Shown here: one piece after another, positions 1 through 64,000 of the stretch | How the letters are laid out: the number at the start of each line of letters is the position of its first letter | Position numbering within the stretch: the first letter of the stretch is position 1 | Source: Allobosea sp. OK403 | Lineage (GTDB): Bacteria; Pseudomonadota; Alphaproteobacteria; Rhizobiales; Beijerinckiaceae | DNA length: 64,000 nt | Assembly: GCF_900113835.1 (NCBI RefSeq) | Contig: NZ_FOQV01000002.1 | Location: 248,001 to 312,000, forward strand | Reading direction: 5' to 3' | Notes under the pieces: generated by a model | The model's database searches: none | Seen by the model: only the letters and a program-made list of their open reading frames with translations | Told to the model about the DNA's origin: nothing | Program-made: the position numbers and the translations under genes

Positions 1-1394
1 TCCCGGATCGCACCCGTCCGGCGGTCCCGAAACCTCGTCCCGGTCAGGCCTGTCGCCCGGTCGCCGTGCAAATCGACGATCTCGCTGTCCACATGCAGTT
101 CGACATTGGGCAAGGCCGCGATCCGATCGATCAGGTACCGGGACATGGTCTGCTCGAGGGGGCGGCGCACCACCAGGTGCAGATGCCTGACCTGCGGTGC
201 GAGATAGGCAACCGCCTGGCCCGCCGAGTTGCCTCCGCCGACCAGGACGACATCCTCGCCGGCACAAAGCCGCGCCTCGACGGGCGAGGCCCAGTAGGAA
301 ACGCCGGCCCCTTCCAGCGCTTCGATGTTGGGAATGTCGGGCTGTCGGTAGCGCGCTCCCGAGGCGATCACGATGGTGCGCGACCGTGCAGTGCCACCGT
401 TGCTGAGCTCGAGGGTGAACGGGGCTTCCGCATCCGCTCCGTGACAGCGGAGTAATTCGACGGTCAGCGGAATGGCGAGCTCGGCGCCGAACTTCGCCGC
501 CTGATTGAAGGCCCGACCCGCGAGGGCTTGTCCGGAGATGCCTGTGGGAAAGCCGAGGTAGTTTTCGATCCGGGCGGATGCGCCCGCCTGGCCGCCGAAG
601 GCGCGGCTGTCCAGGACCAGGACGGACAACCCTTCGGATGCGCCATAGACGGCAGTGGCAAGCCCGGCCGGCCCGGCCCCGATGACCGCCACGTCATGGA
701 TGGTCTTCGGATCGAGATCCGGTGTGATGCCGAGACAGGACGCGGCATCCGCATTGCTCGGGCTTCTGAGCACTGTGCCGTTCGGGCAGATCATCAGCGG
801 CAGATCTTCGGGGGCGACGCCGAGCCGCTCGACCAGTTCGCGCCCCTCCGGCTCGCACGCAGCAATGACGGTGTGGGGGTAGCCGTTGCGGGTCAGGAAT
901 CCCGACAACCGGACGATGTCCGGATCATCCCGGCGCCCGACCAGGATCGATCCTGCGCCGCCGGTCTGCCCTTCCTCGATCAGCATGACGCGCCGGAGGA
1001 TGAAGGCGCGCATGATCGTTTCACCGACATCCGCCGATCCGATGACGAGCGCGCGGAGATGCGGCGCATCAAAGGGGATCGCGACCGCACCAGCGTCACC
1101 CGCCACGACCGACATCAGGGATGGACGGCCCGAGAGCTGATTGGTCTCGCCGGTGAACTGGCCGGGACCGTAGGTCGTGACCAGCGACGACCGGCCGGCT
1201 GCGCCGCGTCGGATCGCGTCAGCCGAGCCATCGAGAAACAGCCAAGAGGGGGCGTCGCGGGCGCCGATCTCATAGACGATCTCACGTGGGCCGAAGCGGC
1301 GCGGTGCAGCGCTCGCGAAGCGACGCGCCATCGCGATCTGAAGGGCCGACAGTGTCGGAAAAATCTGCTCTCGCCGAGCCTCGCCGATTGCCAT
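1..1394 (-). CDS. Cyclic-nucleotide-binding domain / FAD-dependent pyridine nucleotide oxidoreductase fusion, 3' end outside window
   Basis: About 464 residues are visible, starting at an ATG at 1394 preceded by an AGGGAGGTCACCCC ribosome site; the C-terminus runs off the window. The first ~130 residues resemble a cNMP-binding (Crp-like) fold (FGPREIVYEIG, TYGPGQFTGETNQLSGRPS). A short linker domain follows, then a thioredoxin-reductase-like FAD fold from about residue 235 (VAVIGAGPAGLATAVYGASE, GGQAGASARIENYLGFPTG) and an NADPH motif (VVLVGGGNSAGQAVAYL). The site that holds CxxC in true thioredoxin reductases reads VSYWASPVEARL, so it is probably not a disulfide reductase. This domain order is known in alphaproteobacteria as a stress-linked flavoprotein; its substrate is unknown. 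Confidence 0.9.
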   Translation of the reverse strand, partial: MAIGEARREQIFPTLSALQIAMARRFASAAPRRFGPREIVYEIGARDAPSWLFLDGSADAIRRGAAGRSSLVTTYGPGQFTGETNQLSGRPSLMSVVAGDAGAVAIPFDAPHLRALVIGSADVGETIMRAFILRRVMLIEEGQTGGAGSILVGRRDDPDIVRLSGFLTRNGYPHTVIAACEPEGRELVERLGVAPEDLPLMICPNGTVLRSPSNADAASCLGITPDLDPKTIHDVAVIGAGPAGLATAVYGASEGLSVLVLDSRAFGGQAGASARIENYLGFPTGISGQALAGRAFNQAAKFGAELAIPLTVELLRCHGADAEAPFTLELSNGGTARSRTIVIASGARYRQPDIPNIEALEGAGVSYWASPVEARLCAGEDVVLVGGGNSAGQAVAYLAPQVRHLHLVVRRPLEQTMSRYLIDRIAALPNVELHVDSEIVDLHGDRATGLTGTRFRDRRTGAIR

Positions 1395-1470
1395 GGGGTG
1401 ACCTCCCTATCGGGCCTATGCCACTTCTCGTGCGCGACAGCATCCGACCAGATGAGGAGCTTGACCGCAA

Positions 1471-1756
1471 TCACGCGGGCGCGAACTGCGGCGCCTTCGG
1501 CAAGGTGAGCGCGAAGACGAGAAGGCCCAGAAGACGAGAAGGCCCAAGAGCGTCAGCCCAAAGCCCGCCCATACCGCGGACAGCAGGCCGTAGCCGACCG
1601 TAATCGTCACGTTGCCCGCCCAGGCGTCGATGGCGTTGGCGATGTTGAGCGCCGCGAAGTTCATGGCGCCCATCAGCGTGGGCGCCTCCGGAGCGAAGCC
1701 CGTCAGGCGCACCTGAATCGTGAGGATGGCAGGCAGTGGGAAAAATCAGGCAAAAA
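1471..1756 (-). pseudogene. C-terminal remnant of an MFS (DHA1/AraJ-type) transporter
   Basis: The minus strand encodes a fragment of about 80 residues typical of the last two membrane helices of DHA1 drug-efflux permeases (ILTIQVRLTGFAPEAPTL, MNFAALNIANAIDAWAG, ITVGYGLLSAVWAGFGL). A TGA stop lies just upstream in frame at about 1756, and no other part of the transporter is present. Near its end a perfect 17-bp tandem duplication shifts the frame. Removing one copy restores GLLVFALTLPKAPQFAPA followed by a stop. I read it as a decayed, untranslated remnant. Confidence 0.8.
1513..1546. repeat. Perfect 17-bp tandem duplication
   Basis: The unit gaagacgagaaggccca occurs at 1513-1529 and again at 1530-1546 with no mismatch. 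Because 17 is not a multiple of three, it causes the frameshift at the end of the transporter remnant; both copies encode GLLVF in different frames. Confidence 0.95.
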
Positions 1757-1786
1757 CGCAATAAAATCAGCAGCGCTTGCTGGAGA

Positions 1787-1862
1787 TGGTGGGCCGGGCC
1801 GGACTCGAACCGGCACCGGCGCTGTTATGAGCAGCGAGCTCTAACCATTGAGCTACCGGCCC
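1787..1862 (-). tRNA. tRNA with CAU anticodon, probably tRNA-Ile2 (lysidine-modified) rather than Met
   Basis: The minus strand folds into a 76-nt cloverleaf. It has acceptor GGGCCGG/CCGGCCC, anticodon stem CGCTG/CAGCG around loop CTCATAA, T stem GCCGG/CCGGC around TTCGAGT, discriminator A and an encoded CCA. The G1-C72 pair excludes initiator tRNA. The short 8-nt D loop (AATGGTTA) resembles the minor isoleucine tRNA ileX more than elongator tRNA-Met, which usually has nine. The choice between Ile2 and Met is an inference; that it is a tRNA is clear. Confidence 0.95.
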
Positions 1863-1979
1863 ACACCCCGCGTAACATCGCAGCTGCGCTTCGAGCAAGG
1901 CCGGTCTGAGCGCAATGACCAGTTTGAAGACATGCGCAAAAGGATTGGCGTCTGATGATTTAAGCGGGAACCACTCCGT

Positions 1980-2120
1980 CATTCCGGGGCAGGCCGCAGG
2001 CCTGAGCCCGGAACCCAGAACCGATGAGCTCGATCAGTGAAGCTCACCATGTGAGCGCATTATGGAGGACCGACATCGGCTCTGGGTTCCGGGCTCGATC
2101 CTTCGGATCGCCCCGGAATG
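1980..2120. repeat. REP-like inverted repeat (CATTCCGGGG family)
   Basis: Outer arms CATTCCGGGGC and GCCCCGGAATG enclose inner arms GAGCCCGGAACCCAGAACC and GGCTCTGGGTTCCGGGCTC (one mismatch). It fills most of the 386-bp gap between the tRNA and the chemoreceptor gene; I see nothing else there. A relative lies at 6410-6524. Confidence 0.8.
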
Positions 2121-2248
2121 ACGGCGGTGGTTCAAAATCAGGTCGTCACGCTCCAGCACAAAACGCAAGTTCCAGCGCAAAACGAATGCCCCGCCGCCTT
2201 GCGGCAGCGGGGCGTGAAGAGCGTCGCCTTGGGGGTCGATGGCTGGTC

Positions 2249-4660
2249 TCAGGCGGCTTCCGCGATCCGGAGGTCCTCGCCATGGTCGGCGATATGGCCC
2301 TCGCGGAACTTGAAGCGGCCGATATGCTCGGTCAGCGCGCGGGTCTGCTCGTCGGTCAGGGCCAGCGCCGCATTGGTTTCCTCGACCAGCGCCGCGTTCT
2401 GATGAGCCATGGTGCCGATGCCGTCGATCTCGTGGTTGATCGCAGAGACATCGGTGGCCTGGCTCCTGGCGGTCTGCGAGATGCCGTTCATCAGCCCGGT
2501 CAGATCGTTGACCGAGGCGACGATGGCCTCGAACATCGCCGAGGTCTCCTCGACCAGGCCGACGCCGACCTTGACGTCGCCATGGGCGGCCTCGACCAGC
2601 TTCTTGACGTCGTTGGAGGCGTCGGCCGAGCGCTTGGCCAGGCTGCGCACCTCGGTCGCGACGACGGCGAAGCCGCGCCCGCTATCGCCGGCGCGAGCTG
2701 CCTCCACCGCCGCATTGAGCGCCAGCAGATTGGTCTGGAAGGCAATCTCGTCGATCATCGCGATGACCTCGGAGATCTTGTTCGAGGAGGAGCGGATGCG
2801 GTGCATCGCCTCCAGCGCGGAGGCCACGACCTTCTCGCCCTGCTGGGCCTGGCTTTCGGCGCCCTCGGCCATGCCGGTCGCCTGGGCGGCTTCGGCTGCC
2901 GTCTTCTTGACGGTGCCGGCGAAGGCGGTGAGCTGGTTCGTCGCCATCGAGACGGCGTTGCTCTCCTCGCTGGTGCGCTCGGCGAGGTCGGTCACGCCGT
3001 CGAGGATCTCACTGGTGGCGCTGCGCACGGCCGCAACCGTGTTGGAGAGCCGCGCCAGCGTGCTCTCGAACTCTTCCGCCAGGCTGTTGGTGCCGTTCTT
3101 GAGTTCGGCGAAGGCGCCCTGATAGCGCCCCTCGACGCGGGTCGAGAGATGACCGACCGAGAGCTCGGCCAGCACGCCGCAGGTTTCCGACAGGCCGGTC
3201 TGGACGGTCTCGAGCAGCGCATTGACCGAATCGGCCAGTGCGTTGAGCTCGGCATCGGCGAAGGTCGCGGCGACACGCGGGTTGAAATCGCCGGCGGCGG
3301 CAGCGGCGACGACCTCGCCGAAGGCTGCGCCGAGCTCGGCCATCATCTCGCGGCGCTGCTGCTGGGCCTTTGCCTCGTCCTCGATCTTCGCCGCTTCCGC
3401 CGCGCGCAACGCGACCGCATTGTCGCGGAACAGCAGCACGCTCTTGGAGATGTCGGCGATCTCGTCATTGCCCTTGGTCTGCACGACCGTCTCGAGCTGG
3501 CCGTCGGCGATCGCGCGCGTCGCGGCCCAGAGCCGGTTCAGACGGCCGACGATCATCGGGCGGACATAGAGCAGCGACAAAGCCAGCGCGACGAGGAGCG
3601 AGCCGATGCCGACCGCGCCAAGCCAGAGCTTGCTCTGCTCGATCAGCGTGCGGGTCGAAACGCTGGAGGCGAGAGCCTCGCCGCGCGCGCTCTTGACGAG
3701 CTTGTCGACCTGCGCACGCAGCGCCCCGGCCGCATCGCCGACGCCGCGCAGGCTCGCATTGATCCCCTCCTGCGTGGAGAGGTCGCGCTGGCGCACGCTG
3801 AGGACGCCTTCGCTGCCCTCGCCGACATCGATCACCGTGTTGATGGCGCCGACGCGCACCTTGTTGGGGACCACCTTCTCGATCGCCGACAAATCCTTGC
3901 GGATGCGCGCCACGATGGCGGTGAAGCGGTCGCGGGCCGCGCTCAGCTTTGCCTTGTCGTCGATCTGGGCGATCTCACGCAGCAGGCCGATCAATTCATT
4001 GACCTGCGCCTCCAGCTTCCGCGCCAGGTCGAAGGCCTGGAAATCACGCTCGATCAGCCCCTGGATCGAGGCATTGAGATCGTCTCCGCTCAGGCCTTTG
4101 ACGCTTTCCATCCCCATCAGGATGTTGAACCGGGCCTCATCTGCCTCGGCCCCGACCACCCCGACGAAAACGCCGCGCGCCTTCGACAATTGTTCGAGCG
4201 AGGCGTGCATCGCCGCCGCATTGCGCAGCCGCTCTCCGGTCAGGTCGTTGATGTCGTTGATCTGGCGCGACAATTCATCGACGCCGGTCTGGATCGGCTT
4301 CATGTCGATGGCGTCGAGCTCGGCGATGCGGCGGATGAGGTCGAACTGGCGCGCCTCGATTGTATCGAGCTCGCCGGTCAGCTTCGCGCGCTGCTGCACC
4401 GTGGTGACATCCATGAAACGGGGCGCCAGCGCCGTCGATTGCGTCGCCGCCTGCGAAAGCTCGAGCGAAAGCTCCACGGTCGGCATCTTGCGCTCGACCG
4501 TCGCGGTGACGGTCTGGTTGACGCGATCATAGGAGAACCATGCCACCAGCGAGGCCACGATCGTCAGCACCGTGAGCAGGCCGAGCGCCGCATAGATGCG
4601 CGCAGCGATGCCGATGCGAAGCGGCGTGCGCAGGCGCGCGGGCTTCGTAGCCTTGGTCAT
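2249..4660 (-). CDS. Methyl-accepting chemotaxis protein
   Basis: This 803-residue inner-membrane chemoreceptor signals to CheA/CheW. The ATG at 4660 is chosen because GGAGAGC lies just upstream and the protein then opens with a short basic segment before helix 1 (residues ~17-44, IYAALGLLTVLTIVASLVAW). A long helical periplasmic sensor domain follows. The second membrane helix is near 347-368 (LWLGAVGIGSLLVALALSLL), then HAMP and a second HAMP-like segment. The signalling hairpin tip lies at about 635-660 (DEIAFQTNLLALNAAVEAAR). No C-terminal CheR-docking pentapeptide is present. The ligand cannot be predicted. No other che genes are nearby, as is usual for a scattered receptor. Confidence 0.95.
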   Translation of the reverse strand: MTKATKPARLRTPLRIGIAARIYAALGLLTVLTIVASLVAWFSYDRVNQTVTATVERKMPTVELSLELSQAATQSTALAPRFMDVTTVQQRAKLTGELDTIEARQFDLIRRIAELDAIDMKPIQTGVDELSRQINDINDLTGERLRNAAAMHASLEQLSKARGVFVGVVGAEADEARFNILMGMESVKGLSGDDLNASIQGLIERDFQAFDLARKLEAQVNELIGLLREIAQIDDKAKLSAARDRFTAIVARIRKDLSAIEKVVPNKVRVGAINTVIDVGEGSEGVLSVRQRDLSTQEGINASLRGVGDAAGALRAQVDKLVKSARGEALASSVSTRTLIEQSKLWLGAVGIGSLLVALALSLLYVRPMIVGRLNRLWAATRAIADGQLETVVQTKGNDEIADISKSVLLFRDNAVALRAAEAAKIEDEAKAQQQRREMMAELGAAFGEVVAAAAAGDFNPRVAATFADAELNALADSVNALLETVQTGLSETCGVLAELSVGHLSTRVEGRYQGAFAELKNGTNSLAEEFESTLARLSNTVAAVRSATSEILDGVTDLAERTSEESNAVSMATNQLTAFAGTVKKTAAEAAQATGMAEGAESQAQQGEKVVASALEAMHRIRSSSNKISEVIAMIDEIAFQTNLLALNAAVEAARAGDSGRGFAVVATEVRSLAKRSADASNDVKKLVEAAHGDVKVGVGLVEETSAMFEAIVASVNDLTGLMNGISQTARSQATDVSAINHEIDGIGTMAHQNAALVEETNAALALTDEQTRALTEHIGRFKFREGHIADHGEDLRIAEAA

Positions 4661-4967
4661 GAATTGCTCTCCGAAATGCTGACGCAACGCGTGGAAAGAA
4701 TCAGGAAATAAGGACAGAAAGCGGCAGACCGCACCGCCGGCAACCTGCCGCAGGTTCGCGTAGAGCGAGAACCTCGCGACGATCGCGCATGCGTGCACGG
4801 CCCCGATTTCAGAAGGCAGGACAAGGCCTTCCGAAGATCAAGATCGCGGAGATGCACTTAAGGAACGTTTAAGCGGGCGGATTCTTCTGAATCACTTGCC
4901 TGCACCCGCGCTTCAGCATTTGTTAGGTTGTGCGGCGGAAGCGAGGCGGCGGGCGCGAGGCTTAGCC
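4661..4967. other. Intergenic stretch upstream of the chemoreceptor gene
   Basis: This 307-bp gap separates the divergent end of the chemoreceptor gene from the 3' end of the thioesterase gene. It should hold the chemoreceptor promoter. I see no repeat, RNA gene or convincing small gene, only a TTAAG duplication near 4859-4873. Confidence 0.5.
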
Positions 4968-5378
4968 TCACGCCTCCTGCGGCTTTGGCACCGGTCTTGG
5001 CCGGCCCTCCTCGTCGATCGCCACGAAGGTGAAGGTCGCGTCGGTGACCTTCTCGTGCAGCGTCGTGCGGAAGCGGCGCGCCCAGGCCTCGACATGGATC
5101 TTCATCGAGGTCCGCCCGACCGACTCGACCTCGGTATAGACGCTGAGCACGTCGCCGACCTTGACCGGCCTGAAGAAGGTCATCGCATCGACCGCGATCG
5201 TGACGACGCGCCCTTGCGCCCGGTCCACCCCGGCGATGCCGCCGGCGGCGTCCATCCGCGACATCACCCAGCCGCCGAAGATGTCGCCATTGGCGTTGGT
5301 GTCGGCCGGCATGGCGTTGATGCGCACGGTGAGACTGCCGCGCGGTGCTTCATCTTGCGTCAGGCCCGGCTCAATCAT
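4968..5378 (-). CDS. Acyl-CoA thioesterase, YciA/hotdog family
   Basis: A 136-residue single hotdog-domain protein predicted to hydrolyse acyl-CoA to free fatty acid and CoA in the cytoplasm. Family landmarks are NANGDIFGGWVMSRMDAAGG, with the conserved Asn/Asp-Gly and Asp, and VGRTSMKIHVEAWARR. The ATG at 5378 has GAGGGGAAGAG upstream and overlaps the end of the upstream membrane-protein gene by 8 bp. The two are probably cotranscribed and translationally coupled. Confidence 0.9.
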   Translation of the reverse strand: MIEPGLTQDEAPRGSLTVRINAMPADTNANGDIFGGWVMSRMDAAGGIAGVDRAQGRVVTIAVDAMTFFRPVKVGDVLSVYTEVESVGRTSMKIHVEAWARRFRTTLHEKVTDATFTFVAIDEEGRPRPVPKPQEA

Positions 5379-5742
5379 CGTTGCTCTTCCCCTCTTCGAC
5401 ATGGAAGGAATGGAGCACACGATGCAGCACCGGCGCCAGTACGAAACCGGTCGCGATCACCACGAATAATCCCGAGAACAAGGCATAGGCGCCGGCGAAG
5501 AGCTTGCCGCCGTCGGTCTTGAGCTGGTCGACGGGGCCCATGCCCGACAGGATCATCGCCGCATTGACGAAGCCGTCGATGGCGCTCATCCCCTCGGTCG
5601 ACATATAGCCGGCCATGCCGATCGCCATGCCGATGATGGCCATTCCCAGCCAGAGCAGGATGGCGCGGCCCAGCCGCAGCGCGAAGCGGCGCACGGGGAT
5701 GAGCTTCTGCCTGCGGTGCTCGAACTGCGTCAGGCCCTTCAT
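5371..5742 (-). CDS. Small membrane protein of unknown function
   Basis: A 123-residue protein with two predicted membrane helices: about residues 22-46 (AILLWLGMAIIGMAIGMAG) and about 88-111 (YALFSGLFVVIATGFVLAP). The N-terminus is basic. I do not recognise a domain. The ATG at 5742 has GGGAGCGGCG upstream. Its stop overlaps the thioesterase start, so the two form a two-gene operon. Confidence 0.8.
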   Translation of the reverse strand: MKGLTQFEHRRQKLIPVRRFALRLGRAILLWLGMAIIGMAIGMAGYMSTEGMSAIDGFVNAAMILSGMGPVDQLKTDGGKLFAGAYALFSGLFVVIATGFVLAPVLHRVLHSFHVEEGKSNDD

Positions 5743-5840
5743 CGCCGCTCCCTTCACGCCTTGCCGCAAGCCTTGCCGGTTGAGCCGACATTCGACACGC
5801 GGCATGCTGCATCACGCGCAGCGAAGACCGTGGACGATAT

Positions 5841-5944
5841 CTAGAGCACTTCCGCGTTTCTCCGAAACGCGGAAGTGCTCTAGCTCCTTGTTTTATCGCA
5901 TTTTCTTCACGCGAACCGGTGTCCACTTCGCTCGAAAATGCTCT
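5841..5944 (+). repeat. Family A palindromic element, copy A1
   Basis: The element opens with CTAGAGC and folds into a perfect 20-bp stem with a 3-nt loop (5841-5883). The conserved tail then reads CTTGTTTTATCGCATTTTC, GCGAACCGGTGTCCACTTCG, CTCGAAAATGCTC, which can form a second hairpin (GCATTTTC with GAAAATGC). Other copies are at 7898, 45126, 49405 and 61134. Confidence 0.9.
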
Positions 5945-5956
5945 GGGAGGAACGCC

Positions 5957-6380
5957 ATGACCACAGCCCCCGCCATGATCTGCGTCTCGCTGCGCTATGC
6001 CGATGCACCGAAAATATACGACTGGTTGATCGACGCCCTGGGCTTCGAGAAACACGCCGCCTACTACGCGCCGGATGGCAAAACCTTGCTGCATGGCGAA
6101 CTGCGCATGGGCGAGAGCTTCGTCATGCTGGGCTCGGCCGAGAACAATGAATTCGGCAAGCTCGTTGCAAGACCCGCCGAACTCGGCGGCACCACCGCCT
6201 CGCCCTATATTCGCCACCGACGACATCGACGCCCGCTGCGAGCGCGCCCGCGCAGCCGGAGCCGAAATCTGCATGGAACCGACCGACCAGCCCTATGGCA
6301 GCCGCGACTTCATCTGCAAGGATCCGGAAGGGCATATCTGGTGCTTTGGGACGTACCGGCCGGGCGACAAGCCGGCTTGA
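5957..6380 (+). pseudogene. VOC/glyoxalase-like protein gene with a frameshift
   Basis: The ATG at 5957 follows GGGAGGAACGCC. The first frame reads a normal vicinal-oxygen-chelate N-terminus (ICVSLRYADAPKIYDWLIDA, LHGELRMGESFVMLGS, TTASPYI) to about 6209. The rest of the domain (FATDDIDARCERARAAGAEI, QPYGSRDFICKDPEGHIWCF) continues from 6210 in another frame to TGA at 6378. One inserted or two deleted bases near 6209 explain this. The intact protein would be about 140 residues. It could be a genuine lesion or a sequencing error. Confidence 0.85.
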
Positions 6381-6409
6381 AGCGCAAACCAGCGTCATAC
6401 CCTCACCGT

Positions 6410-6524
6410 CATTCCGGGCGCAGCGAAGCGGAGGCCCGGAATCCATCGTAGAGTCGGACCCGTCAAAGGATTGACCCTTCGATGGATTCCGGATCGGCGC
6501 GGCTTCGCCGCTTGTCCGGAAAGA
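6410..6524. repeat. REP-like inverted repeat
   Basis: The arms cattccgggcgc...ggcccggaatccatcg and cgatggattccgg...ttgtccggaaag face each other across a short centre. The element lies between the frameshifted VOC gene and the end of the MFS gene and is related to the repeat at 1980-2120. Confidence 0.75.
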
Positions 6525-6617
6525 CGGCGCGGTTGTGATAAGGCCGCAACTCCTCACCCCATAGCCGGACCGGAACGGAGTTTTCGCCCGTGAGCACAGG
6601 ACGCGCAGAAAGCCGCG

Positions 6618-7862
6618 TCAGGCGGCCGCCGGCGTAGAGTTGCCAAGCGAATTCCGCGGCCGCGCCCGCATCATCAGCCAGCACACCAACCCGAGATTGA
6701 CGAGGTTCCAGGCCAGCCCGTTGAGGAAGGCGACGCGATAGGAGGCGAAATAGTCGAAGATCGCGCCCGAGACATAGCCGCCGAAGGCCATGCCTAAGAC
6801 CGTCGCCGACATCACGATGCCGATGCGCACGCCCGCCTCCTTGGCCGGCAGGTATTCGCGGATGATGACCGCATACATCGGCACGATGCCGCCCTGGAAC
6901 AGGCCGAAAATGCCGGTGACGATGTAGAGTGAGGTCAACCCGTCGAACCAGAGATAGAGGAACAGCGCCGCGCCCTGCATCGCCGAGCCCAAGGCCAGCG
7001 TCGCCGTTCCGCCGATGCGGTCGGCGACGAAGCCCGAGCCGATGCGGCTGATGATGCCGAGCAGCAGCATCAGCGAGAGCATTTCCGCGCCGCGCGCGAC
7101 GCCGTAACCGAGATCGCCGCAATAGGCGACGATATGGACCTGGGGCATCGCCATGGCGACGCAGCAGCAGAACCCCGCAACCGCGAGCAGCCATTGCAAT
7201 TGGTTCGCCGAGAGGCCCAGATCGCCGCGCGCGCTGGTGCTCGCCGCATCGTCGGCCGCCATGTGCTCGACCGAGGGACGGCGCCGGAAGAACAGCGACA
7301 TCGGCAGCATGATGATGAGCGCCGTCAGCCCGATGCCGATATGCGTCGCCCGCCAGCCATGATGCGCCACGCCCCAGGTGATGAGCTGCGGCCAGATCAC
7401 CCCGGCGAGATAGCTCCCCGATGCGCCGAACACCACGGCAAGCCCGCGATGCTTGCGGAACCAATGCGACAGATCGGCGATCAGCGGGGAGAAGCCGGCC
7501 CCGCCGCCAATGCCGATCAGGACGAGATGGACGAGCGCGAACTGCCAGAGCGATTGCGCCAGCGCCGCCAGCATGTAGCCGCTGCCGAGCAGGAGCGCCC
7601 CCATCACGACCGGCACGACGATGCCGTAGCGATCGGCGATGCGGCCCATGGCGATGTTGCCGAAGCCGAAGCCGATCATCACGCAGGTATAGGGCAACGC
7701 AGCGCCTGCCCTGAGCGTGCCGAACTCGGCCTGCACCGAAGGCAGCACGACCACGACCGACCAGGTGCCGACGCAGGCGACCGTGCCGAGCAGCAGCGAC
7801 ATCCCCAGCCTGAGCCAGGCATAGGAGGAATCCGGCGCATAACGCGCATCCAGGGCAGCCAT
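6618..7862 (-). CDS. MFS transporter, monocarboxylate/OFA-like
   Basis: A 414-residue protein with twelve predicted helices. The family signature GRIADRYGIVVPVVMG lies between helices 2 and 3, and the arrangement around SPLIADLSHWFRKHRGLAVV and GASGSYLAGVIWPQ is typical of monocarboxylate/oxalate-formate type permeases. The ATG at 7862 has GAGGAAAC directly upstream. Substrate unknown; an organic acid is likely from the subfamily. It stands alone, flanked by repeats on both sides. Confidence 0.9.
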   Translation of the reverse strand: MAALDARYAPDSSYAWLRLGMSLLLGTVACVGTWSVVVVLPSVQAEFGTLRAGAALPYTCVMIGFGFGNIAMGRIADRYGIVVPVVMGALLLGSGYMLAALAQSLWQFALVHLVLIGIGGGAGFSPLIADLSHWFRKHRGLAVVFGASGSYLAGVIWPQLITWGVAHHGWRATHIGIGLTALIIMLPMSLFFRRRPSVEHMAADDAASTSARGDLGLSANQLQWLLAVAGFCCCVAMAMPQVHIVAYCGDLGYGVARGAEMLSLMLLLGIISRIGSGFVADRIGGTATLALGSAMQGAALFLYLWFDGLTSLYIVTGIFGLFQGGIVPMYAVIIREYLPAKEAGVRIGIVMSATVLGMAFGGYVSGAIFDYFASYRVAFLNGLAWNLVNLGLVCWLMMRARPRNSLGNSTPAAA

Positions 7863-7897
7863 GTTTCCTCGCGCCGTCGTTTTCAGAGAACGACTTT

Positions 7898-8002
7898 ATC
7901 TAGAGCAATCTCCGATCCGATCGGATCGGAGATTGCTCTAGATCTTTGTTTTAACGCATTTTCTTCACGCGAACCGGATATCCACTTCGCTCGAAAATGC
8001 TC
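7898..8002 (+). repeat. Family A palindromic element, copy A2
   Basis: The 5' part is a perfect 46-bp palindrome (7898-7943, 23-bp arms) whose stem sequence differs from copy A1. The tail (CTTTGTTTTAACGCATTTTC, GCGAACCGG, TCCACTTCGCTCGAAAATGC) matches A1. It lies 35 bp upstream of the MFS start codon. Confidence 0.9.
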
Positions 8003-8116
8003 CAGGAGCGAGGATTAGGCGCCGCCGCCACGCGCGACAAGCGCAGGCCCCGCAGGGCGGAGCGGCGTTGGCGGAGGAGGCGTTGTACCTGGCCATGACG
8101 GAAAGGGCGCGGGGAA

Positions 8117-8390
8117 CCCCTCTCCTGCATCGAAGTCGGGTCTACCCGACTTCGACACTTTGAGTGCTAATCTCGGGCAGGCCCGAGATCAGTGAGAGGG
8201 GCAGAGGTGAGGTGTAGGCCCCTGGACCAGTTGAGTGGAAACGCCACAGCGAAGCAGCGGTGAGGTTACGGCCACAGCGTCAAACGGCCGACCCCTCACC
8301 CTGCCCTCTCCCACCAACCTCGGGCTTGCCCGAGATTGGCAGCTAGAGTGGCCCAAGTCGGAAACATCCGACTTGGGGTGGGGAGAGGGC
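8117..8390. repeat. Two inverted copies of a branched (three-way-junction) palindromic element
   Basis: Module 1 (8117-8201) is closed by CCCCTCTC/GAGAGGGG and contains two inner hairpins, cgaagtcggg...cccgacttcg and atctcgggc...gcccgagat. Module 2 (8303-8390) is the same module in reverse, closed by GCCCTCTCCC/GGGAGAGGGC with ctcgggc...gcccgag and aagtcgg...ccgactt inside. Together with copy A2 they fill the 561-bp gap between the MFS and GGDEF/EAL genes; I see no gene there. Confidence 0.85.
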
Positions 8391-8423
8391 TCCCCGCACG
8401 TACTGGACTTCGAGCAGAGCCCC

Positions 8424-10232
8424 TCAGGCGCCCGTCACATGCGCATAGGCGCTGGCGTCCAGCGGGCGGCCGAGCAGGAAGCCTTGCGTCAGGTCGCAGC
8501 CTTCCTGGATCAGGAAGTCGAGCTGCTCGGGCGTCTCGACACCCTCGGCCACCACCTCGATACCGAGCGCATGGCCGAGCTGGATGACGGCGCGCGTGAT
8601 CGCGACCGATTCCAGCGTCACCCCGAGCTTGGCGACGAAGCTGCGGTCGATCTTCAACGTCGTCAGCGGGAAGCGATGCAGATAGGAGAGCGAGGAATAG
8701 CCGGTGCCGAAATCATCGAGCGCGATGCGCACGCCGAGCGCGCGCAATTTGCCGAAGGTCGCCATGGCGCGGTCGGCATCGGTGACCATGACGCCCTCGG
8801 TGATCTCGAGTTCGAGCCGCTCGGGGTCGAGGCCGGTCTCGGCCAGCACTGCCGCGACACGGCCGGGCAGGTCGCCGGACTGGAACTCCAGCGCCGAGAT
8901 GTTGACGGAAATCCGCAAGGGCTGTGTCCAGCGCGCCGCCTCGATGCAGGCGCTGCGCAGCACATAGGCATCGAGCTTGGCGATGAGGCCGCCCTCCTCC
9001 GCCGCCGGAATGAAGCTCGCCGGTGCGACGATGCCGCGCACCGGGTCCTTCCAGCGTGCCAGCGCCTCGAAGCCTGCGATCGAGCCATCGGCCCGGAACA
9101 GCGGCTGGTAATGCGGATGGATCTCGTTGCGCTCGATCGCCTGGCGCAGATGCCGGCTGAAGGTGAGGCGCTCCTGCTCGCGCGCCTGCTCGGCGAGATC
9201 GAACATGCGCATCGCGCCCGGCCCCTCGGATTTGGCGAGGTTCAAGGCGGCGTTGGCGGCAGCGATCAGGCGGATCTGATCCTCGCCATCCCCCGGAAAG
9301 CGCGCACAACCGGCGCTGACGCTGACCTTGAAGGAATGGCCGCCCGTGAAGAATTCGTCCGCGAAGGCACAGCGTACGCGCTCGGCCTGCGCCCGCGCCT
9401 CACCTTCGGTCTGCAGCGCGCCCGAGACCAGCATGAACTCGTCGCCGCCGATCCGCGCCAGGAAGGCGTCACCGGCGCTGGCCCGCAGACGCTGAGCCGC
9501 CTCGATCAGAATGGCGTCGCCCACGGCATGGCCATGCTCGTCGTTCAGCGCCTTGAAGCCGTCGAGGTCCATGCGCATCACGACTAGCCCCTCGCCGGCG
9601 AGCCGCGCCTGCGTCAGCCTCCGGTCGAGATGGGCGCTCAGCGCCGGGCGGTTGTGCAGCCCGGTCAGCCTGTCATGACGCAGCGTGTCCGCCAGCTTCT
9701 GCTCGGCCTGCTTGCGCTTGCTGATGTCGACCAGCAGGTTGAAGCCGCCGATCAGCGCCCCGTCATCCCCGAACAACGGTGTCGGATAGGTCAGGATCGG
9801 GGTCCGCGTCCCGTCCGGGCGTTCGAGCATGGCCTCGACGCCGCGTACCGGCCGGCTTTCGCGCAGCGCGGCGGCCATCGGGTCGTCCTGGGGTGCGAGC
9901 GGCGCTCCCTCAATGGTGAAGAGCTTGTGCGTGATGCACCAGCGATCCGCGCCGATGCGCGGCTCGCGCCCGACAAAGGCGCCGGCGGCACGGTTGGCAT
10001 AGGTGATCCGCCCCTCGGCATCGGTCATGTAGACGCAAATCGGCAGTTGCTCGAGCACGCCCTCGAACCAGGCGTCGCGGTGGGTCGGCCTATCGTTTTT
10101 CGACGCCGCCGGCGCTATCTGGGAGAGATCGACACCACCTTCCCTCAGCGCCGCGAAGCCCGACGCGATCTGACGATCGGCGGAGAACCGGCGATAGGCA
10201 GTTACGTCGGGGCTGGTGACAGCCTTGGACAT
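8424..10232 (-). CDS. PAS-GGDEF-EAL cyclic-di-GMP enzyme
   Basis: A 602-residue cytoplasmic protein with no membrane segment. A PAS domain (about 55-175) is followed by a diguanylate cyclase domain with an intact active site ([11 protein letters not shown] near 260) and an EAL phosphodiesterase domain from about 365. The EAL domain keeps [38 protein letters not shown] and VVAEGVET. Both catalytic sites look intact, so it could make or degrade c-di-GMP. The PAS domain presumably senses a small ligand or redox state and sets the balance. Monocistronic. Confidence 0.95.
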
Positions 10233-10495
10233 CGGGGCAATCCGCTGAACATTCTTGAAACTCTGCGCTTTCGATAGAAGCCGTAGAGATCACAACAAAT
10301 GCTTAAAGCAGCAGCCAAGCGGGCCGCTTCGGCGGGACTGCCTCTCACTCTGCAAGATGAAGCAAGGATATCAATAAAAAATGAAAATCTGGAAAACTCA
10401 AGAAACGATCCAGAATTTATCTTCTGCGCCGCAGAGCAATATGCCGATATGCCTTAACGTAATCCACGTCACCCAGCAGCAGCGCCGCGGCCGGT

Positions 10496-10783
10496 TTATT
10501 TGAAGAGGGCGTCGCCCTGCTCATCGACAAGCTGCTTGCCCTTCACCAGCGCGAAATCGGCGGCGTCCTCGGCGCCGGGAAAGCGGTCGGCCCGCACGAA
10601 GCGATGCTGGCGCAGCTCCCCGTCGATCTCCTTCTCAACCACGCCGCAGAGCTGGTGCTGCCCACCCTCCTGATAGGGCGTCGCATGGATGGTGAAGCCA
10701 TTATGCTCGATGCTCTTGAGCGGACCGGCCGGCGTCTCGCTAGCCTTACCGCCCAGCCCGAACAGGGATTTCAGAAACGACAT
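10496..10783 (-). CDS. HlyU family protein
   Basis: A 95-residue protein of the HlyU family, named after the Vibrio hemolysin activator but widespread in alphaproteobacteria with unknown function. Visible features are the N-terminus MSFLKSLFGLGGKASE and the core HNGFTIHATPYQEGGQHQLC. The ATG at 10783 has GGAGG at ideal spacing, so longer in-frame starts upstream are rejected. It stands alone. Confidence 0.85.
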   Translation of the reverse strand: MSFLKSLFGLGGKASETPAGPLKSIEHNGFTIHATPYQEGGQHQLCGVVEKEIDGELRQHRFVRADRFPGAEDAADFALVKGKQLVDEQGDALFK

Positions 10784-11000
10784 GGAGCCTCCGCATTCAT
10801 TGCGACTTGATATAGGGCAGGATCGACGCCAAGGGGAGCCCAGTTTGCACTCGTCCACGATCGAGATGCCCGAGCTCGGAAACACCCGCAAGACTTGAAA
10901 AACAGCGGCAGAATCCCCAGATTCGTGGTGTTCAGGGCGACCGCATGGCCCCTTTACGCCCAACCCGCTTCCGCGGCCACCTCTGAATAGGGAGGTGGTC

Positions 11001-11339
11001 ATGAGACTCATCAGATCGCTGTCGGTCGCAAGATCTCTGTCGTTCGCGGGGCTCGGCCTGATCGCGCTCAGCCTGTCCAGCGCCGCGCAGCCCCAGGCGC
11101 CGCGCGGCCCACCTTGCGTCGATCGCACCCAGTTGATCGCGCAATTGCACAACACCTTCGGGGAGCTGGTTATCGGCCGCGGCCTCGCCAATGGCGGTTT
11201 CCTCTTCGAGATCCTCGCCGGCCAGTCCGGCTCCTGGACCCTCATCGCCACCACACCGCAAGGCATGAGCTGCTTCGTCGCAGCCGGCGAGGCCTGGGAG
11301 CCGGTTCCGAAGCCCGACATCTTCGCCGGGCGCGAATGA
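11001..11339 (+). CDS. Exported protein of unknown function
   Basis: A 112-residue protein with a Sec-type signal peptide (basic start, then LSFAGLGLIALSLSSAAQ, cleavage probably after SSAAQ). The mature part has two cysteines and the segment NTFGELVIGRGLANGGFLFE. This resembles small periplasmic proteins common in Hyphomicrobiales, for which I know no function. The ATG at 11001 follows GGAGG by 5 bp and is preferred over an upstream GTG. Confidence 0.8.
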   Translation: MRLIRSLSVARSLSFAGLGLIALSLSSAAQPQAPRGPPCVDRTQLIAQLHNTFGELVIGRGLANGGFLFEILAGQSGSWTLIATTPQGMSCFVAAGEAWEPVPKPDIFAGRE

Positions 11340-11580
11340 ACGGGCACAGGCGCCTGAACCAAGGGCTTGGCGCGTCGGGGCTTGGCGCAATCAAGGGCTT
11401 GGCGACAGGCTCGGCAAGCCGCTAAATTGCGGCATCGGCCCGCCAGGCCGGTCGTAAGCGTCTCACGTCAGACAACGCATCCAACCCGGCTGTCGCCGTC
11501 AGGATGCCTTGCCAAGATGTTTTGCCAAGATGCCTTGCAATGCCCCACGGCACCGCCCGCTTACGAAAGCCTATCGTCCC

Positions 11581-11835
11581 ATGTCCAACCTGTCTTCCCG
11601 GCGCCGGCTTCCGGCGCGCTACGGCACTGTCGTGCTGCCCTTCCTGCTGTCGATCGTGATGACCTTCGTCGTCTCGGCCATAGCGACGCTGCGGGCGCTC
11701 GGCCCCTCCCCGGACTTCCTCTCCACTTGGCCTGTCTCCTGGGGCCTGTCCTGGCTGGTCGCCTTCCCGACGCTGCTTCTGGTCCTGCCATTGGTGCGGC
11801 GGATCATGGCGCTGATCGTGGCACCACCTGCTTGA
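11581..11835 (+). CDS. DUF2798 membrane protein
   Basis: An 84-residue protein with two helices (VVLPFLLSIVMTFVVSAIAT and WGLSWLVAFPTLLLVLPLV) and the MxxxVSxxATLRALG pattern of the DUF2798 family. That family has no established biochemical role. The ATG at 11581 precedes the first basic residues; longer forms would start in non-conserved sequence. Confidence 0.8.
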   Translation: MSNLSSRRRLPARYGTVVLPFLLSIVMTFVVSAIATLRALGPSPDFLSTWPVSWGLSWLVAFPTLLLVLPLVRRIMALIVAPPA

Positions 11836-11856
11836 GGGCAGAGCCCCTAACAACCT

Positions 11857-12282
11857 CTACCCGCCCAGATGCAGCACGACCTCGCGCCGATGCGGCCGAC
11901 GGCGGTGCTCGAACAGATAGATGCCTTGCCAGGTTCCCAGCGCCAAGCGTCCGTCCATGACTGGGATCGAGAGAGAGACCGGCGTCAATGCCGCCTTGAT
12001 ATGAGCCGGCATGTCGTCGGGCCCCTCCGCCCGATGCGTCAGATAGGCCATCGCCGGATCATCGGCTTGTGGCACCAAACGACGGAAGAACGCGTCGAGA
12101 TCGCGCCGCACATCGGGATCGGCATTTTCCTGGATCAGCAGCGAGCAGGAGGTATGGCGCAGGAACAGCGTCAGCAGCCCGCTTTCGACGCCGGCAGAGC
12201 GGACGAAGGCCGTGACGCGATCGGTGAACTCATAGAGCCCGGCACCTTGGGTCTCGATGGCGAGGACCGATTGCGAGCTCAT
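11857..12282 (-). CDS. yjbQ: YjbQ / UPF0047 family protein
   Basis: A 141-residue protein with UPF0047 signatures: LRHTSCSLLIQENADPDVRR, the conserved HRAEGPDDMPAHIKAAL and GTWQGIYLFEHRRRPHRR. E. coli YjbQ has weak thiamine-phosphate synthase activity; the physiological role is unsettled. It starts 14 bp after the upstream LysE gene, so the two are probably an operon. Its TAG stop is the beginning of TAGAGGTTGTTAGGG, an end of the family C repeat. Confidence 0.9.
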   Translation of the reverse strand: MSSQSVLAIETQGAGLYEFTDRVTAFVRSAGVESGLLTLFLRHTSCSLLIQENADPDVRRDLDAFFRRLVPQADDPAMAYLTHRAEGPDDMPAHIKAALTPVSLSIPVMDGRLALGTWQGIYLFEHRRRPHRREVVLHLGG

Positions 12283-12296
12283 TCCCGCCGGGGCCT

Positions 12297-12908
12297 TCAG
12301 CGCTCGGTCAGGGCGAGCTTGGCGCCCAGCGCGACAAAGGCTGCGGCGAAGCTCCGCCGCAGCCAGGCCATCACGGCTGGGCGGCTGACGACCTTGTCGC
12401 GCATCGCCGCGGCGAAAAGCCCGTAGAGCGCGAAGACCACGAAGGTCATCGCCATGAACACGCCGGAGAGCTCCAGCATACGCGTGAGCGGCGCGGCCTC
12501 ATTGGCGGCGATGAACTGCGGCAGGAAGGCGACGAAGAAGATCGACAGCTTCGGATTGAGCACATTGATCGCGATGCCGTCGGTCAGCACGCGCAGCCCA
12601 GAGCGCGGATCGGCCTTGGTCTCGACCTTGAGCGCGCCTTGCTCGCGCAAGGTCTGCCAGGCCATCCAGAGCAGATAGGCGACGCCGGCATATTTCACGA
12701 TCTCGAAGGCCAGCGCGCTCGCATGCAGCAGCGCCGCCAGCCCCATCATCGCGGCGATGAGATGCGGCACGATGCCGAGCGTGCAGGCAAAGGCCGCCAA
12801 CACGCTGGCGCGGGAGCCGCGCGTGAGACCCGCCGCGATGGTGTAGATCGCGCCCGTGCCGGGCGAAGCGACGATGATCAACGAAGTGAGGAGGAATTCG
12901 GGGGACAT
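12297..12908 (-). CDS. LysE/RhtB family amino-acid exporter
   Basis: A 203-residue protein with about six membrane helices. The RhtB-family N-terminal motif VASPGTGAIYTIAAGLTRG and the central NPKLSIFFVAFLPQF are present. The ATG at 12908 gives the standard N-terminus MSPEFLLTSLIIVASPG. It presumably exports a neutral or hydrophobic amino acid; the substrate is not predictable. First gene of the pair with yjbQ. Confidence 0.9.
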   Translation of the reverse strand: MSPEFLLTSLIIVASPGTGAIYTIAAGLTRGSRASVLAAFACTLGIVPHLIAAMMGLAALLHASALAFEIVKYAGVAYLLWMAWQTLREQGALKVETKADPRSGLRVLTDGIAINVLNPKLSIFFVAFLPQFIAANEAAPLTRMLELSGVFMAMTFVVFALYGLFAAAMRDKVVSRPAVMAWLRRSFAAAFVALGAKLALTER

Positions 12909-12984
12909 CGTTGGCTCCGGCTGAACAGACATTCGCGGCAAGTTAGCGGCGCGCGCGCTTCACGCAAGCCGGCGACAGCCACGT

Positions 12985-13980
12985 CTATTGCGCGAAATGC
13001 CGTTCCAGAAAGGCCAGGACTCGCAGCAGCGCGTCGGCGCGCGCCTCGTCATCCGTGCCGATGAGCGGGATCGGGCCATCGCCATTGCGATAGGCCGGCA
13101 GCTCACGCCTGTCAGCGTTGGGGGCGTCGAAGGCGTGGACGGCGCGCGGATAGCTCTTGAGTTCGAGCGGATTGCCGCGCGCCTTCGCTGCGTTGACGAA
13201 GGCTTCGCAGGGCGCAAACGGGGTCCAGACATCGGCCTCGCCGAACAGCACGAGCAGCGGCGTCTGCGTCGTCCAGCGCCCGGGCTCGACTTGCGTATAG
13301 GGCCTGGTCTGAAAGGTCTCGCTGCAGGAGCCGGGATAAAACGCGATCGCGGAATTGAAATCCTGGGCAAGCGGCTGCGGCCGCCCGATGCTCTTCTCGT
13401 TGATGGTGAGCAGCACGGTTGCACCGCCCTGCGACCAGCCCATCAGCGCGATGCGGTCGGCCCGCACGAAGCGCTGCGCCTGGAGGTATTGCAGCGCGGC
13501 ATAGGCATCCTTCGGCCTGTCGCGCAGCATGGTGCGCCGCGGCAGTCCGGCCGTGCAGCTCTGCCCGAAGCCGCGCGATTTCGCGCTGTCGACGACGAGC
13601 ACGACATAGCCCTTGGCGACGAGCATGCGCGCCCAGGCATGGTAGATCGGCAGGATGCGGCCATTGCGATCGAGCAGCCCCGAGCAGCCATGCATCATGA
13701 CGATGGCTGGCCGCGCCTCCTCCGTCGCCGGGCGATCGAGATAGGCCGTCAGCGTGGTCTCATTATCGAGCGAACGGAAACTGACGCTCTCCTGCGCAGC
13801 GGCGGTATTCGCCCACGCAGCGAGACCAAGCGCGCAGGCGAAAGCGGCAAGCCCCCCGCCGCGCGGCCTGCGCATGAGGTCAGCCGCCATCACCATGGAC
13901 GACACCAGCGTCAACAGCGGTATCGCAAGGAGGAGCGACAGCGCGATCGCCGCGATCAATCGCCAGCCTGTCGAAACCAT
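12985..13980 (-). CDS. Exported dienelactone-hydrolase-family alpha/beta hydrolase
   Basis: A 331-residue protein with nucleophile motif MGWSQGG, an acid in FGEADVWTP and a His in PRAVHAF, a complete triad of the dienelactone hydrolase superfamily. The N-terminus has two hydrophobic segments in a row: WRLIAAIALSLLLAIPLLTL, then a signal-peptide-like LAAFACALGLAAWANTAAAQ. The first may be spurious if translation really starts at an internal ATG (MVMAADLMRR, about residue 30). Probably periplasmic. Substrate unknown. Confidence 0.85.
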   Translation of the reverse strand: MVSTGWRLIAAIALSLLLAIPLLTLVSSMVMAADLMRRPRGGGLAAFACALGLAAWANTAAAQESVSFRSLDNETTLTAYLDRPATEEARPAIVMMHGCSGLLDRNGRILPIYHAWARMLVAKGYVVLVVDSAKSRGFGQSCTAGLPRRTMLRDRPKDAYAALQYLQAQRFVRADRIALMGWSQGGATVLLTINEKSIGRPQPLAQDFNSAIAFYPGSCSETFQTRPYTQVEPGRWTTQTPLLVLFGEADVWTPFAPCEAFVNAAKARGNPLELKSYPRAVHAFDAPNADRRELPAYRNGDGPIPLIGTDDEARADALLRVLAFLERHFAQ

Positions 13981-14183
13981 GGGGGCTCCGGCGTGACCGC
14001 ACCGATCGACCCGGCGCAGAGTGCCGGAGGATAGTTCACGCCGCGCAAAAAAGCGTACCATCGCGCCCTTCCCTTACAGCGGACCTATTTGAGGTTCAGC
14101 TGTCGAGGAAGCTCTACAGCTGCTGTGGCCGGCTCGGATGCGGCACGGCGCCAAGCGTCCAAACGCGCGAGCGGCAGATCAGA

Positions 14184-14429
14184 TCAAGAGCCCAGACCTT
14201 CGAAGATGCCGCCGATCACCGAAGCCGCGATCTCTCCGGCGCCGGAGAGCACGCTGCCTGCAAGGTCGAGCGTGCCGTCGAGGACGGCGCTGACGACGTC
14301 GCCAACGCCATCGGTGGCCGTGCTGCTCGCATCGCTCGCCGCGGCGGGCTGTTTCCTCTGCGCGTCGGCCTGCGCTTGGGCGGCCTGCACCGCCGCTTCG
14401 ATCTCCGCCAGATCAGGCTTGTCGGTCAT
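14184..14429 (-). CDS. Small protein of unknown function
   Basis: An 81-residue acidic, Ala-rich protein downstream of rpoD. It has an N-terminal helical stretch (AEIEAAVQAAQAQADAQRKQ) and a C-terminal half rich in small residues (GDVVSAVLDGTLDLAGSVLS). No known domain is recognised. The ATG at 14429 has AGAGGGGGCAG upstream. The rpoD terminator lies between, so it is probably transcribed separately. Confidence 0.6.
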   Translation of the reverse strand: MTDKPDLAEIEAAVQAAQAQADAQRKQPAAASDASSTATDGVGDVVSAVLDGTLDLAGSVLSGAGEIAASVIGGIFEGLGS

Positions 14430-14477
14430 AACTGCCCCCTCTGAAACCGCCATCTTGGCACCGTCCCAGCCAAGAAA

Positions 14478-14503
14478 AAAGGCGGGTCTCTCGACCCGCC
14501 TTT
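14478..14503 (-). terminator. Rho-independent terminator of rpoD
   Basis: On the minus strand, AAAGGCGGGTC pairs with GACCCGCCTTT (11 bp) around a 4-nt loop and is followed by a T run. It begins 9 bp after the rpoD stop codon. Confidence 0.9.
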
Positions 14504-14512
14504 GCAATCACC

Positions 14513-16540
<2,028 letters not shown>

Positions 16541-16743
16541 CAATCAGCGCTCCGCACTCGCGCGTCGCCACGGCTCGGAACAAGCCACATGCAGACGCAT
16601 AAAAGGGCGGCGCGGCCGCTGGTCCGGCGCGCTCACCCCACCCAAATCACTTCGGCCAGATGGCGCCGATCATCGTTGATGAATCGTAAACCACCTGCAA
16701 TCGGCACGCACAGCATGACCGCGGAAGCCGGAGCAGCGTATCC

Positions 16744-18648
16744 TCAATCTCCAGACATGGCCTCCGTACCCTCGATCGTCTCGAGGCGGGCCTTGACGTC
16801 CTTGATCCAGGCAAAATTGGCTTCGGTCGCTTCGTCAGCCAATGCGCGCTCGGCTGCCTTCAGCTCGCTATGTAACGTCCGCGCGCGATGATGCAAGACG
16901 ATAGCCTGTCGAATTGAGTCGAAAACCGATTCTGGATCAGCCGCTTGCGTCAATTTTTGGCGCTCGGCCGGCCCGGTGATCGCCAATAGCGCGCTTTGGG
17001 CCTCCTGCACACGCGGTTGGACCAGGCGATCGGCAAGCGCATTCTCGTCGAGGCTGTCATCCATGGCCGCCTCGAGCAGCACCTGGCGGAAGCGCTCGGC
17101 GGCGGGACCATCGAGCGCGAGCTCGGCAATCTCGTCGGCGCAGCGCAAGATCAGATCGGGATGGCTCGCCAGCGCCAGCAAAATGAAGGCCTCGCGCACA
17201 TCCTCGCCGCGACGGCCCGCCATCATCCGCGACTGCGTCAACTGGCTGCTCGCCTTGAGCGGGCCAACGGCCCAGGGCGCCACGGCCTGACGGAACCCGC
17301 CGCGCCCGCCGCCGCCGCCCTGAGGGCGGCCGCGCTGAAAGCCGCCGTCGCGGCCACGCTCGGCCCGCGCGGGGGCCGCGCTGGCGAAAAGCTGGGTCAG
17401 GCGCTCATCCATCTCGCGGCGGTAATGCCGGCGCGTCGCCTCGTCCTTGATCTGGCCAAGCGGCTCCTTCAGCCGGCGCTCGAAGGCGGCGCGACGCTCG
17501 GGCGTGTCGAGAGGACCGGCCTCGACCTCGCGCGTCCAGAGCATGTCGACCAGCGGGCGCGCCGCCTGCAGCACCTCGGCGACAGCCATCTTGCCGCCCG
17601 ACCGCGCCAGATCGTCGGGATCCTGCCCGTCGGGCAAAGTCGCGAAGGCGAGCGACTTGCCCGGCTCCAGCATGGGTAGCGCGAGGTCGATCGCGCGGCT
17701 CGCCGCCTTGCGCCCGGCCTTGTCGCCGTCGAGGCAGATCACCGGCTCGTCGGCCATGCGCCAGAGCAGGCCGAGCTGATCCTCGGTCAGCGCCGTGCCC
17801 AGCGGTGCGACCGTCTGCGGAAAGCCCGCCAGCGTCATCGCGATCACGTCGACATAGCCCTCGACGACGATCACCTGGCCGGTGTCATGCGCGCCCTTGC
17901 GAGCATTGTGGTGGTTGAACAGCAGCGAGCCCTTGTGGAAGAGCGGCGTCTCCGGCGAGTTCAGATATTTCGCCGAGACCTCGGCGCTCATCGCCCGCCC
18001 GCCGAAAGCGATCACCCGGCCGCGCGCGTCATGGATCGGGAACATGATGCGGTCGCGGAAACGGTCATAGGGCACGGCGATCTCGTCGCCATGCACGAGC
18101 AACCCCGTCTCCATCATCAGCGCGGCGTCGACGCCCTTGGCTGCAAGATGATCGCGCAAGGCGAAGCGGTCCGGCGGGCCATAGCCGATGCGGAAGAGCT
18201 TGCGCGCCTCGCCCTCCAGGCCCCGACCCGAGAGATAGCGCCGCGCGCCTGAGCCGCGATCGCCCATGAGCTCGGCCTCGAAGAAACGCGCCGCGAGCTC
18301 GACGACCTCGTGCAGGCCCTTGCGCTTCTCTTCCTGGACCTGCGCCTCATGCGTGATCTTCGGCAGTGTCACGCCGGCTTCGGAAGCGAGCTTCTCGACG
18401 GCTTCCGGGAAGGAAAGCCCTTCCGTCTCCATCACGAATTTGAAGATGTCGCCGTTCTTGCCCGAGGAGAAATCGAAGAACGAGCCCTTCTGGTCGTTGA
18501 CGAAGAACGAGGGCGTCTTCTCGGCGTTGAAGGGCGACAGGCCCTTCCATTCGCGGCCTGATTTAGCCAGGCGCACGCGCTTGCCCACGACTGCCGACAC
18601 CGGCAGCCGCGCCTTGATCTCTTCCAGGATGGAGGGCGGGAATTTCAT
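16744..18648 (-). CDS. dnaG: DNA primase
   Basis: A 634-residue primase that makes RNA primers at the replication fork and contacts DnaB through its C-terminus. The N-terminal CHC2 zinc-binding fold is present (GREWKGLSPFNAEKTPSFFV, KGSFFDFSSGKNGD), but all four metal ligands of the E. coli enzyme are replaced: Cys to Ser, His to Asn, Cys to Asp, Cys to Ser. The Toprim domain is intact (VVEGYVDVIAM, CLDGDKAGRKAA). A helical DnaB-interaction domain follows. Upstream of rpoD. Confidence 0.97.
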   Translation of the reverse strand: MKFPPSILEEIKARLPVSAVVGKRVRLAKSGREWKGLSPFNAEKTPSFFVNDQKGSFFDFSSGKNGDIFKFVMETEGLSFPEAVEKLASEAGVTLPKITHEAQVQEEKRKGLHEVVELAARFFEAELMGDRGSGARRYLSGRGLEGEARKLFRIGYGPPDRFALRDHLAAKGVDAALMMETGLLVHGDEIAVPYDRFRDRIMFPIHDARGRVIAFGGRAMSAEVSAKYLNSPETPLFHKGSLLFNHHNARKGAHDTGQVIVVEGYVDVIAMTLAGFPQTVAPLGTALTEDQLGLLWRMADEPVICLDGDKAGRKAASRAIDLALPMLEPGKSLAFATLPDGQDPDDLARSGGKMAVAEVLQAARPLVDMLWTREVEAGPLDTPERRAAFERRLKEPLGQIKDEATRRHYRREMDERLTQLFASAAPARAERGRDGGFQRGRPQGGGGGRGGFRQAVAPWAVGPLKASSQLTQSRMMAGRRGEDVREAFILLALASHPDLILRCADEIAELALDGPAAERFRQVLLEAAMDDSLDENALADRLVQPRVQEAQSALLAITGPAERQKLTQAADPESVFDSIRQAIVLHHRARTLHSELKAAERALADEATEANFAWIKDVKARLETIEGTEAMSGD

Positions 18649-18764
18649 GCTTTCCTATGTGGGCTCAACCCTGTCGAAAGCCAATCGCAGCCAGCATGGC
18701 TGTCCGATTTATTGGCACTATCCACAGCGCCATGATAAAGAAAACTCGCCAAAAGGAAGACACC

Positions 18765-19040
18765 ATGGCCCTCAACATCAAGGATCCAGAGACGGAGCGC
18801 TTCGTGCGCACCCTTGCACGCAGACGCGGCGTCAGCCTGACGGAAGCGGTGCGTCAGGCTGTAAAAAGCGAACTCGAGAGCGACGGCTTGCCGGAGCAGG
18901 AGAAAGCACGGCGGATAGCCGAAGGACGGCGTTGGCTCGCGGATTTCTACCAGAAATACGAAGTCGAGCGACCCGTCCGCTCCATGAGCAAGCAGGAGAT
19001 GGACGACATCATCGGCTATGATGAAAACGGCCTGCTTTGA
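18765..19040 (+). CDS. vapB: VapB-type antitoxin
   Basis: A 91-residue protein with an N-terminal ribbon-helix-helix DNA-binding segment (MALNIKDPETERFV, GVSLTEAVRQAVKSELE) and a C-terminal tail expected to wrap VapC. The ATG at 18765 has AAGGAAGA upstream and is favoured over farther starts that would run toward the dnaG promoter. Its stop overlaps the vapC start by one base (TGATG). The pair is divergent from dnaG, and autoregulation of the shared 116-bp region is expected from the family. Confidence 0.92.
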   Translation: MALNIKDPETERFVRTLARRRGVSLTEAVRQAVKSELESDGLPEQEKARRIAEGRRWLADFYQKYEVERPVRSMSKQEMDDIIGYDENGLL

Positions 19041-19426
19041 TGCTGGCCATCGATGCATCCGCACTCGTGGCCATCATCTGCGGCGAGGACGACGCCGAAA
19101 CCCTGCTGGACAGCCTCGCCGCAACGTCGCGCCGCTGCGTCAGCGCGCTCAACCTGCTCGAAGCGCGCCTTGTGATCACCTTCGGCAGAGGAATAGAGGC
19201 CGACCGCCTCGAAGACCTTCTCACGAAATGGGACATAGAAGTCGTTGCGCTCGACGAGGACATGGGGCGCCTCGCCTTCGACGCGTACCGGCGCTTCGGC
19301 AAGGGCCGGCACGCAGCCCGCCTCAACATGGGCGATTGCGCCGCCTACGCGCTCGCCAAAGCGCGCGGCTGGCCGCTGCTGTTCAAGGGCGAAGATTTTT
19401 CGCTGACTGATATCGAGCGAGCGTAA
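19040..19426 (+). CDS. vapC: VapC-type PIN-domain ribonuclease toxin
   Basis: A 128-residue PIN-domain protein with the acidic residues expected of an active site: Asp in MLAIDASALVAII, Glu in NLLEARL, Asp in NMGDCAAYALAK and Asp near LFKGEDFSLTD. VapC toxins cleave specific tRNAs or rRNA; the target here is unknown. Translation is coupled to vapB through a one-base overlap. The ATG at 19040 is preferred to the in-frame TTG one codon earlier. Confidence 0.93.
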   Translation: MLAIDASALVAIICGEDDAETLLDSLAATSRRCVSALNLLEARLVITFGRGIEADRLEDLLTKWDIEVVALDEDMGRLAFDAYRRFGKGRHAARLNMGDCAAYALAKARGWPLLFKGEDFSLTDIERA

Positions 19427-19442
19427 AGCGCCCGCCCCCTAT

Positions 19443-19904
19443 TCACCCGCCCAGCGCCGCCTTCACCAGCCCGCTCGCTTTGGCGAAGTCCATCTGGCCG
19501 GCGAATTTCGCGCGCAGGATCGCGATGACCTTGCCCATGTCCTTGACGGACGCTGCGCCGCTCTCGGTCACGGCCGCCGCGATCACGGCCTTGACCTCGT
19601 CTTCCGACATCTGCTTGGGCAGATAGGCGTTGATGACCTCGACCTCGGCGCGCTCGCCTGCAGCGAGCTCAGGGCGGCCATTGGCGTCGTAGATCGCGAT
19701 CGATTCCTGGCGCTGCTTGATCATCTTCTGCAGCAAGGCGAGGATTTCGTCGGGCGTCGTCTCAGGCTTGCCCAGGCCGCGCGCCTCGATGTCCTTGTCC
19801 TTCAGCGCCGAGGTGATCAGGCGGATGGTCGAGACCTTGCCCTTCTCGCCGGCCTTCATCGCCTCCTTGAGATCGGCCGTGAAGCGCTCGCGCAGGCTTG
19901 TCAT
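19443..19904 (-). CDS. GatB/YqeY domain protein
   Basis: A 153-residue protein of the YqeY family, homologous to the tail domain of GatB, the amidotransferase subunit for tRNA-dependent Asn/Gln synthesis. Landmarks are the N-terminal helix MTSLRERFTADLKEAMKAGE, ETTPDEILALLQKMIKQRQE and YLPKQMSEDEVKAVI. Free-standing copies probably bind tRNA, but the role is not settled. Divergent from carA; a gene so placed next to carA is common in alphaproteobacteria. Confidence 0.92.
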   Translation of the reverse strand: MTSLRERFTADLKEAMKAGEKGKVSTIRLITSALKDKDIEARGLGKPETTPDEILALLQKMIKQRQESIAIYDANGRPELAAGERAEVEVINAYLPKQMSEDEVKAVIAAAVTESGAASVKDMGKVIAILRAKFAGQMDFAKASGLVKAALGG

Positions 19905-20063
19905 GTGGGTATTCCCTTTTTGTGCTGCAGGCTTGCGCCTGCTTCGATTGACGAGGCGGAACCGCGCCTTTAAGGCTCGCGCTCCAGACATGGGCGCAAG
20001 CGCAGAACCGCTGTCCCGCCTGAAACATCGCCGCGCTTTCGCGGCCTGGATCGAGACATAGAC

Positions 20064-21272
20064 ATGACCGCTCCCGAAGGAAACCCCGCCGCCGGCGGCT
20101 GGATTGAACCGCGCGCGACCGCGCTGCTGGTACTGGCCAACGGCATGGTGCTCGAGGGCTTCGGCCTGGGCGCGACCGGCCAGGCGCCCGGCGAACTCTG
20201 CTTCAACACGGCGATGACCGGCTATCAGGAGATCCTGACCGACCCGTCCTATGCCGGGCAGATCATCACCTTCACCTTCCCCCATATCGGCAATGTCGGC
20301 GTCAACGAGGACGACGTCGAGACGGTCAACGCCGCCGCCTCCTCGGGCGTGCGCGGCCTCGTGCTGCATGCCGCGATCACCGAGCCCTCGAACTGGCGCG
20401 CCAACCGGCATTTCGACGCCTGGCTGAAAGCCCGCAACATCGTCGGCATCAGCGGCGTCGACACCCGCGCGCTGACCGCCCTGATCCGCGACAATGGCAT
20501 GCCCAACGCAATCATCGCCCACAGCCCCGACGGCGTCTTCGACATCGAGCGGCTCAAGCGTGAAGCCGCGGCGCTGCCCGACATGGCCGGACTCGACCTT
20601 GTGCCACTGGTCACCGCCGCCCAGCGCTATAGCTGGGACGAGACGCCCTGGATCTGGCCCGCTGGCTATGGCAAGCGCGAGAGCGTTGTCCACAAGGTCG
20701 TCGCGATCGACTACGGCGTGAAGCGCAACATCCTGCGCTTGCTCTCCAAGGCCGGCTGCGAGGTCACGGTCGTGCCCTCGACCGCCAGCGCCGAGGACAT
20801 CCTGGCGCTGCAGCCCGATGGCATCTTCCTCTCGAACGGACCAGGCGACCCGGCCGCCACCGGCGAATATGCCGTGCCGGTGATCAAGGCGCTGCTCGAC
20901 AAGAAGATCCCGACCTTCGGCATCTGCCTCGGCCACCAGATGATGGCGCTCGCCATCGGTGGCCAGACCATGAAGATGAAGCAGGGCCACCACGGCGCCA
21001 ACCACCCTGTGCAGGACAAGACCACGGGCAAGGTCGAGATCGTCTCGATGAATCACGGCTTCGCGGTCGATCCAGCCTCTTTGCCGGCGCATGCGGTCGA
21101 GACCCATGTCTCGCTCTTCGACGGCTCCAACAGCGGCATCGCGCTCACCGACCGCCCGGCCTTCAGCGTGCAGCACCACCCCGAGGCCTCGCCGGGCCCG
21201 CAGGACAGCCACTACCTGTTCGCCCGCTTCGTCGAGATGATGGCGGCGGAAAAGGCCAAGACGGCGGCCTGA
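20064..21272 (+). CDS. carA: Carbamoyl-phosphate synthase small (glutaminase) subunit
   Basis: A 402-residue subunit that hydrolyses glutamine and channels ammonia to CarB for carbamoyl phosphate, the precursor of arginine and pyrimidines. The N-terminal domain is typical (GELCFNTAMTGYQEILTDPS). The class I amidotransferase domain has nucleophile Cys in FGICLGHQMMALAIGG and the His/Glu pair in VQHHPEASPGP. A TTGACG-N16-TTAAGG sequence at 19948-19975 could be its promoter. carB lies 15.8 kb downstream on the same strand. Confidence 0.98.
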   Translation: MTAPEGNPAAGGWIEPRATALLVLANGMVLEGFGLGATGQAPGELCFNTAMTGYQEILTDPSYAGQIITFTFPHIGNVGVNEDDVETVNAAASSGVRGLVLHAAITEPSNWRANRHFDAWLKARNIVGISGVDTRALTALIRDNGMPNAIIAHSPDGVFDIERLKREAAALPDMAGLDLVPLVTAAQRYSWDETPWIWPAGYGKRESVVHKVVAIDYGVKRNILRLLSKAGCEVTVVPSTASAEDILALQPDGIFLSNGPGDPAATGEYAVPVIKALLDKKIPTFGICLGHQMMALAIGGQTMKMKQGHHGANHPVQDKTTGKVEIVSMNHGFAVDPASLPAHAVETHVSLFDGSNSGIALTDRPAFSVQHHPEASPGPQDSHYLFARFVEMMAAEKAKTAA

Positions 21273-21319
21273 AGACAGCGGCCTGAGCGCGGCATCCAGT
21301 CCTCGTCCCGAGGAGTGGA

Positions 21320-21405
21320 CGAAGCCCGCGTCTCGAAGGATGCTCCAGCACGCTCTCAACCATCCCGTGAGGCGCCGCTTTCGCGGCCCCTCAGGATGAG
21401 GGCTG
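21320..21405. repeat. Intergenic palindromic repeat
   Basis: The sequence contains ccatcccgtgaggcgccgc facing gcggcccctcaggatgagg across a short loop, after a tctcgaaggatgctccagca segment. Similar elements are common between genes in this order. It lies between carA and the NIPSNAP gene. Confidence 0.6.
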
Positions 21406-21429
21406 CGACTATCGACAAAGGAGCCGGGC

Positions 21430-21768
21430 ATGATCCACCAACTGCGCATCTACGAGATCTTCGAGCGCAACAAGGCCGCCTTCCACGCCCGCTTCCGCGA
21501 TCACGCGATGCGGATCATGGCGCGGCACGGCTTCCAGATTGTGGCGATGTGGGAGACCGCGAGCGCCGGCCGCACCGAATTCGCCTATATCCTCGCCTGG
21601 CCCGACAACGAGACCCGGACAGCGCGCTGGACAACCTTCCTGGCCGACCCGGAATGGATCGAGATCAAGCGCGTCACCTCGATCGAATACGGCAATCTCG
21701 TCGGCACGATCGAGGACCGAATCATGACGCTGACGGATTATTCGCCAACCGGCGCGATTTCCGCTTGA
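21430..21768 (+). CDS. NIPSNAP family protein
   Basis: A 112-residue dimeric alpha+beta barrel-type protein of the NIPSNAP family. Evidence is the N-terminus MIHQLRIYEIFERNKAAFHA and the core VAMWETASAGRTEFAYILAW, which match the family. No defined enzymatic role is known for bacterial members. The ATG at 21430 has AAAGGAGCC upstream. A monocistron between two palindromic or low-information gaps. Confidence 0.88.
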   Translation: MIHQLRIYEIFERNKAAFHARFRDHAMRIMARHGFQIVAMWETASAGRTEFAYILAWPDNETRTARWTTFLADPEWIEIKRVTSIEYGNLVGTIEDRIMTLTDYSPTGAISA

Positions 21769-21982
21769 ACGCAGGCACCGAGCCCGCATTGGACGACGCC
21801 GACGGGGGGCCGCCGCCACATGAAAGCCTCGGTCCGGCTGAGAGGCTTGCTTGCGGGAGCCTGGCGCCAGCCGCGAACGCTATTCGATCTTCCAAAATCC
21901 GCGGCTTACGCTCAGAACCTCTCCATCATCCCCAGCGCCCGAAAGGCGTCCCGGATGATGATTTCTGTCTGAGCAAAAGCCG

Positions 21983-22420
21983 TTAGCTCTGGCTCAACAG
22001 GTCCCGCATCGCGACCAGCGCGGTAGCGTAGCCGCGCGCGCCGAGGCCGGCCATCACCGCTGTCGCGACCGGCGAGATCAGGGATTTATGATAGACCGCC
22101 TCGCGCTTGTGGACGTTCGAGATATGGAACTCGATGATCGGCCCCTCGAACATCTTGAGCGCGTCCATGATCGCGACGGAGGTGAAGGTGAAACCGGCCG
22201 GGTTGATGACGATGCCGGCACCCTCGTCGATCGCCTCGTGGATCCATTCGATCAGTTCGTATTCCCGGTTGGTCTGGCGGAAGACGATCTCGCGCTCTGG
22301 GACCGCAGCTCGGCAGAGCGCCTCGACCTCGGCCAGCGTGGTATGACCGTAGATCTCGGGCTGGCGGCGGCCAAGGCGGTTCAGATTGGGTCCGTTCAGG
22401 ACATAGATCGGCTTCTTCAT
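21983..22420 (-). CDS. aroQ: Type II 3-dehydroquinate dehydratase
   Basis: A 145-residue dodecameric shikimate-pathway enzyme converting 3-dehydroquinate to 3-dehydroshikimate. The active-site loop [18 protein letters not shown] carries the catalytic Arg and Tyr; [16 protein letters not shown] and [20 protein letters not shown] complete the site, with His present. The ATG at 22420 gives the standard N-terminus. It follows a solute-binding-protein gene by 75 bp, with a strong hairpin between, so independent expression is likely. Confidence 0.97.
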
Positions 22421-22455
22421 GGACAGGCTCCGTAGCAACCGCCGCTAACTGGCTA

Positions 22456-22490
22456 GCCTGCCGCGCCACCGGGATGGCGGCGCGGCAGGC
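22456..22490 (-). terminator. Strong hairpin downstream of the amino-acid-binding protein gene
   Basis: GCCTGCCGCGCC and GGCGCGGCAGGC form a perfect 12-bp stem over an 11-nt loop, starting 5 bp after the stop of the binding-protein gene. There is no T run, so termination would be weak or the hairpin may stabilise the mRNA 3' end. Confidence 0.55.
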
Positions 22491-22495
22491 CACGA

Positions 22496-23329
22496 TCAGC
22501 TGACGGTGAAGGGGATGTTCTCGATGCTGTCCGGAAACTTATGCACCGGCACCTTCATCCACTTGTCGTAGACCTTCTGAAGCTCGCCATTGGCCTTGAT
22601 CTTGTCGATGAAGACATTGATCGCGGCGTTGATCTCCTTCTCTCCCAACCGCGTGCAGGCGCCGTTGTAAAGGTTCTGGAATTCGAGCTTGTTCTCGAAG
22701 ATGCCAGGCCGCGCCTGCTCGATCCGCTGGAGGTAGAAGATGTTGCCGCCCAGCGCCTGGACCTGGCCCGAGACCAGCGCCTGGATACTGGGCGCATCGC
22801 CGTCATAGCGGCGGATCGTGGTGTTGGCCGGAGCATTCTTGGTCACTTGCGTGTCCTGGGCCGCGCCCTTCGCCACGCCGATGGTGTAGCGGCCCATATC
22901 CGCATTGGTCTTGATGCTTTCCGCCTTCGGGCCGATCAGGACGATGGTGTTGGCGACATAAGGCTTGCTGAACTGCACGGCCTTGGCCCGCTCCGGCAGC
23001 ATCGCCATCGTGGCGAAGAGCAGGTCGACGCGCCCGGTCGTCAGCGCCGGGATGCGGTTATTGACCTCCAGCGCCACGAACTCGACGGAAACGCCAAGCT
23101 CCTTGCCGAAGAGCTCGGCGATATCGGCATCCAGCCCCTCCTGCTTGCCGGCGCTGTTGACGAAGCCCCAGGGCGGGTTGTCGCCTTGAATCCCGACCAC
23201 CAGCTTGCCCCGGCTCTTGATCTCGGCCGGGGTGATCGCCAGCGCCGGCCGCGTCGCAATTGCCGGCGCGGCAAGAAGCGCAGCGCCTCCCAGCAGAATG
23301 TCGCGTCGCAGAAATTTCGGTCTAGACAT
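22496..23329 (-). CDS. ABC transporter substrate-binding protein, amino-acid (family 3) type
   Basis: A 277-residue periplasmic binding protein. The signal peptide is RR-containing (FLRRDILLGGAALLAAPAIA) and could be Tat or Sec. The family 3 fold is recognisable in KLVVGIQGDNPPWGFVN, DADIAELFGKELGVSVEFVA and FATMAMLPERAKAVQFSKPY. No permease or ATPase gene is adjacent, so it must work with components encoded elsewhere. The divergent GntR gene 250 bp away is its probable regulator. Confidence 0.92.
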   Translation of the reverse strand: MSRPKFLRRDILLGGAALLAAPAIATRPALAITPAEIKSRGKLVVGIQGDNPPWGFVNSAGKQEGLDADIAELFGKELGVSVEFVALEVNNRIPALTTGRVDLLFATMAMLPERAKAVQFSKPYVANTIVLIGPKAESIKTNADMGRYTIGVAKGAAQDTQVTKNAPANTTIRRYDGDAPSIQALVSGQVQALGGNIFYLQRIEQARPGIFENKLEFQNLYNGACTRLGEKEINAAINVFIDKIKANGELQKVYDKWMKVPVHKFPDSIENIPFTVS

Positions 23330-23581
23330 CGGTGTTCCCTCCCCAGGGTTACAGGTCGCACGGCACTTTGCGGCCGTGATCGGCTCTCGCTCCCGCTTGC
23401 CGCGGGTAGCTCAGGCATCAATCTTTCATCTGCAGAAATTAATTTCAACTGATGAACTGCAAAACATCAGATATAACGATCCAATATCGGCCGTTGCGTC
23501 CCGGCCGGCCTCCTTTCCAGCCTCGGTCTAAGCCGGAGTGCGGTAGGCCCAGGGTCGAGCCTGCGAATGCGAGCACTGTGA

Positions 23582-24274
23582 ATGAACGATCTTTCCGCCC
23601 ATATCCTGCGCGATGAGACCGACGCCGGAACAGCCGGCGAGCAAGCCTATGACCGGTTGCGCGCCGACATCGTCTTCGGGCGCCTGCAGCCCGGGCAGCG
23701 GCTCAAGCTGGAGCGGCTGCGGCTGGATTACGGCGTCGGCATCAGCACCTTGCGCGAAATTCTCAACCGCCTGGTGCCGGAAGGCCTGGTCGTCGCCGAG
23801 GGACAGCGCGGTTTCCAGGTCGCGCCCTGTTCGGCGGCTGACCTCAAGGAGATCGCCGCGCTGCGCCTCCTGCTCGAACGCCACGCGATGGAGCAATCCT
23901 TCCAGGCCGGCGACATGGAATGGGAAGGCCGCGTCGTCGCCGCCCATCACAAGCTCGCCCGGATGGAGGCCCAGTTGCTCGCCGGCGACCGCTCCAATGC
24001 CGAGCCCTGGAAACGTTATGACTGGGAGTTTCACCAGGCGCTGGTCTCGGCCTGCGGCTCGCGCGCGCTGCTGGCCCTGCATTCGGGCGTCTATGACCGT
24101 TATCTGCGCTATCAGATGGTTTTCGTCATCTTCCGCGGAGAAATCGCCGCCGACGAGCACCGGGCCTTGCTGGATGCAGCCTTGAAACGCCAAGCCGCCA
24201 GGGCGCAGGAGATCCTGTCCGCCCATATCTGGGGCTGCGTCGACTTCGCGCTCAGCCGGGGTCTGTCGAGCTGA
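23582..24274 (+). CDS. GntR-family (FCD) transcriptional regulator
   Basis: A 230-residue regulator. The winged helix-turn-helix is at residues ~18-80 (YDRLRADIVFGRLQPGQRLK, GISTLREILNRLVPEGLVV), followed by an all-helical FCD ligand-binding domain with metal-type residues (YDWEFHQALVSACGS, SAHIWGCVDFAL). FCD regulators usually respond to small organic acids or amino acids. It is divergent from the orphan binding-protein gene and probably controls it and itself from the shared 252-bp region. Confidence 0.92.
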   Translation: MNDLSAHILRDETDAGTAGEQAYDRLRADIVFGRLQPGQRLKLERLRLDYGVGISTLREILNRLVPEGLVVAEGQRGFQVAPCSAADLKEIAALRLLLERHAMEQSFQAGDMEWEGRVVAAHHKLARMEAQLLAGDRSNAEPWKRYDWEFHQALVSACGSRALLALHSGVYDRYLRYQMVFVIFRGEIAADEHRALLDAALKRQAARAQEILSAHIWGCVDFALSRGLSS

Positions 24275-24291
24275 GGCCAGCCGTTTGCTGG

Positions 24292-24320
24292 TTGACAGTC
24301 CCGTCGGCGCGGGATCTAAG
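24292..24320 (+). promoter_or_regulatory. Sigma-70 promoter for the tyrA leader transcript
   Basis: A perfect -35 TTGACA (24292-24297), a 17-bp spacer and -10 TCTAAG (24315-24320, four of six matches). The expected start is about 24326-24328, which is the first base of the leader ATG at 24327, so the message would be leaderless. Confidence 0.65.
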
Positions 24321-24326
24321 CGGCGC

Positions 24327-24380
24327 ATGACCAGCCCCGCCCTGCTCCGCACCCAGCAGTATTACGCGCTCTTTTCATAA
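24327..24380 (+). CDS. Putative 17-residue leader peptide of tyrA (MTSPALLRTQQYYALFS)
   Basis: This short frame runs from ATG at 24327 to TAA at 24378. It has two adjacent tyrosine codons (TAT TAC, 24360-24365) and a phenylalanine codon just before a hairpin that overlaps its stop. The predicted transcription start coincides with its ATG, as known for the leaderless trpL leader in Sinorhizobium. The next gene, tyrA, makes the tyrosine precursor. Ribosome stalling at the Tyr codons could therefore sense charged tRNA-Tyr. This is an inference from arrangement; no homologue was checked. Confidence 0.6.
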   Translation: MTSPALLRTQQYYALFS

Positions 24381-24388
24381 GAGCGGGC
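24339..24388 (+). promoter_or_regulatory. Mutually exclusive hairpins in the tyrA leader
   Basis: CGCTCTT (24367-24373) pairs with AAGAGCG (24379-24385) around a 5-nt loop. The overlapping segment GAGCGGGC (24381-24388) can instead pair with GCCCTGCTC (24339-24347) with one bulge. Both are followed by GCATTTTC. The first arm lies in leader codons 5-7 and the second begins right after the Tyr codons, so ribosome position would choose the fold. A classical long T run is lacking. Confidence 0.5.
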
Positions 24389-24470
24389 GCATTTTCATGT
24401 TCAACCGCTGCGTTTGGCGGATGAACTAGAAGCAGTCACCCGGCATCGCGGCCCCCGAGAGGACCAGACG

Positions 24471-25274
24471 ATGCCTACCCAGCGACATTCATTCTCCTCG
24501 ATCGGCCTGATGGGCTTTGGCGCCTTCGGCCGGCTGATAGCGCGGCACCTCCAGCCGCATCTGCCACTTGTCGTCTTCGATCCGGCGCACGCGCCCGAGG
24601 CCGACGGCTCCGGCAAGGGCCTTGCTCCCGGCGACATCGTGCAGGTCGCCGCCTGCGACATCGTCATTCTCGCCGTCCCGGTCGACCGGCTGCCGGAAGC
24701 CATAGCGAGCCTGCGCCCGCATCTGCGCACCGGGGCGATCGTGCTCGATGTCGGCTCGGTGAAGATCGAGCCGGCACGCCTGCTGCTCGCCGAACTGCCC
24801 GACGATGTCGAGATCATCGGCACCCACCCGCTCTTCGGGCCGCAGAGCGCGCGCAACGGCATTGCAGGCCTGAAGATCGCGCTCAGCCCGATCCGCGGCG
24901 ACAGCTTTCGCCGGATCGCGGCCTTCCTGCGCCATGTCCTGAAGCTCGACGTCATCCTGACCACGCCGGATGCGCATGACCGCGACATGGCAATGGTGCA
25001 GGGGCTGACCCATCTCGTGGCAAAGATCCTCGTCCGGATGGAGCCGATGCCGCGCCGCATGACGACGAAGAGCTTCGAGCTGTTGATGCAGGCGACCGAG
25101 ATGGTGCGCCATGACGCGCCCGGCGTCTTCCTCGCGATCGAACGCGCCAACCCGCATGCGCGGGCCGTGCGCGAGCGCTTCTTCGGCTATGCTGAGGAGC
25201 TGACCGAGACCTTGGAGCGCGGGCATGACACGCCGCCTCCGGCAGCTAGAGAAATCGAAGCGGAAATTGCGTGA
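24471..25274 (+). CDS. tyrA: Prephenate/arogenate dehydrogenase
   Basis: A 267-residue NAD(P)-dependent enzyme of tyrosine synthesis that oxidatively decarboxylates prephenate or arogenate. The Rossmann motif GLMGFGAFGRLIARHL and the family signature IIGTHPLFGPQSARNG are present, and the catalytic His is expected in THPLFGP. There is no chorismate mutase or ACT domain, so tyrosine feedback on the protein itself is not evident. That makes control at the leader more plausible. The ATG at 24471 follows GAGAGGA by about 8 bp. A 144-nt leader separates it from the predicted start. Confidence 0.92.
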   Translation: MPTQRHSFSSIGLMGFGAFGRLIARHLQPHLPLVVFDPAHAPEADGSGKGLAPGDIVQVAACDIVILAVPVDRLPEAIASLRPHLRTGAIVLDVGSVKIEPARLLLAELPDDVEIIGTHPLFGPQSARNGIAGLKIALSPIRGDSFRRIAAFLRHVLKLDVILTTPDAHDRDMAMVQGLTHLVAKILVRMEPMPRRMTTKSFELLMQATEMVRHDAPGVFLAIERANPHARAVRERFFGYAEELTETLERGHDTPPPAAREIEAEIA

Positions 25275-25447
25275 TGGCGGCGGCACTCCCGACGATTGGC
25301 GGCATTCGAAACCGGACGCCACTCCCCAAGCCTGCGGTCGCCTTGGGATGGAAACGCAGATCAGCGATCGATATCTGGGCCTCGGGAGATCGCTCTTTCC
25401 TCCGCTCATGAATCATTGGACGATACGCACAAAGCCCATAGCCGAAG

Positions 25448-26287
25448 GTGATCCGGGTGATCCCCAGGACTGGCCCAGTTGGCACGAGCCAGACAGGGAG
25501 GAAGCGGCAAGCTGCAAAGCTGCTTGCCGCGATCCTCATGCTTTATCTTGCCGTCAGCTATCTCATTCTCCCAGCGATCTGGACCCGCATCGAGCGCGAG
25601 GCGGGGCTTTCGAAGCGGACAATGGTGACTGCGAACGCACAGGGTATTGCTGGCGATCCAATCAATATCGGCCTGATTGGAGAACGTGACGATGTCGTTC
25701 GGGCATTCAATGCTGCCGGCTGGTACCCCGCCGACCCGGTTACCCTGCGAACAAGCCTGGAGATCATCGGGAGCGTCTTGCTCAACAGGCCCTATAGAAA
25801 CGCGCCGGTGAGCCCCCTCTTCTTCGAAGGCAGGCGCGAGGACTTCGCGTTTGAGAAGCCGGTAGGCATCAGCGCAAATCGCCGGGAGCATGTGCGGCTT
25901 TGGCAGGTGATTGCGAACGGAGCCGATGCCCGCCCTGTCTGGCTCGGCTCCGCAACATTTGACAGCGGGGTAACGCTCAGCCGCGACACCGGACAGGTTA
26001 CGCACCGCATCGCGCCCAATGTCGATGAAGAGCGCAACAGGCTGATCGAGGGCCTGAACAGCGCCCGCATGGTGACCAGCATTGATCAGATGAACGGCCT
26101 TGGCCCAACACTGACCGGTCGAAATGGTGAAGGGGATCCCTATTATTCCGATGGCGAGATCTGGATAGCGCGCCTCGTCAGCGCGGGAAGCCAAGCGGAC
26201 AAGCCCGCTGACATCACTGCTCCACCGCCACTGATACAGCTCAAGGACATTGCGTTTTCCTTGGGATCTCGTCTCTTCGGTGACTGA
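25448..26287 (+). CDS. LssY C-terminal-domain membrane-anchored protein
   Basis: A protein of about 279 residues with one N-terminal helix (LLAAILMLYLAVSYLILPAI) and a periplasmic LssY_C-type domain (DDVVRAFNAAGWYPADPVTL, NRPYRNAPVSPLFFEGRRED, HVRLWQVIANGADARPVWLG). The domain is named from Legionella LssY, where it is fused to a PAP2 phosphatase; its function alone is unknown. The GTG at 25448 has no clear ribosome site, so the start is uncertain. No operon partner. Confidence 0.8.
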   Translation: MIRVIPRTGPVGTSQTGRKRQAAKLLAAILMLYLAVSYLILPAIWTRIEREAGLSKRTMVTANAQGIAGDPINIGLIGERDDVVRAFNAAGWYPADPVTLRTSLEIIGSVLLNRPYRNAPVSPLFFEGRREDFAFEKPVGISANRREHVRLWQVIANGADARPVWLGSATFDSGVTLSRDTGQVTHRIAPNVDEERNRLIEGLNSARMVTSIDQMNGLGPTLTGRNGEGDPYYSDGEIWIARLVSAGSQADKPADITAPPPLIQLKDIAFSLGSRLFGD

Positions 26288-26383
26288 CGGTGTTTTGGTT
26301 GAAATCTCCAAACCTTTGATGCCGCCGCATGCTTTTCCGGCCAGCCTCTCGGGATGAGGCCTTTGCTATCATCGAACAGTCTC

Positions 26384-27316
26384 TCACGCCGCTTTCGCCT
26401 CGATCTTCAAGAACCCTGCGAGCTTGCCGGCAGGCAGCTCCGCCTCCTTCGCAATCCGCAGCGCCAGTGCCAGCGCGGCTGGGCGCAGCTGGCCGAGTGG
26501 GCGGTCGAGCCAGTAGGAGACCGGATTCAGCGCGGTGCGAGGGTCGACCATCGCGACCCGGCCCATCTCGACCTGGGCATGCGCCAGAGGCGGGCGCGCG
26601 AGAGCCAGCCCAAGCCCGCAGGCGGCAGCGTCGAGCACGAGATTATAGTCCTCGAACCTTCGATCCTGCGGGCGTGGGCGATAATCCAGCCCATGGCTCG
26701 CGAACCAGGCACGCCAGCCCGCGGCATCCGAATCATGGATCAGCGGATATGCCAGCAGGCGTTCCGGCCGGCCCTGCCCGATCGCCCGAGCGAGCTCCGG
26801 CGAGGCGATCGGATAGCACCATTCCTCGAAGAGCTGCACCGAGATGCGACCGGGCGCGCCGCCGCGCCCGCAGCGAATGGCGAGGTCGATGCCCTCGTCA
26901 TCGAGATCCACGCGACGGTGGTCGACCTGCAGCACGATGCGCAGGGCAGGATTGCCGCTTTCGAGCTGGTGCATGCGCGGCATCAGCCAGAGGCTGCAGA
27001 CGGAAGGCGTCGCGCTGAAGCGCACCACGGCTGCGCCCCGCGCCTCGGTCCAGCGGTCCGAGGTATCGGCAATCAGCGAAAACGCCTCCTGCGTGCGCTG
27101 GAGCAGGCGCTGGCCCTCCGGCGTCAGCGCCACGCCGCGCGCCTGCCGCTCGAAGACGCGCAGGCCCAGCCAATGCTCGAGCTTCGCCACTTGCCGGCTG
27201 ACCGCACCATGGGTCAGGTTCAGCGCCTCGGCCGCGGCTGAGAAGCTGCCGGTGCGCGCCGCCGTTTCGAAAGCACGCAATGTGTCGAGCGGCGGAAGGT
27301 TCGAGCTGTGATCCAT
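26384..27316 (-). CDS. LysR-family transcriptional regulator, GcvA-like
   Basis: A 310-residue regulator. The N-terminal winged HTH (PPLDTLRAFETAARTGSFSA, NLTHGAVSRQVAKLEHWLGL) matches the GcvA subgroup, and a LysR substrate-binding domain follows. The ATG at 27316 is chosen over the GTG two codons upstream. It is divergently transcribed from the EamA exporter gene 90 bp away, the usual arrangement when a LysR protein controls its neighbour. Confidence 0.93.
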   Translation of the reverse strand: MDHSSNLPPLDTLRAFETAARTGSFSAAAEALNLTHGAVSRQVAKLEHWLGLRVFERQARGVALTPEGQRLLQRTQEAFSLIADTSDRWTEARGAAVVRFSATPSVCSLWLMPRMHQLESGNPALRIVLQVDHRRVDLDDEGIDLAIRCGRGGAPGRISVQLFEEWCYPIASPELARAIGQGRPERLLAYPLIHDSDAAGWRAWFASHGLDYRPRPQDRRFEDYNLVLDAAACGLGLALARPPLAHAQVEMGRVAMVDPRTALNPVSYWLDRPLGQLRPAALALALRIAKEAELPAGKLAGFLKIEAKAA

Positions 27317-27406
27317 TCTCACAGCTCACCCTCGAATTCATCGTTTGTCAATCAGCTGGGGCAGGTATCTATGGCGGGTCATGCTCTCTCCCCGATGAGG
27401 TTCGCC

Positions 27407-28309
27407 ATGACCGCCGCCAGTGCCGCAGCGCCAATCCCCACCAAGTCCGCCTTCGACTCGACGACGCTGGGGCTGGCGATCTTCACCATCATCGCCTGGG
27501 CCTCGGCCTTCCCCGCGATCCGCGCCGCGCTCGGCGGCTTCGGCGCGCTCGAACTCGGCGCGGTGCGCTTCGCCATCGCCGCCGTGCCGGCCGCGCTGTT
27601 CCTTGCCGTCACCCGGCCAAAGCTGCCGGAATGGCGCGACGCCTGGCGCTTCGGCTTCGGCGGGCTCGTCTTCGTCGCGGGCTATACCGTGCTGCTCAAT
27701 CTCGGCCAGCAGACGGTCTCGGCCGGTGCGGCAAGCTTCATCATCAACATCAACCCAATCATCACGGCAGCGCTCGCCATGCTGGTGCTGGGCGAGCGTT
27801 TCACCGGCAGCCAATGGCTCGGCAGCGCGATCTCGCTCGCCGGCGTCGGGGTGATCGCCTTCGGGCAGAACGGCGCGGCGCTCGACCTCGGCATCGGCGT
27901 GCTGCTGGTGCTCGGCGCGGCCTTGTGCAACTCGCTCACTACCATTGTACAGAAGCCTCTTTTTGCCCAGCACAAGCCGCTGACGGTCACGGCCTGGAAC
28001 ATGGTGGTCGGTGGCCTCCTGCTCTCGCCCTTCCTGCCGAGCGGCATCGCCCAGGCGCAGACAGCCGCGACCGCCAGCCTCTACGCCATGTTCTATCTCG
28101 CCATCGTGCCGAGCCTGATCACCTATGCGACCTGGACGACGCTGCTCTCGCGCCTGCCGGCGGGCCGCGCCTCGAACCTGCTCTATGCCGCCCCGCCGGT
28201 CTCGCTCCTGATCAGCTATCTCTGGCTCGGCGAGGTGCCGAGCCTCCTCGGCATCCTCGGCGGCACGATGGCGCTGGGCGGCGTCGTCATCGTCAATCTG
28301 AAGCGCTGA
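27407..28309 (+). CDS. DMT superfamily exporter with two EamA domains
   Basis: A 300-residue inner-membrane protein with ten predicted helices in two EamA repeats (IFTIIAWASAFPAIRAALGG; GIGVLLVLGAALCNSLTTIV). It carries the loop FIININPIITAALAMLVLGE and the C-terminal WLGEVPSLLGILGGTMALGG. The ATG at 27407 has GAGG six bases upstream; ATGs at 27371 and 27395 are possible but have weaker sites. It probably exports a metabolite or amino acid under control of the divergent LysR gene. Confidence 0.92.
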   Translation: MTAASAAAPIPTKSAFDSTTLGLAIFTIIAWASAFPAIRAALGGFGALELGAVRFAIAAVPAALFLAVTRPKLPEWRDAWRFGFGGLVFVAGYTVLLNLGQQTVSAGAASFIININPIITAALAMLVLGERFTGSQWLGSAISLAGVGVIAFGQNGAALDLGIGVLLVLGAALCNSLTTIVQKPLFAQHKPLTVTAWNMVVGGLLLSPFLPSGIAQAQTAATASLYAMFYLAIVPSLITYATWTTLLSRLPAGRASNLLYAAPPVSLLISYLWLGEVPSLLGILGGTMALGGVVIVNLKR

Positions 28310-28354
28310 CGCAGCACTTCCAACCCGGCGGCGGGGCTGCGATACTGGCCGGCC

Positions 28355-28909
28355 ATGCCTGTGACGATCTTCCTCCTGCGCGCCGTCAATGTCGGTGGCG
28401 CCAGCACCATCAAGATGGAGGCCCTGCGCGCGCTCTGCCCGCCGCTGGGCCTTCGCCATGCCGCGACCCTGCTGCAGAGCGGCAATCTCGTCGCCTCCCA
28501 TGACAGCGAAGCGCGCGAGACAATCGCCCTGAAGCTGGAAGAGGCGATCGCTGCCACGCATCCGATGCGCCCGCGCGTGATTGCCCGCAGCCAGGTAGAG
28601 CTGCAGGATATCCTGACGCATTCTCCGCTGCCGGCCGCCGAGCGCCAACCGAATTGGCTTCTGGTGATGCCGCTCGACGCGGTCCCAACTGATGGCGCAA
28701 TCGACCGTCTGCGCGCCTGGCATAAGGGGCCCGAGGAGATCGGCCTGCGCGGGCGTGACCTCTATCTACACTACAGCGAGGGCATCGGCCGCTCGAAGCT
28801 GACCAATGCCGTGATCGAAAGGCATCTCGGCGTGCAGGGCACCGCCCGAAACTGGACGACGCTGACGAAGCTCGCGGCGCTGGCCCAGGAGGTCGCTGCC
28901 CATGGCTGA
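28355..28909 (+). CDS. DUF1697 protein
   Basis: A 184-residue cytoplasmic protein with DUF1697 landmarks: FLLRAVNVGGASTIKMEALR at the N-terminus, LLQSGNLVASHDSEARET in the middle, and YLHYSEGIGRSKLTNAVIER and ARNWTTLTKLAALAQEV at the end. The family has no assigned biochemical function. It overlaps the downstream acetyltransferase gene by 8 bp, indicating a two-gene operon with coupled translation. Confidence 0.9.
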   Translation: MPVTIFLLRAVNVGGASTIKMEALRALCPPLGLRHAATLLQSGNLVASHDSEARETIALKLEEAIAATHPMRPRVIARSQVELQDILTHSPLPAAERQPNWLLVMPLDAVPTDGAIDRLRAWHKGPEEIGLRGRDLYLHYSEGIGRSKLTNAVIERHLGVQGTARNWTTLTKLAALAQEVAAHG

Positions 28910-29435
28910 GATCGAAGACAACGTCGCGATCAGGCCGCTCGACGCCGCCGATGCACAAGCCTATCGGGCCTTGCGCCTCCAGGCGCTGCTTCAGGCGCCC
29001 GAGGCCTTTGGCGCGAGCTATGCCGAGGAAGCGGCGCGCCCGCTCGCAGCCTTCATTGAGCGCATCACGCCTGCTCCGCCGAGCCTGGTCTTCGGGGCCT
29101 TCGCAGATACGGAGCTGGTCGGCGTGGCGGGTTTCCTCACTGGGATCTCCGAGAAGAGCCGGCATCGCGGCACGCTCTGGGGCGTCTATCTCGCGCCAGC
29201 CTGGCGCGGACGCGGCGTCGCCCGTGCGCTGGTCGAGGCGGTGGTTCAACATGCGGCGCAGCATGTGCTGGTGCTGCAGGCGCGCGCTGTGACGACCAAC
29301 AGCGTCGCGCTGCGGCTCTATGAACGCCTCGGCTTCAGGCCCTATGGCATCGAATCGAAGGCACTGCGCATCGACGGCGCGTTTTTCGACGAGGCGCTGC
29401 TGGCGCTGGATTTTTCGGAGGCCGAACGCGGCTGA
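28902..29435 (+). CDS. GNAT-family N-acetyltransferase
   Basis: A 177-residue acetyltransferase. The acetyl-CoA binding motif A is GVYLAPAWRGRGVARALVEA (Q/RxxGxG/A). The C-terminal part VTTNSVALRLYERLGFRPYG is also typical. The substrate cannot be predicted. It overlaps the end of the DUF1697 gene and is the last gene of that operon. Confidence 0.9.
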   Translation: MAEIEDNVAIRPLDAADAQAYRALRLQALLQAPEAFGASYAEEAARPLAAFIERITPAPPSLVFGAFADTELVGVAGFLTGISEKSRHRGTLWGVYLAPAWRGRGVARALVEAVVQHAAQHVLVLQARAVTTNSVALRLYERLGFRPYGIESKALRIDGAFFDEALLALDFSEAERG

Positions 29436-29456
29436 GGAACGCGGCCATCACTTCGA

Positions 29457-29842
29457 TCAGCGCGATCGACGCTCCAGCGCTTCGGCAAGCCAGATCACGG
29501 CCTTGCGCCCCGCGATCAGGGCCTCGTCCTTCGTCTTGTAGCGCAGGCCGGAATAGTGCTGCACTAGAGCAGGATGCGAAAAAGTGGGAACCGGTTTTTC
29601 GCAGCAATCCTGCTCTAACTCCTTGATGGGAGACGGATTCAGACTTCAGGTGGAGTCACTTTGTGACTCCACCTGAAGTCATCCGGCTCTAGCGTCCAGG
29701 CGCCGCCATCCTCAACGTCGCGCCGGAATTCCTCGAAGCCGAAGCTGCCGTCCGGCAGCGAGAAGCAATCGACGCAACGATCATGCTCGACGTTCTCGAC
29801 ACTGTCGAAGACGAGCCAGGATGGGTCGATGCGCCCAGACAT
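29457..29842 (-). pseudogene. Small gene split by a 128-bp palindromic element
   Basis: The ATG at 29842 lies 8 bp after the cfa stop. The first part reads MSGRIDPSWLVFDSVENV, CVDCFSLPDGSFGFEEFRRD and EDGGAWT, then enters repeat B1 and stops within it after about 15 repeat-coded residues. Beyond the repeat the same frame resumes as QHYSGLRYKTKDEALIAGRK and AVIWLAEALERRSR to TGA at 29457. Removing 29565-29692 (128 bp) joins the parts in frame as an 85-residue protein. I know similar small cytoplasmic proteins of unknown function in this order. The truncated 67-residue product could still be made. Confidence 0.75.
29564..29692 (-). repeat. Family B composite palindromic element, copy B1, inserted in a gene
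   Basis: The element is bounded by CTAGAGC and GCTCTAG. In its minus-strand orientation it has a perfect hairpin (GACTTCAGGTGGAGTCAC and its complement around AAA), a spacer TGAATCCGTCTC, and a second hairpin built on GCGAAAAACCGGTTCCCAC and TTTTTCGCATCCTGCTC. Copy B2 at 31577 has the same architecture. Confidence 0.9.
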
Positions 29843-29850
29843 CAGCTTCT

Positions 29851-31107
29851 TCAGAATCCCCGCGCTTCCAGCGCCTTCTCGGCATCCGTGATGTAGTCGC
29901 GCACCACCGGCACGGCGCTCTTATGCGGGCCGAGCAGGAGCTGGAAGACCATGTCGCCACCGATATCGAAGGAGATCTCGCAGGCCGAGAGGTAGAACTC
30001 CCACATCCGCGCGAAGCGCTCGCCCATCATCGCCACGACCTCCGGCCGATGCGCCATGAAGCGCTCGCGCCAGGCATGGAGCGTCCAGTGGTAGTGCCGC
30101 CGCCAGAACTCGCAATCCGACGACCACAGGCCAGTCTGCTCGACCGCGGCGAAGACCTCCGACATCGCCGGCGCGTAGCCGCCCGGGAAGATGTATTTGT
30201 CGAAGAACGGCCCGGTGAAGCCGGGCGGCCCGACGCGGCCGATGCAGTGCACCAGCGCGATGCCGTCCGGCGTCAGCAAGTCACGAATGGCCTCGAAATA
30301 TTCGAGGTAATGCGCGACGCCGACATGCTCCATCATGCCGACCGAGACGACACGGTCGAAGCTGCCCTTGAGCTCGCGATAATCCTTGTTGATGAAGGTG
30401 ACGGCGTCGCCGACGCCCGCTGCCTCGGCACGCTTCTGCGCGGCGGCCATCTGGTCGGGTGAGACGTTGAGCCCAGTCACTTTCGCGCCGCAGGCCTTGG
30501 CGAGGTAGATCGCGAGCTCGCCCCAGCCCGAGCCGATATCGAGCACGGTCATGCCCGGCTCGATCTTCAGCTTGGCCGCGAGATGGCGGAGCTTGGCCTT
30601 CTGCGCAGCTTCCAGCCCGACCTCGGGACTGTGCCAATACCCGCAGGAATAGGTCATCGTCTCGTCGAGCCAGAGCTTATAGAACTCGGTCGGGATATCG
30701 TAGTGGTGCTTGACCTTCTTGCCGGCGAGCCCGAGCGGATTGTGCATGCGGAAGCGCCGGATGCGGAAGCGGATATTGCGGACGACCTTCTGGATCGGGT
30801 GCTTGCGCAACTCCTTGCGCTGCATCCAGAAGAGGCTCAGCAGATCGTGGATCGACGAGCCGTCCTCGAAATCGATCCGGCCGTCCATATAGCCTTCGGC
30901 CAGCGCCATCTCCGGATTGAGGAAGATCTCGCGTTCGATCTTGTCGTCATGGAAGCGCACGGTGACGGCCGGCGCCGTCTTCATCTGGCCGGCGAACAGG
31001 ATCTCGGCCGGCCCGGAGCCGAAGACATGGCGCTGGTTGTCAGGGGTGATCACGGTCAGCCGGCCGTGCCGGACGAAGCGCTTCAACAGCTTGGGTAGCA
31101 AAAACAT
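29851..31107 (-). CDS. cfa: Cyclopropane-fatty-acyl-phospholipid synthase family methyltransferase
   Basis: A 418-residue enzyme that adds a methylene group from SAM to unsaturated acyl chains of membrane phospholipids. The N-terminal lipid-associated domain is present, followed by YDIPTEFYKLWLDETMTYSC, a SAM site (TVLDIGSGWGELAIYLAKAC near residue 187) and VSVGMMEHVGVAHYLEYFEA. The ATG at 31107 with GAGGGCG upstream is preferred to one 19 codons earlier. The split small gene follows after 8 bp and was probably cotranscribed. Confidence 0.95.
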   Translation of the reverse strand: MFLLPKLLKRFVRHGRLTVITPDNQRHVFGSGPAEILFAGQMKTAPAVTVRFHDDKIEREIFLNPEMALAEGYMDGRIDFEDGSSIHDLLSLFWMQRKELRKHPIQKVVRNIRFRIRRFRMHNPLGLAGKKVKHHYDIPTEFYKLWLDETMTYSCGYWHSPEVGLEAAQKAKLRHLAAKLKIEPGMTVLDIGSGWGELAIYLAKACGAKVTGLNVSPDQMAAAQKRAEAAGVGDAVTFINKDYRELKGSFDRVVSVGMMEHVGVAHYLEYFEAIRDLLTPDGIALVHCIGRVGPPGFTGPFFDKYIFPGGYAPAMSEVFAAVEQTGLWSSDCEFWRRHYHWTLHAWRERFMAHRPEVVAMMGERFARMWEFYLSACEISFDIGGDMVFQLLLGPHKSAVPVVRDYITDAEKALEARGF

Positions 31108-31260
31108 CGTCGCCCTCGGATTCGCGCGAAGCTTAGAGCCGGCGCCGCGCTTGGCAAGCCGCACGCCCTCGCCGCCTCGCGGAGGTGCTGTCTCCAGCCC
31201 CGCGCAACCCCACTGGATCAGGTTCTCAGGTCGAAGCGCAACGGTAAGAAGGCGACGCGC

Positions 31261-31574
31261 ATGGAAAAACGAAGCTCGAAGCGCTGGCGCTCGCCCTGCG
31301 CTCGGCGAAGCTGTTCGACACGTCGCAGCGTTTCCTCGTCGAGTGTCGCATCATGGACCTGTCGCCGAGCGGCGCCCGGCTGAAGCCGGAGAGCGACCGG
31401 CCGCTGCCGCTCGAGCTTTTCTATCACGACGACGACAAGGTCTTCGCGCCGGCTGCCCTCATCTGGATCAAGAAGCGCGAGATCGGCATCCGCTTCCTCG
31501 ACGAGACCGCAGCCGAGGGAGATGCCGCAGCCCCCGAGCCCCTGGATGCGGAGTTGCGCAACGGCTCTCCATAG
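31261..31574 (+). pseudogene. PilZ-domain protein gene with an N-terminal frameshift
   Basis: The ATG at 31261 has AAGAAGG upstream and begins ATGGAAAAACG. The PilZ core (LRSAKLFDTSQRFLVECRIM, DLSPSGARLKPES, ALIWIKKREIGIRFLDET) lies in a different frame that is open from 31248 to TAG at 31572. One extra A in the run of five would give an intact protein of about 104 residues (MEKTKLEALALALRSAKLFD). As written, only an internal start at 31353 would make a 73-residue piece. PilZ domains often bind c-di-GMP, but the arginine motif is not clearly present in this N-terminal segment. Confidence 0.75.
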
Positions 31575-31576
31575 GC

Positions 31577-31705
31577 CGAGAGCCGGATGACGTCAGGTGA
31601 GCTCACAAAGTGATCCCATCTGACATCTGAATCCGTCTCTCATCTCAGAGTGAGAGCACGATCGATGCGAAAAACCGGTTTCCACTTTTCCGCGTCCTGC
31701 TCTAG
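31577..31705 (+). repeat. Family B composite palindromic element, copy B2
   Basis: Same order of parts as B1: GAGAGCCGGATGACGTCAGG, a first imperfect hairpin around CACAAAGTG, TGAATCCGTCTC, then GCGAAAAACCGGTTTCCAC and CCTGCTCTAG. The first hairpin has diverged far more than the second. It starts 3 bp after the PilZ stop codon. Confidence 0.88.
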
Positions 31706-31758
31706 TCGTGGCGGGACCGGCCGCAGGAGGCTGCCGGCAAGCGGTGAACGGCGAGACC

Positions 31759-32451
31759 ATGTCCTGGCGCGATTTCTGGAACGGCGAGCATTCCATCTAC
31801 GTTTCGCCGCGCCACAAGGCGCTGCATTACCGGCAGATCGCCAGGGATCTGGCCGGCCAGATCCCCGCGTCCGACGCCGTCGTGCTCGACCACGGCTGTG
31901 GCGAGGCCTTGAGCGCCGACCTTGTCGCCGCCGCTTGCGGCAAGCTCTATCTCTGCGAGGCGGCGCCGAACGTTCGCGAACGGCTGCGCGCGATGTTTGG
32001 ACGCATCGCTCACGTCGCCGTGGTCTCGCCGGAGGAGGTCGAGGCCCTGCCGGAGGCAACGCTTGACCTCGTCGTGGCGAATTCGCTGATCCAGTATCTC
32101 AGCCGCGAGGAGCTCGCAGCCCTGCTGCGCACCTGGCTCGCCAAGCTCAGGCCGGGCGGCAAGCTCGTCATCGCCGATGTGATCCCGCCCGATGTCAGCC
32201 CGCTCACCGACGCCTCGCAACTCCTGGCTTTCGCCTGGCGCGGCGGCTTCCTGGCGGCAGCGCTGGCCGGACTCGTGCGCACCGCCTTTTCCGACTACCG
32301 CAAGCTCAGGGCGCAATACGGGCTCTCGACCTATGCGGAAGCTGACATCGTCGGGCTTATCCGGGCCGCCGGCTACGATGCCGTGCAGCGGCAGCCTAAT
32401 TTCGGCCACAACCCGGATCGGATGACCTTTGCGGGGACGAAACCGGCGTGA
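31759..32451 (+). CDS. Class I SAM-dependent methyltransferase
   Basis: A 230-residue methyltransferase with a degenerate but recognisable SAM motif I (AVVLDHGCGEALSADLVAAA), motif II (LDLVVANSLIQYLSREELAA) and motif III (LRPGGKLVIADVIPPDVSPL). The C-terminal half has a hydrophobic stretch (LLAFAWRGGFLAAALAGLV), as in some lipid or small-molecule methyltransferases. The ATG at 31759 gives MSWRDFWNGEHSIYVS; a GTG 15 bp upstream is possible. Substrate unknown. Confidence 0.85.
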   Translation: MSWRDFWNGEHSIYVSPRHKALHYRQIARDLAGQIPASDAVVLDHGCGEALSADLVAAACGKLYLCEAAPNVRERLRAMFGRIAHVAVVSPEEVEALPEATLDLVVANSLIQYLSREELAALLRTWLAKLRPGGKLVIADVIPPDVSPLTDASQLLAFAWRGGFLAAALAGLVRTAFSDYRKLRAQYGLSTYAEADIVGLIRAAGYDAVQRQPNFGHNPDRMTFAGTKPA

Positions 32452-32563
32452 TGATGGCCGATGGCCCTTCATGGCAGCGGCCCGGCTGGGCCGGGTTTTG
32501 CTCTACCGCACGGCGCATTAAACCGGCATGGTCGCCGTCGGCACGCTTGTAAGGACATATCCC

Positions 32564-33259
32564 ATGCATATCGGCTTGATCGGGGGCATCGGCGTTGCGG
32601 CGACGGTGGTCTATTACCAGCGCTTGACGGCTGCTGCCGCAGAGCGCGGCGTAGCAAAGCTTGAGCTTACGATCGTCCACGGCGAGATTCAGGAACTGAT
32701 CCGCAATAATCTCGCCGACCGCAGGGCCGAGCAGGCACAGGCGTTCCTTCCGCTCGTCACACGCTTGAAGGATGCCGGTTGCGATTGCGTCGCTCTGTCA
32801 TCGCTCGGTGCACATTTCTGTCTGGATGAGCTGGCGGCCCTGTCGCCCTTGCCGATCGTCTCCGCCGTCGCTCCGCTCGACGCCTATTTCGTTGAACAGG
32901 GCATCAAGCGGATCGGCCTTCTCGGAACGCGGGTCGTCATGCGCACGCGCCTTTACGGCCAGCTCGCTCGCACGGACGCGATCGCATTGGACGACGAGAT
33001 AGAGCTTCTCGGTCAAACCTACCAGGACGTCGCGGTCGCCGGCACATGCTCAGCCGCGCAGCGCGAGCTGTTCCTCGACGCAGGCAGGCGCATGACCGCG
33101 GCCGGAGCTGACGCGATCGTTCTCGCAGGAACCGATCTCAATCTGGCTTTCGATGGGCAGAACCCAGGGTATACGGTCATCGACGCGCTGAATATCCATG
33201 TCGCGCTGCTCGCGGATTTGGCTTCGGGGCGTAAGTCCTTGAGCGATATTCCATCATAG
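32564..33259 (+). CDS. Aspartate/glutamate racemase-family protein lacking both catalytic cysteines
   Basis: A 231-residue protein with the Asp/Glu/hydantoin racemase fold: MHIGLIGGIGVAATVVYYQR, IQELIRNNLADRRAEQAQAF, KRIGLLGTRVVMRTRLYGQL. The two active-site cysteines expected in the CNTAH and GCTEL motifs are replaced: the sites read ALSSLGAHF and VLAGTDLNL. It is therefore unlikely to be a two-base cysteine racemase and may have a different or no catalytic role. The ATG at 32564 has AAGGACAT upstream. Confidence 0.85.
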   Translation: MHIGLIGGIGVAATVVYYQRLTAAAAERGVAKLELTIVHGEIQELIRNNLADRRAEQAQAFLPLVTRLKDAGCDCVALSSLGAHFCLDELAALSPLPIVSAVAPLDAYFVEQGIKRIGLLGTRVVMRTRLYGQLARTDAIALDDEIELLGQTYQDVAVAGTCSAAQRELFLDAGRRMTAAGADAIVLAGTDLNLAFDGQNPGYTVIDALNIHVALLADLASGRKSLSDIPS

Positions 33260-33366
33260 CGCCAAGGGCATTCGCGCTTCCGAATATGCCCAGCCGTGAC
33301 GGACTTGCCAGCCGTGACGGACTTGGCGGCTCGTAGGCCGAGATGGGTCGAAGCACCTTTCGGGCC

Positions 33367-33789
33367 TTACTCCGCCCGGTCGGCGAAGCTGAAGAACTTG
33401 TGGCCGAGGAAGGAGAACACCATCACGATCCCCGTGGTGACGAATTGCATCAGCAGATAGGGCAAGCCCAGCTTGCCGACGAAGAGATGCATCAGCACGC
33501 CGGTGAGGACGAAGCCTCCGGCTGCGATCAATGCGAAACGCCAGGTCGCCTGGGCGTGGCTGTGGGTCGCGTCAAAGGTCAGCCAGCGATTCAGCGTGTA
33601 GGACACCACTGCCCCCAGAGTGAAACCGGCCAGCGTCGCCGGCACCGGATCGACATGGCCGAGTTCGACGAGGCCGATCAATAGCGCGTAATGCACCACG
33701 GCCGTGATGCCGCCGGCGAAGACATAGGCCAGGAGTTGGCGGGACTGGCGCGGGTACTGCTTGAAAGGCGGGTACTGCTTGAAAGACAT
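33367..33789 (-). CDS. GtrA-family membrane protein
   Basis: A 140-residue protein with four helices and GtrA landmarks: LAYVFAGGITAVVHYALLIG, TLAGFTLGAVVSYTLNRWLT and MQFVTTGIVMVFSFLGHKFF. GtrA proteins are thought to help flip lipid-linked sugars for cell-surface polysaccharides; no glycosyltransferase is adjacent here. The near N-terminus shows a short duplication (FKQYP twice). Confidence 0.9.
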   Translation of the reverse strand: MSFKQYPPFKQYPRQSRQLLAYVFAGGITAVVHYALLIGLVELGHVDPVPATLAGFTLGAVVSYTLNRWLTFDATHSHAQATWRFALIAAGGFVLTGVLMHLFVGKLGLPYLLMQFVTTGIVMVFSFLGHKFFSFADRAE

Positions 33790-33803
33790 GCCGGGCCTTT
33801 AAA

Positions 33804-33849
33804 GCATCGGCTCGAAAAGTGGGATGCGGTTTTCGAAAAATGCCGATGC
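33804..33849. repeat. Palindromic element related to family B
   Basis: GCATCGGC and GCCGATGC close a stem whose interior (ctcgaaaagtgggatgcggttttcg) corresponds on the other strand to GAAAACCGCATCCCACTTTTCGAG, close to the AACCGG-CCCACTTTTTCG core of family B. A second small hairpin follows at 33861-33906. Confidence 0.7.
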
Positions 33850-33958
33850 CTCATCGAGGAGCAACCGCATCGGGCCGGATGGTATATCTCATCCGATGCG
33901 GTCGCCCGGCATGCCGAAGGCGAGTTTACGAGCCCGCCAAGTGTTTGGCCTCACATTC

Positions 33959-35026
33959 TCAGGCCCGGACCTCGAAGACCATGTTGAACGGCGTCTCGGT
34001 TGCGCGGCGGAAGCGGGTGAAGCCAGCGTCGAGCGCAACCCTCCGCAGCCGCATCTCGCCGGCCTGGGCGCCGAGCCCGAGGCCGACCTCCTGCGACAGC
34101 GAAGCCGGTGTGCAGATCATCGTCGATGCCCCGTAGAAGATCCGCCCGACCGGATTGAGGTTGTCCTTGAGCTGGTCATGCGCGAAGGGCTCGACGATCA
34201 TCCAGGTGCCATCATCGGCAAGCGTTTCCTTGACGTGACGGCCAGCCCCAGCCGGGTCGCCCATGTCGTGCAGGCAATCGAACATCGCGACGAGATCGTA
34301 GCCCCGCGCCGGATAGGTCTTGGCCGAGGCCTGCTCGAAGACGACCCGATCCTCGACCCCCGCCTTGGTCGCAGCCTCCCGTGCCCGGTCGATCGACGGC
34401 CCGTGGTAATCGAAGCCGAAGAAATACGAATTCGGATAGGCCTGCGCCATCAGCACGGTCGAAGCGCCATGGCCGCAGCCGACATCGGCGACGCGGGCAC
34501 CCTTTTCGAGCTTGGCCTTGACCCCGTCGAGCGCCGGGATCCAGCTGTTGTTGAGGTTGCTGTTGTAGCCGGGCCGGAAAAAGCGCTCCGTGCCGCGGAA
34601 CAGGCATGTGCTGTGCTCGTGCCAGCCCACGCCGGCGCCGGTCCGAAAGGCATCGGCGATTTTTGGCTCGTCGAGCCACATCGCCCGAACGATCTCGAAG
34701 GCGCCAGCGAAGAAGGCGGGGCTGCCCTCCTCCGCAAACGCCATCGCCTGTTCGGCGGAGAGGCTGAAGCTGTCGGTGTCGGCGTCGTAGTCGATATATT
34801 CGGCAGCCGCCTGCGCCGAGAGCCACTCCCGGACATAGCGCTCCTTGAAGCCGGTCTTGGCAGCGAGGCCCTCGGCGGTCATCGGCTTGCCGTCCGCCAT
34901 CGCCTTATAGAGGCCGAGCTGGTCGCCGAGGACGACGAGCGCGCCGGTTACCGACGCGCCGACATCACCAACCAGACGTCCGACAAGCGCATCGAGTTTC
35001 TGAGGGTCGGCTTCACGCATGGCCAT
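33959..35026 (-). CDS. SAM-dependent methyltransferase with N-terminal winged-helix domain
   Basis: A 355-residue protein. The N-terminal part (LVVLGDQLGLYKAMADGKPM, TAEGLAAKTGFKERYVREWL) is a dimerisation winged-helix as in Rv2258c-like and O-methyltransferase proteins. The SAM domain follows (ARVADVGCGHGASTVLMAQA; VAMFDCLHDMGDPAGAGRHV). The ATG at 35026 has AGAGGAG directly upstream, which excludes the longer frame. Substrate unknown. Confidence 0.92.
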   Translation of the reverse strand: MAMREADPQKLDALVGRLVGDVGASVTGALVVLGDQLGLYKAMADGKPMTAEGLAAKTGFKERYVREWLSAQAAAEYIDYDADTDSFSLSAEQAMAFAEEGSPAFFAGAFEIVRAMWLDEPKIADAFRTGAGVGWHEHSTCLFRGTERFFRPGYNSNLNNSWIPALDGVKAKLEKGARVADVGCGHGASTVLMAQAYPNSYFFGFDYHGPSIDRAREAATKAGVEDRVVFEQASAKTYPARGYDLVAMFDCLHDMGDPAGAGRHVKETLADDGTWMIVEPFAHDQLKDNLNPVGRIFYGASTMICTPASLSQEVGLGLGAQAGEMRLRRVALDAGFTRFRRATETPFNMVFEVRA

Positions 35027-35177
35027 GCTCCTCTGGATAGGGCGCAGCCGGGTCTGACGCGAACCGGCTCGACGCCATCGCGGAAGCTGCGACGCTATAC
35101 CCCCCACGGACCGAGTCAATGAACCGGAATGGGTACCGGAAAGCGCAGCGCTCCGGCGGAGCCCGGACCGAATCCGC

Positions 35178-35534
35178 TCAGCAAACCGTCAGCGGGCCCG
35201 ACAGGCGCGGGAGGTTGGGGTCGCGCCGCGCCGTCTCCAGCACGCTGTCGAGCAGGCCCGGGAAGCGGCGGTCGAGATCCTCGCGCCTGATCGAAAGATA
35301 GCGCGAGGTGCCTTCAACGCGAAAACGCGTGATGCCGGCCTCGCGCAGCTTGGCGAAGTGATAGGACAAGAGCGACGGCGAGGCGAATTCGGTGAAGCTG
35401 TTGCAACGCGCCTTGTCGACCTCGGGCACGTCGGCGAGCGCGACCAGGATGCCGAGCCTGATCGGATCGGCCAGCGCCGCGAAGACGTCGGCGGCGGCGA
35501 TATCGTCGATATCGGGATGGGACACCGGTTTCAT
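35178..35534 (-). CDS. ArsR-family transcriptional regulator
   Basis: A 118-residue winged-helix repressor (DVFAALADPIRLGILVALAD; FASPSLLSYHFAKLREAGIT; FRVEGTSRYLSIRREDLDRR). No metal-binding Cys pair of the ArsR/SmtB type is visible, so it probably senses another signal. I prefer the ATG at 35534 because the one at 35582 would put coding sequence in the operator region. It is divergent from an MFS efflux gene and very likely represses it. Confidence 0.9.
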   Translation of the reverse strand: MKPVSHPDIDDIAAADVFAALADPIRLGILVALADVPEVDKARCNSFTEFASPSLLSYHFAKLREAGITRFRVEGTSRYLSIRREDLDRRFPGLLDSVLETARRDPNLPRLSGPLTVC

Positions 35535-35581
35535 GACCTTGCCGAGATAGGAGATCGCGACGCTCCTGACAATATTCAACA

Positions 35582-35640
35582 TTCATTGAAGTTACCCTTG
35601 CGATCTCGCATCTGCGAACGTAAGTTCAATGATCATTGAA
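35582..35640. promoter_or_regulatory. Operator sites between the ArsR and MFS genes
   Basis: A perfect 16-bp palindrome TTCAATGATCATTGAA lies at 35625-35640 and a degenerate copy TTCATTGAA at 35582-35590. ArsR-family dimers bind such inverted repeats. Their position between the two start codons suits repression of both genes. Confidence 0.75.
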
Positions 35641-35673
35641 TTTCCGGGAAACCGGATATGGAAGGACTGTCCG

Positions 35674-36891
35674 ATGGACGCACGTCTTCTCTGGCTCGCC
35701 GGTGGCGCTTTCGCCATCGGCACCGGCACCCTGATCATCACTGGGATCCTGCCCAATCTCGCCACCGGCTTCGGCGTCTCGGTCGATACCGCCGGCCTGC
35801 TGCTCACCGCTTTCGCGATCGCTTATGCAATCGGCTCCCCGGTGCTCTCGACCGTTTTCGGCAATGTCGAGCGCAAGCACGTCCTGGCCGGATCGCTGGC
35901 CGTCTTCACCCTCGCCAATCTCGGCGCGACCCTGGCCGCTGATTTCTCGCATCTGATGGCGGCGCGCGTCGTGATGGCACTCGCCGCCGGCGTCTACATG
36001 CCCGCAGCTAACGCCGTAGCCGTTGCGCTGGTCTCTCCAGAGCGGCGGGCGCGAGCGATCGCGCTCGTGACCGGCGGCATGACGGTCGCGCTGATTCTCG
36101 GCGTGCCGCTCGGTACGGCGGCTGCCGCTGCCGGCGGCTGGCACCTCGCCTTCCTGCTCGTCGGCCTCTTCGGCGCGCTGGCGCTCGTCGGGATCCTGTG
36201 GAGGCTGCCTGTCGGCCTGCCGCGCGGCGCCAACACCATGGCAGAGCGGCTCGCCGTGGCGCGCCGCGGCGACATCCTGCTGGCGCTGGCGACGACGATG
36301 CTATGGACCACCGGCGCCTTCACGCTTTACGGCTACATCGCGCCCTTCCTCGCCAACCATGCCGGCATCACTGGCCCCTGGCTCGGCGCAGTGCTGGTCG
36401 TCTCAGGCATCGGCTCGGCGCTCGGCAACCAGCTTGGCGGCATCGCCAGCGACCGCTACGGGCCGGAACGCACGCTCATCGTCGTTCTCACCGTGCTGGC
36501 GGCCACGCTCGTCGCCGCCTCGCTGGTGGCGGTGACGCTGCCTCCCTCCGTCGCCATCTTCGTCATCCCCGCGATCCTGCTGGTCTGGAGCGCTGCGGGC
36601 TGGGCCGGGCACCCCTCGCAGATGTCCAGGCTCGCCGCGATGGCGCCCGATACGGCCGTGATCGCGCTCTCGCTCAATGCCTCCGCGCTCTATGTCGGGA
36701 TCGCAGCGGGTTCGACGCTCGGCCAGCTGACATTGCACCATCTCGGCACCTGGCCGCTAGGCTTCGTCGGGGCTGTCTGCGAGGTCGCAGCACTCGCCGT
36801 GCTCTGGTTCGCATTGCGCCGCAAGCGCACCGTCGGACGCAACGACAGCGACATCACCGAGATCGTCATCGCCGCGCCTCCTGTGCGCTAG
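35674..36891 (+). CDS. MFS transporter, DHA1 drug-efflux type
   Basis: A 405-residue protein with twelve predicted helices and DHA1/AraJ-like motifs (GILPNLATGFGVSVDTAGLL; LASKATG-like motif is absent; GGIASDRYGPERTLIVVLTV in the second half; HPSQMSRLAAMAPDTAVIAL). The ATG at 35674 follows GGAAGGA. It is divergent from an ArsR regulator with shared palindromic operator, a common arrangement for inducible efflux. The decayed fragment at 1471-1756 is from the same subfamily. Confidence 0.92.
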   Translation: MDARLLWLAGGAFAIGTGTLIITGILPNLATGFGVSVDTAGLLLTAFAIAYAIGSPVLSTVFGNVERKHVLAGSLAVFTLANLGATLAADFSHLMAARVVMALAAGVYMPAANAVAVALVSPERRARAIALVTGGMTVALILGVPLGTAAAAAGGWHLAFLLVGLFGALALVGILWRLPVGLPRGANTMAERLAVARRGDILLALATTMLWTTGAFTLYGYIAPFLANHAGITGPWLGAVLVVSGIGSALGNQLGGIASDRYGPERTLIVVLTVLAATLVAASLVAVTLPPSVAIFVIPAILLVWSAAGWAGHPSQMSRLAAMAPDTAVIALSLNASALYVGIAAGSTLGQLTLHHLGTWPLGFVGAVCEVAALAVLWFALRRKRTVGRNDSDITEIVIAAPPVR

Positions 36892-37035
36892 CCGCTGGGG
36901 GAAGCGGTTTCCGCTTCCCCCAGCGGCTCCTCACCTCTATAGCGAGCGCCTAGCATTCATTCAGGCGCTCGCTTGGTCTCCGCTCGCTCGATCGGACCGG
37001 GGCAGCGCGCGCCCGCGAACATTTGGCCAGAGACC

Positions 37036-40398
<3,363 letters not shown>

Positions 40399-40512
40399 GG
40401 GCGGCGCGCGGGATATAGAGTTCGGCACCTTAAAAAACGATCGAATGCCACGGACGCAGGCCGCGAAACAGGCGGCCGGCGGCTTCTGGCTTTCGCAATT
40501 CGGGATGAGACT

Positions 40513-40989
40513 ATGGAAAAGGTTCCCATGACCGCAGGCGGCTTCGCTGCCCTTGAGGCGGAGTTGAAGGATCGCCAGCAGGTGCAACGTCAGCGCATCA
40601 TCCAGGCGATCTCGGAGGCCCGCGCCCATGGCGATCTCTCGGAGAACGCCGAGTATCACGCGGCCAAGGAATCGCAGGCTCTCAATGAAGGCCGCGTCCA
40701 GGAGCTCGAATCGCTGATCGGCCGCGCCGACATCATCGACGTCGCCAAGCTCGCCGGCGGCGACACGATCAAATTCGGCGCGACCGTGCAGTTGATCGAC
40801 GACGACACCGAGGAAAAGAAGGTCTACCAGATCGTCGGTGAGCCGGAATCGGACGTGAAGTCCGGCAAGGTCTCGATCGGCTCGCCGATCGCGCGCGCGC
40901 TGATCGGCAAGAAGGTCGGCGATTCCGTGCAGGTCAACACGCCCGGCGGCGGCAAGTCCTACGAAGTCGTCAGCATCCTGTATCGCTGA
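40513..40989 (+). CDS. greA: Transcription elongation factor GreA
   Basis: A 158-residue factor that rescues backtracked RNA polymerase by stimulating transcript cleavage. The N-terminal coiled coil has the acidic tip ([20 protein letters not shown], Asp and Glu present) and the C-terminal FKBP-like domain ends [33 protein letters not shown]. It is placed directly after carB, as in many alphaproteobacteria. Confidence 0.98.
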
Positions 40990-41003
40990 CGGATACCGCA
41001 CGA

Positions 41004-41033
41004 TTGTCCGGCTCGGTTTTTCGGGCCGGACAA
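41004..41033 (+). terminator. Terminator-like hairpin after greA
   Basis: TTGTCCGGC and GCCGGACAA form a 9-bp stem around a 12-nt loop, 14 bp after the greA stop. There is no T run after the stem, so this is only a probable terminator. Confidence 0.45.
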
Positions 41034-41183
41034 GCCTCGCGAGCCATGACCTCGCAAGCCATGACGCGGAAACGACGAAACCGCCTCTCGGAAAACCGGG
41101 AATGCCCCCAATAGCAGCAGCGCCGCGCCTTGTCCGGCGCGCCGGAGCAGGCGATAGTGCCGGCGCTGCCGCGAGGGGTCTCC

Positions 41184-41651
41184 ATGGCGTCCTATCGTTT
41201 TTCCGTGAACGGCGCCGCGCGCACGGTGGACAGCAGCGACCCTGACCAGCCGCTGCTCTATGTCCTGCGCAACGCGCTGGGACTGACCGGCACCAAATTC
41301 GGCTGCGGGCTCGGTCAATGCGGCGCCTGCACCGTGATCATCGATGGCGATGCGGTGCGCTCCTGCATCACACCCATCTCGGCGATCGCCGGCCGGAGCG
41401 TCACCACGCTCGAGGGGCTCGGCACGCCCGACACGCCCCATCCCGTGCAGGCAGCCTTCATCGCCGAGCAGGCAGCTCAATGCGGCTACTGCACCAACGG
41501 CATGGTGATGACCAGCGCGGCGCTGCTCGCGCGCCAGCCCGATGCCACGCTCAACGACGCCAAGCTGGCCCTGGCAGGCAATCTCTGCCGCTGCGGCACG
41601 CATCACCGCATCCTGCGCGCGGTCATGCGCGCCGCCGGGAGGACGCCATGA
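41184..41651 (+). CDS. (2Fe-2S)-binding subunit of a molybdenum hydroxylase
   Basis: A 155-residue electron-transfer subunit of the xanthine oxidase family. The plant-type cluster ligands are in GCGLGQCGACTVIIDG and the second cluster in QCGYCTNGMVMTSAALLA and GNLCRCGTHHRILRAV. The ATG at 41184 has GAGGGGTC upstream. Its stop overlaps the start of the catalytic subunit (ATGA), so the two are an operon. No separate FAD subunit is present, so this is the two-subunit (isoquinoline oxidoreductase/aldehyde oxidase) type with electrons likely passed to a cytochrome. Confidence 0.95.
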   Translation: MASYRFSVNGAARTVDSSDPDQPLLYVLRNALGLTGTKFGCGLGQCGACTVIIDGDAVRSCITPISAIAGRSVTTLEGLGTPDTPHPVQAAFIAEQAAQCGYCTNGMVMTSAALLARQPDATLNDAKLALAGNLCRCGTHHRILRAVMRAAGRTP

Positions 41652-43855
41652 CCGCCCTTCTCTCGCGCCGGAGCGTGCTCAAGGCCGGCGGCGCCATGGT
41701 GATCGGGCTCGGCCCCGCGGGCCGCGCTCTTGCTCAGCTCGCACCTGAAGCGGAGGCTGCGCTCGGCAAGACCCTCGACCTGAACGAAGTGGACGGCTTC
41801 ATCGCCATCCATGCCGACGGCTCGGTCACGCTGTTCTGCGGCAAGGTCGATCTCGGCACCGGTCTGCGCATCGCCATCCCCCAGATGGCGGCCGAGGAAC
41901 TCGGCATCGGTCTCGACCGCATCGCCATGGTCGAAGGGGACAGCGCACTGACCCCCAATCAGGGCTCGACCGCCGGCTCCACCGGCATCGTGCGCGGCGG
42001 CGTGCAGATCCGCCAGGCGGCGGCGACGGCACGCGAAGCGCTCATCCGCATGGGCGCAGAGCGTCTCGGCCGGCCAGCGGCGGAGCTCGATGCCACGGAC
42101 GGGCAGATCAGGCCCAAGGCGGGTGGGCCCGGCATCGGCTTTGGCACGCTCGTCGGCGATCGACGCTTCAACCTGAAGCTCGACGCCAAGGCACCCTTGC
42201 GGACACCCGCCAGCTACAAGATCGTCGGACAGCCAATCGCGCGCCCCGACGTCCCGGCCAAGGTGACCGGGCGACATGTCTACGTCCATGATTTCAAGCT
42301 GCCCGGCATGCTCCATGCGCGCGTGATTCGCACGGCTTCGGTCGGGGCAAAGCTACTCGAGGTGGACGAAGCCTCGATCCGCGACATCCCCGGTGCGCGG
42401 ATCGTTCGCATCAATGATTTCCTCGCCGTGGTGGCTGGGGATGAATGGGATGCGGTGCGCGCAATGCGGGCGCTCAAGGTGCGCTGGACGGAAAGCACCA
42501 CGCTCATCGGCCATGAGCGCGTTCAGGACTGGATGCGCGCCGGCCCCTTCATGGCCGATGAGGTGCTCTCCAAGAAGGGCGATGCCGGCGCGAGTCTCGC
42601 CGCCTCGGGCCAAAAGCTTTCCGGCACGTATTACTGGCCGTTGCAGACGCATGGCTCGATGGGCCCCTCCTGCTCCGTCGCGGATGTGCGCGACGGCAAG
42701 GCGACGATCTGGAGCGCCTCGCAGGGGACGCATCGCCTCCAGCAGATCTGCGCCCGGATCCTCGATCTGCAGCCAGCCAATGTGCGGGTCGTCTATCTCG
42801 ACGGTGCCGGCTGCTACGGCATGAATGGGCATGACGACGCCTCCGTCGATGCCGCTATGATCTCCAAGGCGATCGGCCAGCCTGTGCGCTTGCAATGGAT
42901 GCGCGAGGACGAGCATGGCTGGGATCCGAAAGGCCCGCCGCAGCTCCTGTCGCTCGAAGGCGGGTTGGACTCCGATGGTCGGATCGCCGCCTGGCGCACC
43001 GAAATGTGGCTGCCGCGGGCGACAGCCAACCTGCCGAACCCGCCCCTGCTCGGGCCAGAGGCCGCCAATATCCCGCAGATGCAAGGCCTCTCGACAGGGC
43101 TGATCACCCAGAACGCCGAGCCGCCCTATGCCGTGCCGAATGTCCAGGTGCTGGTGCATTGGCTGAAGGATTCGCCGCTGCGCCCCAGCAATATCCGGGC
43201 GCCCGGCAAGGTCGCCAACAGCTTCGCCGTCGAAAGCTTCATCGACGATCTGGCGACGGCCGCACGGCGAGATCCGGTTGCGTTCCGCCTCGACGGGCTC
43301 TCCGATCCAAGGGGGATCGAGGTGCTGACGCGCATGGCCGCGCTGATGGGCTGGCAGGCCCGGCCTTCGCCTCAGGGGGGCGGGCTTGGACGCGGCATCG
43401 CCTATGTCCACTACAAGTTCAACGAGACCTATGTCGCGATTGGCATGGAGGCGCAGGTTGATCGCGCCACGGGCGCCATCCGGGTTCAGCGCGTGGCCTG
43501 CGCCCATGATTGCGGACTGGTCATCAATCCCGATGCGCTCAGACAGCAAATCGAGGGCAACATCCTGCAGACGCTGAGCCGGACCCTGTTCGAGGAGGTG
43601 ACGTTCGACCGGGGGCACGTGACCAGCGTCGACTGGATGAGTTATCCGATCCTGACCATGCCCGATGTGCCCGAACTCCTGATCGATGTCATCGATCGGC
43701 CAAACGAGCCGCCCTTGGGCGCCGGCGAGGCCGCCTGTGCGCCAGTGCCGGCGGCGCTGGCCAACGCCATTTTCGATGCGGTCGGGGCGCGGCTGCGTAC
43801 CGTCCCCTTCACACCCGAGCGCGTCAAGGCCGCCATCGCGCGCGGTTTCGCCTAG
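41648..43855 (+). CDS. Molybdopterin-binding catalytic subunit, xanthine dehydrogenase/isoquinoline 1-oxidoreductase type
   Basis: A 735-residue periplasmic enzyme. It begins with a twin-arginine signal (LLSRRSVLKAGGAMVIGLGP), then the two MoCo-binding domains (FCGKVDLGTGLRIAIPQMAA, SVADVRDGKATIWSASQGTH, GYGMNGHDD-like YGMNGHDDASVDAAMISKAI). The conserved catalytic Glu is in LGAGEAACAPVPAALANAIF near the C-terminus. It oxidises an aldehyde or N-heterocycle; the exact substrate is unknown. The ATG at 41648 has GGGAGGACG and overlaps the small subunit. The TAG stop is the first base of a family C-like repeat. Confidence 0.93.
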   Translation: MTALLSRRSVLKAGGAMVIGLGPAGRALAQLAPEAEAALGKTLDLNEVDGFIAIHADGSVTLFCGKVDLGTGLRIAIPQMAAEELGIGLDRIAMVEGDSALTPNQGSTAGSTGIVRGGVQIRQAAATAREALIRMGAERLGRPAAELDATDGQIRPKAGGPGIGFGTLVGDRRFNLKLDAKAPLRTPASYKIVGQPIARPDVPAKVTGRHVYVHDFKLPGMLHARVIRTASVGAKLLEVDEASIRDIPGARIVRINDFLAVVAGDEWDAVRAMRALKVRWTESTTLIGHERVQDWMRAGPFMADEVLSKKGDAGASLAASGQKLSGTYYWPLQTHGSMGPSCSVADVRDGKATIWSASQGTHRLQQICARILDLQPANVRVVYLDGAGCYGMNGHDDASVDAAMISKAIGQPVRLQWMREDEHGWDPKGPPQLLSLEGGLDSDGRIAAWRTEMWLPRATANLPNPPLLGPEAANIPQMQGLSTGLITQNAEPPYAVPNVQVLVHWLKDSPLRPSNIRAPGKVANSFAVESFIDDLATAARRDPVAFRLDGLSDPRGIEVLTRMAALMGWQARPSPQGGGLGRGIAYVHYKFNETYVAIGMEAQVDRATGAIRVQRVACAHDCGLVINPDALRQQIEGNILQTLSRTLFEEVTFDRGHVTSVDWMSYPILTMPDVPELLIDVIDRPNEPPLGAGEAACAPVPAALANAIFDAVGARLRTVPFTPERVKAAIARGFA

Positions 43856-43887
43856 AGGCTGTTATGAACCATGGGGTCGATCTGAAC
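43853..43887 (+). repeat. Divergent end of the family C repeat
   Basis: TAGAGGCTGTTATGAACCAT continues with GGGGTCGATCTGAAC and aligns with the terminal repeat at 56738 (TAGAGGTTGTTAGGGACTAT then GGGGACGATTTGATG). It overlaps the stop codon of the molybdenum hydroxylase gene. Confidence 0.55.
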
Positions 43888-44018
43888 TTGTACGCGCGCT
43901 CCGCGTTCATGTCCGGGGCGCGCCAATGTTTCCGCGAAAAGTGACGCAGACACTATCCGGGGATGGGAATCGTCGGATCGGCGCGCTATCCTCCCGCCCA
44001 GTAGCTGGAGACAGGCTC

Positions 44019-44534
44019 ATGACCACCCGCCGCACCATCCTTGCCGCCTCTTTGGCGGCGCCTGCCTTGGTTCTGGCGTCCCTGCGCCACGCCGAGGCCC
44101 AGGCACAGGTTCCGTCGATCGGCGCGATTCATGTCGATGTCTCCAGGTTGGCGGCGCAGGGCTGGGGCTCCAACGCGCTCGCAATCAAGATCGGGCTGGA
44201 GCAGGAGCTCACGGCAGCGCTCGGATCGACCTTGCGACGCGGCGCCGGCCCGACCCTGAACGTCGCCGTACGCGGCGTCTTCCTGAACAGCTATGCCGGC
44301 GGCGGCGGTGGCGGCGGACATGTTGGCAGCGGCGCGAGCCAAAGCTCCGATTCCTTCGACAGCGAGGCCACGCTGGTCGGGCGCGGAAACCGGATCATCG
44401 CGACCTATCCGGTGCTCACCACCGTGCCGGCGAGCGCGGCCGGCCCCTGGTATCTGCCCGATATCGACCAGCGCCGCCTGACCGGGCTGATCCAGACCAA
44501 CGCCGCCTGGATCAAGCGCTACGTCTCCGGCTGA
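44019..44534 (+). CDS. Tat-exported protein of unknown function, paralog 1
   Basis: A 171-residue protein with a twin-arginine signal (TTRRTILAASLAAPALVLA, cleaved near AEAQ) and a mature domain of about 145 residues: IHVDVSRLAAQGWGSNALAI, a long glycine stretch (YAGGGGGGGHVGSGAS) and a C-terminal LIQTNAAWIKRYVSG. I do not recognise the fold. The next gene encodes a paralog with the same conserved segments. It lies downstream of the molybdenum hydroxylase and has its own GGAG ribosome site. Confidence 0.8.
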   Translation: MTTRRTILAASLAAPALVLASLRHAEAQAQVPSIGAIHVDVSRLAAQGWGSNALAIKIGLEQELTAALGSTLRRGAGPTLNVAVRGVFLNSYAGGGGGGGHVGSGASQSSDSFDSEATLVGRGNRIIATYPVLTTVPASAAGPWYLPDIDQRRLTGLIQTNAAWIKRYVSG

Positions 44535-44649
44535 GCCCGATCACGACCGCGCTACCGCCATGGCGAGGCGCCTGCGCCTGATCTAGAGTCTCCGCAGCCG
44601 GCATCGCTGTCGCGTCGCGACGGGAATGTCGGGATGACAGGAGCAGATC

Positions 44650-45129
44650 ATGCTGAACCGTCGCGCCCTTCTCTCCGCCGCCCTTGCCACACCAGTTATC
44701 CTGGCCACGACCGGGCGCTCCGCCCTTGCCGCCGGCGCCGTCCAGGTCGATGTCTCGCGCCTCACCACGCAAGGGCTCGGCCCCAATGCAGCGCGCATCA
44801 AGTTCACGATGGAGCGTGAGCTCGCGGGCGCGCTCGGCCCCAGCCTGCAAGGCCGCGGCGCTTCCCTCGTCGTCAGGGTGCTGGGCATCAGCATGCCGAG
44901 CTATTCCGGCGGAGCGACCGGCTTTGGCGGGGCGGGAGCCGATGACGGCATGGAATCGGAAGCGACGGTAATCGGGTCCGACGGCCGCGTCATCGCGACC
45001 TATCCGGTACTGTCCTCCTCCTCGGCCGGCATGGCGGGGAACTGGTACACGCCCGGCATCGACACGGCGCGCATCGACAGCATGGTGCGCACCAATGCGG
45101 GCTGGATCAGGCGCTATGTCGGCGGCTAG
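44650..45129 (+). CDS. Tat-exported protein of unknown function, paralog 2
   Basis: A 159-residue protein with a twin-arginine signal (LNRRALLSAALATPVILA) and a mature domain matching the upstream gene: VQVDVSRLTTQGLGPNAARI, SYSGGATGFGGAGADDGME, MVRTNAGWIRRYVGG. The glycine-rich part is shorter. AGGAG lies 8 bp upstream of the ATG. Its TAG stop is part of the CTAGAGC end of repeat A3. Confidence 0.8.
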   Translation: MLNRRALLSAALATPVILATTGRSALAAGAVQVDVSRLTTQGLGPNAARIKFTMERELAGALGPSLQGRGASLVVRVLGISMPSYSGGATGFGGAGADDGMESEATVIGSDGRVIATYPVLSSSSAGMAGNWYTPGIDTARIDSMVRTNAGWIRRYVGG

Positions 45130-45254
45130 AGCAGTTTCCGATCCGATTGGATCGTTCAACAGCTCTAGCTCTTTGTTTTAACGCGTTTTCTCCGCGCAAA
45201 CGCTTCGCGTTTGTCGCGGGGGAACCGGTGTCCACTTCGCTCGAAAACGCTCTA
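45126..45254 (+). repeat. Family A palindromic element, copy A3
   Basis: Begins CTAGAGCAGTTTCCGATCCG, has an extra hairpin (gcaaacgcttcgcgtttg) not in A1/A2, then AACCGGTGTCCACTTCGCTC and GAAAACGCTCTA. Its two ends form the TAG stop codons of the flanking convergent genes. Confidence 0.88.
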
Positions 45255-45701
45255 ATCGAGAGGCCGCCTGATCTGGAAGGCGGTCTTGCCGCGCACGAAG
45301 CCGCAGGATTCATAGAACGCCAGGACGGCGGGGTCTGAGCGTCCGGTTATCAGCATGACCTTGTAGCAGCCGGCCGCCCAGGCCTGAGCGAAAGCCGCCT
45401 GGATCACGCGCTTGCCCAGGCCATGCCCGCGCATCTCTGCCAGTGTCACCACGTTCTCGATCATGGCGAAGGGGCTCTGATTACGCGTCAGATTGGGCAC
45501 GATCACGAGGACGCAAGTCGAGACGGCGCGCCCATCGACTTCGGCGACATGGACAGTGACCATCTCGTTGGCAAGAATCGCAGCCCAAGTCTCCGCGGCA
45601 TCCTCCGGCCGTGGCAGCTCGTCATCGGTGCTGAGTTCGGCATAGAGCGCCAGAAGCGCCGGAAGATCGTCGGGAACGGCCTTGCGAAGGATGCCCCGCA
45701 T
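45252..45701 (-). CDS. GNAT-family N-acetyltransferase
   Basis: A 149-residue acetyltransferase with the acetyl-CoA motif VTLAEMRGHGLGKRVIQAAF and the C-terminal LITGRSDPAVLAFYESCGF. The ATG at 45701 lies 7 bp after the stop of the Lrp-family gene, so it is the second gene of an operon and may be regulated by it. The stop codon is provided by the repeat A3 end. Substrate unknown. Confidence 0.9.
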   Translation of the reverse strand: MRGILRKAVPDDLPALLALYAELSTDDELPRPEDAAETWAAILANEMVTVHVAEVDGRAVSTCVLVIVPNLTRNQSPFAMIENVVTLAEMRGHGLGKRVIQAAFAQAWAAGCYKVMLITGRSDPAVLAFYESCGFVRGKTAFQIRRPLD

Positions 45702-45708
45702 CGCCGCC

Positions 45709-46173
45709 TCAGCCGAAAGGCACGATCGGCTCGTCCTTGACCCGGTCGAAGGCGAGCGCGGTACGGACATTGCGAACATTGGGCAGCGCCGTCAGGTCGC
45801 CGACGAAATCCTGGAAGGCCTTGAGGTCGGGCGCGACGCATTTCAGCATGAAATCAATGTCGCCCGAGAGCTTCCAGCATTCGCGCACCGCATCCCAGGC
45901 CCGGATGCGAGCCTGGAAGGCTTCGAGGTCGGGCTCCGCCTGGCTGGCGAGATGCACGAAGGCGAAACACACCACATCGAGCCCGAGCTTGCGCTCGTCG
46001 AGGAGGGCGCGATAGCCGGTGATCAGCCCGGCCTCCTCCAGCGCGCGGACGCGGCGCAGGCAAGGCGGCGGCGAGATCCCGACGCGGCTCGCCAGCTCGA
46101 CATTGGTCATGCGCCCATCGGCCTGGAGCTCGCGCAGGATGCGCAGGTCGATGTCGTCGAGTTTTGAACGCAC
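45709..46173 (-). CDS. Lrp/AsnC-family transcriptional regulator
   Basis: About 154 residues: an N-terminal HTH (SKLDDIDLRILRELQADGRM, NVELASRVGISPPPCLRRVR) and a RAM effector domain (YRALLDERKLGLDVVCFAFV, CWKLSGDIDFMLKCVAPDLK). I chose the GTG at 46173 because it gives the family's usual length and start just before LDDIDL; ATGs at 46215 and 46233 lack better ribosome sites. Lrp proteins sense amino acids. It forms an operon with the acetyltransferase. Confidence 0.9.
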   Translation of the reverse strand: MRSKLDDIDLRILRELQADGRMTNVELASRVGISPPPCLRRVRALEEAGLITGYRALLDERKLGLDVVCFAFVHLASQAEPDLEAFQARIRAWDAVRECWKLSGDIDFMLKCVAPDLKAFQDFVGDLTALPNVRNVRTALAFDRVKDEPIVPFG

Positions 46174-46265
46174 GAAAGGCCCCGAAAGAAGGTCGCGCTG
46201 GTGTAGACGCAGCATAGACGCGATACAAGGCATCGACCGTGCCAGCCCAATCGACCATGTCAGCC

Positions 46266-46316
46266 GAGAGCCGGATCAATGCGAAAAACCGGTTCCCACT
46301 TTTTCGCATCCTGCTC
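46266..46316 (+). repeat. Family B element, short copy B3
   Basis: AGAGCCGGATCAATGCGAAA then AACCGGTTCCCACTTTTTCG and CATCCTGCTCA. It corresponds to B1/B2 with the first hairpin missing. It contains an ATG (46279) in frame with the downstream ELM1-like gene. Confidence 0.85.
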
Positions 46317-46332
46317 AAGGAGTGTGCCCGCC

Positions 46333-47322
46333 TTGCCTGCCCACCCGCTCCCGACGATCTGGGTCCTGACCGACGGCAAGGCCGGCGACGAGGTGCAATG
46401 CCTCGGCGTGGCCGAGCGTCTCGGCGTCGTACCCGAGATCAGGCGCGTCGCGCCGCGCGCGCCTTTTGTCTGGTTGATGCCGCGCGGGCCGATTGACCCC
46501 CGCGAAGGGCCGGAGCGGGAAGGCAGCCCGATTCGCCCCCCCTTCCCCGACATCGTCATCGCCTCGGGCCGGCGTGCGGTCGCCTATCTGCGCGCGGTCA
46601 AGAAGGCCTCGAACGGCCACAGCTTCACCGCCATCCTGAAGGACCCCCGCACAGGGACCGGCGCAGCAGACTTCATCTGGGTCGCCGAGCACGACCGCCT
46701 GCGCGGACGGAACGTGCTCGTCACCACGACCTCGCCGCACCGGCTCGCGCCGGAGCAACTGGCGCAAGCCCGCGCGCATCCGCCCGCCGCGATCGCGGCC
46801 CTGCCCTCGCCACGTGCAGCGGTCATCGTCGGCGGCGACAGCCGGCACCATCGCTTCCAGCCAGAGGACACCGCGCGCTTCGCCGGCCTGCTCGACCTGC
46901 TCGCGACATCAGGCGTGGCGCTGATGGGTTCGCGCTCGCGGCGCACATCGGCGGCGCTCGACGCGGCGGTCGCGGAGATCTTCGCCCGCCATAAGGGCTG
47001 GTGGTGGGACGGCACGGGCGAGAACCCTTACGTCGCGCTGCTCGCCAATGCCGACGTGATCGTCACGACGGCCGATTCGACCAACATGATCGGCGAGGCG
47101 ACCGCGACCGGGGTGCCTATCCTGGTCTTCGAACCACATGGCGGCCACGGCAAGCTGGCGAAATTCCTGGAGGCGCTGAAGCGGCAAGGCGCTGTGCATC
47201 ACTTCGAGGGGCATCTTGCTGGCGCGCGCTATGAACCGCTAGACTCGACGGCCGAGATTGCAGAGGCGGTCCGCCAGGGCTGGCTCAGGCATAGGGCGGA
47301 ACTCGGGCTTGCCGAACCTTGA
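46333..47322 (+). CDS. Mitochondrial fission ELM1 family protein (DUF1022)
   Basis: About 329 residues with the ELM1 fold: IWVLTDGKAGDEVQCLGVAE at the N-terminus, PFPDIVIASGRRAVAYLRAV, VIVGGDSRHHRFQPEDTARF and VTTADSTNMIGEATATGVPI. Bacterial members resemble GT-B glycosyltransferases; the plant homologue acts in mitochondrial division. I prefer the TTG at 46333 with AAGGAG ten bases upstream. A GTG at 46324 is too close to it, and the in-frame ATG at 46279 lies in repeat B3. The order Lrp - ELM1 - trxB is familiar in this bacterial order. Confidence 0.85.
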   Translation: MPAHPLPTIWVLTDGKAGDEVQCLGVAERLGVVPEIRRVAPRAPFVWLMPRGPIDPREGPEREGSPIRPPFPDIVIASGRRAVAYLRAVKKASNGHSFTAILKDPRTGTGAADFIWVAEHDRLRGRNVLVTTTSPHRLAPEQLAQARAHPPAAIAALPSPRAAVIVGGDSRHHRFQPEDTARFAGLLDLLATSGVALMGSRSRRTSAALDAAVAEIFARHKGWWWDGTGENPYVALLANADVIVTTADSTNMIGEATATGVPILVFEPHGGHGKLAKFLEALKRQGAVHHFEGHLAGARYEPLDSTAEIAEAVRQGWLRHRAELGLAEP

Positions 47323-47367
47323 GCCGGAGCAGCCTTGCACCGGCCGATCGAGACCGTATCTGACTGA

Positions 47368-48375
<1,008 letters not shown>

Positions 48376-48517
48376 GACCTCAGCCCGATATATCACCAAT
48401 TGTGATGGATCTCGTCACTAGATTCAGTGCGAAAAAAGAACATCAATGTCGCGCAGACATTGACCTGCAATGGTTTTGCCCCCCAACATGCACGAAACGC
48501 ATAACGGGGGGACCGCG

Positions 48518-49408
48518 GTGGATTGGGACCGCATCAGGATTTTTTATACCGTCGCTGAATCCGGCAGTTTTACCAAGGCGGGAGACGTTCTGGGCCTGAG
48601 CCAATCTGCGGTTAGCCGCCAGATCGGCGCGCTGGAGCGCGAATTGCGTGCGCCCTTGTTCCATCGGCATACGCGCGGGCTGATCCTGACCGAGCAGGGC
48701 GAATTGCTCTGGCGCGCTGCGCGCGAGATGACGCAGCGCCTGGAGCGAACCCGCGCCCAGCTTTCGGAGACGCGCGAGCACCCCTCCGGCGAGCTCAAGG
48801 TCACCGCGACACGCGGCCTCGGCGGGCACTGGCTGACACCCCGCCTCGCCGAGTTCCTGGACCTCTACCCCGACATCAAGGTCGAGCTCATCCTCACCGA
48901 CGAGGAACTCGATCTCTCGATGCGCGAGGCCGACATCGCGATCCGGCTGCGCCAGCCGCAACAGCCCGACCTGATCCAGCGCAAGCTCTTCACCGTGCAT
49001 TTCCACGTCTACGGATCGCCGGCCTATGTGAAGCGCTTCGGCGAGCCCAAGAGCTATGAGGAGTTGGACAACCACCGCATCCTCTCCTTCGGCGGCACCT
49101 CGCCATCCTACCTCACGGCCGTGCACTGGCTCGGTACGCTGGGCCGCGACCAGCGCAACCCGCGCCCGATCCATCTGACCGTGAACAACATCACCGCGAT
49201 GAAGCGCGCAGTCGATTCGGGGGCCGGCATCGCCGTGCTGCCGGATTATCTGATCGAGACCGGTTCGCCCCTGATGCAGTTGCTGCGGGAGACCGAAATG
49301 CCGCAGCTCGAAAGCTATCTGGTCTATCCGGAAGAAATGAAGTCGGTCGCCCGCGTGCAGGTGTTCCGCGACTTCCTGATCCAGAAGGCGCAGCGCTGGA
49401 CCTACTAG
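48518..49408 (+). CDS. LysR-family transcriptional regulator
   Basis: A 296-residue regulator starting at GTG 48518, with a strong GGGGGGA site and the typical N-terminus VDWDRIRIFYTVAESGSFTK. The HTH is LGLSQSAVSRQIGALERELR, followed by an effector domain (HWLTPRLAEFLDLYPDIKVE; GAGIAVLPDYLIETGSPLMQ). A LysR gene directly downstream of trxB is a recurrent arrangement in alphaproteobacteria. Its TAG stop overlaps the CTAGAGC end of repeat A4. Confidence 0.92.
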   Translation: MDWDRIRIFYTVAESGSFTKAGDVLGLSQSAVSRQIGALERELRAPLFHRHTRGLILTEQGELLWRAAREMTQRLERTRAQLSETREHPSGELKVTATRGLGGHWLTPRLAEFLDLYPDIKVELILTDEELDLSMREADIAIRLRQPQQPDLIQRKLFTVHFHVYGSPAYVKRFGEPKSYEELDNHRILSFGGTSPSYLTAVHWLGTLGRDQRNPRPIHLTVNNITAMKRAVDSGAGIAVLPDYLIETGSPLMQLLRETEMPQLESYLVYPEEMKSVARVQVFRDFLIQKAQRWTY

Positions 49409-49534
49409 AGCGTTTTCGAGCGAAGCGGATAACGGTTCCCCCACGACAAACGCGAAGCGTTTGCGTGGAGAAAACGCGTTAAAACAAAAAGCTGGAGCTG
49501 TTGAACGATCCAACTGGATTGGAGACCGCTCTGG
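49405..49534 (-). repeat. Family A palindromic element, copy A4 (reverse orientation)
   Basis: Starts CTAGAGCGTTTTCGAGCGAA, has ggttcccccacgacaaacgc, the extra hairpin also seen in A3, and gaaaacgcgttaaaacaaaa, ending gaccgctctgg. The left end provides the LysR stop codon. Confidence 0.88.
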
Positions 49535-49570
49535 AGCGTTGCGAAAAAGCGCGGTTTCCGATTTTCGCAG
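49531..49570 (+). repeat. Partial family B element, copy B5
   Basis: ctggagcgttgcgaaaaagc and gcggtttccgattttcgca follow A4 directly and retain the GCGAAAAA...TTTTCGC hairpin of family B. Confidence 0.6.
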
Positions 49571-49624
49571 GGCATCCTGTCGATGCCGTCCGAATGCGAC
49601 GTGATCCGAGCCCGGTTCTCAGAC

Positions 49625-49659
49625 AAAAGCCGCCTTGCGCATCCCGCAAGGCGGCTTTT
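49625..49659. terminator. Bidirectional rho-independent terminator
   Basis: AAAAGCCGCCTTGCG and CGCAAGGCGGCTTTT form a perfect 15-bp stem around a 5-nt loop, with A and T runs at the two ends. It could end the trxB-LysR transcript on the plus strand. Confidence 0.85.
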
Positions 49660-49789
49660 CTGCGTCAGGCGCATAAGCCTCCGACAATTTCGTGACAATT
49701 TACAACTATTTACGACTCACCATGCGCAAGGCGCATAGCTGATACAATCTATGCTGCATTGCAAAAAGGCAGCTGCTGCCCGATATAGC

Positions 49790-49930
49790 AAACACGGTTG
49801 TTCGCAACGGGCTCCGCTACCTCCTCCCGGCGTTGAGTTCGTTGCAGCCGTTCCCCTCTGAGATGTTTGGCGCTTGCGCTGGATGTTTCAAACTTCAAAG
49901 GCCGGCTCCCTCGGGGGTCGGCCTTTTTTT
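49790..49930 (+). ncRNA. Candidate trans-acting small RNA with anti-Shine-Dalgarno segment
   Basis: A plus-strand terminator (49900-49923, an 11-bp GC-rich stem GGCCGGCTCCC...GGGGGTCGGCC, then seven T) has no coding gene in front of it. A plausible promoter is TTGCAA (49759-49764), 17 bp, GATATA (49782-49787). The interval contains CTACCTCCTCCCGGCG, complementary to ribosome-binding sites, in a possible loop closed by GCAACG/CGTTGC. The alphaproteobacterial suhB/ar14 small RNAs also carry CCTCCTCCC loops. Assignment to that family is a guess. Confidence 0.5.
49900..49930 (+). terminator. Rho-independent terminator of the candidate small RNA
   Basis: GGCCGGCTCCC (49900-49910) pairs with GGGGGTCGGCC (49913-49923) and is followed by seven T. 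It is the strongest plus-strand terminator in the window. Confidence 0.9.
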
Positions 49931-49970
49931 CATGTGTTTTCGGCATGCCGGAAGCGCGGCGAGACAATCC

Positions 49971-50065
49971 CCGTCATGACCGGGCTTGTCCCAATCATCC
50001 CCGTCTTCGCTGATCGAGACCTGTGTCCAAGACGCGAATGCTCGCCACAAGGGCGAGCATGACGG
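49971..50065. repeat. REP-like palindromic repeat
   Basis: CCGTCATGACCGGGCTTGTC faces ACAAGGGCGAGCATGACGG across a centre containing cctgtgtccaagacgcgaatg. It fills the space before the ogt gene end. Confidence 0.7.
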
Positions 50066-50089
50066 CTGAGCCGCTCCGAAAGCCGCCCG

Positions 50090-50653
50090 CTACCGCCGTC
50101 GCGCTTCCAGCGGCAATGCCCCGAACAGGCTGGGCTCGGCGCTGGTGCGCGCCTTCTCGATCGTCAGCATGCGCAATTTGGTTTCGACGCCGCCATCGGC
50201 GGAGAAGCCACCGGTCTTGCCGCCGGCCGCCAGCACGCGATGGCAGGGCACGATGATCGGCCACGGATTTGAGCCCAGCGCCATGCCGACGGCGCGAGCT
50301 GCGCCCGGCTCGCCGATACGGGCGGCGACCTCGCCATAGGTCAATGTCTCGCCCGGCAGGATCGTCAGTGCAACGTCATAGACCTTGCGGTTGAAGGCCG
50401 GTGCGCTGTCGAGGTCGATCGGCAGATGCGCAAGATCGCGCGGCTCACCCTGGAGAAGCGCCCGGACCTCGTTCATGGCGCTCGCGATGAAGGCGACAGG
50501 CGCGGCCTCGCTCGCCTCCGGGAAGCGCCGCGTCAGACGCCGGCGCGCCGTCTCCTCGTCTCGCTCGGGCAATTGCGCGCCGATGATGCGCTCACCCTGC
50601 CAGGCCAGCGCGCAGGAGCCGATCGCCGTGTCGAAGAGAACGAAATGCTGCAT
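50090..50653 (-). CDS. ogt: Methylated-DNA-protein-cysteine S-methyltransferase
   Basis: A 187-residue DNA-repair protein that transfers alkyl groups from O6-methylguanine to its own cysteine. The active-site motif IIVPCHRVLAAGGKTGGFS (Cys near residue 135) and the helix GEPGAARAVGMALGSNPWPI are intact. The ATG at 50653 gives MQHFVLFDTAIGSCALAW. There is no Ada N-terminal domain. Monocistronic. Confidence 0.93.
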   Translation of the reverse strand: MQHFVLFDTAIGSCALAWQGERIIGAQLPERDEETARRRLTRRFPEASEAAPVAFIASAMNEVRALLQGEPRDLAHLPIDLDSAPAFNRKVYDVALTILPGETLTYGEVAARIGEPGAARAVGMALGSNPWPIIVPCHRVLAAGGKTGGFSADGGVETKLRMLTIEKARTSAEPSLFGALPLEARRR

Positions 50654-50735
50654 GCCTGCCTTATAGCCCAATGGCGGTAGCCGCAGAAGGCTCTCGCGAA
50701 TTCATCGGCACACGCCGGCTCTCATCAAAAAGCGC

Positions 50736-50786
50736 GAGCAGGATAAATGCGAAAAACCGGTTTCCACTTTCTCGCATCCCGCTCTT
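50736..50786 (+). repeat. Family B element, short copy B4
   Basis: GAGCAGGATAAATGCGAAAA then ACCGGTTTCCACTTTCTCGC and ATCCCGCTCTT: the second hairpin of B1/B2 alone. It lies between the ogt start and the msrP stop. Confidence 0.85.
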
Positions 50787-50878
50787 GCGTGGCTTTCGAG
50801 AACCAGAGCGGACATAAGTCCGTGAGCATCGGAAGCGCCGAAAGCCGCGCCAGACGGCCGCGACGCTAGAATTCGCGC

Positions 50879-51835
50879 TCAGACATAGAGCCGCTCGCCC
50901 TCCAGCCCTTTGTAGAGCCCTGCGACCTGCTCGGCATAGCCGTTGAACAGCAGCGTCGGGCGGCGCTCGCGCGTGCCCAGCACCTGCTCGCTCGCCTGGC
51001 TCCAGCGGGGGTGTGGAACCTCCGGGTTCACATTGGCCCAGAAGCCATACTCGGAAGCCTGCAGCCCCTCCCAGAAGGTCTTGGGACGCTCAGTGACGAA
51101 GGAGATCTTGCTGATCGACTTCACCGATTTGAAGCCGTATTTCCACGGTGTGATCAGGCGCAGCGGCGCGCCATGTTGGGGCGGGGTCGGCTTGCCGTAG
51201 ATCCCCGTCACCATCAAGGGCAGATCGCTGGTCGCCTCGGCGATGGTCAGCCCCTCCGTATAGGGCCAGGGATACCAGCGCTGCGACTGGCCGGGCGCGA
51301 CCTTCGGGTTCATGAAGGTCTCGAACTTCACATATTTCGCTGATGAGAGCGGCTTGGCGAATTCGACCAGCGATTTCACGGTGAAACCCGTCCAGGGCAC
51401 CGCCATCGACCAGGTCTCGACACAGCGGAAGCGATAGAGCCGCTCTTCCAGCGTCATCTTGCGGACCAGATCGTCAATGCCGATCTCCATCGGCTTCTCG
51501 ACCAGGCCGTCGATCGCGATCATCCAGGGCCGCGTCGCCAGCCGCTTGGAGGCGCTGGCGACATCCTTGGACGTGCCGAACTCGTAGAAATTATTGTAGT
51601 TCGCCGCCAGATCCTCCTCCGTCACCGGCCGGTCGAGCGTGTAGGCGGCGTTCTTCTTGGCGGGGTAGAGATCGAGCGTCGGGTCGGCGCCTTGCGCGGC
51701 GGCCAGCTTCGGCAGGGCCGCGCTCGCAATCAGCCCCGCGCCCGCACCGAGCAGGCCGCGGCGATTCATGAAGACGGCCTCGGGCGTGGCCTGGCTTTCG
51801 GGCATTTCCCAGCCAGCGCGGCGTTTGATCAACAT
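50879..51835 (-). CDS. msrP: Periplasmic methionine sulfoxide reductase catalytic subunit
   Basis: A 318-residue molybdopterin protein (formerly YedY) that repairs oxidised methionine in periplasmic proteins. The Tat signal is VFMNRRGLLGAGAGLIASAA, the Mo-ligand Cys is in YRFRCVETWSMAVPWTGF, and PWKYGFKSVKSISKISFV is typical. The start at 51835 matches the usual MLIKRR-type N-terminus. The partner membrane subunit MsrQ is not within the window beside it, although msrPQ is usually an operon. Confidence 0.95.
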   Translation of the reverse strand: MLIKRRAGWEMPESQATPEAVFMNRRGLLGAGAGLIASAALPKLAAAQGADPTLDLYPAKKNAAYTLDRPVTEEDLAANYNNFYEFGTSKDVASASKRLATRPWMIAIDGLVEKPMEIGIDDLVRKMTLEERLYRFRCVETWSMAVPWTGFTVKSLVEFAKPLSSAKYVKFETFMNPKVAPGQSQRWYPWPYTEGLTIAEATSDLPLMVTGIYGKPTPPQHGAPLRLITPWKYGFKSVKSISKISFVTERPKTFWEGLQASEYGFWANVNPEVPHPRWSQASEQVLGTRERRPTLLFNGYAEQVAGLYKGLEGERLYV

Positions 51836-51937
51836 CGGACGGACATGCTCCGTTTCAGATGCAATCAGTCTAGCGCACGCTCCGAGGTCACACGCAACTC
51901 ACGAGGGGGAGAGGTGGAAGGGGCAGTAGGCAATGGG

Positions 51938-51969
51938 CAGTAGGCAGTCGGACCGTTCCTACTGCCTAC
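51938..51969. terminator. Hairpin between leuB and msrP
   Basis: GTAGGCAGT and ACTGCCTAC form a 9-bp stem over a 13-nt loop just after the leuB stop. The left arm also belongs to a small direct repeat, GGGCAGTAGGCA, that occurs twice at 51920-51950. No T run, so termination is uncertain. Confidence 0.4.
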
Positions 51970-51978
51970 GCAACAGTC

Positions 51979-53088
51979 TCAGCCCCTTGTCTCCAGCGCC
52001 TTGACGATCGCAGCCCCCATCTCACTGGTCGAGACGGCGTTCGTGCCGGGCGCGGCGATGTCCTTGGTGCGCGTGCCGGAGTCGAGCACGTCGGCGATCG
52101 CGCCTTCGAGCCTGTCGGCGGCCTCGATCGCCCCGAAGGAATAGCGCAGCGCCATGGCAAAGGAGCCGATCATCGCGATCGGATTGGCCAGGCCCTTGCC
52201 GGCGATGTCCGGGGCCGAGCCATGGACGGGCTCGTAAAGCGCCTTGCGCTTGCCGGTGACGGGGTCTTCCGCGCCCAGCGAAGCCGAGGGCAGCATGCCG
52301 AGCGAGCCGGTCAGCATCGCCGCCACATCCGACAGGATATCGCCGAAGAGGTTGTCGGTGACGATGACGTCGTACTGCTTGGGCCAGCGCACGAGCTGCA
52401 TGGCGCAGTTGTCGGCGAGCACATGCTCGAGCTCGACATCGGCATAGTCCTTGGCGTGCAGCGCCGTGACCGTCTGCTTCCAGAGCACGCCGGTCTTCAT
52501 GACATTGTTCTTCTCGGCCGAGGAGACCTTGTTGCGGCGCGTGCGCGCCAGCTCGAAGGCGACGCGGCAGATCCGCTCGATCTCGGGGGTGGTGTAGACC
52601 TGCGTGTCGACACCGCGCCTGGAGCCGTCCTCCAGCGTGACGATCTCCTTGGGCTCACCGAAATAGACGCCGCCGGTGAGCTCGCGCACGATCAGGATGT
52701 CGAGGCCTTCGACAACCTCGGGCTTGAGCGAGGAGGCCGAGGCCAGCGCCGGATAGCAGATGGCGGGACGCAGATTGGCGAAGAGCCCCAAATCCTTGCG
52801 CAAGCGCAGCAGGCCGGCCTCGGGGCGGTGCTGATAGGGCACATCGGCCCATTTCGGCCCGCCGACCGCGCCGAACAGCACGGCGTCCGCGTCCTGGGCC
52901 AGCTTCATGTCGCCTTCGGAGATCGCCTGCTTATGCGCGTCATAGGCGCAGCCGCCGACGAGCCCCTTCTCGATCGCGAAGCCGGCAAGGCCTCGCTTCT
53001 CGAACCAGGAGACCACGGTCTCGACCTGGGCCATCACCTCGGGGCCGATGCCGTCGCCGGGCAGGAGCAGGAGCTTATGGGTCGCCAT
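51979..53088 (-). CDS. leuB: 3-isopropylmalate dehydrogenase
   Basis: A 369-residue NAD-dependent enzyme of leucine synthesis. The N-terminus [20 protein letters not shown], the substrate-binding [13 protein letters not shown], the Tyr in [13 protein letters not shown] and the signature [20 protein letters not shown] are all present. The C-terminal nucleotide site is [20 protein letters not shown]. It is a single gene here; other leu genes are not in the window. Confidence 0.98.
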
Positions 53089-53213
53089 GGGTCGCCTCGC
53101 GCGTGGTTCTTCGTCTCGCTCCGGCCCGAAGGCCCAGCGGGGCGTGATTACGAGCGGAAGCGTGCGGAGGCAAGCGCATCACGTTGCGGGCAGCCTCGCG
53201 GCGCACGCAGACC

Positions 53214-53302
53214 CGTCCTTGCGAAGAGCGCGGCGACGAAGCAACCCAGGGAGACCAGAGCGGGACCTCCTGGATTGCTTCGCTGCGCTTGCAAGGGCGA
53301 CG
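53214..53302. repeat. REP-like palindromic repeat
   Basis: CGTCCTTGCGAAGAGCGCGG...GAAGCAACCCAGG faces CCTGGATTGCTTCGCTGCGC...TTGCAAGGGCGACG. It lies between leuB and the peptide-binding protein gene. Confidence 0.75.
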
Positions 53303-53311
53303 AGAAGCCCC

Positions 53312-54901
53312 TCAGGCCTTCTTCTCGATGTTCCAGAAGAACTGTGCCGGCGAGAGCACCATGCCGGTCAGGCTCTTGCGGAAAGCCATCGGCTGCTGCA
53401 CCAGCCCGGCGGGAACATAGGGCACGAACTCGAAGGCGCGCCGCTCCAGCGAAGCCGCGATCTCCTTCTGCTTTCCGGCATCCGGCTCGGCGATCCACTG
53501 ATCGCGCAGGCCTTCCATCGTCGGGTCGTCCGGCCAGCCGAACCAGGCGGCGCCGCCATTGGCGCGCATCAGCGGGTGCAGCGCGGGGTTGAGCGTATCG
53601 GCGCAGGACCAGAGCGTGTGGAAAGCCGACCAGCCGCCCTGCTCGGGCGCGCCGCGATTGGCGCGCCGGCCGATGAAGCTCGCCCAATCGGTGGCAACGA
53701 GCTCCGCATTGATGCCGAGCTTCTTGAACAGATCCTCGGTCACCAGGCATTGCTGGTAGGCGATCGGCTGGTCGGCCGGTGCGAGCAGCACGACCTTCTC
53801 ACCCTTGTAGCCGGCCTCCTTGAGCATGGCCTTGGCCTTCTCGAGATTGGCCTGCATCGCTTCCGTGCCACCCGCCCCGGTCGACATCGGCGAACCCGGC
53901 GTGAGGAAGGTCTTGGCCTCCTGATAGTACGCCTTGTCGCCGACCACGGCTTCCATGTAGTCGGTCTGGTTGACCGCCATCATCACGGCGCGGCGGATGC
54001 CGGGGTTGTTGAAGGGCGGCTGCATCTGGTTGAATCGCATCAGCAGGAACAGGCCGAGCGGCACGTTCTCGATGGCGATGTCCTTGTTGGCCTTGAGCAC
54101 GGGCAGGAGATCGACCGGCGGCTGCTCGTACCAGTCGACTTCGCCCTGCATCAGCGCGCCGACCGCCGCGGAGGCTTCGGTCAGGGCCAGCCATTCGATG
54201 CGGTCGATCCTAGCGATCTTGCCGCCCGCCGCCCAGGACGGCGCTTCTTCGCGCGGCTTGTACTTGGCGAAGCGCTCATAGATCGCGTTCTGGCCGGGCA
54301 CCCATTGCTTGTCCATGAAGCGCCAGGGACCGGAGCCGACTGCCTCGGTGATGTTCTTCATGTGGTCGGTCGTCGCGACCCGCTCGGGCATGATGAACGG
54401 CACGTTCGACGACAGCTTGCCGAGCGCCGCCGGCAGCATCGGGAACGGCTTCTTCAGCCGGATCGCGAAGGTCCGCTGATCGAGCGCGTCGTAACCTTCA
54501 ACGAAAGTCGCGAAAGTCTGGCCGAAAGCGTCGCGCTTCGACCAGCGCGCGATCGAGGCGATGCAATCCTGTGCCCGGACCGGCTGATCGTCATGGAAGA
54601 GCAGCCCGTCGCGCAGCCGGAAGGTCCATTTCAACCCGTCCGGCGCGGTCTCCCAGGCTTCGACCATCTGCGGCTTGATGCCGAACTGGGCGTCCGTCGC
54701 GAAGAGGGTATCATATATCAGATAGCCATGATTGCGGATGACATAGCTCGTGGCCGTGATCGGATCGAGCGACGGCAGTGGCGTCGACGGGATAAAGCGC
54801 AGGATATTGGCGCGGCTTTGCGAAAAAGCCCGATTCGGCATGAAACCGGAAGCGGCGAGCGCAGCCGCTCCCTTCAAGGCATTGCGGCGATTGATCGGCA
54901 T
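53312..54901 (-). CDS. ABC transporter substrate-binding protein, dipeptide/oligopeptide (family 5) type
   Basis: A 529-residue periplasmic binding protein. The signal (PINRRNALKGAAALAASGFM) contains a twin arginine. Family 5 landmarks include VEAWETAPDGLKWTFRLRDG near the N-terminus, LLFHDDQPVRAQDCIASIAR and NLEKAKAMLKEAGYKGEKVV. No permease or ATPase genes are adjacent, so its transporter is elsewhere or the protein is an orphan. It may share an operon only with itself; the RidA-family gene upstream is 122 bp away on the same strand. Confidence 0.93.
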   Translation of the reverse strand: MPINRRNALKGAAALAASGFMPNRAFSQSRANILRFIPSTPLPSLDPITATSYVIRNHGYLIYDTLFATDAQFGIKPQMVEAWETAPDGLKWTFRLRDGLLFHDDQPVRAQDCIASIARWSKRDAFGQTFATFVEGYDALDQRTFAIRLKKPFPMLPAALGKLSSNVPFIMPERVATTDHMKNITEAVGSGPWRFMDKQWVPGQNAIYERFAKYKPREEAPSWAAGGKIARIDRIEWLALTEASAAVGALMQGEVDWYEQPPVDLLPVLKANKDIAIENVPLGLFLLMRFNQMQPPFNNPGIRRAVMMAVNQTDYMEAVVGDKAYYQEAKTFLTPGSPMSTGAGGTEAMQANLEKAKAMLKEAGYKGEKVVLLAPADQPIAYQQCLVTEDLFKKLGINAELVATDWASFIGRRANRGAPEQGGWSAFHTLWSCADTLNPALHPLMRANGGAAWFGWPDDPTMEGLRDQWIAEPDAGKQKEIAASLERRAFEFVPYVPAGLVQQPMAFRKSLTGMVLSPAQFFWNIEKKA

Positions 54902-55022
54902 GGCATCTCCTCCTGCTGTCCGGGTCAGCTCGATGATCTGCCCAACTCAAGCAAGAGATATACCAGACGTCAATCACTCATCGGCCATCGCCGCACGGGC
55001 TCTGCCGCAGCGGCAGGCGAGA

Positions 55023-55409
55023 TCACGGCACGAGCCGCGCGGTGACCTCGATCTCGACCTTCATCTCGGGCTTGAGCAGGCCGGCGACGACATAGATGCC
55101 GGCAGCCGGGCGGATCTGCCCGAAGACCTCGCCGCAGACGCCCAGCACCGGCTCGCAATAGCTCCGGTCAGTGACGAAATACTGCGCCCGCACCACCTGC
55201 GAAAGCGACGAGCCGGCCTCCGCCAGCACGGTCTGGATCGTGCGGAAAATATTGCGTGCCTGTTCGGCTGCATCCTCCGGCAGCGTCATGCTGGCGTAGT
55301 CATAGCCGGTCGTGCCGGAGACGAAGACGAGATCGCCGTCGATCACGGCGCGGGAATAGCCGAAGGCGGTCTCGAAGGGCGAACCGGTGGAGATGAGGCG
55401 GCGGGTCAT
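55023..55409 (-). CDS. RidA-family (YjgF/UK114) protein without the catalytic arginine
   Basis: A 128-residue trimeric Rid-fold protein (RLISTGSPFETAFGYSRAVI; VFVSGTTGYDYASMTLPEDA; MKVEIEVTARLVP). The arginine that defines imine deaminases (RPAR in RidA) is replaced in IRPAAGIYVVAGLLKPEMK, so it probably belongs to a non-deaminase Rid subfamily. The ATG at 55409 gives the natural N-terminus. It lies upstream of the peptide-binding-protein gene on the same strand. Confidence 0.88.
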   Translation of the reverse strand: MTRRLISTGSPFETAFGYSRAVIDGDLVFVSGTTGYDYASMTLPEDAAEQARNIFRTIQTVLAEAGSSLSQVVRAQYFVTDRSYCEPVLGVCGEVFGQIRPAAGIYVVAGLLKPEMKVEIEVTARLVP

Positions 55410-55508
55410 GCGATAGGCTCCGATGAGGTCACCCGCGCTGTCTGAAACCGGGCGGCGCGCCATGCCACCCGATTTCTGCGCGCGATGAAAAGCACTGGAG
55501 CCGGTCCC

Positions 55509-56687
55509 TCACACCCGCCCACTCTTCAGCGCCCGCAGCACCTTTTCGCCCGGCCGACCGGTCTGCGCCATGCCGATCTTGGCCTCGATCTGCTTGATCG
55601 CCGCCCGCGTCAGCGCGCCGACCGCGCCGTCCGGCTCGCCGACATCATAGCCGCGCGCGATCAGCAGGCGCTGGAGCTCGCGGCGCTGTTCGCGCGAGAG
55701 CGGCAGATCGTCGGTCGGCCACTGACCCTGCACGCCGGGCCGGCCGCGCAGGCGATCGGACAGAAGGGAGATCGCCAAAGCGTAGGAGTCCGCGCCATTG
55801 TAGCTGTAGGCCGCGTCATAGTTCTTGAAGACGAGGAAGGCCGGCCCCTCGCGCCCCGCCGGCATCAAAAGCCCGGCATTGCCGGAGCCGGTCAGCGCCG
55901 AGCCGTCGAATTTGACGATGCCGCGCGCCGCCCAGGACGAAACCGGCTGCTTGGGATTGCGCCCCGTCGAGCCGGAGTAACCTGATGGCACACGCACCTC
56001 ATAGCCCCAGGGCGCGCCGGTGACCCAGCCCGCCTTGGCCATGAAGTTTGCGGTCGAATGCAGCGCGTCGGGGATGGAATCGACGAGGTCGCGCCGGCCA
56101 TCGCCATCGCCATCGACAGCCAGGCGCAGATAGGTCGAGGGGATGAACTGCGTGTGGCCGAAGGCGCCGGCCCAGGAGCCCATCAATTGCTCCGGCCGCA
56201 GATCGCCGCGCTGGATGATCTGCAGCGTCGCGATCAGCTCGCCCTTGAAGAAGGCGTTGCGGCGCGGCGCGAGACAGGCTCCGGTCGAGAGCGCCTGGAC
56301 GAGCGGCATCTTGCCCCGCGCCTTGCCGAAATCGCTCTCGACGCCCCAAACCGCGACGATGGTGTGGCGGTCGACGCCGAAGCGGCTTTCGGCGGCGGCA
56401 AGCGTCGAAGCATGCTGGCGCAGCATGGCGCGGCCTTCCGCGACCTTCTCGTCATCGACCAGCGTGCCGAGATAGTCCCAGATCGGCGTCTTGAACTCCG
56501 GCTGATTGTTCATCGCCTCGATCACCTTCATGTCGGGCTGAACGCCCGCCATGGCGCGGTCGAAGGTGGCGCCTGAGACGCCCTTCGCGCCCGCCTCCGA
56601 ACGCAGGCCCGCCACGCAAGACTGGAAATCCGCCTGCGCTGCCGAGGCGACGAGGATCAGAGGCAGGGCCAAGGTCAATGCGCGCAT
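55509..56687 (-). CDS. Lytic murein transglycosylase, MltB family
   Basis: A 392-residue exported enzyme that cleaves peptidoglycan with anhydromuropeptide formation. The signal peptide is MRALTLALPLILVASAAQA. The SLT_2 domain has the catalytic Glu in VWGVESDFGKARGKMPLVQA and GAFGHTQFIPSTYLRLAVDG. A peptidoglycan-binding domain at the C-terminus reads RRELQRLLIARGYDVGEPDG, AVGALTRAAIKQIEAKIGM. There is no lipobox, so it is probably soluble in the periplasm. Start at 56687 or 56690 (two adjacent ATGs). Confidence 0.94.
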   Translation of the reverse strand: MRALTLALPLILVASAAQADFQSCVAGLRSEAGAKGVSGATFDRAMAGVQPDMKVIEAMNNQPEFKTPIWDYLGTLVDDEKVAEGRAMLRQHASTLAAAESRFGVDRHTIVAVWGVESDFGKARGKMPLVQALSTGACLAPRRNAFFKGELIATLQIIQRGDLRPEQLMGSWAGAFGHTQFIPSTYLRLAVDGDGDGRRDLVDSIPDALHSTANFMAKAGWVTGAPWGYEVRVPSGYSGSTGRNPKQPVSSWAARGIVKFDGSALTGSGNAGLLMPAGREGPAFLVFKNYDAAYSYNGADSYALAISLLSDRLRGRPGVQGQWPTDDLPLSREQRRELQRLLIARGYDVGEPDGAVGALTRAAIKQIEAKIGMAQTGRPGEKVLRALKSGRV

Positions 56688-56737
56688 CATCTCACCGAAA
56701 ACTGGGTCCACCGAATCACAAGCTTGGCGCGAATTTA

Positions 56738-56999
56738 GAGGTTGTTAGGGACTATGGGGACGATTTGATGAGGTCAAAACGGCGGAGATGGGAGGAGCAT
56801 TGCACCGGCGATACCATCGGTATCGGCAAGCGATGCGACGCTGCAGCTCCGTCGTTTTCACCTCACCCGCAGGGCGCGGCGCTTTTGCGCGACTGCGGTG
56901 TCGTTCTTCGTAGCAAACCGAAAGGTTTGCGTCCTCGAACTCCTGGCATTCGCGCAAAATCGCCAGCATCAAATCACCCCCATAGTCCCTAACAACCTC
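56738..56999. mobile_element. MITE-like element with 33-bp terminal inverted repeats and TA flanks
   Basis: The left end (56738-56770) starts GAGGTTGTTAGGGACTATGG and the right end (56967-56999) is its reverse complement with two mismatches in 33. A TA dinucleotide lies on each side (56736-56737 and 57000-57001), as expected for a TA target duplication. The 262-bp interior has no transposase-size frame. The left-end sequence recurs alone at 58052-58073 and, diverged, at 43853 and 11843-11859. Confidence 0.75.
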
Positions 57000-57140
57000 T
57001 AGGACCACCCGGTTAACGGGGGTTAACCCTGACGGAGGTCGGTCGTTCCGTCTTTATGCCCGCTTTATGCGCGCCGGCGTCTTCCACATCGCAAGCTTAC
57101 CGGCATCGGACCTACATCTCCTGCATCGATGGAGATCGAG

Positions 57141-57326
57141 ATGACCACGCATTCGCACTACCCCAACCCCAGTCAGCAGCGCCGCGCGAAAGCCGTCTAC
57201 GGCACGCTGCGCACCAAGCGACCGATGGTCGGCTTGTTTGCGGCAGAGCTCTGCATGCTGGGTTTGATCGCCCTTGCTGCCGCCGGCTTCATCGGCCTGC
57301 GCGCTTGGCTCACATTGGCGAGCTGA
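57141..57326 (+). CDS. Small membrane protein of unknown function
   Basis: A 61-residue protein with a basic N-terminal half (SQQRRAKAVYGTLRTKRPM) and one helix (GLFAAELCMLGLIALAAAGF). No family recognised. The ATG at 57141 has GGAG six bases upstream; an ATG 12 bp earlier is in frame but has no site. First of three closely spaced small genes. Confidence 0.65.
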   Translation: MTTHSHYPNPSQQRRAKAVYGTLRTKRPMVGLFAAELCMLGLIALAAAGFIGLRAWLTLAS

Positions 57327-57336
57327 GGGCATCACG

Positions 57337-57570
57337 ATGGGCCAAGCCAAGCCGTTCCATCCCGAACTCGACACCGCCAGCCATCTCTTTCTGGTCGGCC
57401 GCTCGACAGCCGGTTTCTGGGTCGCACGCGATCTCGAAGGCCGCTCGGAAGGGATTTTCCGCGACAAGAAGGACGCAGTCCGCTTCGCATTGTTCGAGGG
57501 CGGCCATCCCAACGCCGTGATGCTCTCGCCCAACGCGGTCGAGCCCAGCTTCGGCATGGGTGTCCGCTGA
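57337..57570 (+). CDS. Small soluble protein of unknown function
   Basis: A 77-residue protein with the segments FHPELDTASHLFLVGRSTAG and FWVARDLEGRSEGIFRDKKD, followed by AVRFALFEGGHPNAVMLS. Similar small proteins of unknown function are common in Hyphomicrobiales. It starts 10 bp after the small membrane-protein gene, with GAGGGC upstream, and overlaps the next gene by 4 bp, suggesting a three-gene unit. Confidence 0.75.
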   Translation: MGQAKPFHPELDTASHLFLVGRSTAGFWVARDLEGRSEGIFRDKKDAVRFALFEGGHPNAVMLSPNAVEPSFGMGVR

Positions 57571-57809
57571 GCGACGCCGAGCAGGCGGCCAGGCAGGCGC
57601 GCCGCCTGGACCGCGACCTCGCCGCCATCCTGCTCCGCGCAGCCGGCGAGATTATCGAGCAACTCGTCGGTGTCGGTATCACCGATCCCGCCGATATCGC
57701 GCGCCGGCTCAACCGGCGCGGCTTCCCCTGCCATGGCCGCGCCCGCTGGACCGCGGGCGCGGTGAAGTCCGTGCTACGGCGCAAGCTCGCCTGGGACGAA
57801 GCTGCGTGA
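57567..57809 (+). CDS. Recombinase-like helix-turn-helix small protein with apparent CTG start
   Basis: An 80-codon frame with no ATG, GTG or TTG start. The sequence SDAEQAARQARRLDRDLAAI, GITDPADIARRLNRRGFPCH and RARWTAGAVKSVLRRKLAWD resembles the C-terminal helix-turn-helix of serine recombinases (GITxPxDIAxxLNxRGxP). The natural start codon position holds CTG (57567) overlapping the upstream stop as CTGA. An A-to-C change from ATGA would leave the upstream codon (CGA to CGC) synonymous. I read it as a real gene with CTG start or a recently start-damaged one. Confidence 0.6.
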   Translation: MSDAEQAARQARRLDRDLAAILLRAAGEIIEQLVGVGITDPADIARRLNRRGFPCHGRARWTAGAVKSVLRRKLAWDEAA

Positions 57810-58051
57810 AGAATTGGCGGCATGAAGAAACAGCGTGCGCTGCCCGCGCCACTGTCCTAGACTCATCATCTGCTTCGACATGACGAAGCTTGGCGTTCCG
57901 CCAGGCTCGGCCGCGGCAGGCGAAAGCCGGCCAGCCATGACGTGGCGATCCCAGGATATAGCGATCCCCCCTCGCCGCCCGGCGCGCCAGCCGAGTCGTC
58001 TCGACTTGGGTGCGCCTTGGCGTGCGCATCCCAAGGTTCGCAGCGCGCGAA

Positions 58052-58073
58052 CCCCATAGTCCCTAACAACCTC
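58052..58073 (+). repeat. Solo end of the family C (MITE-like) element
   Basis: CCCCATAGTCCCTAACAACC followed by TC is identical over 22 bp to the right end of the element at 56738-56999. No matching opposite end is found within 250 bp upstream, so it is a solo or truncated copy. Confidence 0.75.
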
Positions 58074-58091
58074 GAGCCCAGGAGCCTGACG

Positions 58092-58223
58092 ATGTCCAAA
58101 GAACAGCGCGGCAATCGCGAAGCCAAGAAACCGAAGCAGGACAAACCGAAGGTCGCGGCCGCAGCGCCATCGACCTTCGCGGCCGTCGTCGCCAAAGCGG
58201 CAGGCGGACCGAAGAAGAAATGA
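58092..58223 (+). CDS. Short basic protein of unknown function
   Basis: A 43-residue, lysine-rich protein: MSKEQRGNREAKKPKQDKPK followed by an Ala/Val-rich tail ending GGPKKK. The ATG at 58092 has AGGAG at good spacing. Such tiny basic proteins are conserved in this order, function unknown. It overlaps the next gene by 4 bp. Confidence 0.65.
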   Translation: MSKEQRGNREAKKPKQDKPKVAAAAPSTFAAVVAKAAGGPKKK

Positions 58224-58414
58224 TCCGCTTCAAGACGATCGAGCCCGAGAAGGCCGAAAAGCCGGCGGACAAGCCTGTCGCACCGACGCCAGCGGTCACG
58301 GCACCGGAGCCGGCAACTGACGACGAAGAGCCGGCTGCCAAGCCCAAGGGCATGACCCGCAAGACGCCGCTACGGGCGAAGAGGCCGGAAGCGGCACCGC
58401 TTTTCGACAAGTAG
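58220..58414 (+). CDS. Short proline-rich protein of unknown function
   Basis: A 64-residue protein of low complexity, with KAEKPADKPVAPTPAVTAPE, ATDDEEPAAKPKG and RKTPLRAKRPEAAPLFDK. It is translationally coupled to the 43-residue gene by ATGA. No domain is recognised; likely disordered. Confidence 0.6.
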   Translation: MIRFKTIEPEKAEKPADKPVAPTPAVTAPEPATDDEEPAAKPKGMTRKTPLRAKRPEAAPLFDK

Positions 58415-58429
58415 CGGCGGCGGCAGGCC

Positions 58430-59245
58430 CTACGCCGCCTCCGCCACCTCGTCGGTCCAGACCTTGAAGCTCGTCAGCACGTTGGGGCCAAAGGTGGTTG
58501 CGATGGCAACGTCGGCAGCGTCGCGGCCGCGCGCGATCAGCACCCGGCCGATGCGCGCGACATTGTTGCGCGGATCGAACATCTGCCAGCCGCCCTCGAG
58601 ATAAGCCTCGAAGGACGCCGCGAAATCGCCCGGCGGCCAGGGCTTCGGCGTGCCGATATCGCCGAGATAGCAGGTGCAGTAGCGCGCCGGGATGTTCATC
58701 GCCCGGCAGAAGGCGATGGCGAGATGGGCATAGTCACGGCAGACGCCGCGCCCCTCGCGATAGGCGTCCGACGCGGTGCGCGTTACGCTGGCGTCGTTGT
58801 AGTTGAAGGCGATGCGCCGGTTGACGAAATCGCAGATCGCCTGAACGCGCGGCGCGCCGGGCTGCGTGTGCCCGAAGAGCTGCCAGGCAAGATCGAGCAG
58901 GCGGTCGGAGTCGCAAAATCGGCTCGCGATCAGGAAGGTGAGGCACTCCTCCGGCAATTGCTCGACTGGAACCTGCCCCGCATTGCGATTGAAGGATTCA
59001 GGCAGGCCCGTATCGGAGATCACGGCATCGGCCGTGATCCGCATATGGCCCTGCGGCGCGAGCAGCCGGCTGCACCAATTGCCGAACACGTCGCGATAGG
59101 CGCTGACGGGGACGGAGGGGCTGATGCGCATATGGTCGGGCGCGGTGAGATCGGAGACCCGGCTGAAATGCACATGCAGCATCAGGATAATCGGGGTCGG
59201 TTGCGGGAAGTCGTAGTCGAGCTCGTAGCCGATCCTGAGTTTCAC
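58430..59245 (-). CDS. Transglutaminase-like superfamily protein
   Basis: A 271-residue protein with a transglutaminase-like fold: N-terminal beta domain (VKLRIGYELDYDFPQPTP) and core GVCRDYAHLAIAFCRAMNIP with the nucleophile Cys, then YLEGGWQMFDPRNNVARIGR with the Asp. The residue aligned with the catalytic His is not His: DFAASFEAYL replaces the expected FHAWFEAYL. The GTG at 59245 has GGAAGGC at good spacing. Related proteins are often proteases or amidases; function here unknown. Confidence 0.85.
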   Translation of the reverse strand: MKLRIGYELDYDFPQPTPIILMLHVHFSRVSDLTAPDHMRISPSVPVSAYRDVFGNWCSRLLAPQGHMRITADAVISDTGLPESFNRNAGQVPVEQLPEECLTFLIASRFCDSDRLLDLAWQLFGHTQPGAPRVQAICDFVNRRIAFNYNDASVTRTASDAYREGRGVCRDYAHLAIAFCRAMNIPARYCTCYLGDIGTPKPWPPGDFAASFEAYLEGGWQMFDPRNNVARIGRVLIARGRDAADVAIATTFGPNVLTSFKVWTDEVAEAA

Positions 59246-59283
59246 GCGATGCCTTCCGCACGACGATTGCGCGCTGGTGATGA

Positions 59284-60684
<1,401 letters not shown>

Positions 60685-60690
60685 GACTCA

Positions 60691-61137
60691 ATGTCAGGGG
60701 GCGAGAGCCGGCCGCAGGCTGCCGCTCGCCCCCTGCCCCGCCGCCATCTGCTGGTGGCACTGTTCTCGATAGTGCTGGCGGAAACCGCCCGCGCGCAAAG
60801 CTCGGGCACGCTGTCGGCCCGCGAGGCCCATGACGGCCTCACGGCCGGCGCCCTGCTCGTCATCGATATCCGCACACCCGACGAATGGACCGACACCGGC
60901 GTCCCGCAAGGCGCGCTCAGGCTCGACTCCGAGTCGGCCGGCTTCGAGGTCCGGCTCGCAGGCATACGCCTCGACCATCCCGGCAAGCGCATCGCCTTGA
61001 TCGACCGCAGCGGCGGGCTGGCAGCCAGCATTCAAGCGAAGCTCGCCGGCCGCGGCTGGCGCGATCTCGTCATGGTCCGCGGTGGCATGCTGGGGCCGGG
61101 CGGATGGCTGTCGGAGAAGCTGCCGGTGGCGCCCTAG
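60691..61137 (+). CDS. Exported rhodanese-domain protein lacking the catalytic cysteine
   Basis: A 148-residue protein with a signal peptide-like segment (PRRHLLVALFSIVLAETARA) and a rhodanese domain (LLVIDIRTPDEWTDTGVPQG; RGWRDLVMVRGGMLGPGGWL). The active-site loop, normally CRSGxRS, reads IDRSGGLAAS near residue 104, so the sulfur-carrying Cys is an Asp. It begins 7 bp after the aminotransferase stop and may be cotranscribed with it. The TAG stop is part of the CTAGAGC end of repeat A5. Confidence 0.85.
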   Translation: MSGGESRPQAAARPLPRRHLLVALFSIVLAETARAQSSGTLSAREAHDGLTAGALLVIDIRTPDEWTDTGVPQGALRLDSESAGFEVRLAGIRLDHPGKRIALIDRSGGLAASIQAKLAGRGWRDLVMVRGGMLGPGGWLSEKLPVAP

Positions 61138-61240
61138 AGCCGTTTCCGATCCAGTTGTGCGTCGTTCAACAGCTCCAGCTCCTTGTTTTGCCGCGTTGTC
61201 TTTACGCTAATCTGTGTCCGCTTCGCTCGAAGACGCTCTG
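61134..61240 (+). repeat. Family A palindromic element, copy A5
   Basis: CTAGAGCCGTTTCCGATCCA, then CAGCTCCTTGTTTTGCCGCG and a diverged tail (GTGTCCGCTTCGCTCGAAGA, CGCTCTG). It is the most degenerate of the five copies and overlaps the rhodanese stop codon. Confidence 0.8.
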
Positions 61241-61253
61241 ACCGCCCTGTGGA

Positions 61254-62015
61254 TCAGGTGATCTCCGCCAGCCTTGTGTCCTGTGATAGCACTAGGCACC
61301 AATGCGGCTCGAAATCGGCTCCCAGCGGCCAGATGAAAGCCTCGAAGATCGCGAGCAGCCGCTCCTGGTAGCGCTCGAACCAAGCCCTCTCGCAGAGCAC
61401 GAACTTGGTCGCGCCGACGATGGTCTCACGGTCGATCACGCAGAGCGGCACGATCTCCGGATTGGCCTCGAGATAGGCCTGCACCGTCACCATCAATGTC
61501 GGGTAGCCCGGATGCAGCATGTCGTCGAGCACGATCAGCCCGCCCTCAGTGAGGCAGGCCGTGGCGAGGGCGAGGTCCTTGCCGAGCGCCGCACGCGAAT
61601 GCTCGCCGTCGATATGGATCAAGCGGAAGCGCGAACCGCCGGCATGGCCCATCAGCTCGGCTGGCATCATCGCGCCGCTGTCGCCCTTTACGGTAACGCG
61701 CCGCTCGGGCCCGATGCCATGCTTCAGGCAGTTGGCCTCGAAGCGGCCCTTCACCCCATCATCGGGCCAGGAGAAGATGTCGAGCGCGACCGCAAGCTCA
61801 CCGGGCTCCAAGGCGTGCGCCAGCGCAATGAAGAAGCGGCCCTCAAAAGCGCCGATCTCCGCCAGCGGCCCGCCCATGCCCATTTCCGTCTGGAGCCGCA
61901 GCAGCCGCGCGCAGGTCGCGGCGGCAAAGCGCGAGGACATGCCGACGACGCTGTCATAGCCCTGCGCGAGATAGGCAGCGACAGCAGGATGCCCGGGCGA
62001 GGGAATCCTCGTCAC
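61254..62015 (-). CDS. Class I SAM-dependent methyltransferase (Methyltransf_24 type)
   Basis: A 253-residue protein with the pattern of the methyltransferase 24 family: LAEIGAFEGRFFIALAHALE as motif I, LIHIDGEHSRAALGKDLALA and GGLIVLDDMLHPGYPTLMVT. It starts at a GTG whose GTGA overlaps the stop of the DMT gene by 4 bp, indicating translational coupling. Substrate unknown. Confidence 0.88.
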   Translation of the reverse strand: MTRIPSPGHPAVAAYLAQGYDSVVGMSSRFAAATCARLLRLQTEMGMGGPLAEIGAFEGRFFIALAHALEPGELAVALDIFSWPDDGVKGRFEANCLKHGIGPERRVTVKGDSGAMMPAELMGHAGGSRFRLIHIDGEHSRAALGKDLALATACLTEGGLIVLDDMLHPGYPTLMVTVQAYLEANPEIVPLCVIDRETIVGATKFVLCERAWFERYQERLLAIFEAFIWPLGADFEPHWCLVLSQDTRLAEIT

Positions 62016-62371
62016 GCGACCTTGCCCTGGAAGATGAAGAAGGCTCCGGCTGCGATCAGCGCGAAGCCAATGGCGTGGTTCCAGCTCAGCTGCTCCTTCA
62101 GCCAGAACACCGAAAACAGCGCGAAGACGGTCAGGGTGATGACCTCCTGCATCGTCTTGAGCTGGGCGGCGGAATAGACCGCAGAGCCGATGCGGTTGGC
62201 CGGCACGGCCAGCATGTATTCGGCCAGCGCGATCGACCAGCTGACCAGGATGGCGATCCAGAGCGCCGTGCTCTTGTAGCTGAGATGCCCGTACCAGGCG
62301 AAGGTCATGAAGACATTGGAGCCGATCAGCATGACGATCGGCAGGATATGCGCGGCGGAGATTGCGGGCAT
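62012..62371 (-). CDS. DUF486 / DMT-family small membrane protein
   Basis: A 119-residue protein with four helices ([76 protein letters not shown]) and the motif [20 protein letters not shown] of DUF486. Members resemble half-size DMT transporters, and transport function is unproven. The ATG at 62371 gives the normal family length. Operon with the methyltransferase. Confidence 0.9.
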
Positions 62372-62531
62372 GGAGAAAATGGTTCCGTTGGCGGGACGCT
62401 GGACAACTCTAGGGTGGCTGCACTGTTCCCGACGGAGTCGGGGCCAGCCAAAGCGCGGGGATGCGATGGCACCGACGTTAGTCGAGCGCAATCGCCCTTC
62501 ACCAGCAGGACAGGCCTGCTATAGCGAACCG

Positions 62532-63011
62532 ATGACGGATCATCCCAAAACGATCGCCATCTATGTCGATGCCGATGCCTGCCCGGTAAAGCCGGAGATC
62601 TACCGCGTCGCCGAGCGCCATCGCCTGAAGGTCTTCGTCGTCGCCAACAGCTTCATGGCTGTGCCGCGCGAGCCCTGGATCGAGCGCGTGATCGTCTCGG
62701 ACGGTTTCGACGCCGCCGACAACTGGATCGCCGAACGCGTATCGCGCGGGTCTATCGTCATCACCTCCGACATCCCGCTCGCCGATCGCTGCATCAAGGC
62801 CGGCGCCGACGTCATAGGTTCGACCGGAAAACCCTTTACCGACGCCTCGATCGGTATGGCGCTGGCAACGCGCGACATGATGGAGGATCTGCGGGCGATG
62901 GGTGCGGCAAACGGCGGACCGAAGCCGTTCTCGCCGAAGGACCGCTCGGCCTTCCTGCAGGCGCTCGACCTGGCGATCCAGCGTTTGAAGCGGGCGGGGC
63001 TTGCAGGGTAG
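62532..63011 (+). CDS. YaiI/YqxD family protein (UPF0178)
   Basis: A 159-residue protein of the UPF0178 family, related to PIN/FEN-type folds: [20 protein letters not shown] with conserved acidic residues, [40 protein letters not shown] and [20 protein letters not shown] nuclease role is suspected but not shown. The ATG at 62532 is the natural start. Divergent from the DMT/methyltransferase pair with a 160-bp gap. Confidence 0.93.
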
Positions 63012-63120
63012 CCCGTCAAAATCGCCATGACCGGCCTTGAGCCGACCGCCTTTGCCCGAAGAAAGCGCCCAGACGGCTCCCGAGTCGAGGCTTCGCTCCG
63101 CCTGAGAATGACGTTCAGTC

Positions 63121-63933
63121 TCAGATATCTCCGAAATCCCCGCCGCGCCCCTTGCCGCTGGCGAACCGTCCCGCTCCAGCGGCGCCCTCCGTCGCAATCG
63201 TAGCAACGCCGCCGCCCCACTCTCGCGCCAGGGCCTCGCGCACGGGCAAACCGTAGCCGGCGATCGCGCTGCGGCGGTCGGCGAGCATCGCGCCTTGCGG
63301 AAAGCGAGCGATCTGCTGCGCCATCGCTTCGGCCACCGCCCGTGCTTGGCCGCGCGGCGCTATCTGCTCGCACAACCCGATCCGCAGCGCCTCCTGCGCC
63401 TCTACCTTGCGGCCGGTCATGATGATCTCCAGCGCGCGACCTTGCCCGACGAGGCGCGGCAGCCGCACCGTGCCGCCATCGATCAGCGGGATGCCCCAGC
63501 GCCGGCAATAGACCCCGAAATAGGCATTCTCCGCCATCACACGAACATCGCACCAGAGCGCCAGTTCCATCCCGCCCGCCACTGCCGGCCCTTCGATCGC
63601 CGCGATCAACGGCTTGCTCATCTCCAGTCGCGACGGCCCCATCGGCCCGCGCGGCGACGTGCTTCCATCGGCGGAGAAAGCGAGCCCCTCGACGATCTCG
63701 GCCTGGAATCGCGCCGCATCGGTAAAGGCCTGCGCATATTTCAAATCCCAGCCAGCGCAAAAAGCCCCGCCCTCGCCCCAGAACACGATCGCCGAGACAG
63801 AGGGCTCCGCATCGAGTTCAAGAAATGCCTTGGTCAACGCTTCGGCGCTCTCTGGATCCATGGCATTGCGCGCCTCGGGCCGGCTGTGGATCACGGTCGC
63901 GACCTTGCCGGCGCGTTCGATGCGGATGGTCAT
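63121..63933 (-). CDS. Enoyl-CoA hydratase/isomerase family protein
   Basis: A 270-residue crotonase-fold protein. Oxyanion-hole segments IVFWGEGGAFCAGWDLKYA and IEGPAVAGGMELALWCDVRV are clear, and the acidic region reads GVYCRRWGIPLIDGGTVRLP. The Glu pair of classical hydratases is not obvious, so hydration, isomerisation or decarboxylation cannot be chosen. The ATG at 63933 has AAGGGAGGAG upstream. It may belong to a fatty-acid or aromatic degradation operon continuing beyond the window. Confidence 0.9.
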   Translation of the reverse strand: MTIRIERAGKVATVIHSRPEARNAMDPESAEALTKAFLELDAEPSVSAIVFWGEGGAFCAGWDLKYAQAFTDAARFQAEIVEGLAFSADGSTSPRGPMGPSRLEMSKPLIAAIEGPAVAGGMELALWCDVRVMAENAYFGVYCRRWGIPLIDGGTVRLPRLVGQGRALEIIMTGRKVEAQEALRIGLCEQIAPRGQARAVAEAMAQQIARFPQGAMLADRRSAIAGYGLPVREALAREWGGGVATIATEGAAGAGRFASGKGRGGDFGDI

Positions 63934-64000
63934 TGGATCTCCTCCCTTGTCTTTTGTCGTTGCTGGTCTGCCTTTCACGCAGGCTACAGGCCTTGGCTAC

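Follow-up and report, generated by a model that had tools for sequence, protein, structure and literature searches.

The tyrA gene of the window, the whole stretch of 64,000 nucleotides that was analysed, is very probably preceded by a ribosome-mediated attenuator that senses tyrosine codons. The initial annotation of this DNA had proposed that tyrA is controlled by a tyrosine attenuator whose peptide is leaderless, and the proposal is supported both by the conservation of the leader and by related leaders before tyrS, which add specificity for tyrosine. The parts of such a switch, their conservation, the tyrosine codons, the tyrS leaders and a set of mutually exclusive complementarities can all be read from the DNA itself. 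For leaders of the Bosea type, the output is probably the initiation of tyrA translation. The features discussed below are as follows (segments are numbered 1 to 6, and a pairing is written as two segment numbers joined by a colon).

24292-24297, plus strand: -35 box TTGACA, seen in the window; TTGAC is kept in 50 Bosea loci
24315-24320, plus strand: -10-like TCTAAG, a poor consensus match, after a 17-nt spacer from the -35 box
24327-24380, plus strand: leader frame MTSPALLRTQQYYALFS*, found in 50/50 Bosea loci and in 3/3 more
24360-24365, plus strand: putative control codons TAT TAC (Tyr-Tyr), identical in the same 50/50 and 3/3 loci
24367-24373, plus strand: segment 1, 5' arm of hairpin A, CGCTCTT
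24379-24386, plus strand: segment 2, 3' arm of hairpin A; AGCGG at 24382-24386 pairs alternatively with segment 3
24400-24409, plus strand: segment 3, 5' arm of hairpin B; CCGCT at 24405-24409 has segment 2 and the 3' arm of B as alternative partners
24407-24425, plus strand: segment 4, spanning hairpin B from the end of its 5' arm through the loop to its 3' arm; the arm 24416-24425 pairs with segment 3, and 24407-24420 with segment 5
24440-24452, plus strand: segment 5, putative anti-start element CCGGCATCGCGGC, with one variable position in 50 Bosea loci
24457-24463, plus strand: probable Shine-Dalgarno sequence GAGAGGA of tyrA, by inspection
24469-24475, plus strand: segment 6, CGATGCC, the tyrA start codon with its flanks; pairs with 24442-24448
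24471-25274, plus strand: tyrA, prephenate dehydrogenase family

The tyrA gene and its surroundings

The window belongs to a 6.6-Mb genome of the genus Bosea. Its TyrA scores above the cut-off of PF02153 and slightly under that of PF20463; the PDB matches are prephenate dehydrogenases, as are the top NCBIfam models, every one of which falls below its cut-off. The closest solved structures are the 'Prephenate dehydrogenase 1' (PDH1) chains 5t9f, 5t95 and 5t9e, which we take to be the tyrosine-insensitive legume enzyme. If the bacterial TyrA is also tyrosine-insensitive, regulation through the leader would gain in importance. The TyrA of Bosea psychrotolerans shares 94% identity with that of the window, other named Bosea coming next, and a distant relative (~32% identity) is encoded on a different contig of the genome to which the window belongs. 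Directly upstream of the leader lies a gntR-type gene (23582-24274), which is probably outside the tyrosine system since it adjoins tyrA in only four of 50 Bosea loci, namely the window and three close relatives.

The leader is conserved throughout Bosea

A search of 67 genomes of the genus yielded 53 with a tyrA orthologue, which in one case is split in two, and 14 with distant relatives only. Inspection of the upstream regions revealed the leader before every orthologue, in 50/50 regions and then in 3/3 more. Each leader consists of a TTGAC box and a leaderless-type frame containing TAT TAC, together with two hairpins, the first of them around the stop codon, and a conserved 13-nt element. 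A first model search is in line with this: 20 of the 25 genus genomes listed gave a match, and the five without one are among the 14 that do not have the gene. The initial annotation had suggested a comparison with relatives as a check, and the frame and hairpins are indeed conserved in all 53 Bosea loci, with related leaders outside the genus. Taken alone, the window leader has an unremarkable fold (z -0.61), such that it is conservation, not the fold of the window, that raises the leader above chance. Rfam gave no gathering-level match in the eight loci tested, the T-box included, and only weak, chance-like matches below threshold in the window. No such leader was seen by eye in the 12 Bosea tyrS loci that were read (13 genomes searched).

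The short frame at ATG 24327 is present exactly as it had been described, and so are its two adjacent tyrosine codons, identical in 53/53 Bosea. The promoter before it had been called strong; its -35 box is perfect, but the -10 is poor (often TTTAAG in other Bosea), and a sigma-70 scan listed no site at the tyrA promoter of the window. The start of the TTGAC box precedes the ATG of the frame by 34-36 nt in 50 Bosea loci, two of which, L015 and L030, were read by eye. This spacing points to a leaderless start, and the frame is probably translated from a leaderless transcript. Bosea frames have 15-17 codons and end in YYAPSS, YYAPLS, YYTPSS or YYALFS. The N-terminal half of the peptide varies freely, and the phase of the frame is maintained through length changes of 3 nt.

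Two hairpins offer mutually exclusive pairings

Hairpin A (CGCTCTT/AAGAGCG) joins 24367-24373 to 24379-24385 and holds the stop codon in its loop and 3' arm, confirming the earlier placement of a stop-codon hairpin at 24367-24385. A role as terminator is not supported; the hairpin fits that of a protector, formed by pairing 1:2. The competing pairing of the initial annotation, 24339-24347 with 24381-24388, does exist in the window, but of the 50 Bosea loci only 15 show it above shuffled sequences (p < 0.05), and it was dropped as a general competitor. The conserved competitor is 2:3, in which 24382-24386 pairs with 24405-24409. Its sole varying pair is G-C in 45 and A-U in five of the 50 Bosea loci, a co-change that amounts to one event on the TyrA tree. 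For 1:2 we make no claim of covariation from the MAFFT alignment A1, because the 3' arm of hairpin A is placed one base off in some of its rows.

Three features are additions to the initial annotation: hairpin B (24400-24425), the match between this hairpin and the 3' arm of hairpin A, and the element at 24440-24452. Hairpin B is nearly invariant in Bosea and very stable, with a mean of -15.7 kcal/mol. The nine nucleotides that follow it contain 1.7 T on average and at most four in Bosea, which bears out the earlier remark that a long T run is absent. We read the missing T run as a clue toward an output through start-codon pairing. The scan of the window listed no terminator-like site near tyrA. 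A second frame inside hairpin B (ATG TTC AAC ...) was also considered and rejected, as 1-nt indels in relatives break its phase.

Pairings 1:2, 2:3 and 3:4 are mutually exclusive, their complementarities occur in 50/50 Bosea loci, and their placement would let the position of a ribosome choose among them.

Segment 5 can pair with the start codon of tyrA or with hairpin B

The 13-nt element CCGRCATCGCGGC (24440-24452) lies 14 nt past hairpin B and varies only at R. It has two overlapping partners, the tyrA start codon (5:6) or hairpin B (4:5), and the output in Bosea is for this reason most likely translational. Pairing 5:6 matches GRCATCG with CGATGYC, and 97% of cells pair across Bosea. Where R is A, the partner is T in 12/12 loci; where R is G, the partner is C in 26, T in 11 and A in one. 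Neither the covariation score nor the count of doubly changed cells was reached in any of 500 shuffles; the number of pairs with a double change (one) was reached in 318 of the 500, and slid versions of the pairing score lower. On the TyrA tree, R changes seven times and its partner four; independent pairs agree two to three times and never oppose, too few for the covariation to be significant on the tree. Pairing 4:5 appears in the RNAalifold consensus of two alignments, where it is preferred over other helices and comprises 11 pairs with 100% of cells paired. Since 4:5 hardly varies, it lacks covariation within Bosea.

The mechanism that we infer from these features concerns the leaderless start, ribosome stalling, the order of folding, the translational output and the direction of the response. 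Transcription would start at the AUG of the short leaderless frame. When charged tRNA-Tyr is scarce, the ribosome would stall on TAT TAC and cover segment 1, allowing 2:3 and then 4:5 to pair, so that the start codon in segment 6 would stay open and TyrA would be made. When tyrosine is plentiful, the ribosome would reach the stop codon and cover segment 2, or 1:2 would form after its departure. Hairpin 3:4 would then form, segment 5 would pair with the start codon and tyrA would be turned off.

The predicted switch depends on the order of synthesis

Folding of the nascent RNA without the 3' arm of hairpin B agrees with the proposed role of the ribosome. With a ribosome on the first tyrosine codon, 2:3 exceeds 0.5 in 50/50 Bosea loci (0.98 in the window); with the ribosome at the stop codon it does so in 0/50, and with no ribosome in 16/50 (0.0 in the window). 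Once 2:3 is locked and segment 5 has been transcribed in full, 4:5 forms in 50/50 loci, before the start codon is made. Locking 3:4 at the same length instead gives 4:5 a mean probability of 0.00.

Equilibrium folding does not show the switch. Hairpin 3:4 wins even with segment 1 covered, and with 2:3 locked the 5:6 pairing remains closed, leaving the AUG free in one of 50 loci. When the two states are written out, OFF is favoured over ON by ~4 kcal/mol on average and by 3 in the window. The 2:3 and 4:5 helices abut with no gap; we would expect this to permit coaxial stacking, which is absent from these energies and would help the ON state. Given that OFF wins at equilibrium, the mechanism would be kinetic, as in classical attenuators, or incomplete. 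That is to say, the modelled switch works only if the helices form in the order in which they are synthesized.

Related leaders precede tyrA and tyrS outside Bosea

Two covariance models were used to search more widely. R1, representing the Bosea leader, matched 49 of 298 genomes of the family (10 of 43 genera), 15 of 297 of the order and 4 of 289 of the class; R2, representing seven T-run leaders, matched 33 of 298, 11 of 297 and 9 of 289, respectively. These tallies overlap and include chance matches, and some R2 matches are listed with no locus and were left unread. On reading, the matches L097-L100, L140, L145-L147, L157, L159 and L167 were set aside as chance or unrelated. Another locus, L162, encodes a 29% TyrA relative and has a frame without the expected stop.

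Counting each place once, we read 34 leaders before tyrA and 22 before tyrS outside Bosea. Three of the synthetases match TIGR00234 far above its cut-off, and the others were identified by tblastn. Adjacent Tyr-Tyr or Tyr-Phe codons occur in 52 of these 56 leaders: all 22 before tyrS have Tyr-Tyr or Tyr-Phe, and 30 of the 34 before tyrA have Tyr-Tyr (six of the 34 tyrA frames were missed by the script and read by eye). Four tyrA leaders (L083, L087, L088 and L094) are without one or both tyrosine codons and retain the hairpins; the loss may reflect either decay or an altered signal.

The leaders differ in what follows the sensor. Before tyrS, 21 of 22 carry a GCCGCC-loop-GGCGGC hairpin with at least five T in nine nucleotides. 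Eight of the 34 tyrA leaders share GCCGCC/GGCGGC and a T run, and the TyrA proteins behind them are 37-45% identical to that of the window. In these T-run leaders, the 5' arm of the terminator is complementary to the 3' arm of hairpin A, which is the textbook arrangement. The remaining 26 tyrA leaders have hairpin B, followed in 24 of them by at most four T in the next nine nucleotides; the exceptions are L073, with five T in nine, and L168, with six T. Behind the terminator of four tyrS leaders (L085, L089, L092 and L095), GGTCTC(C)..(G)GAGACC surrounds the Shine-Dalgarno sequence by eye, perhaps a second, translational layer.

L168 (1501-1660) comes from a different family of the class and has the exact 13-nt element, with GGCATCG facing CGATGCC, in addition to T6 after hairpin B. 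The fold of its leader and start surpasses that of shuffled sequences (z -2.3). This locus backs a conserved role for segment 5 and also makes clear that hairpin B can resemble a terminator.

The spacer between hairpin B and the gene start was folded in 22 further leaders, where the Shine-Dalgarno sequence or the start codon generally lies within a helix. For 12 representatives, Bosea included, the fold gives a Stouffer z of -7.1 versus dinucleotide shuffles, a value to be read with the choice of representatives in mind, as they were chosen once the per-locus results had been seen, often as the better one of a pair. The match of hairpin B to the spacer is likewise above shuffles across 14 genus medians (Fisher p about 1e-6, all 76 loci, 50 from Bosea and 26 others), and native partners outperform those exchanged between genera (p 1e-4, at most eight loci per genus); both p values are optimistic because genera share ancestry. 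The result agrees with that from the representatives. L072, L073, L076 (start codon unplaced) and L168 are outside the folds of the 22 leaders and the representatives and outside the tree analysis, and are included in the genus-median test. At single loci the complementarity is weak (p 0.01 to 0.5).

On balance, we favour a family of leaderless tyrosine-codon leaders that is present in several families of Hyphomicrobiales and scattered beyond them. One kind of sensor would be joined to two exchangeable outputs: for most tyrA genes, sequestration of the start codon or Shine-Dalgarno sequence, and for tyrS and a divergent tyrA, a terminator with a T run. L168 seems to have both.

Frames of a similar kind were also met before other genes. 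L160, L161, L163, L164 and L153 have, from locus position 1501, Trp-Tyr-Phe or Tyr-Phe-Trp frames and a GCCGCC/GGCGGC hairpin before acetyltransferase-like genes, the GNAT domain having been tested in L161 alone. In L166 (1501-2663), a class I (W and Y) aminoacyl-tRNA synthetase is preceded by a frame ending in NRWWRS, a hairpin and a T run; its Trp codons suggest that the gene is probably trpS.

Alternative explanations

A reading that keeps the same tyrosine-codon sensor would have transcription termination as its output, with hairpin B acting as an intrinsic terminator that needs little or no T run, or in a Rho-dependent manner. The T runs of 21/22 tyrS and 8/34 non-Bosea tyrA leaders lend it some weight, as do TTTTTT behind hairpin B in L168, the five T in nine of L073 and the stability of hairpin B itself. 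We nonetheless consider it unlikely for the Bosea type, where the same nine positions hold at most four T, as they do in 24 of 26 B-type leaders elsewhere, and where no terminator-like site was listed near tyrA in the window. Termination at hairpin B would, moreover, leave the conserved segment 5 and its match to the start codon unexplained.

Action in trans or through the peptide, rather than as a switch in cis, has a precedent in Sinorhizobium meliloti rnTrpL/peTrpL, where, according to the accessible part of one paper, the leaderless attenuator RNA has functions in trans (PMC10117765). It is highly improbable that the leader works mainly in this way, given that the N-terminal half of the peptide varies freely and that the element is linked, through segments 5 and 6, with the start of the downstream gene. 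The very strong sequence conservation of the 3' half would also suit a ligand-binding riboswitch or a protein-binding leader in which the short frame is incidental. Against this stand the preserved phase of the frame, tyrosine codons in 53/53 Bosea and 52/56 other leaders, and the lack of a gathering-level Rfam match in the eight loci tested, and we give the idea very little credence. A chance frame beside chance hairpins would be compatible with the window by itself, where the fold is unremarkable and the scans list nothing. Conservation in 53/53 Bosea loci, and in 56 more before tyrA or tyrS, refutes it, and we regard its probability as negligible.

Comparison with known systems

Attenuation by leader peptides is textbook knowledge for Trp, His, Phe, Thr and the branched-chain amino acids, and the usual output of attenuators of amino acid genes is termination. 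We know of no described leader-peptide attenuator specific for tyrosine. If the proposed reading is true, tyrosine would gain its first known specific attenuator of the ribosome-mediated type, and the leaders together would constitute a natural series that kept its sensor but changed its output. A sensor of one kind seems to act on translation in front of tyrA and on termination in front of tyrS, which makes it possible to test directly how such outputs evolve. The leaders also indicate how these bacteria could link tyrosine supply and tRNA charging without a T-box, and many unannotated short frames become annotatable.

Open-licence papers yielded no tyrosine leader peptide, and their matches for tyrosine leaders concern Gram-positive tyrS or the T-box. 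The accessible parts of PMC10272879, PMC2965389 and PMC2864571 contain nothing on tyrosine, and the terms sought are absent from PMC4833913. In a study of Actinobacteria, the part accessible reports that no RNA structure was seen to be conserved upstream of the tyrosine operons of that group, and mentions T-boxes as the tyrosine elements of other bacteria (PMC1262725).

The tyrosine T-box of Gram-positive tyrS resembles the leader proposed here in that tyrosine genes are controlled through the supply of charged tRNA-Tyr; in contrast to the Bosea leader, it binds the tRNA directly and has no leader peptide. In translational attenuators of the ermC type, a ribosome stalled in the leader peptide opens a start region that is otherwise sequestered, much as we propose for tyrA. 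Those leaders are induced by a drug and control a resistance gene, whereas the signal here would be codon starvation, the gene is biosynthetic and an extra segment pair, 4:5, would stand between sensor and start. In Corynebacterium glutamicum, the aroR leader of aroF likewise places a peptide with aromatic codons (Phe-Tyr-Phe) before an aromatic amino acid gene; in the part available, a review describes it as responsive to Phe but not to Tyr (PMC11802643). Both organism and gene are unrelated. S. meliloti trpL/rnTrpL, from a related order, has a short leaderless frame with control codons for the amino acid of the downstream gene, and its mRNA, as far as the accessible part of the paper describes it, begins with the AUG of trpL (PMC10117765), which provides a precedent for a leaderless attenuator frame. 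Unlike trpL, which responds to tryptophan and acts by termination, the Bosea leader carries tyrosine codons, has no T run and pairs the start codon of its gene with a conserved element.
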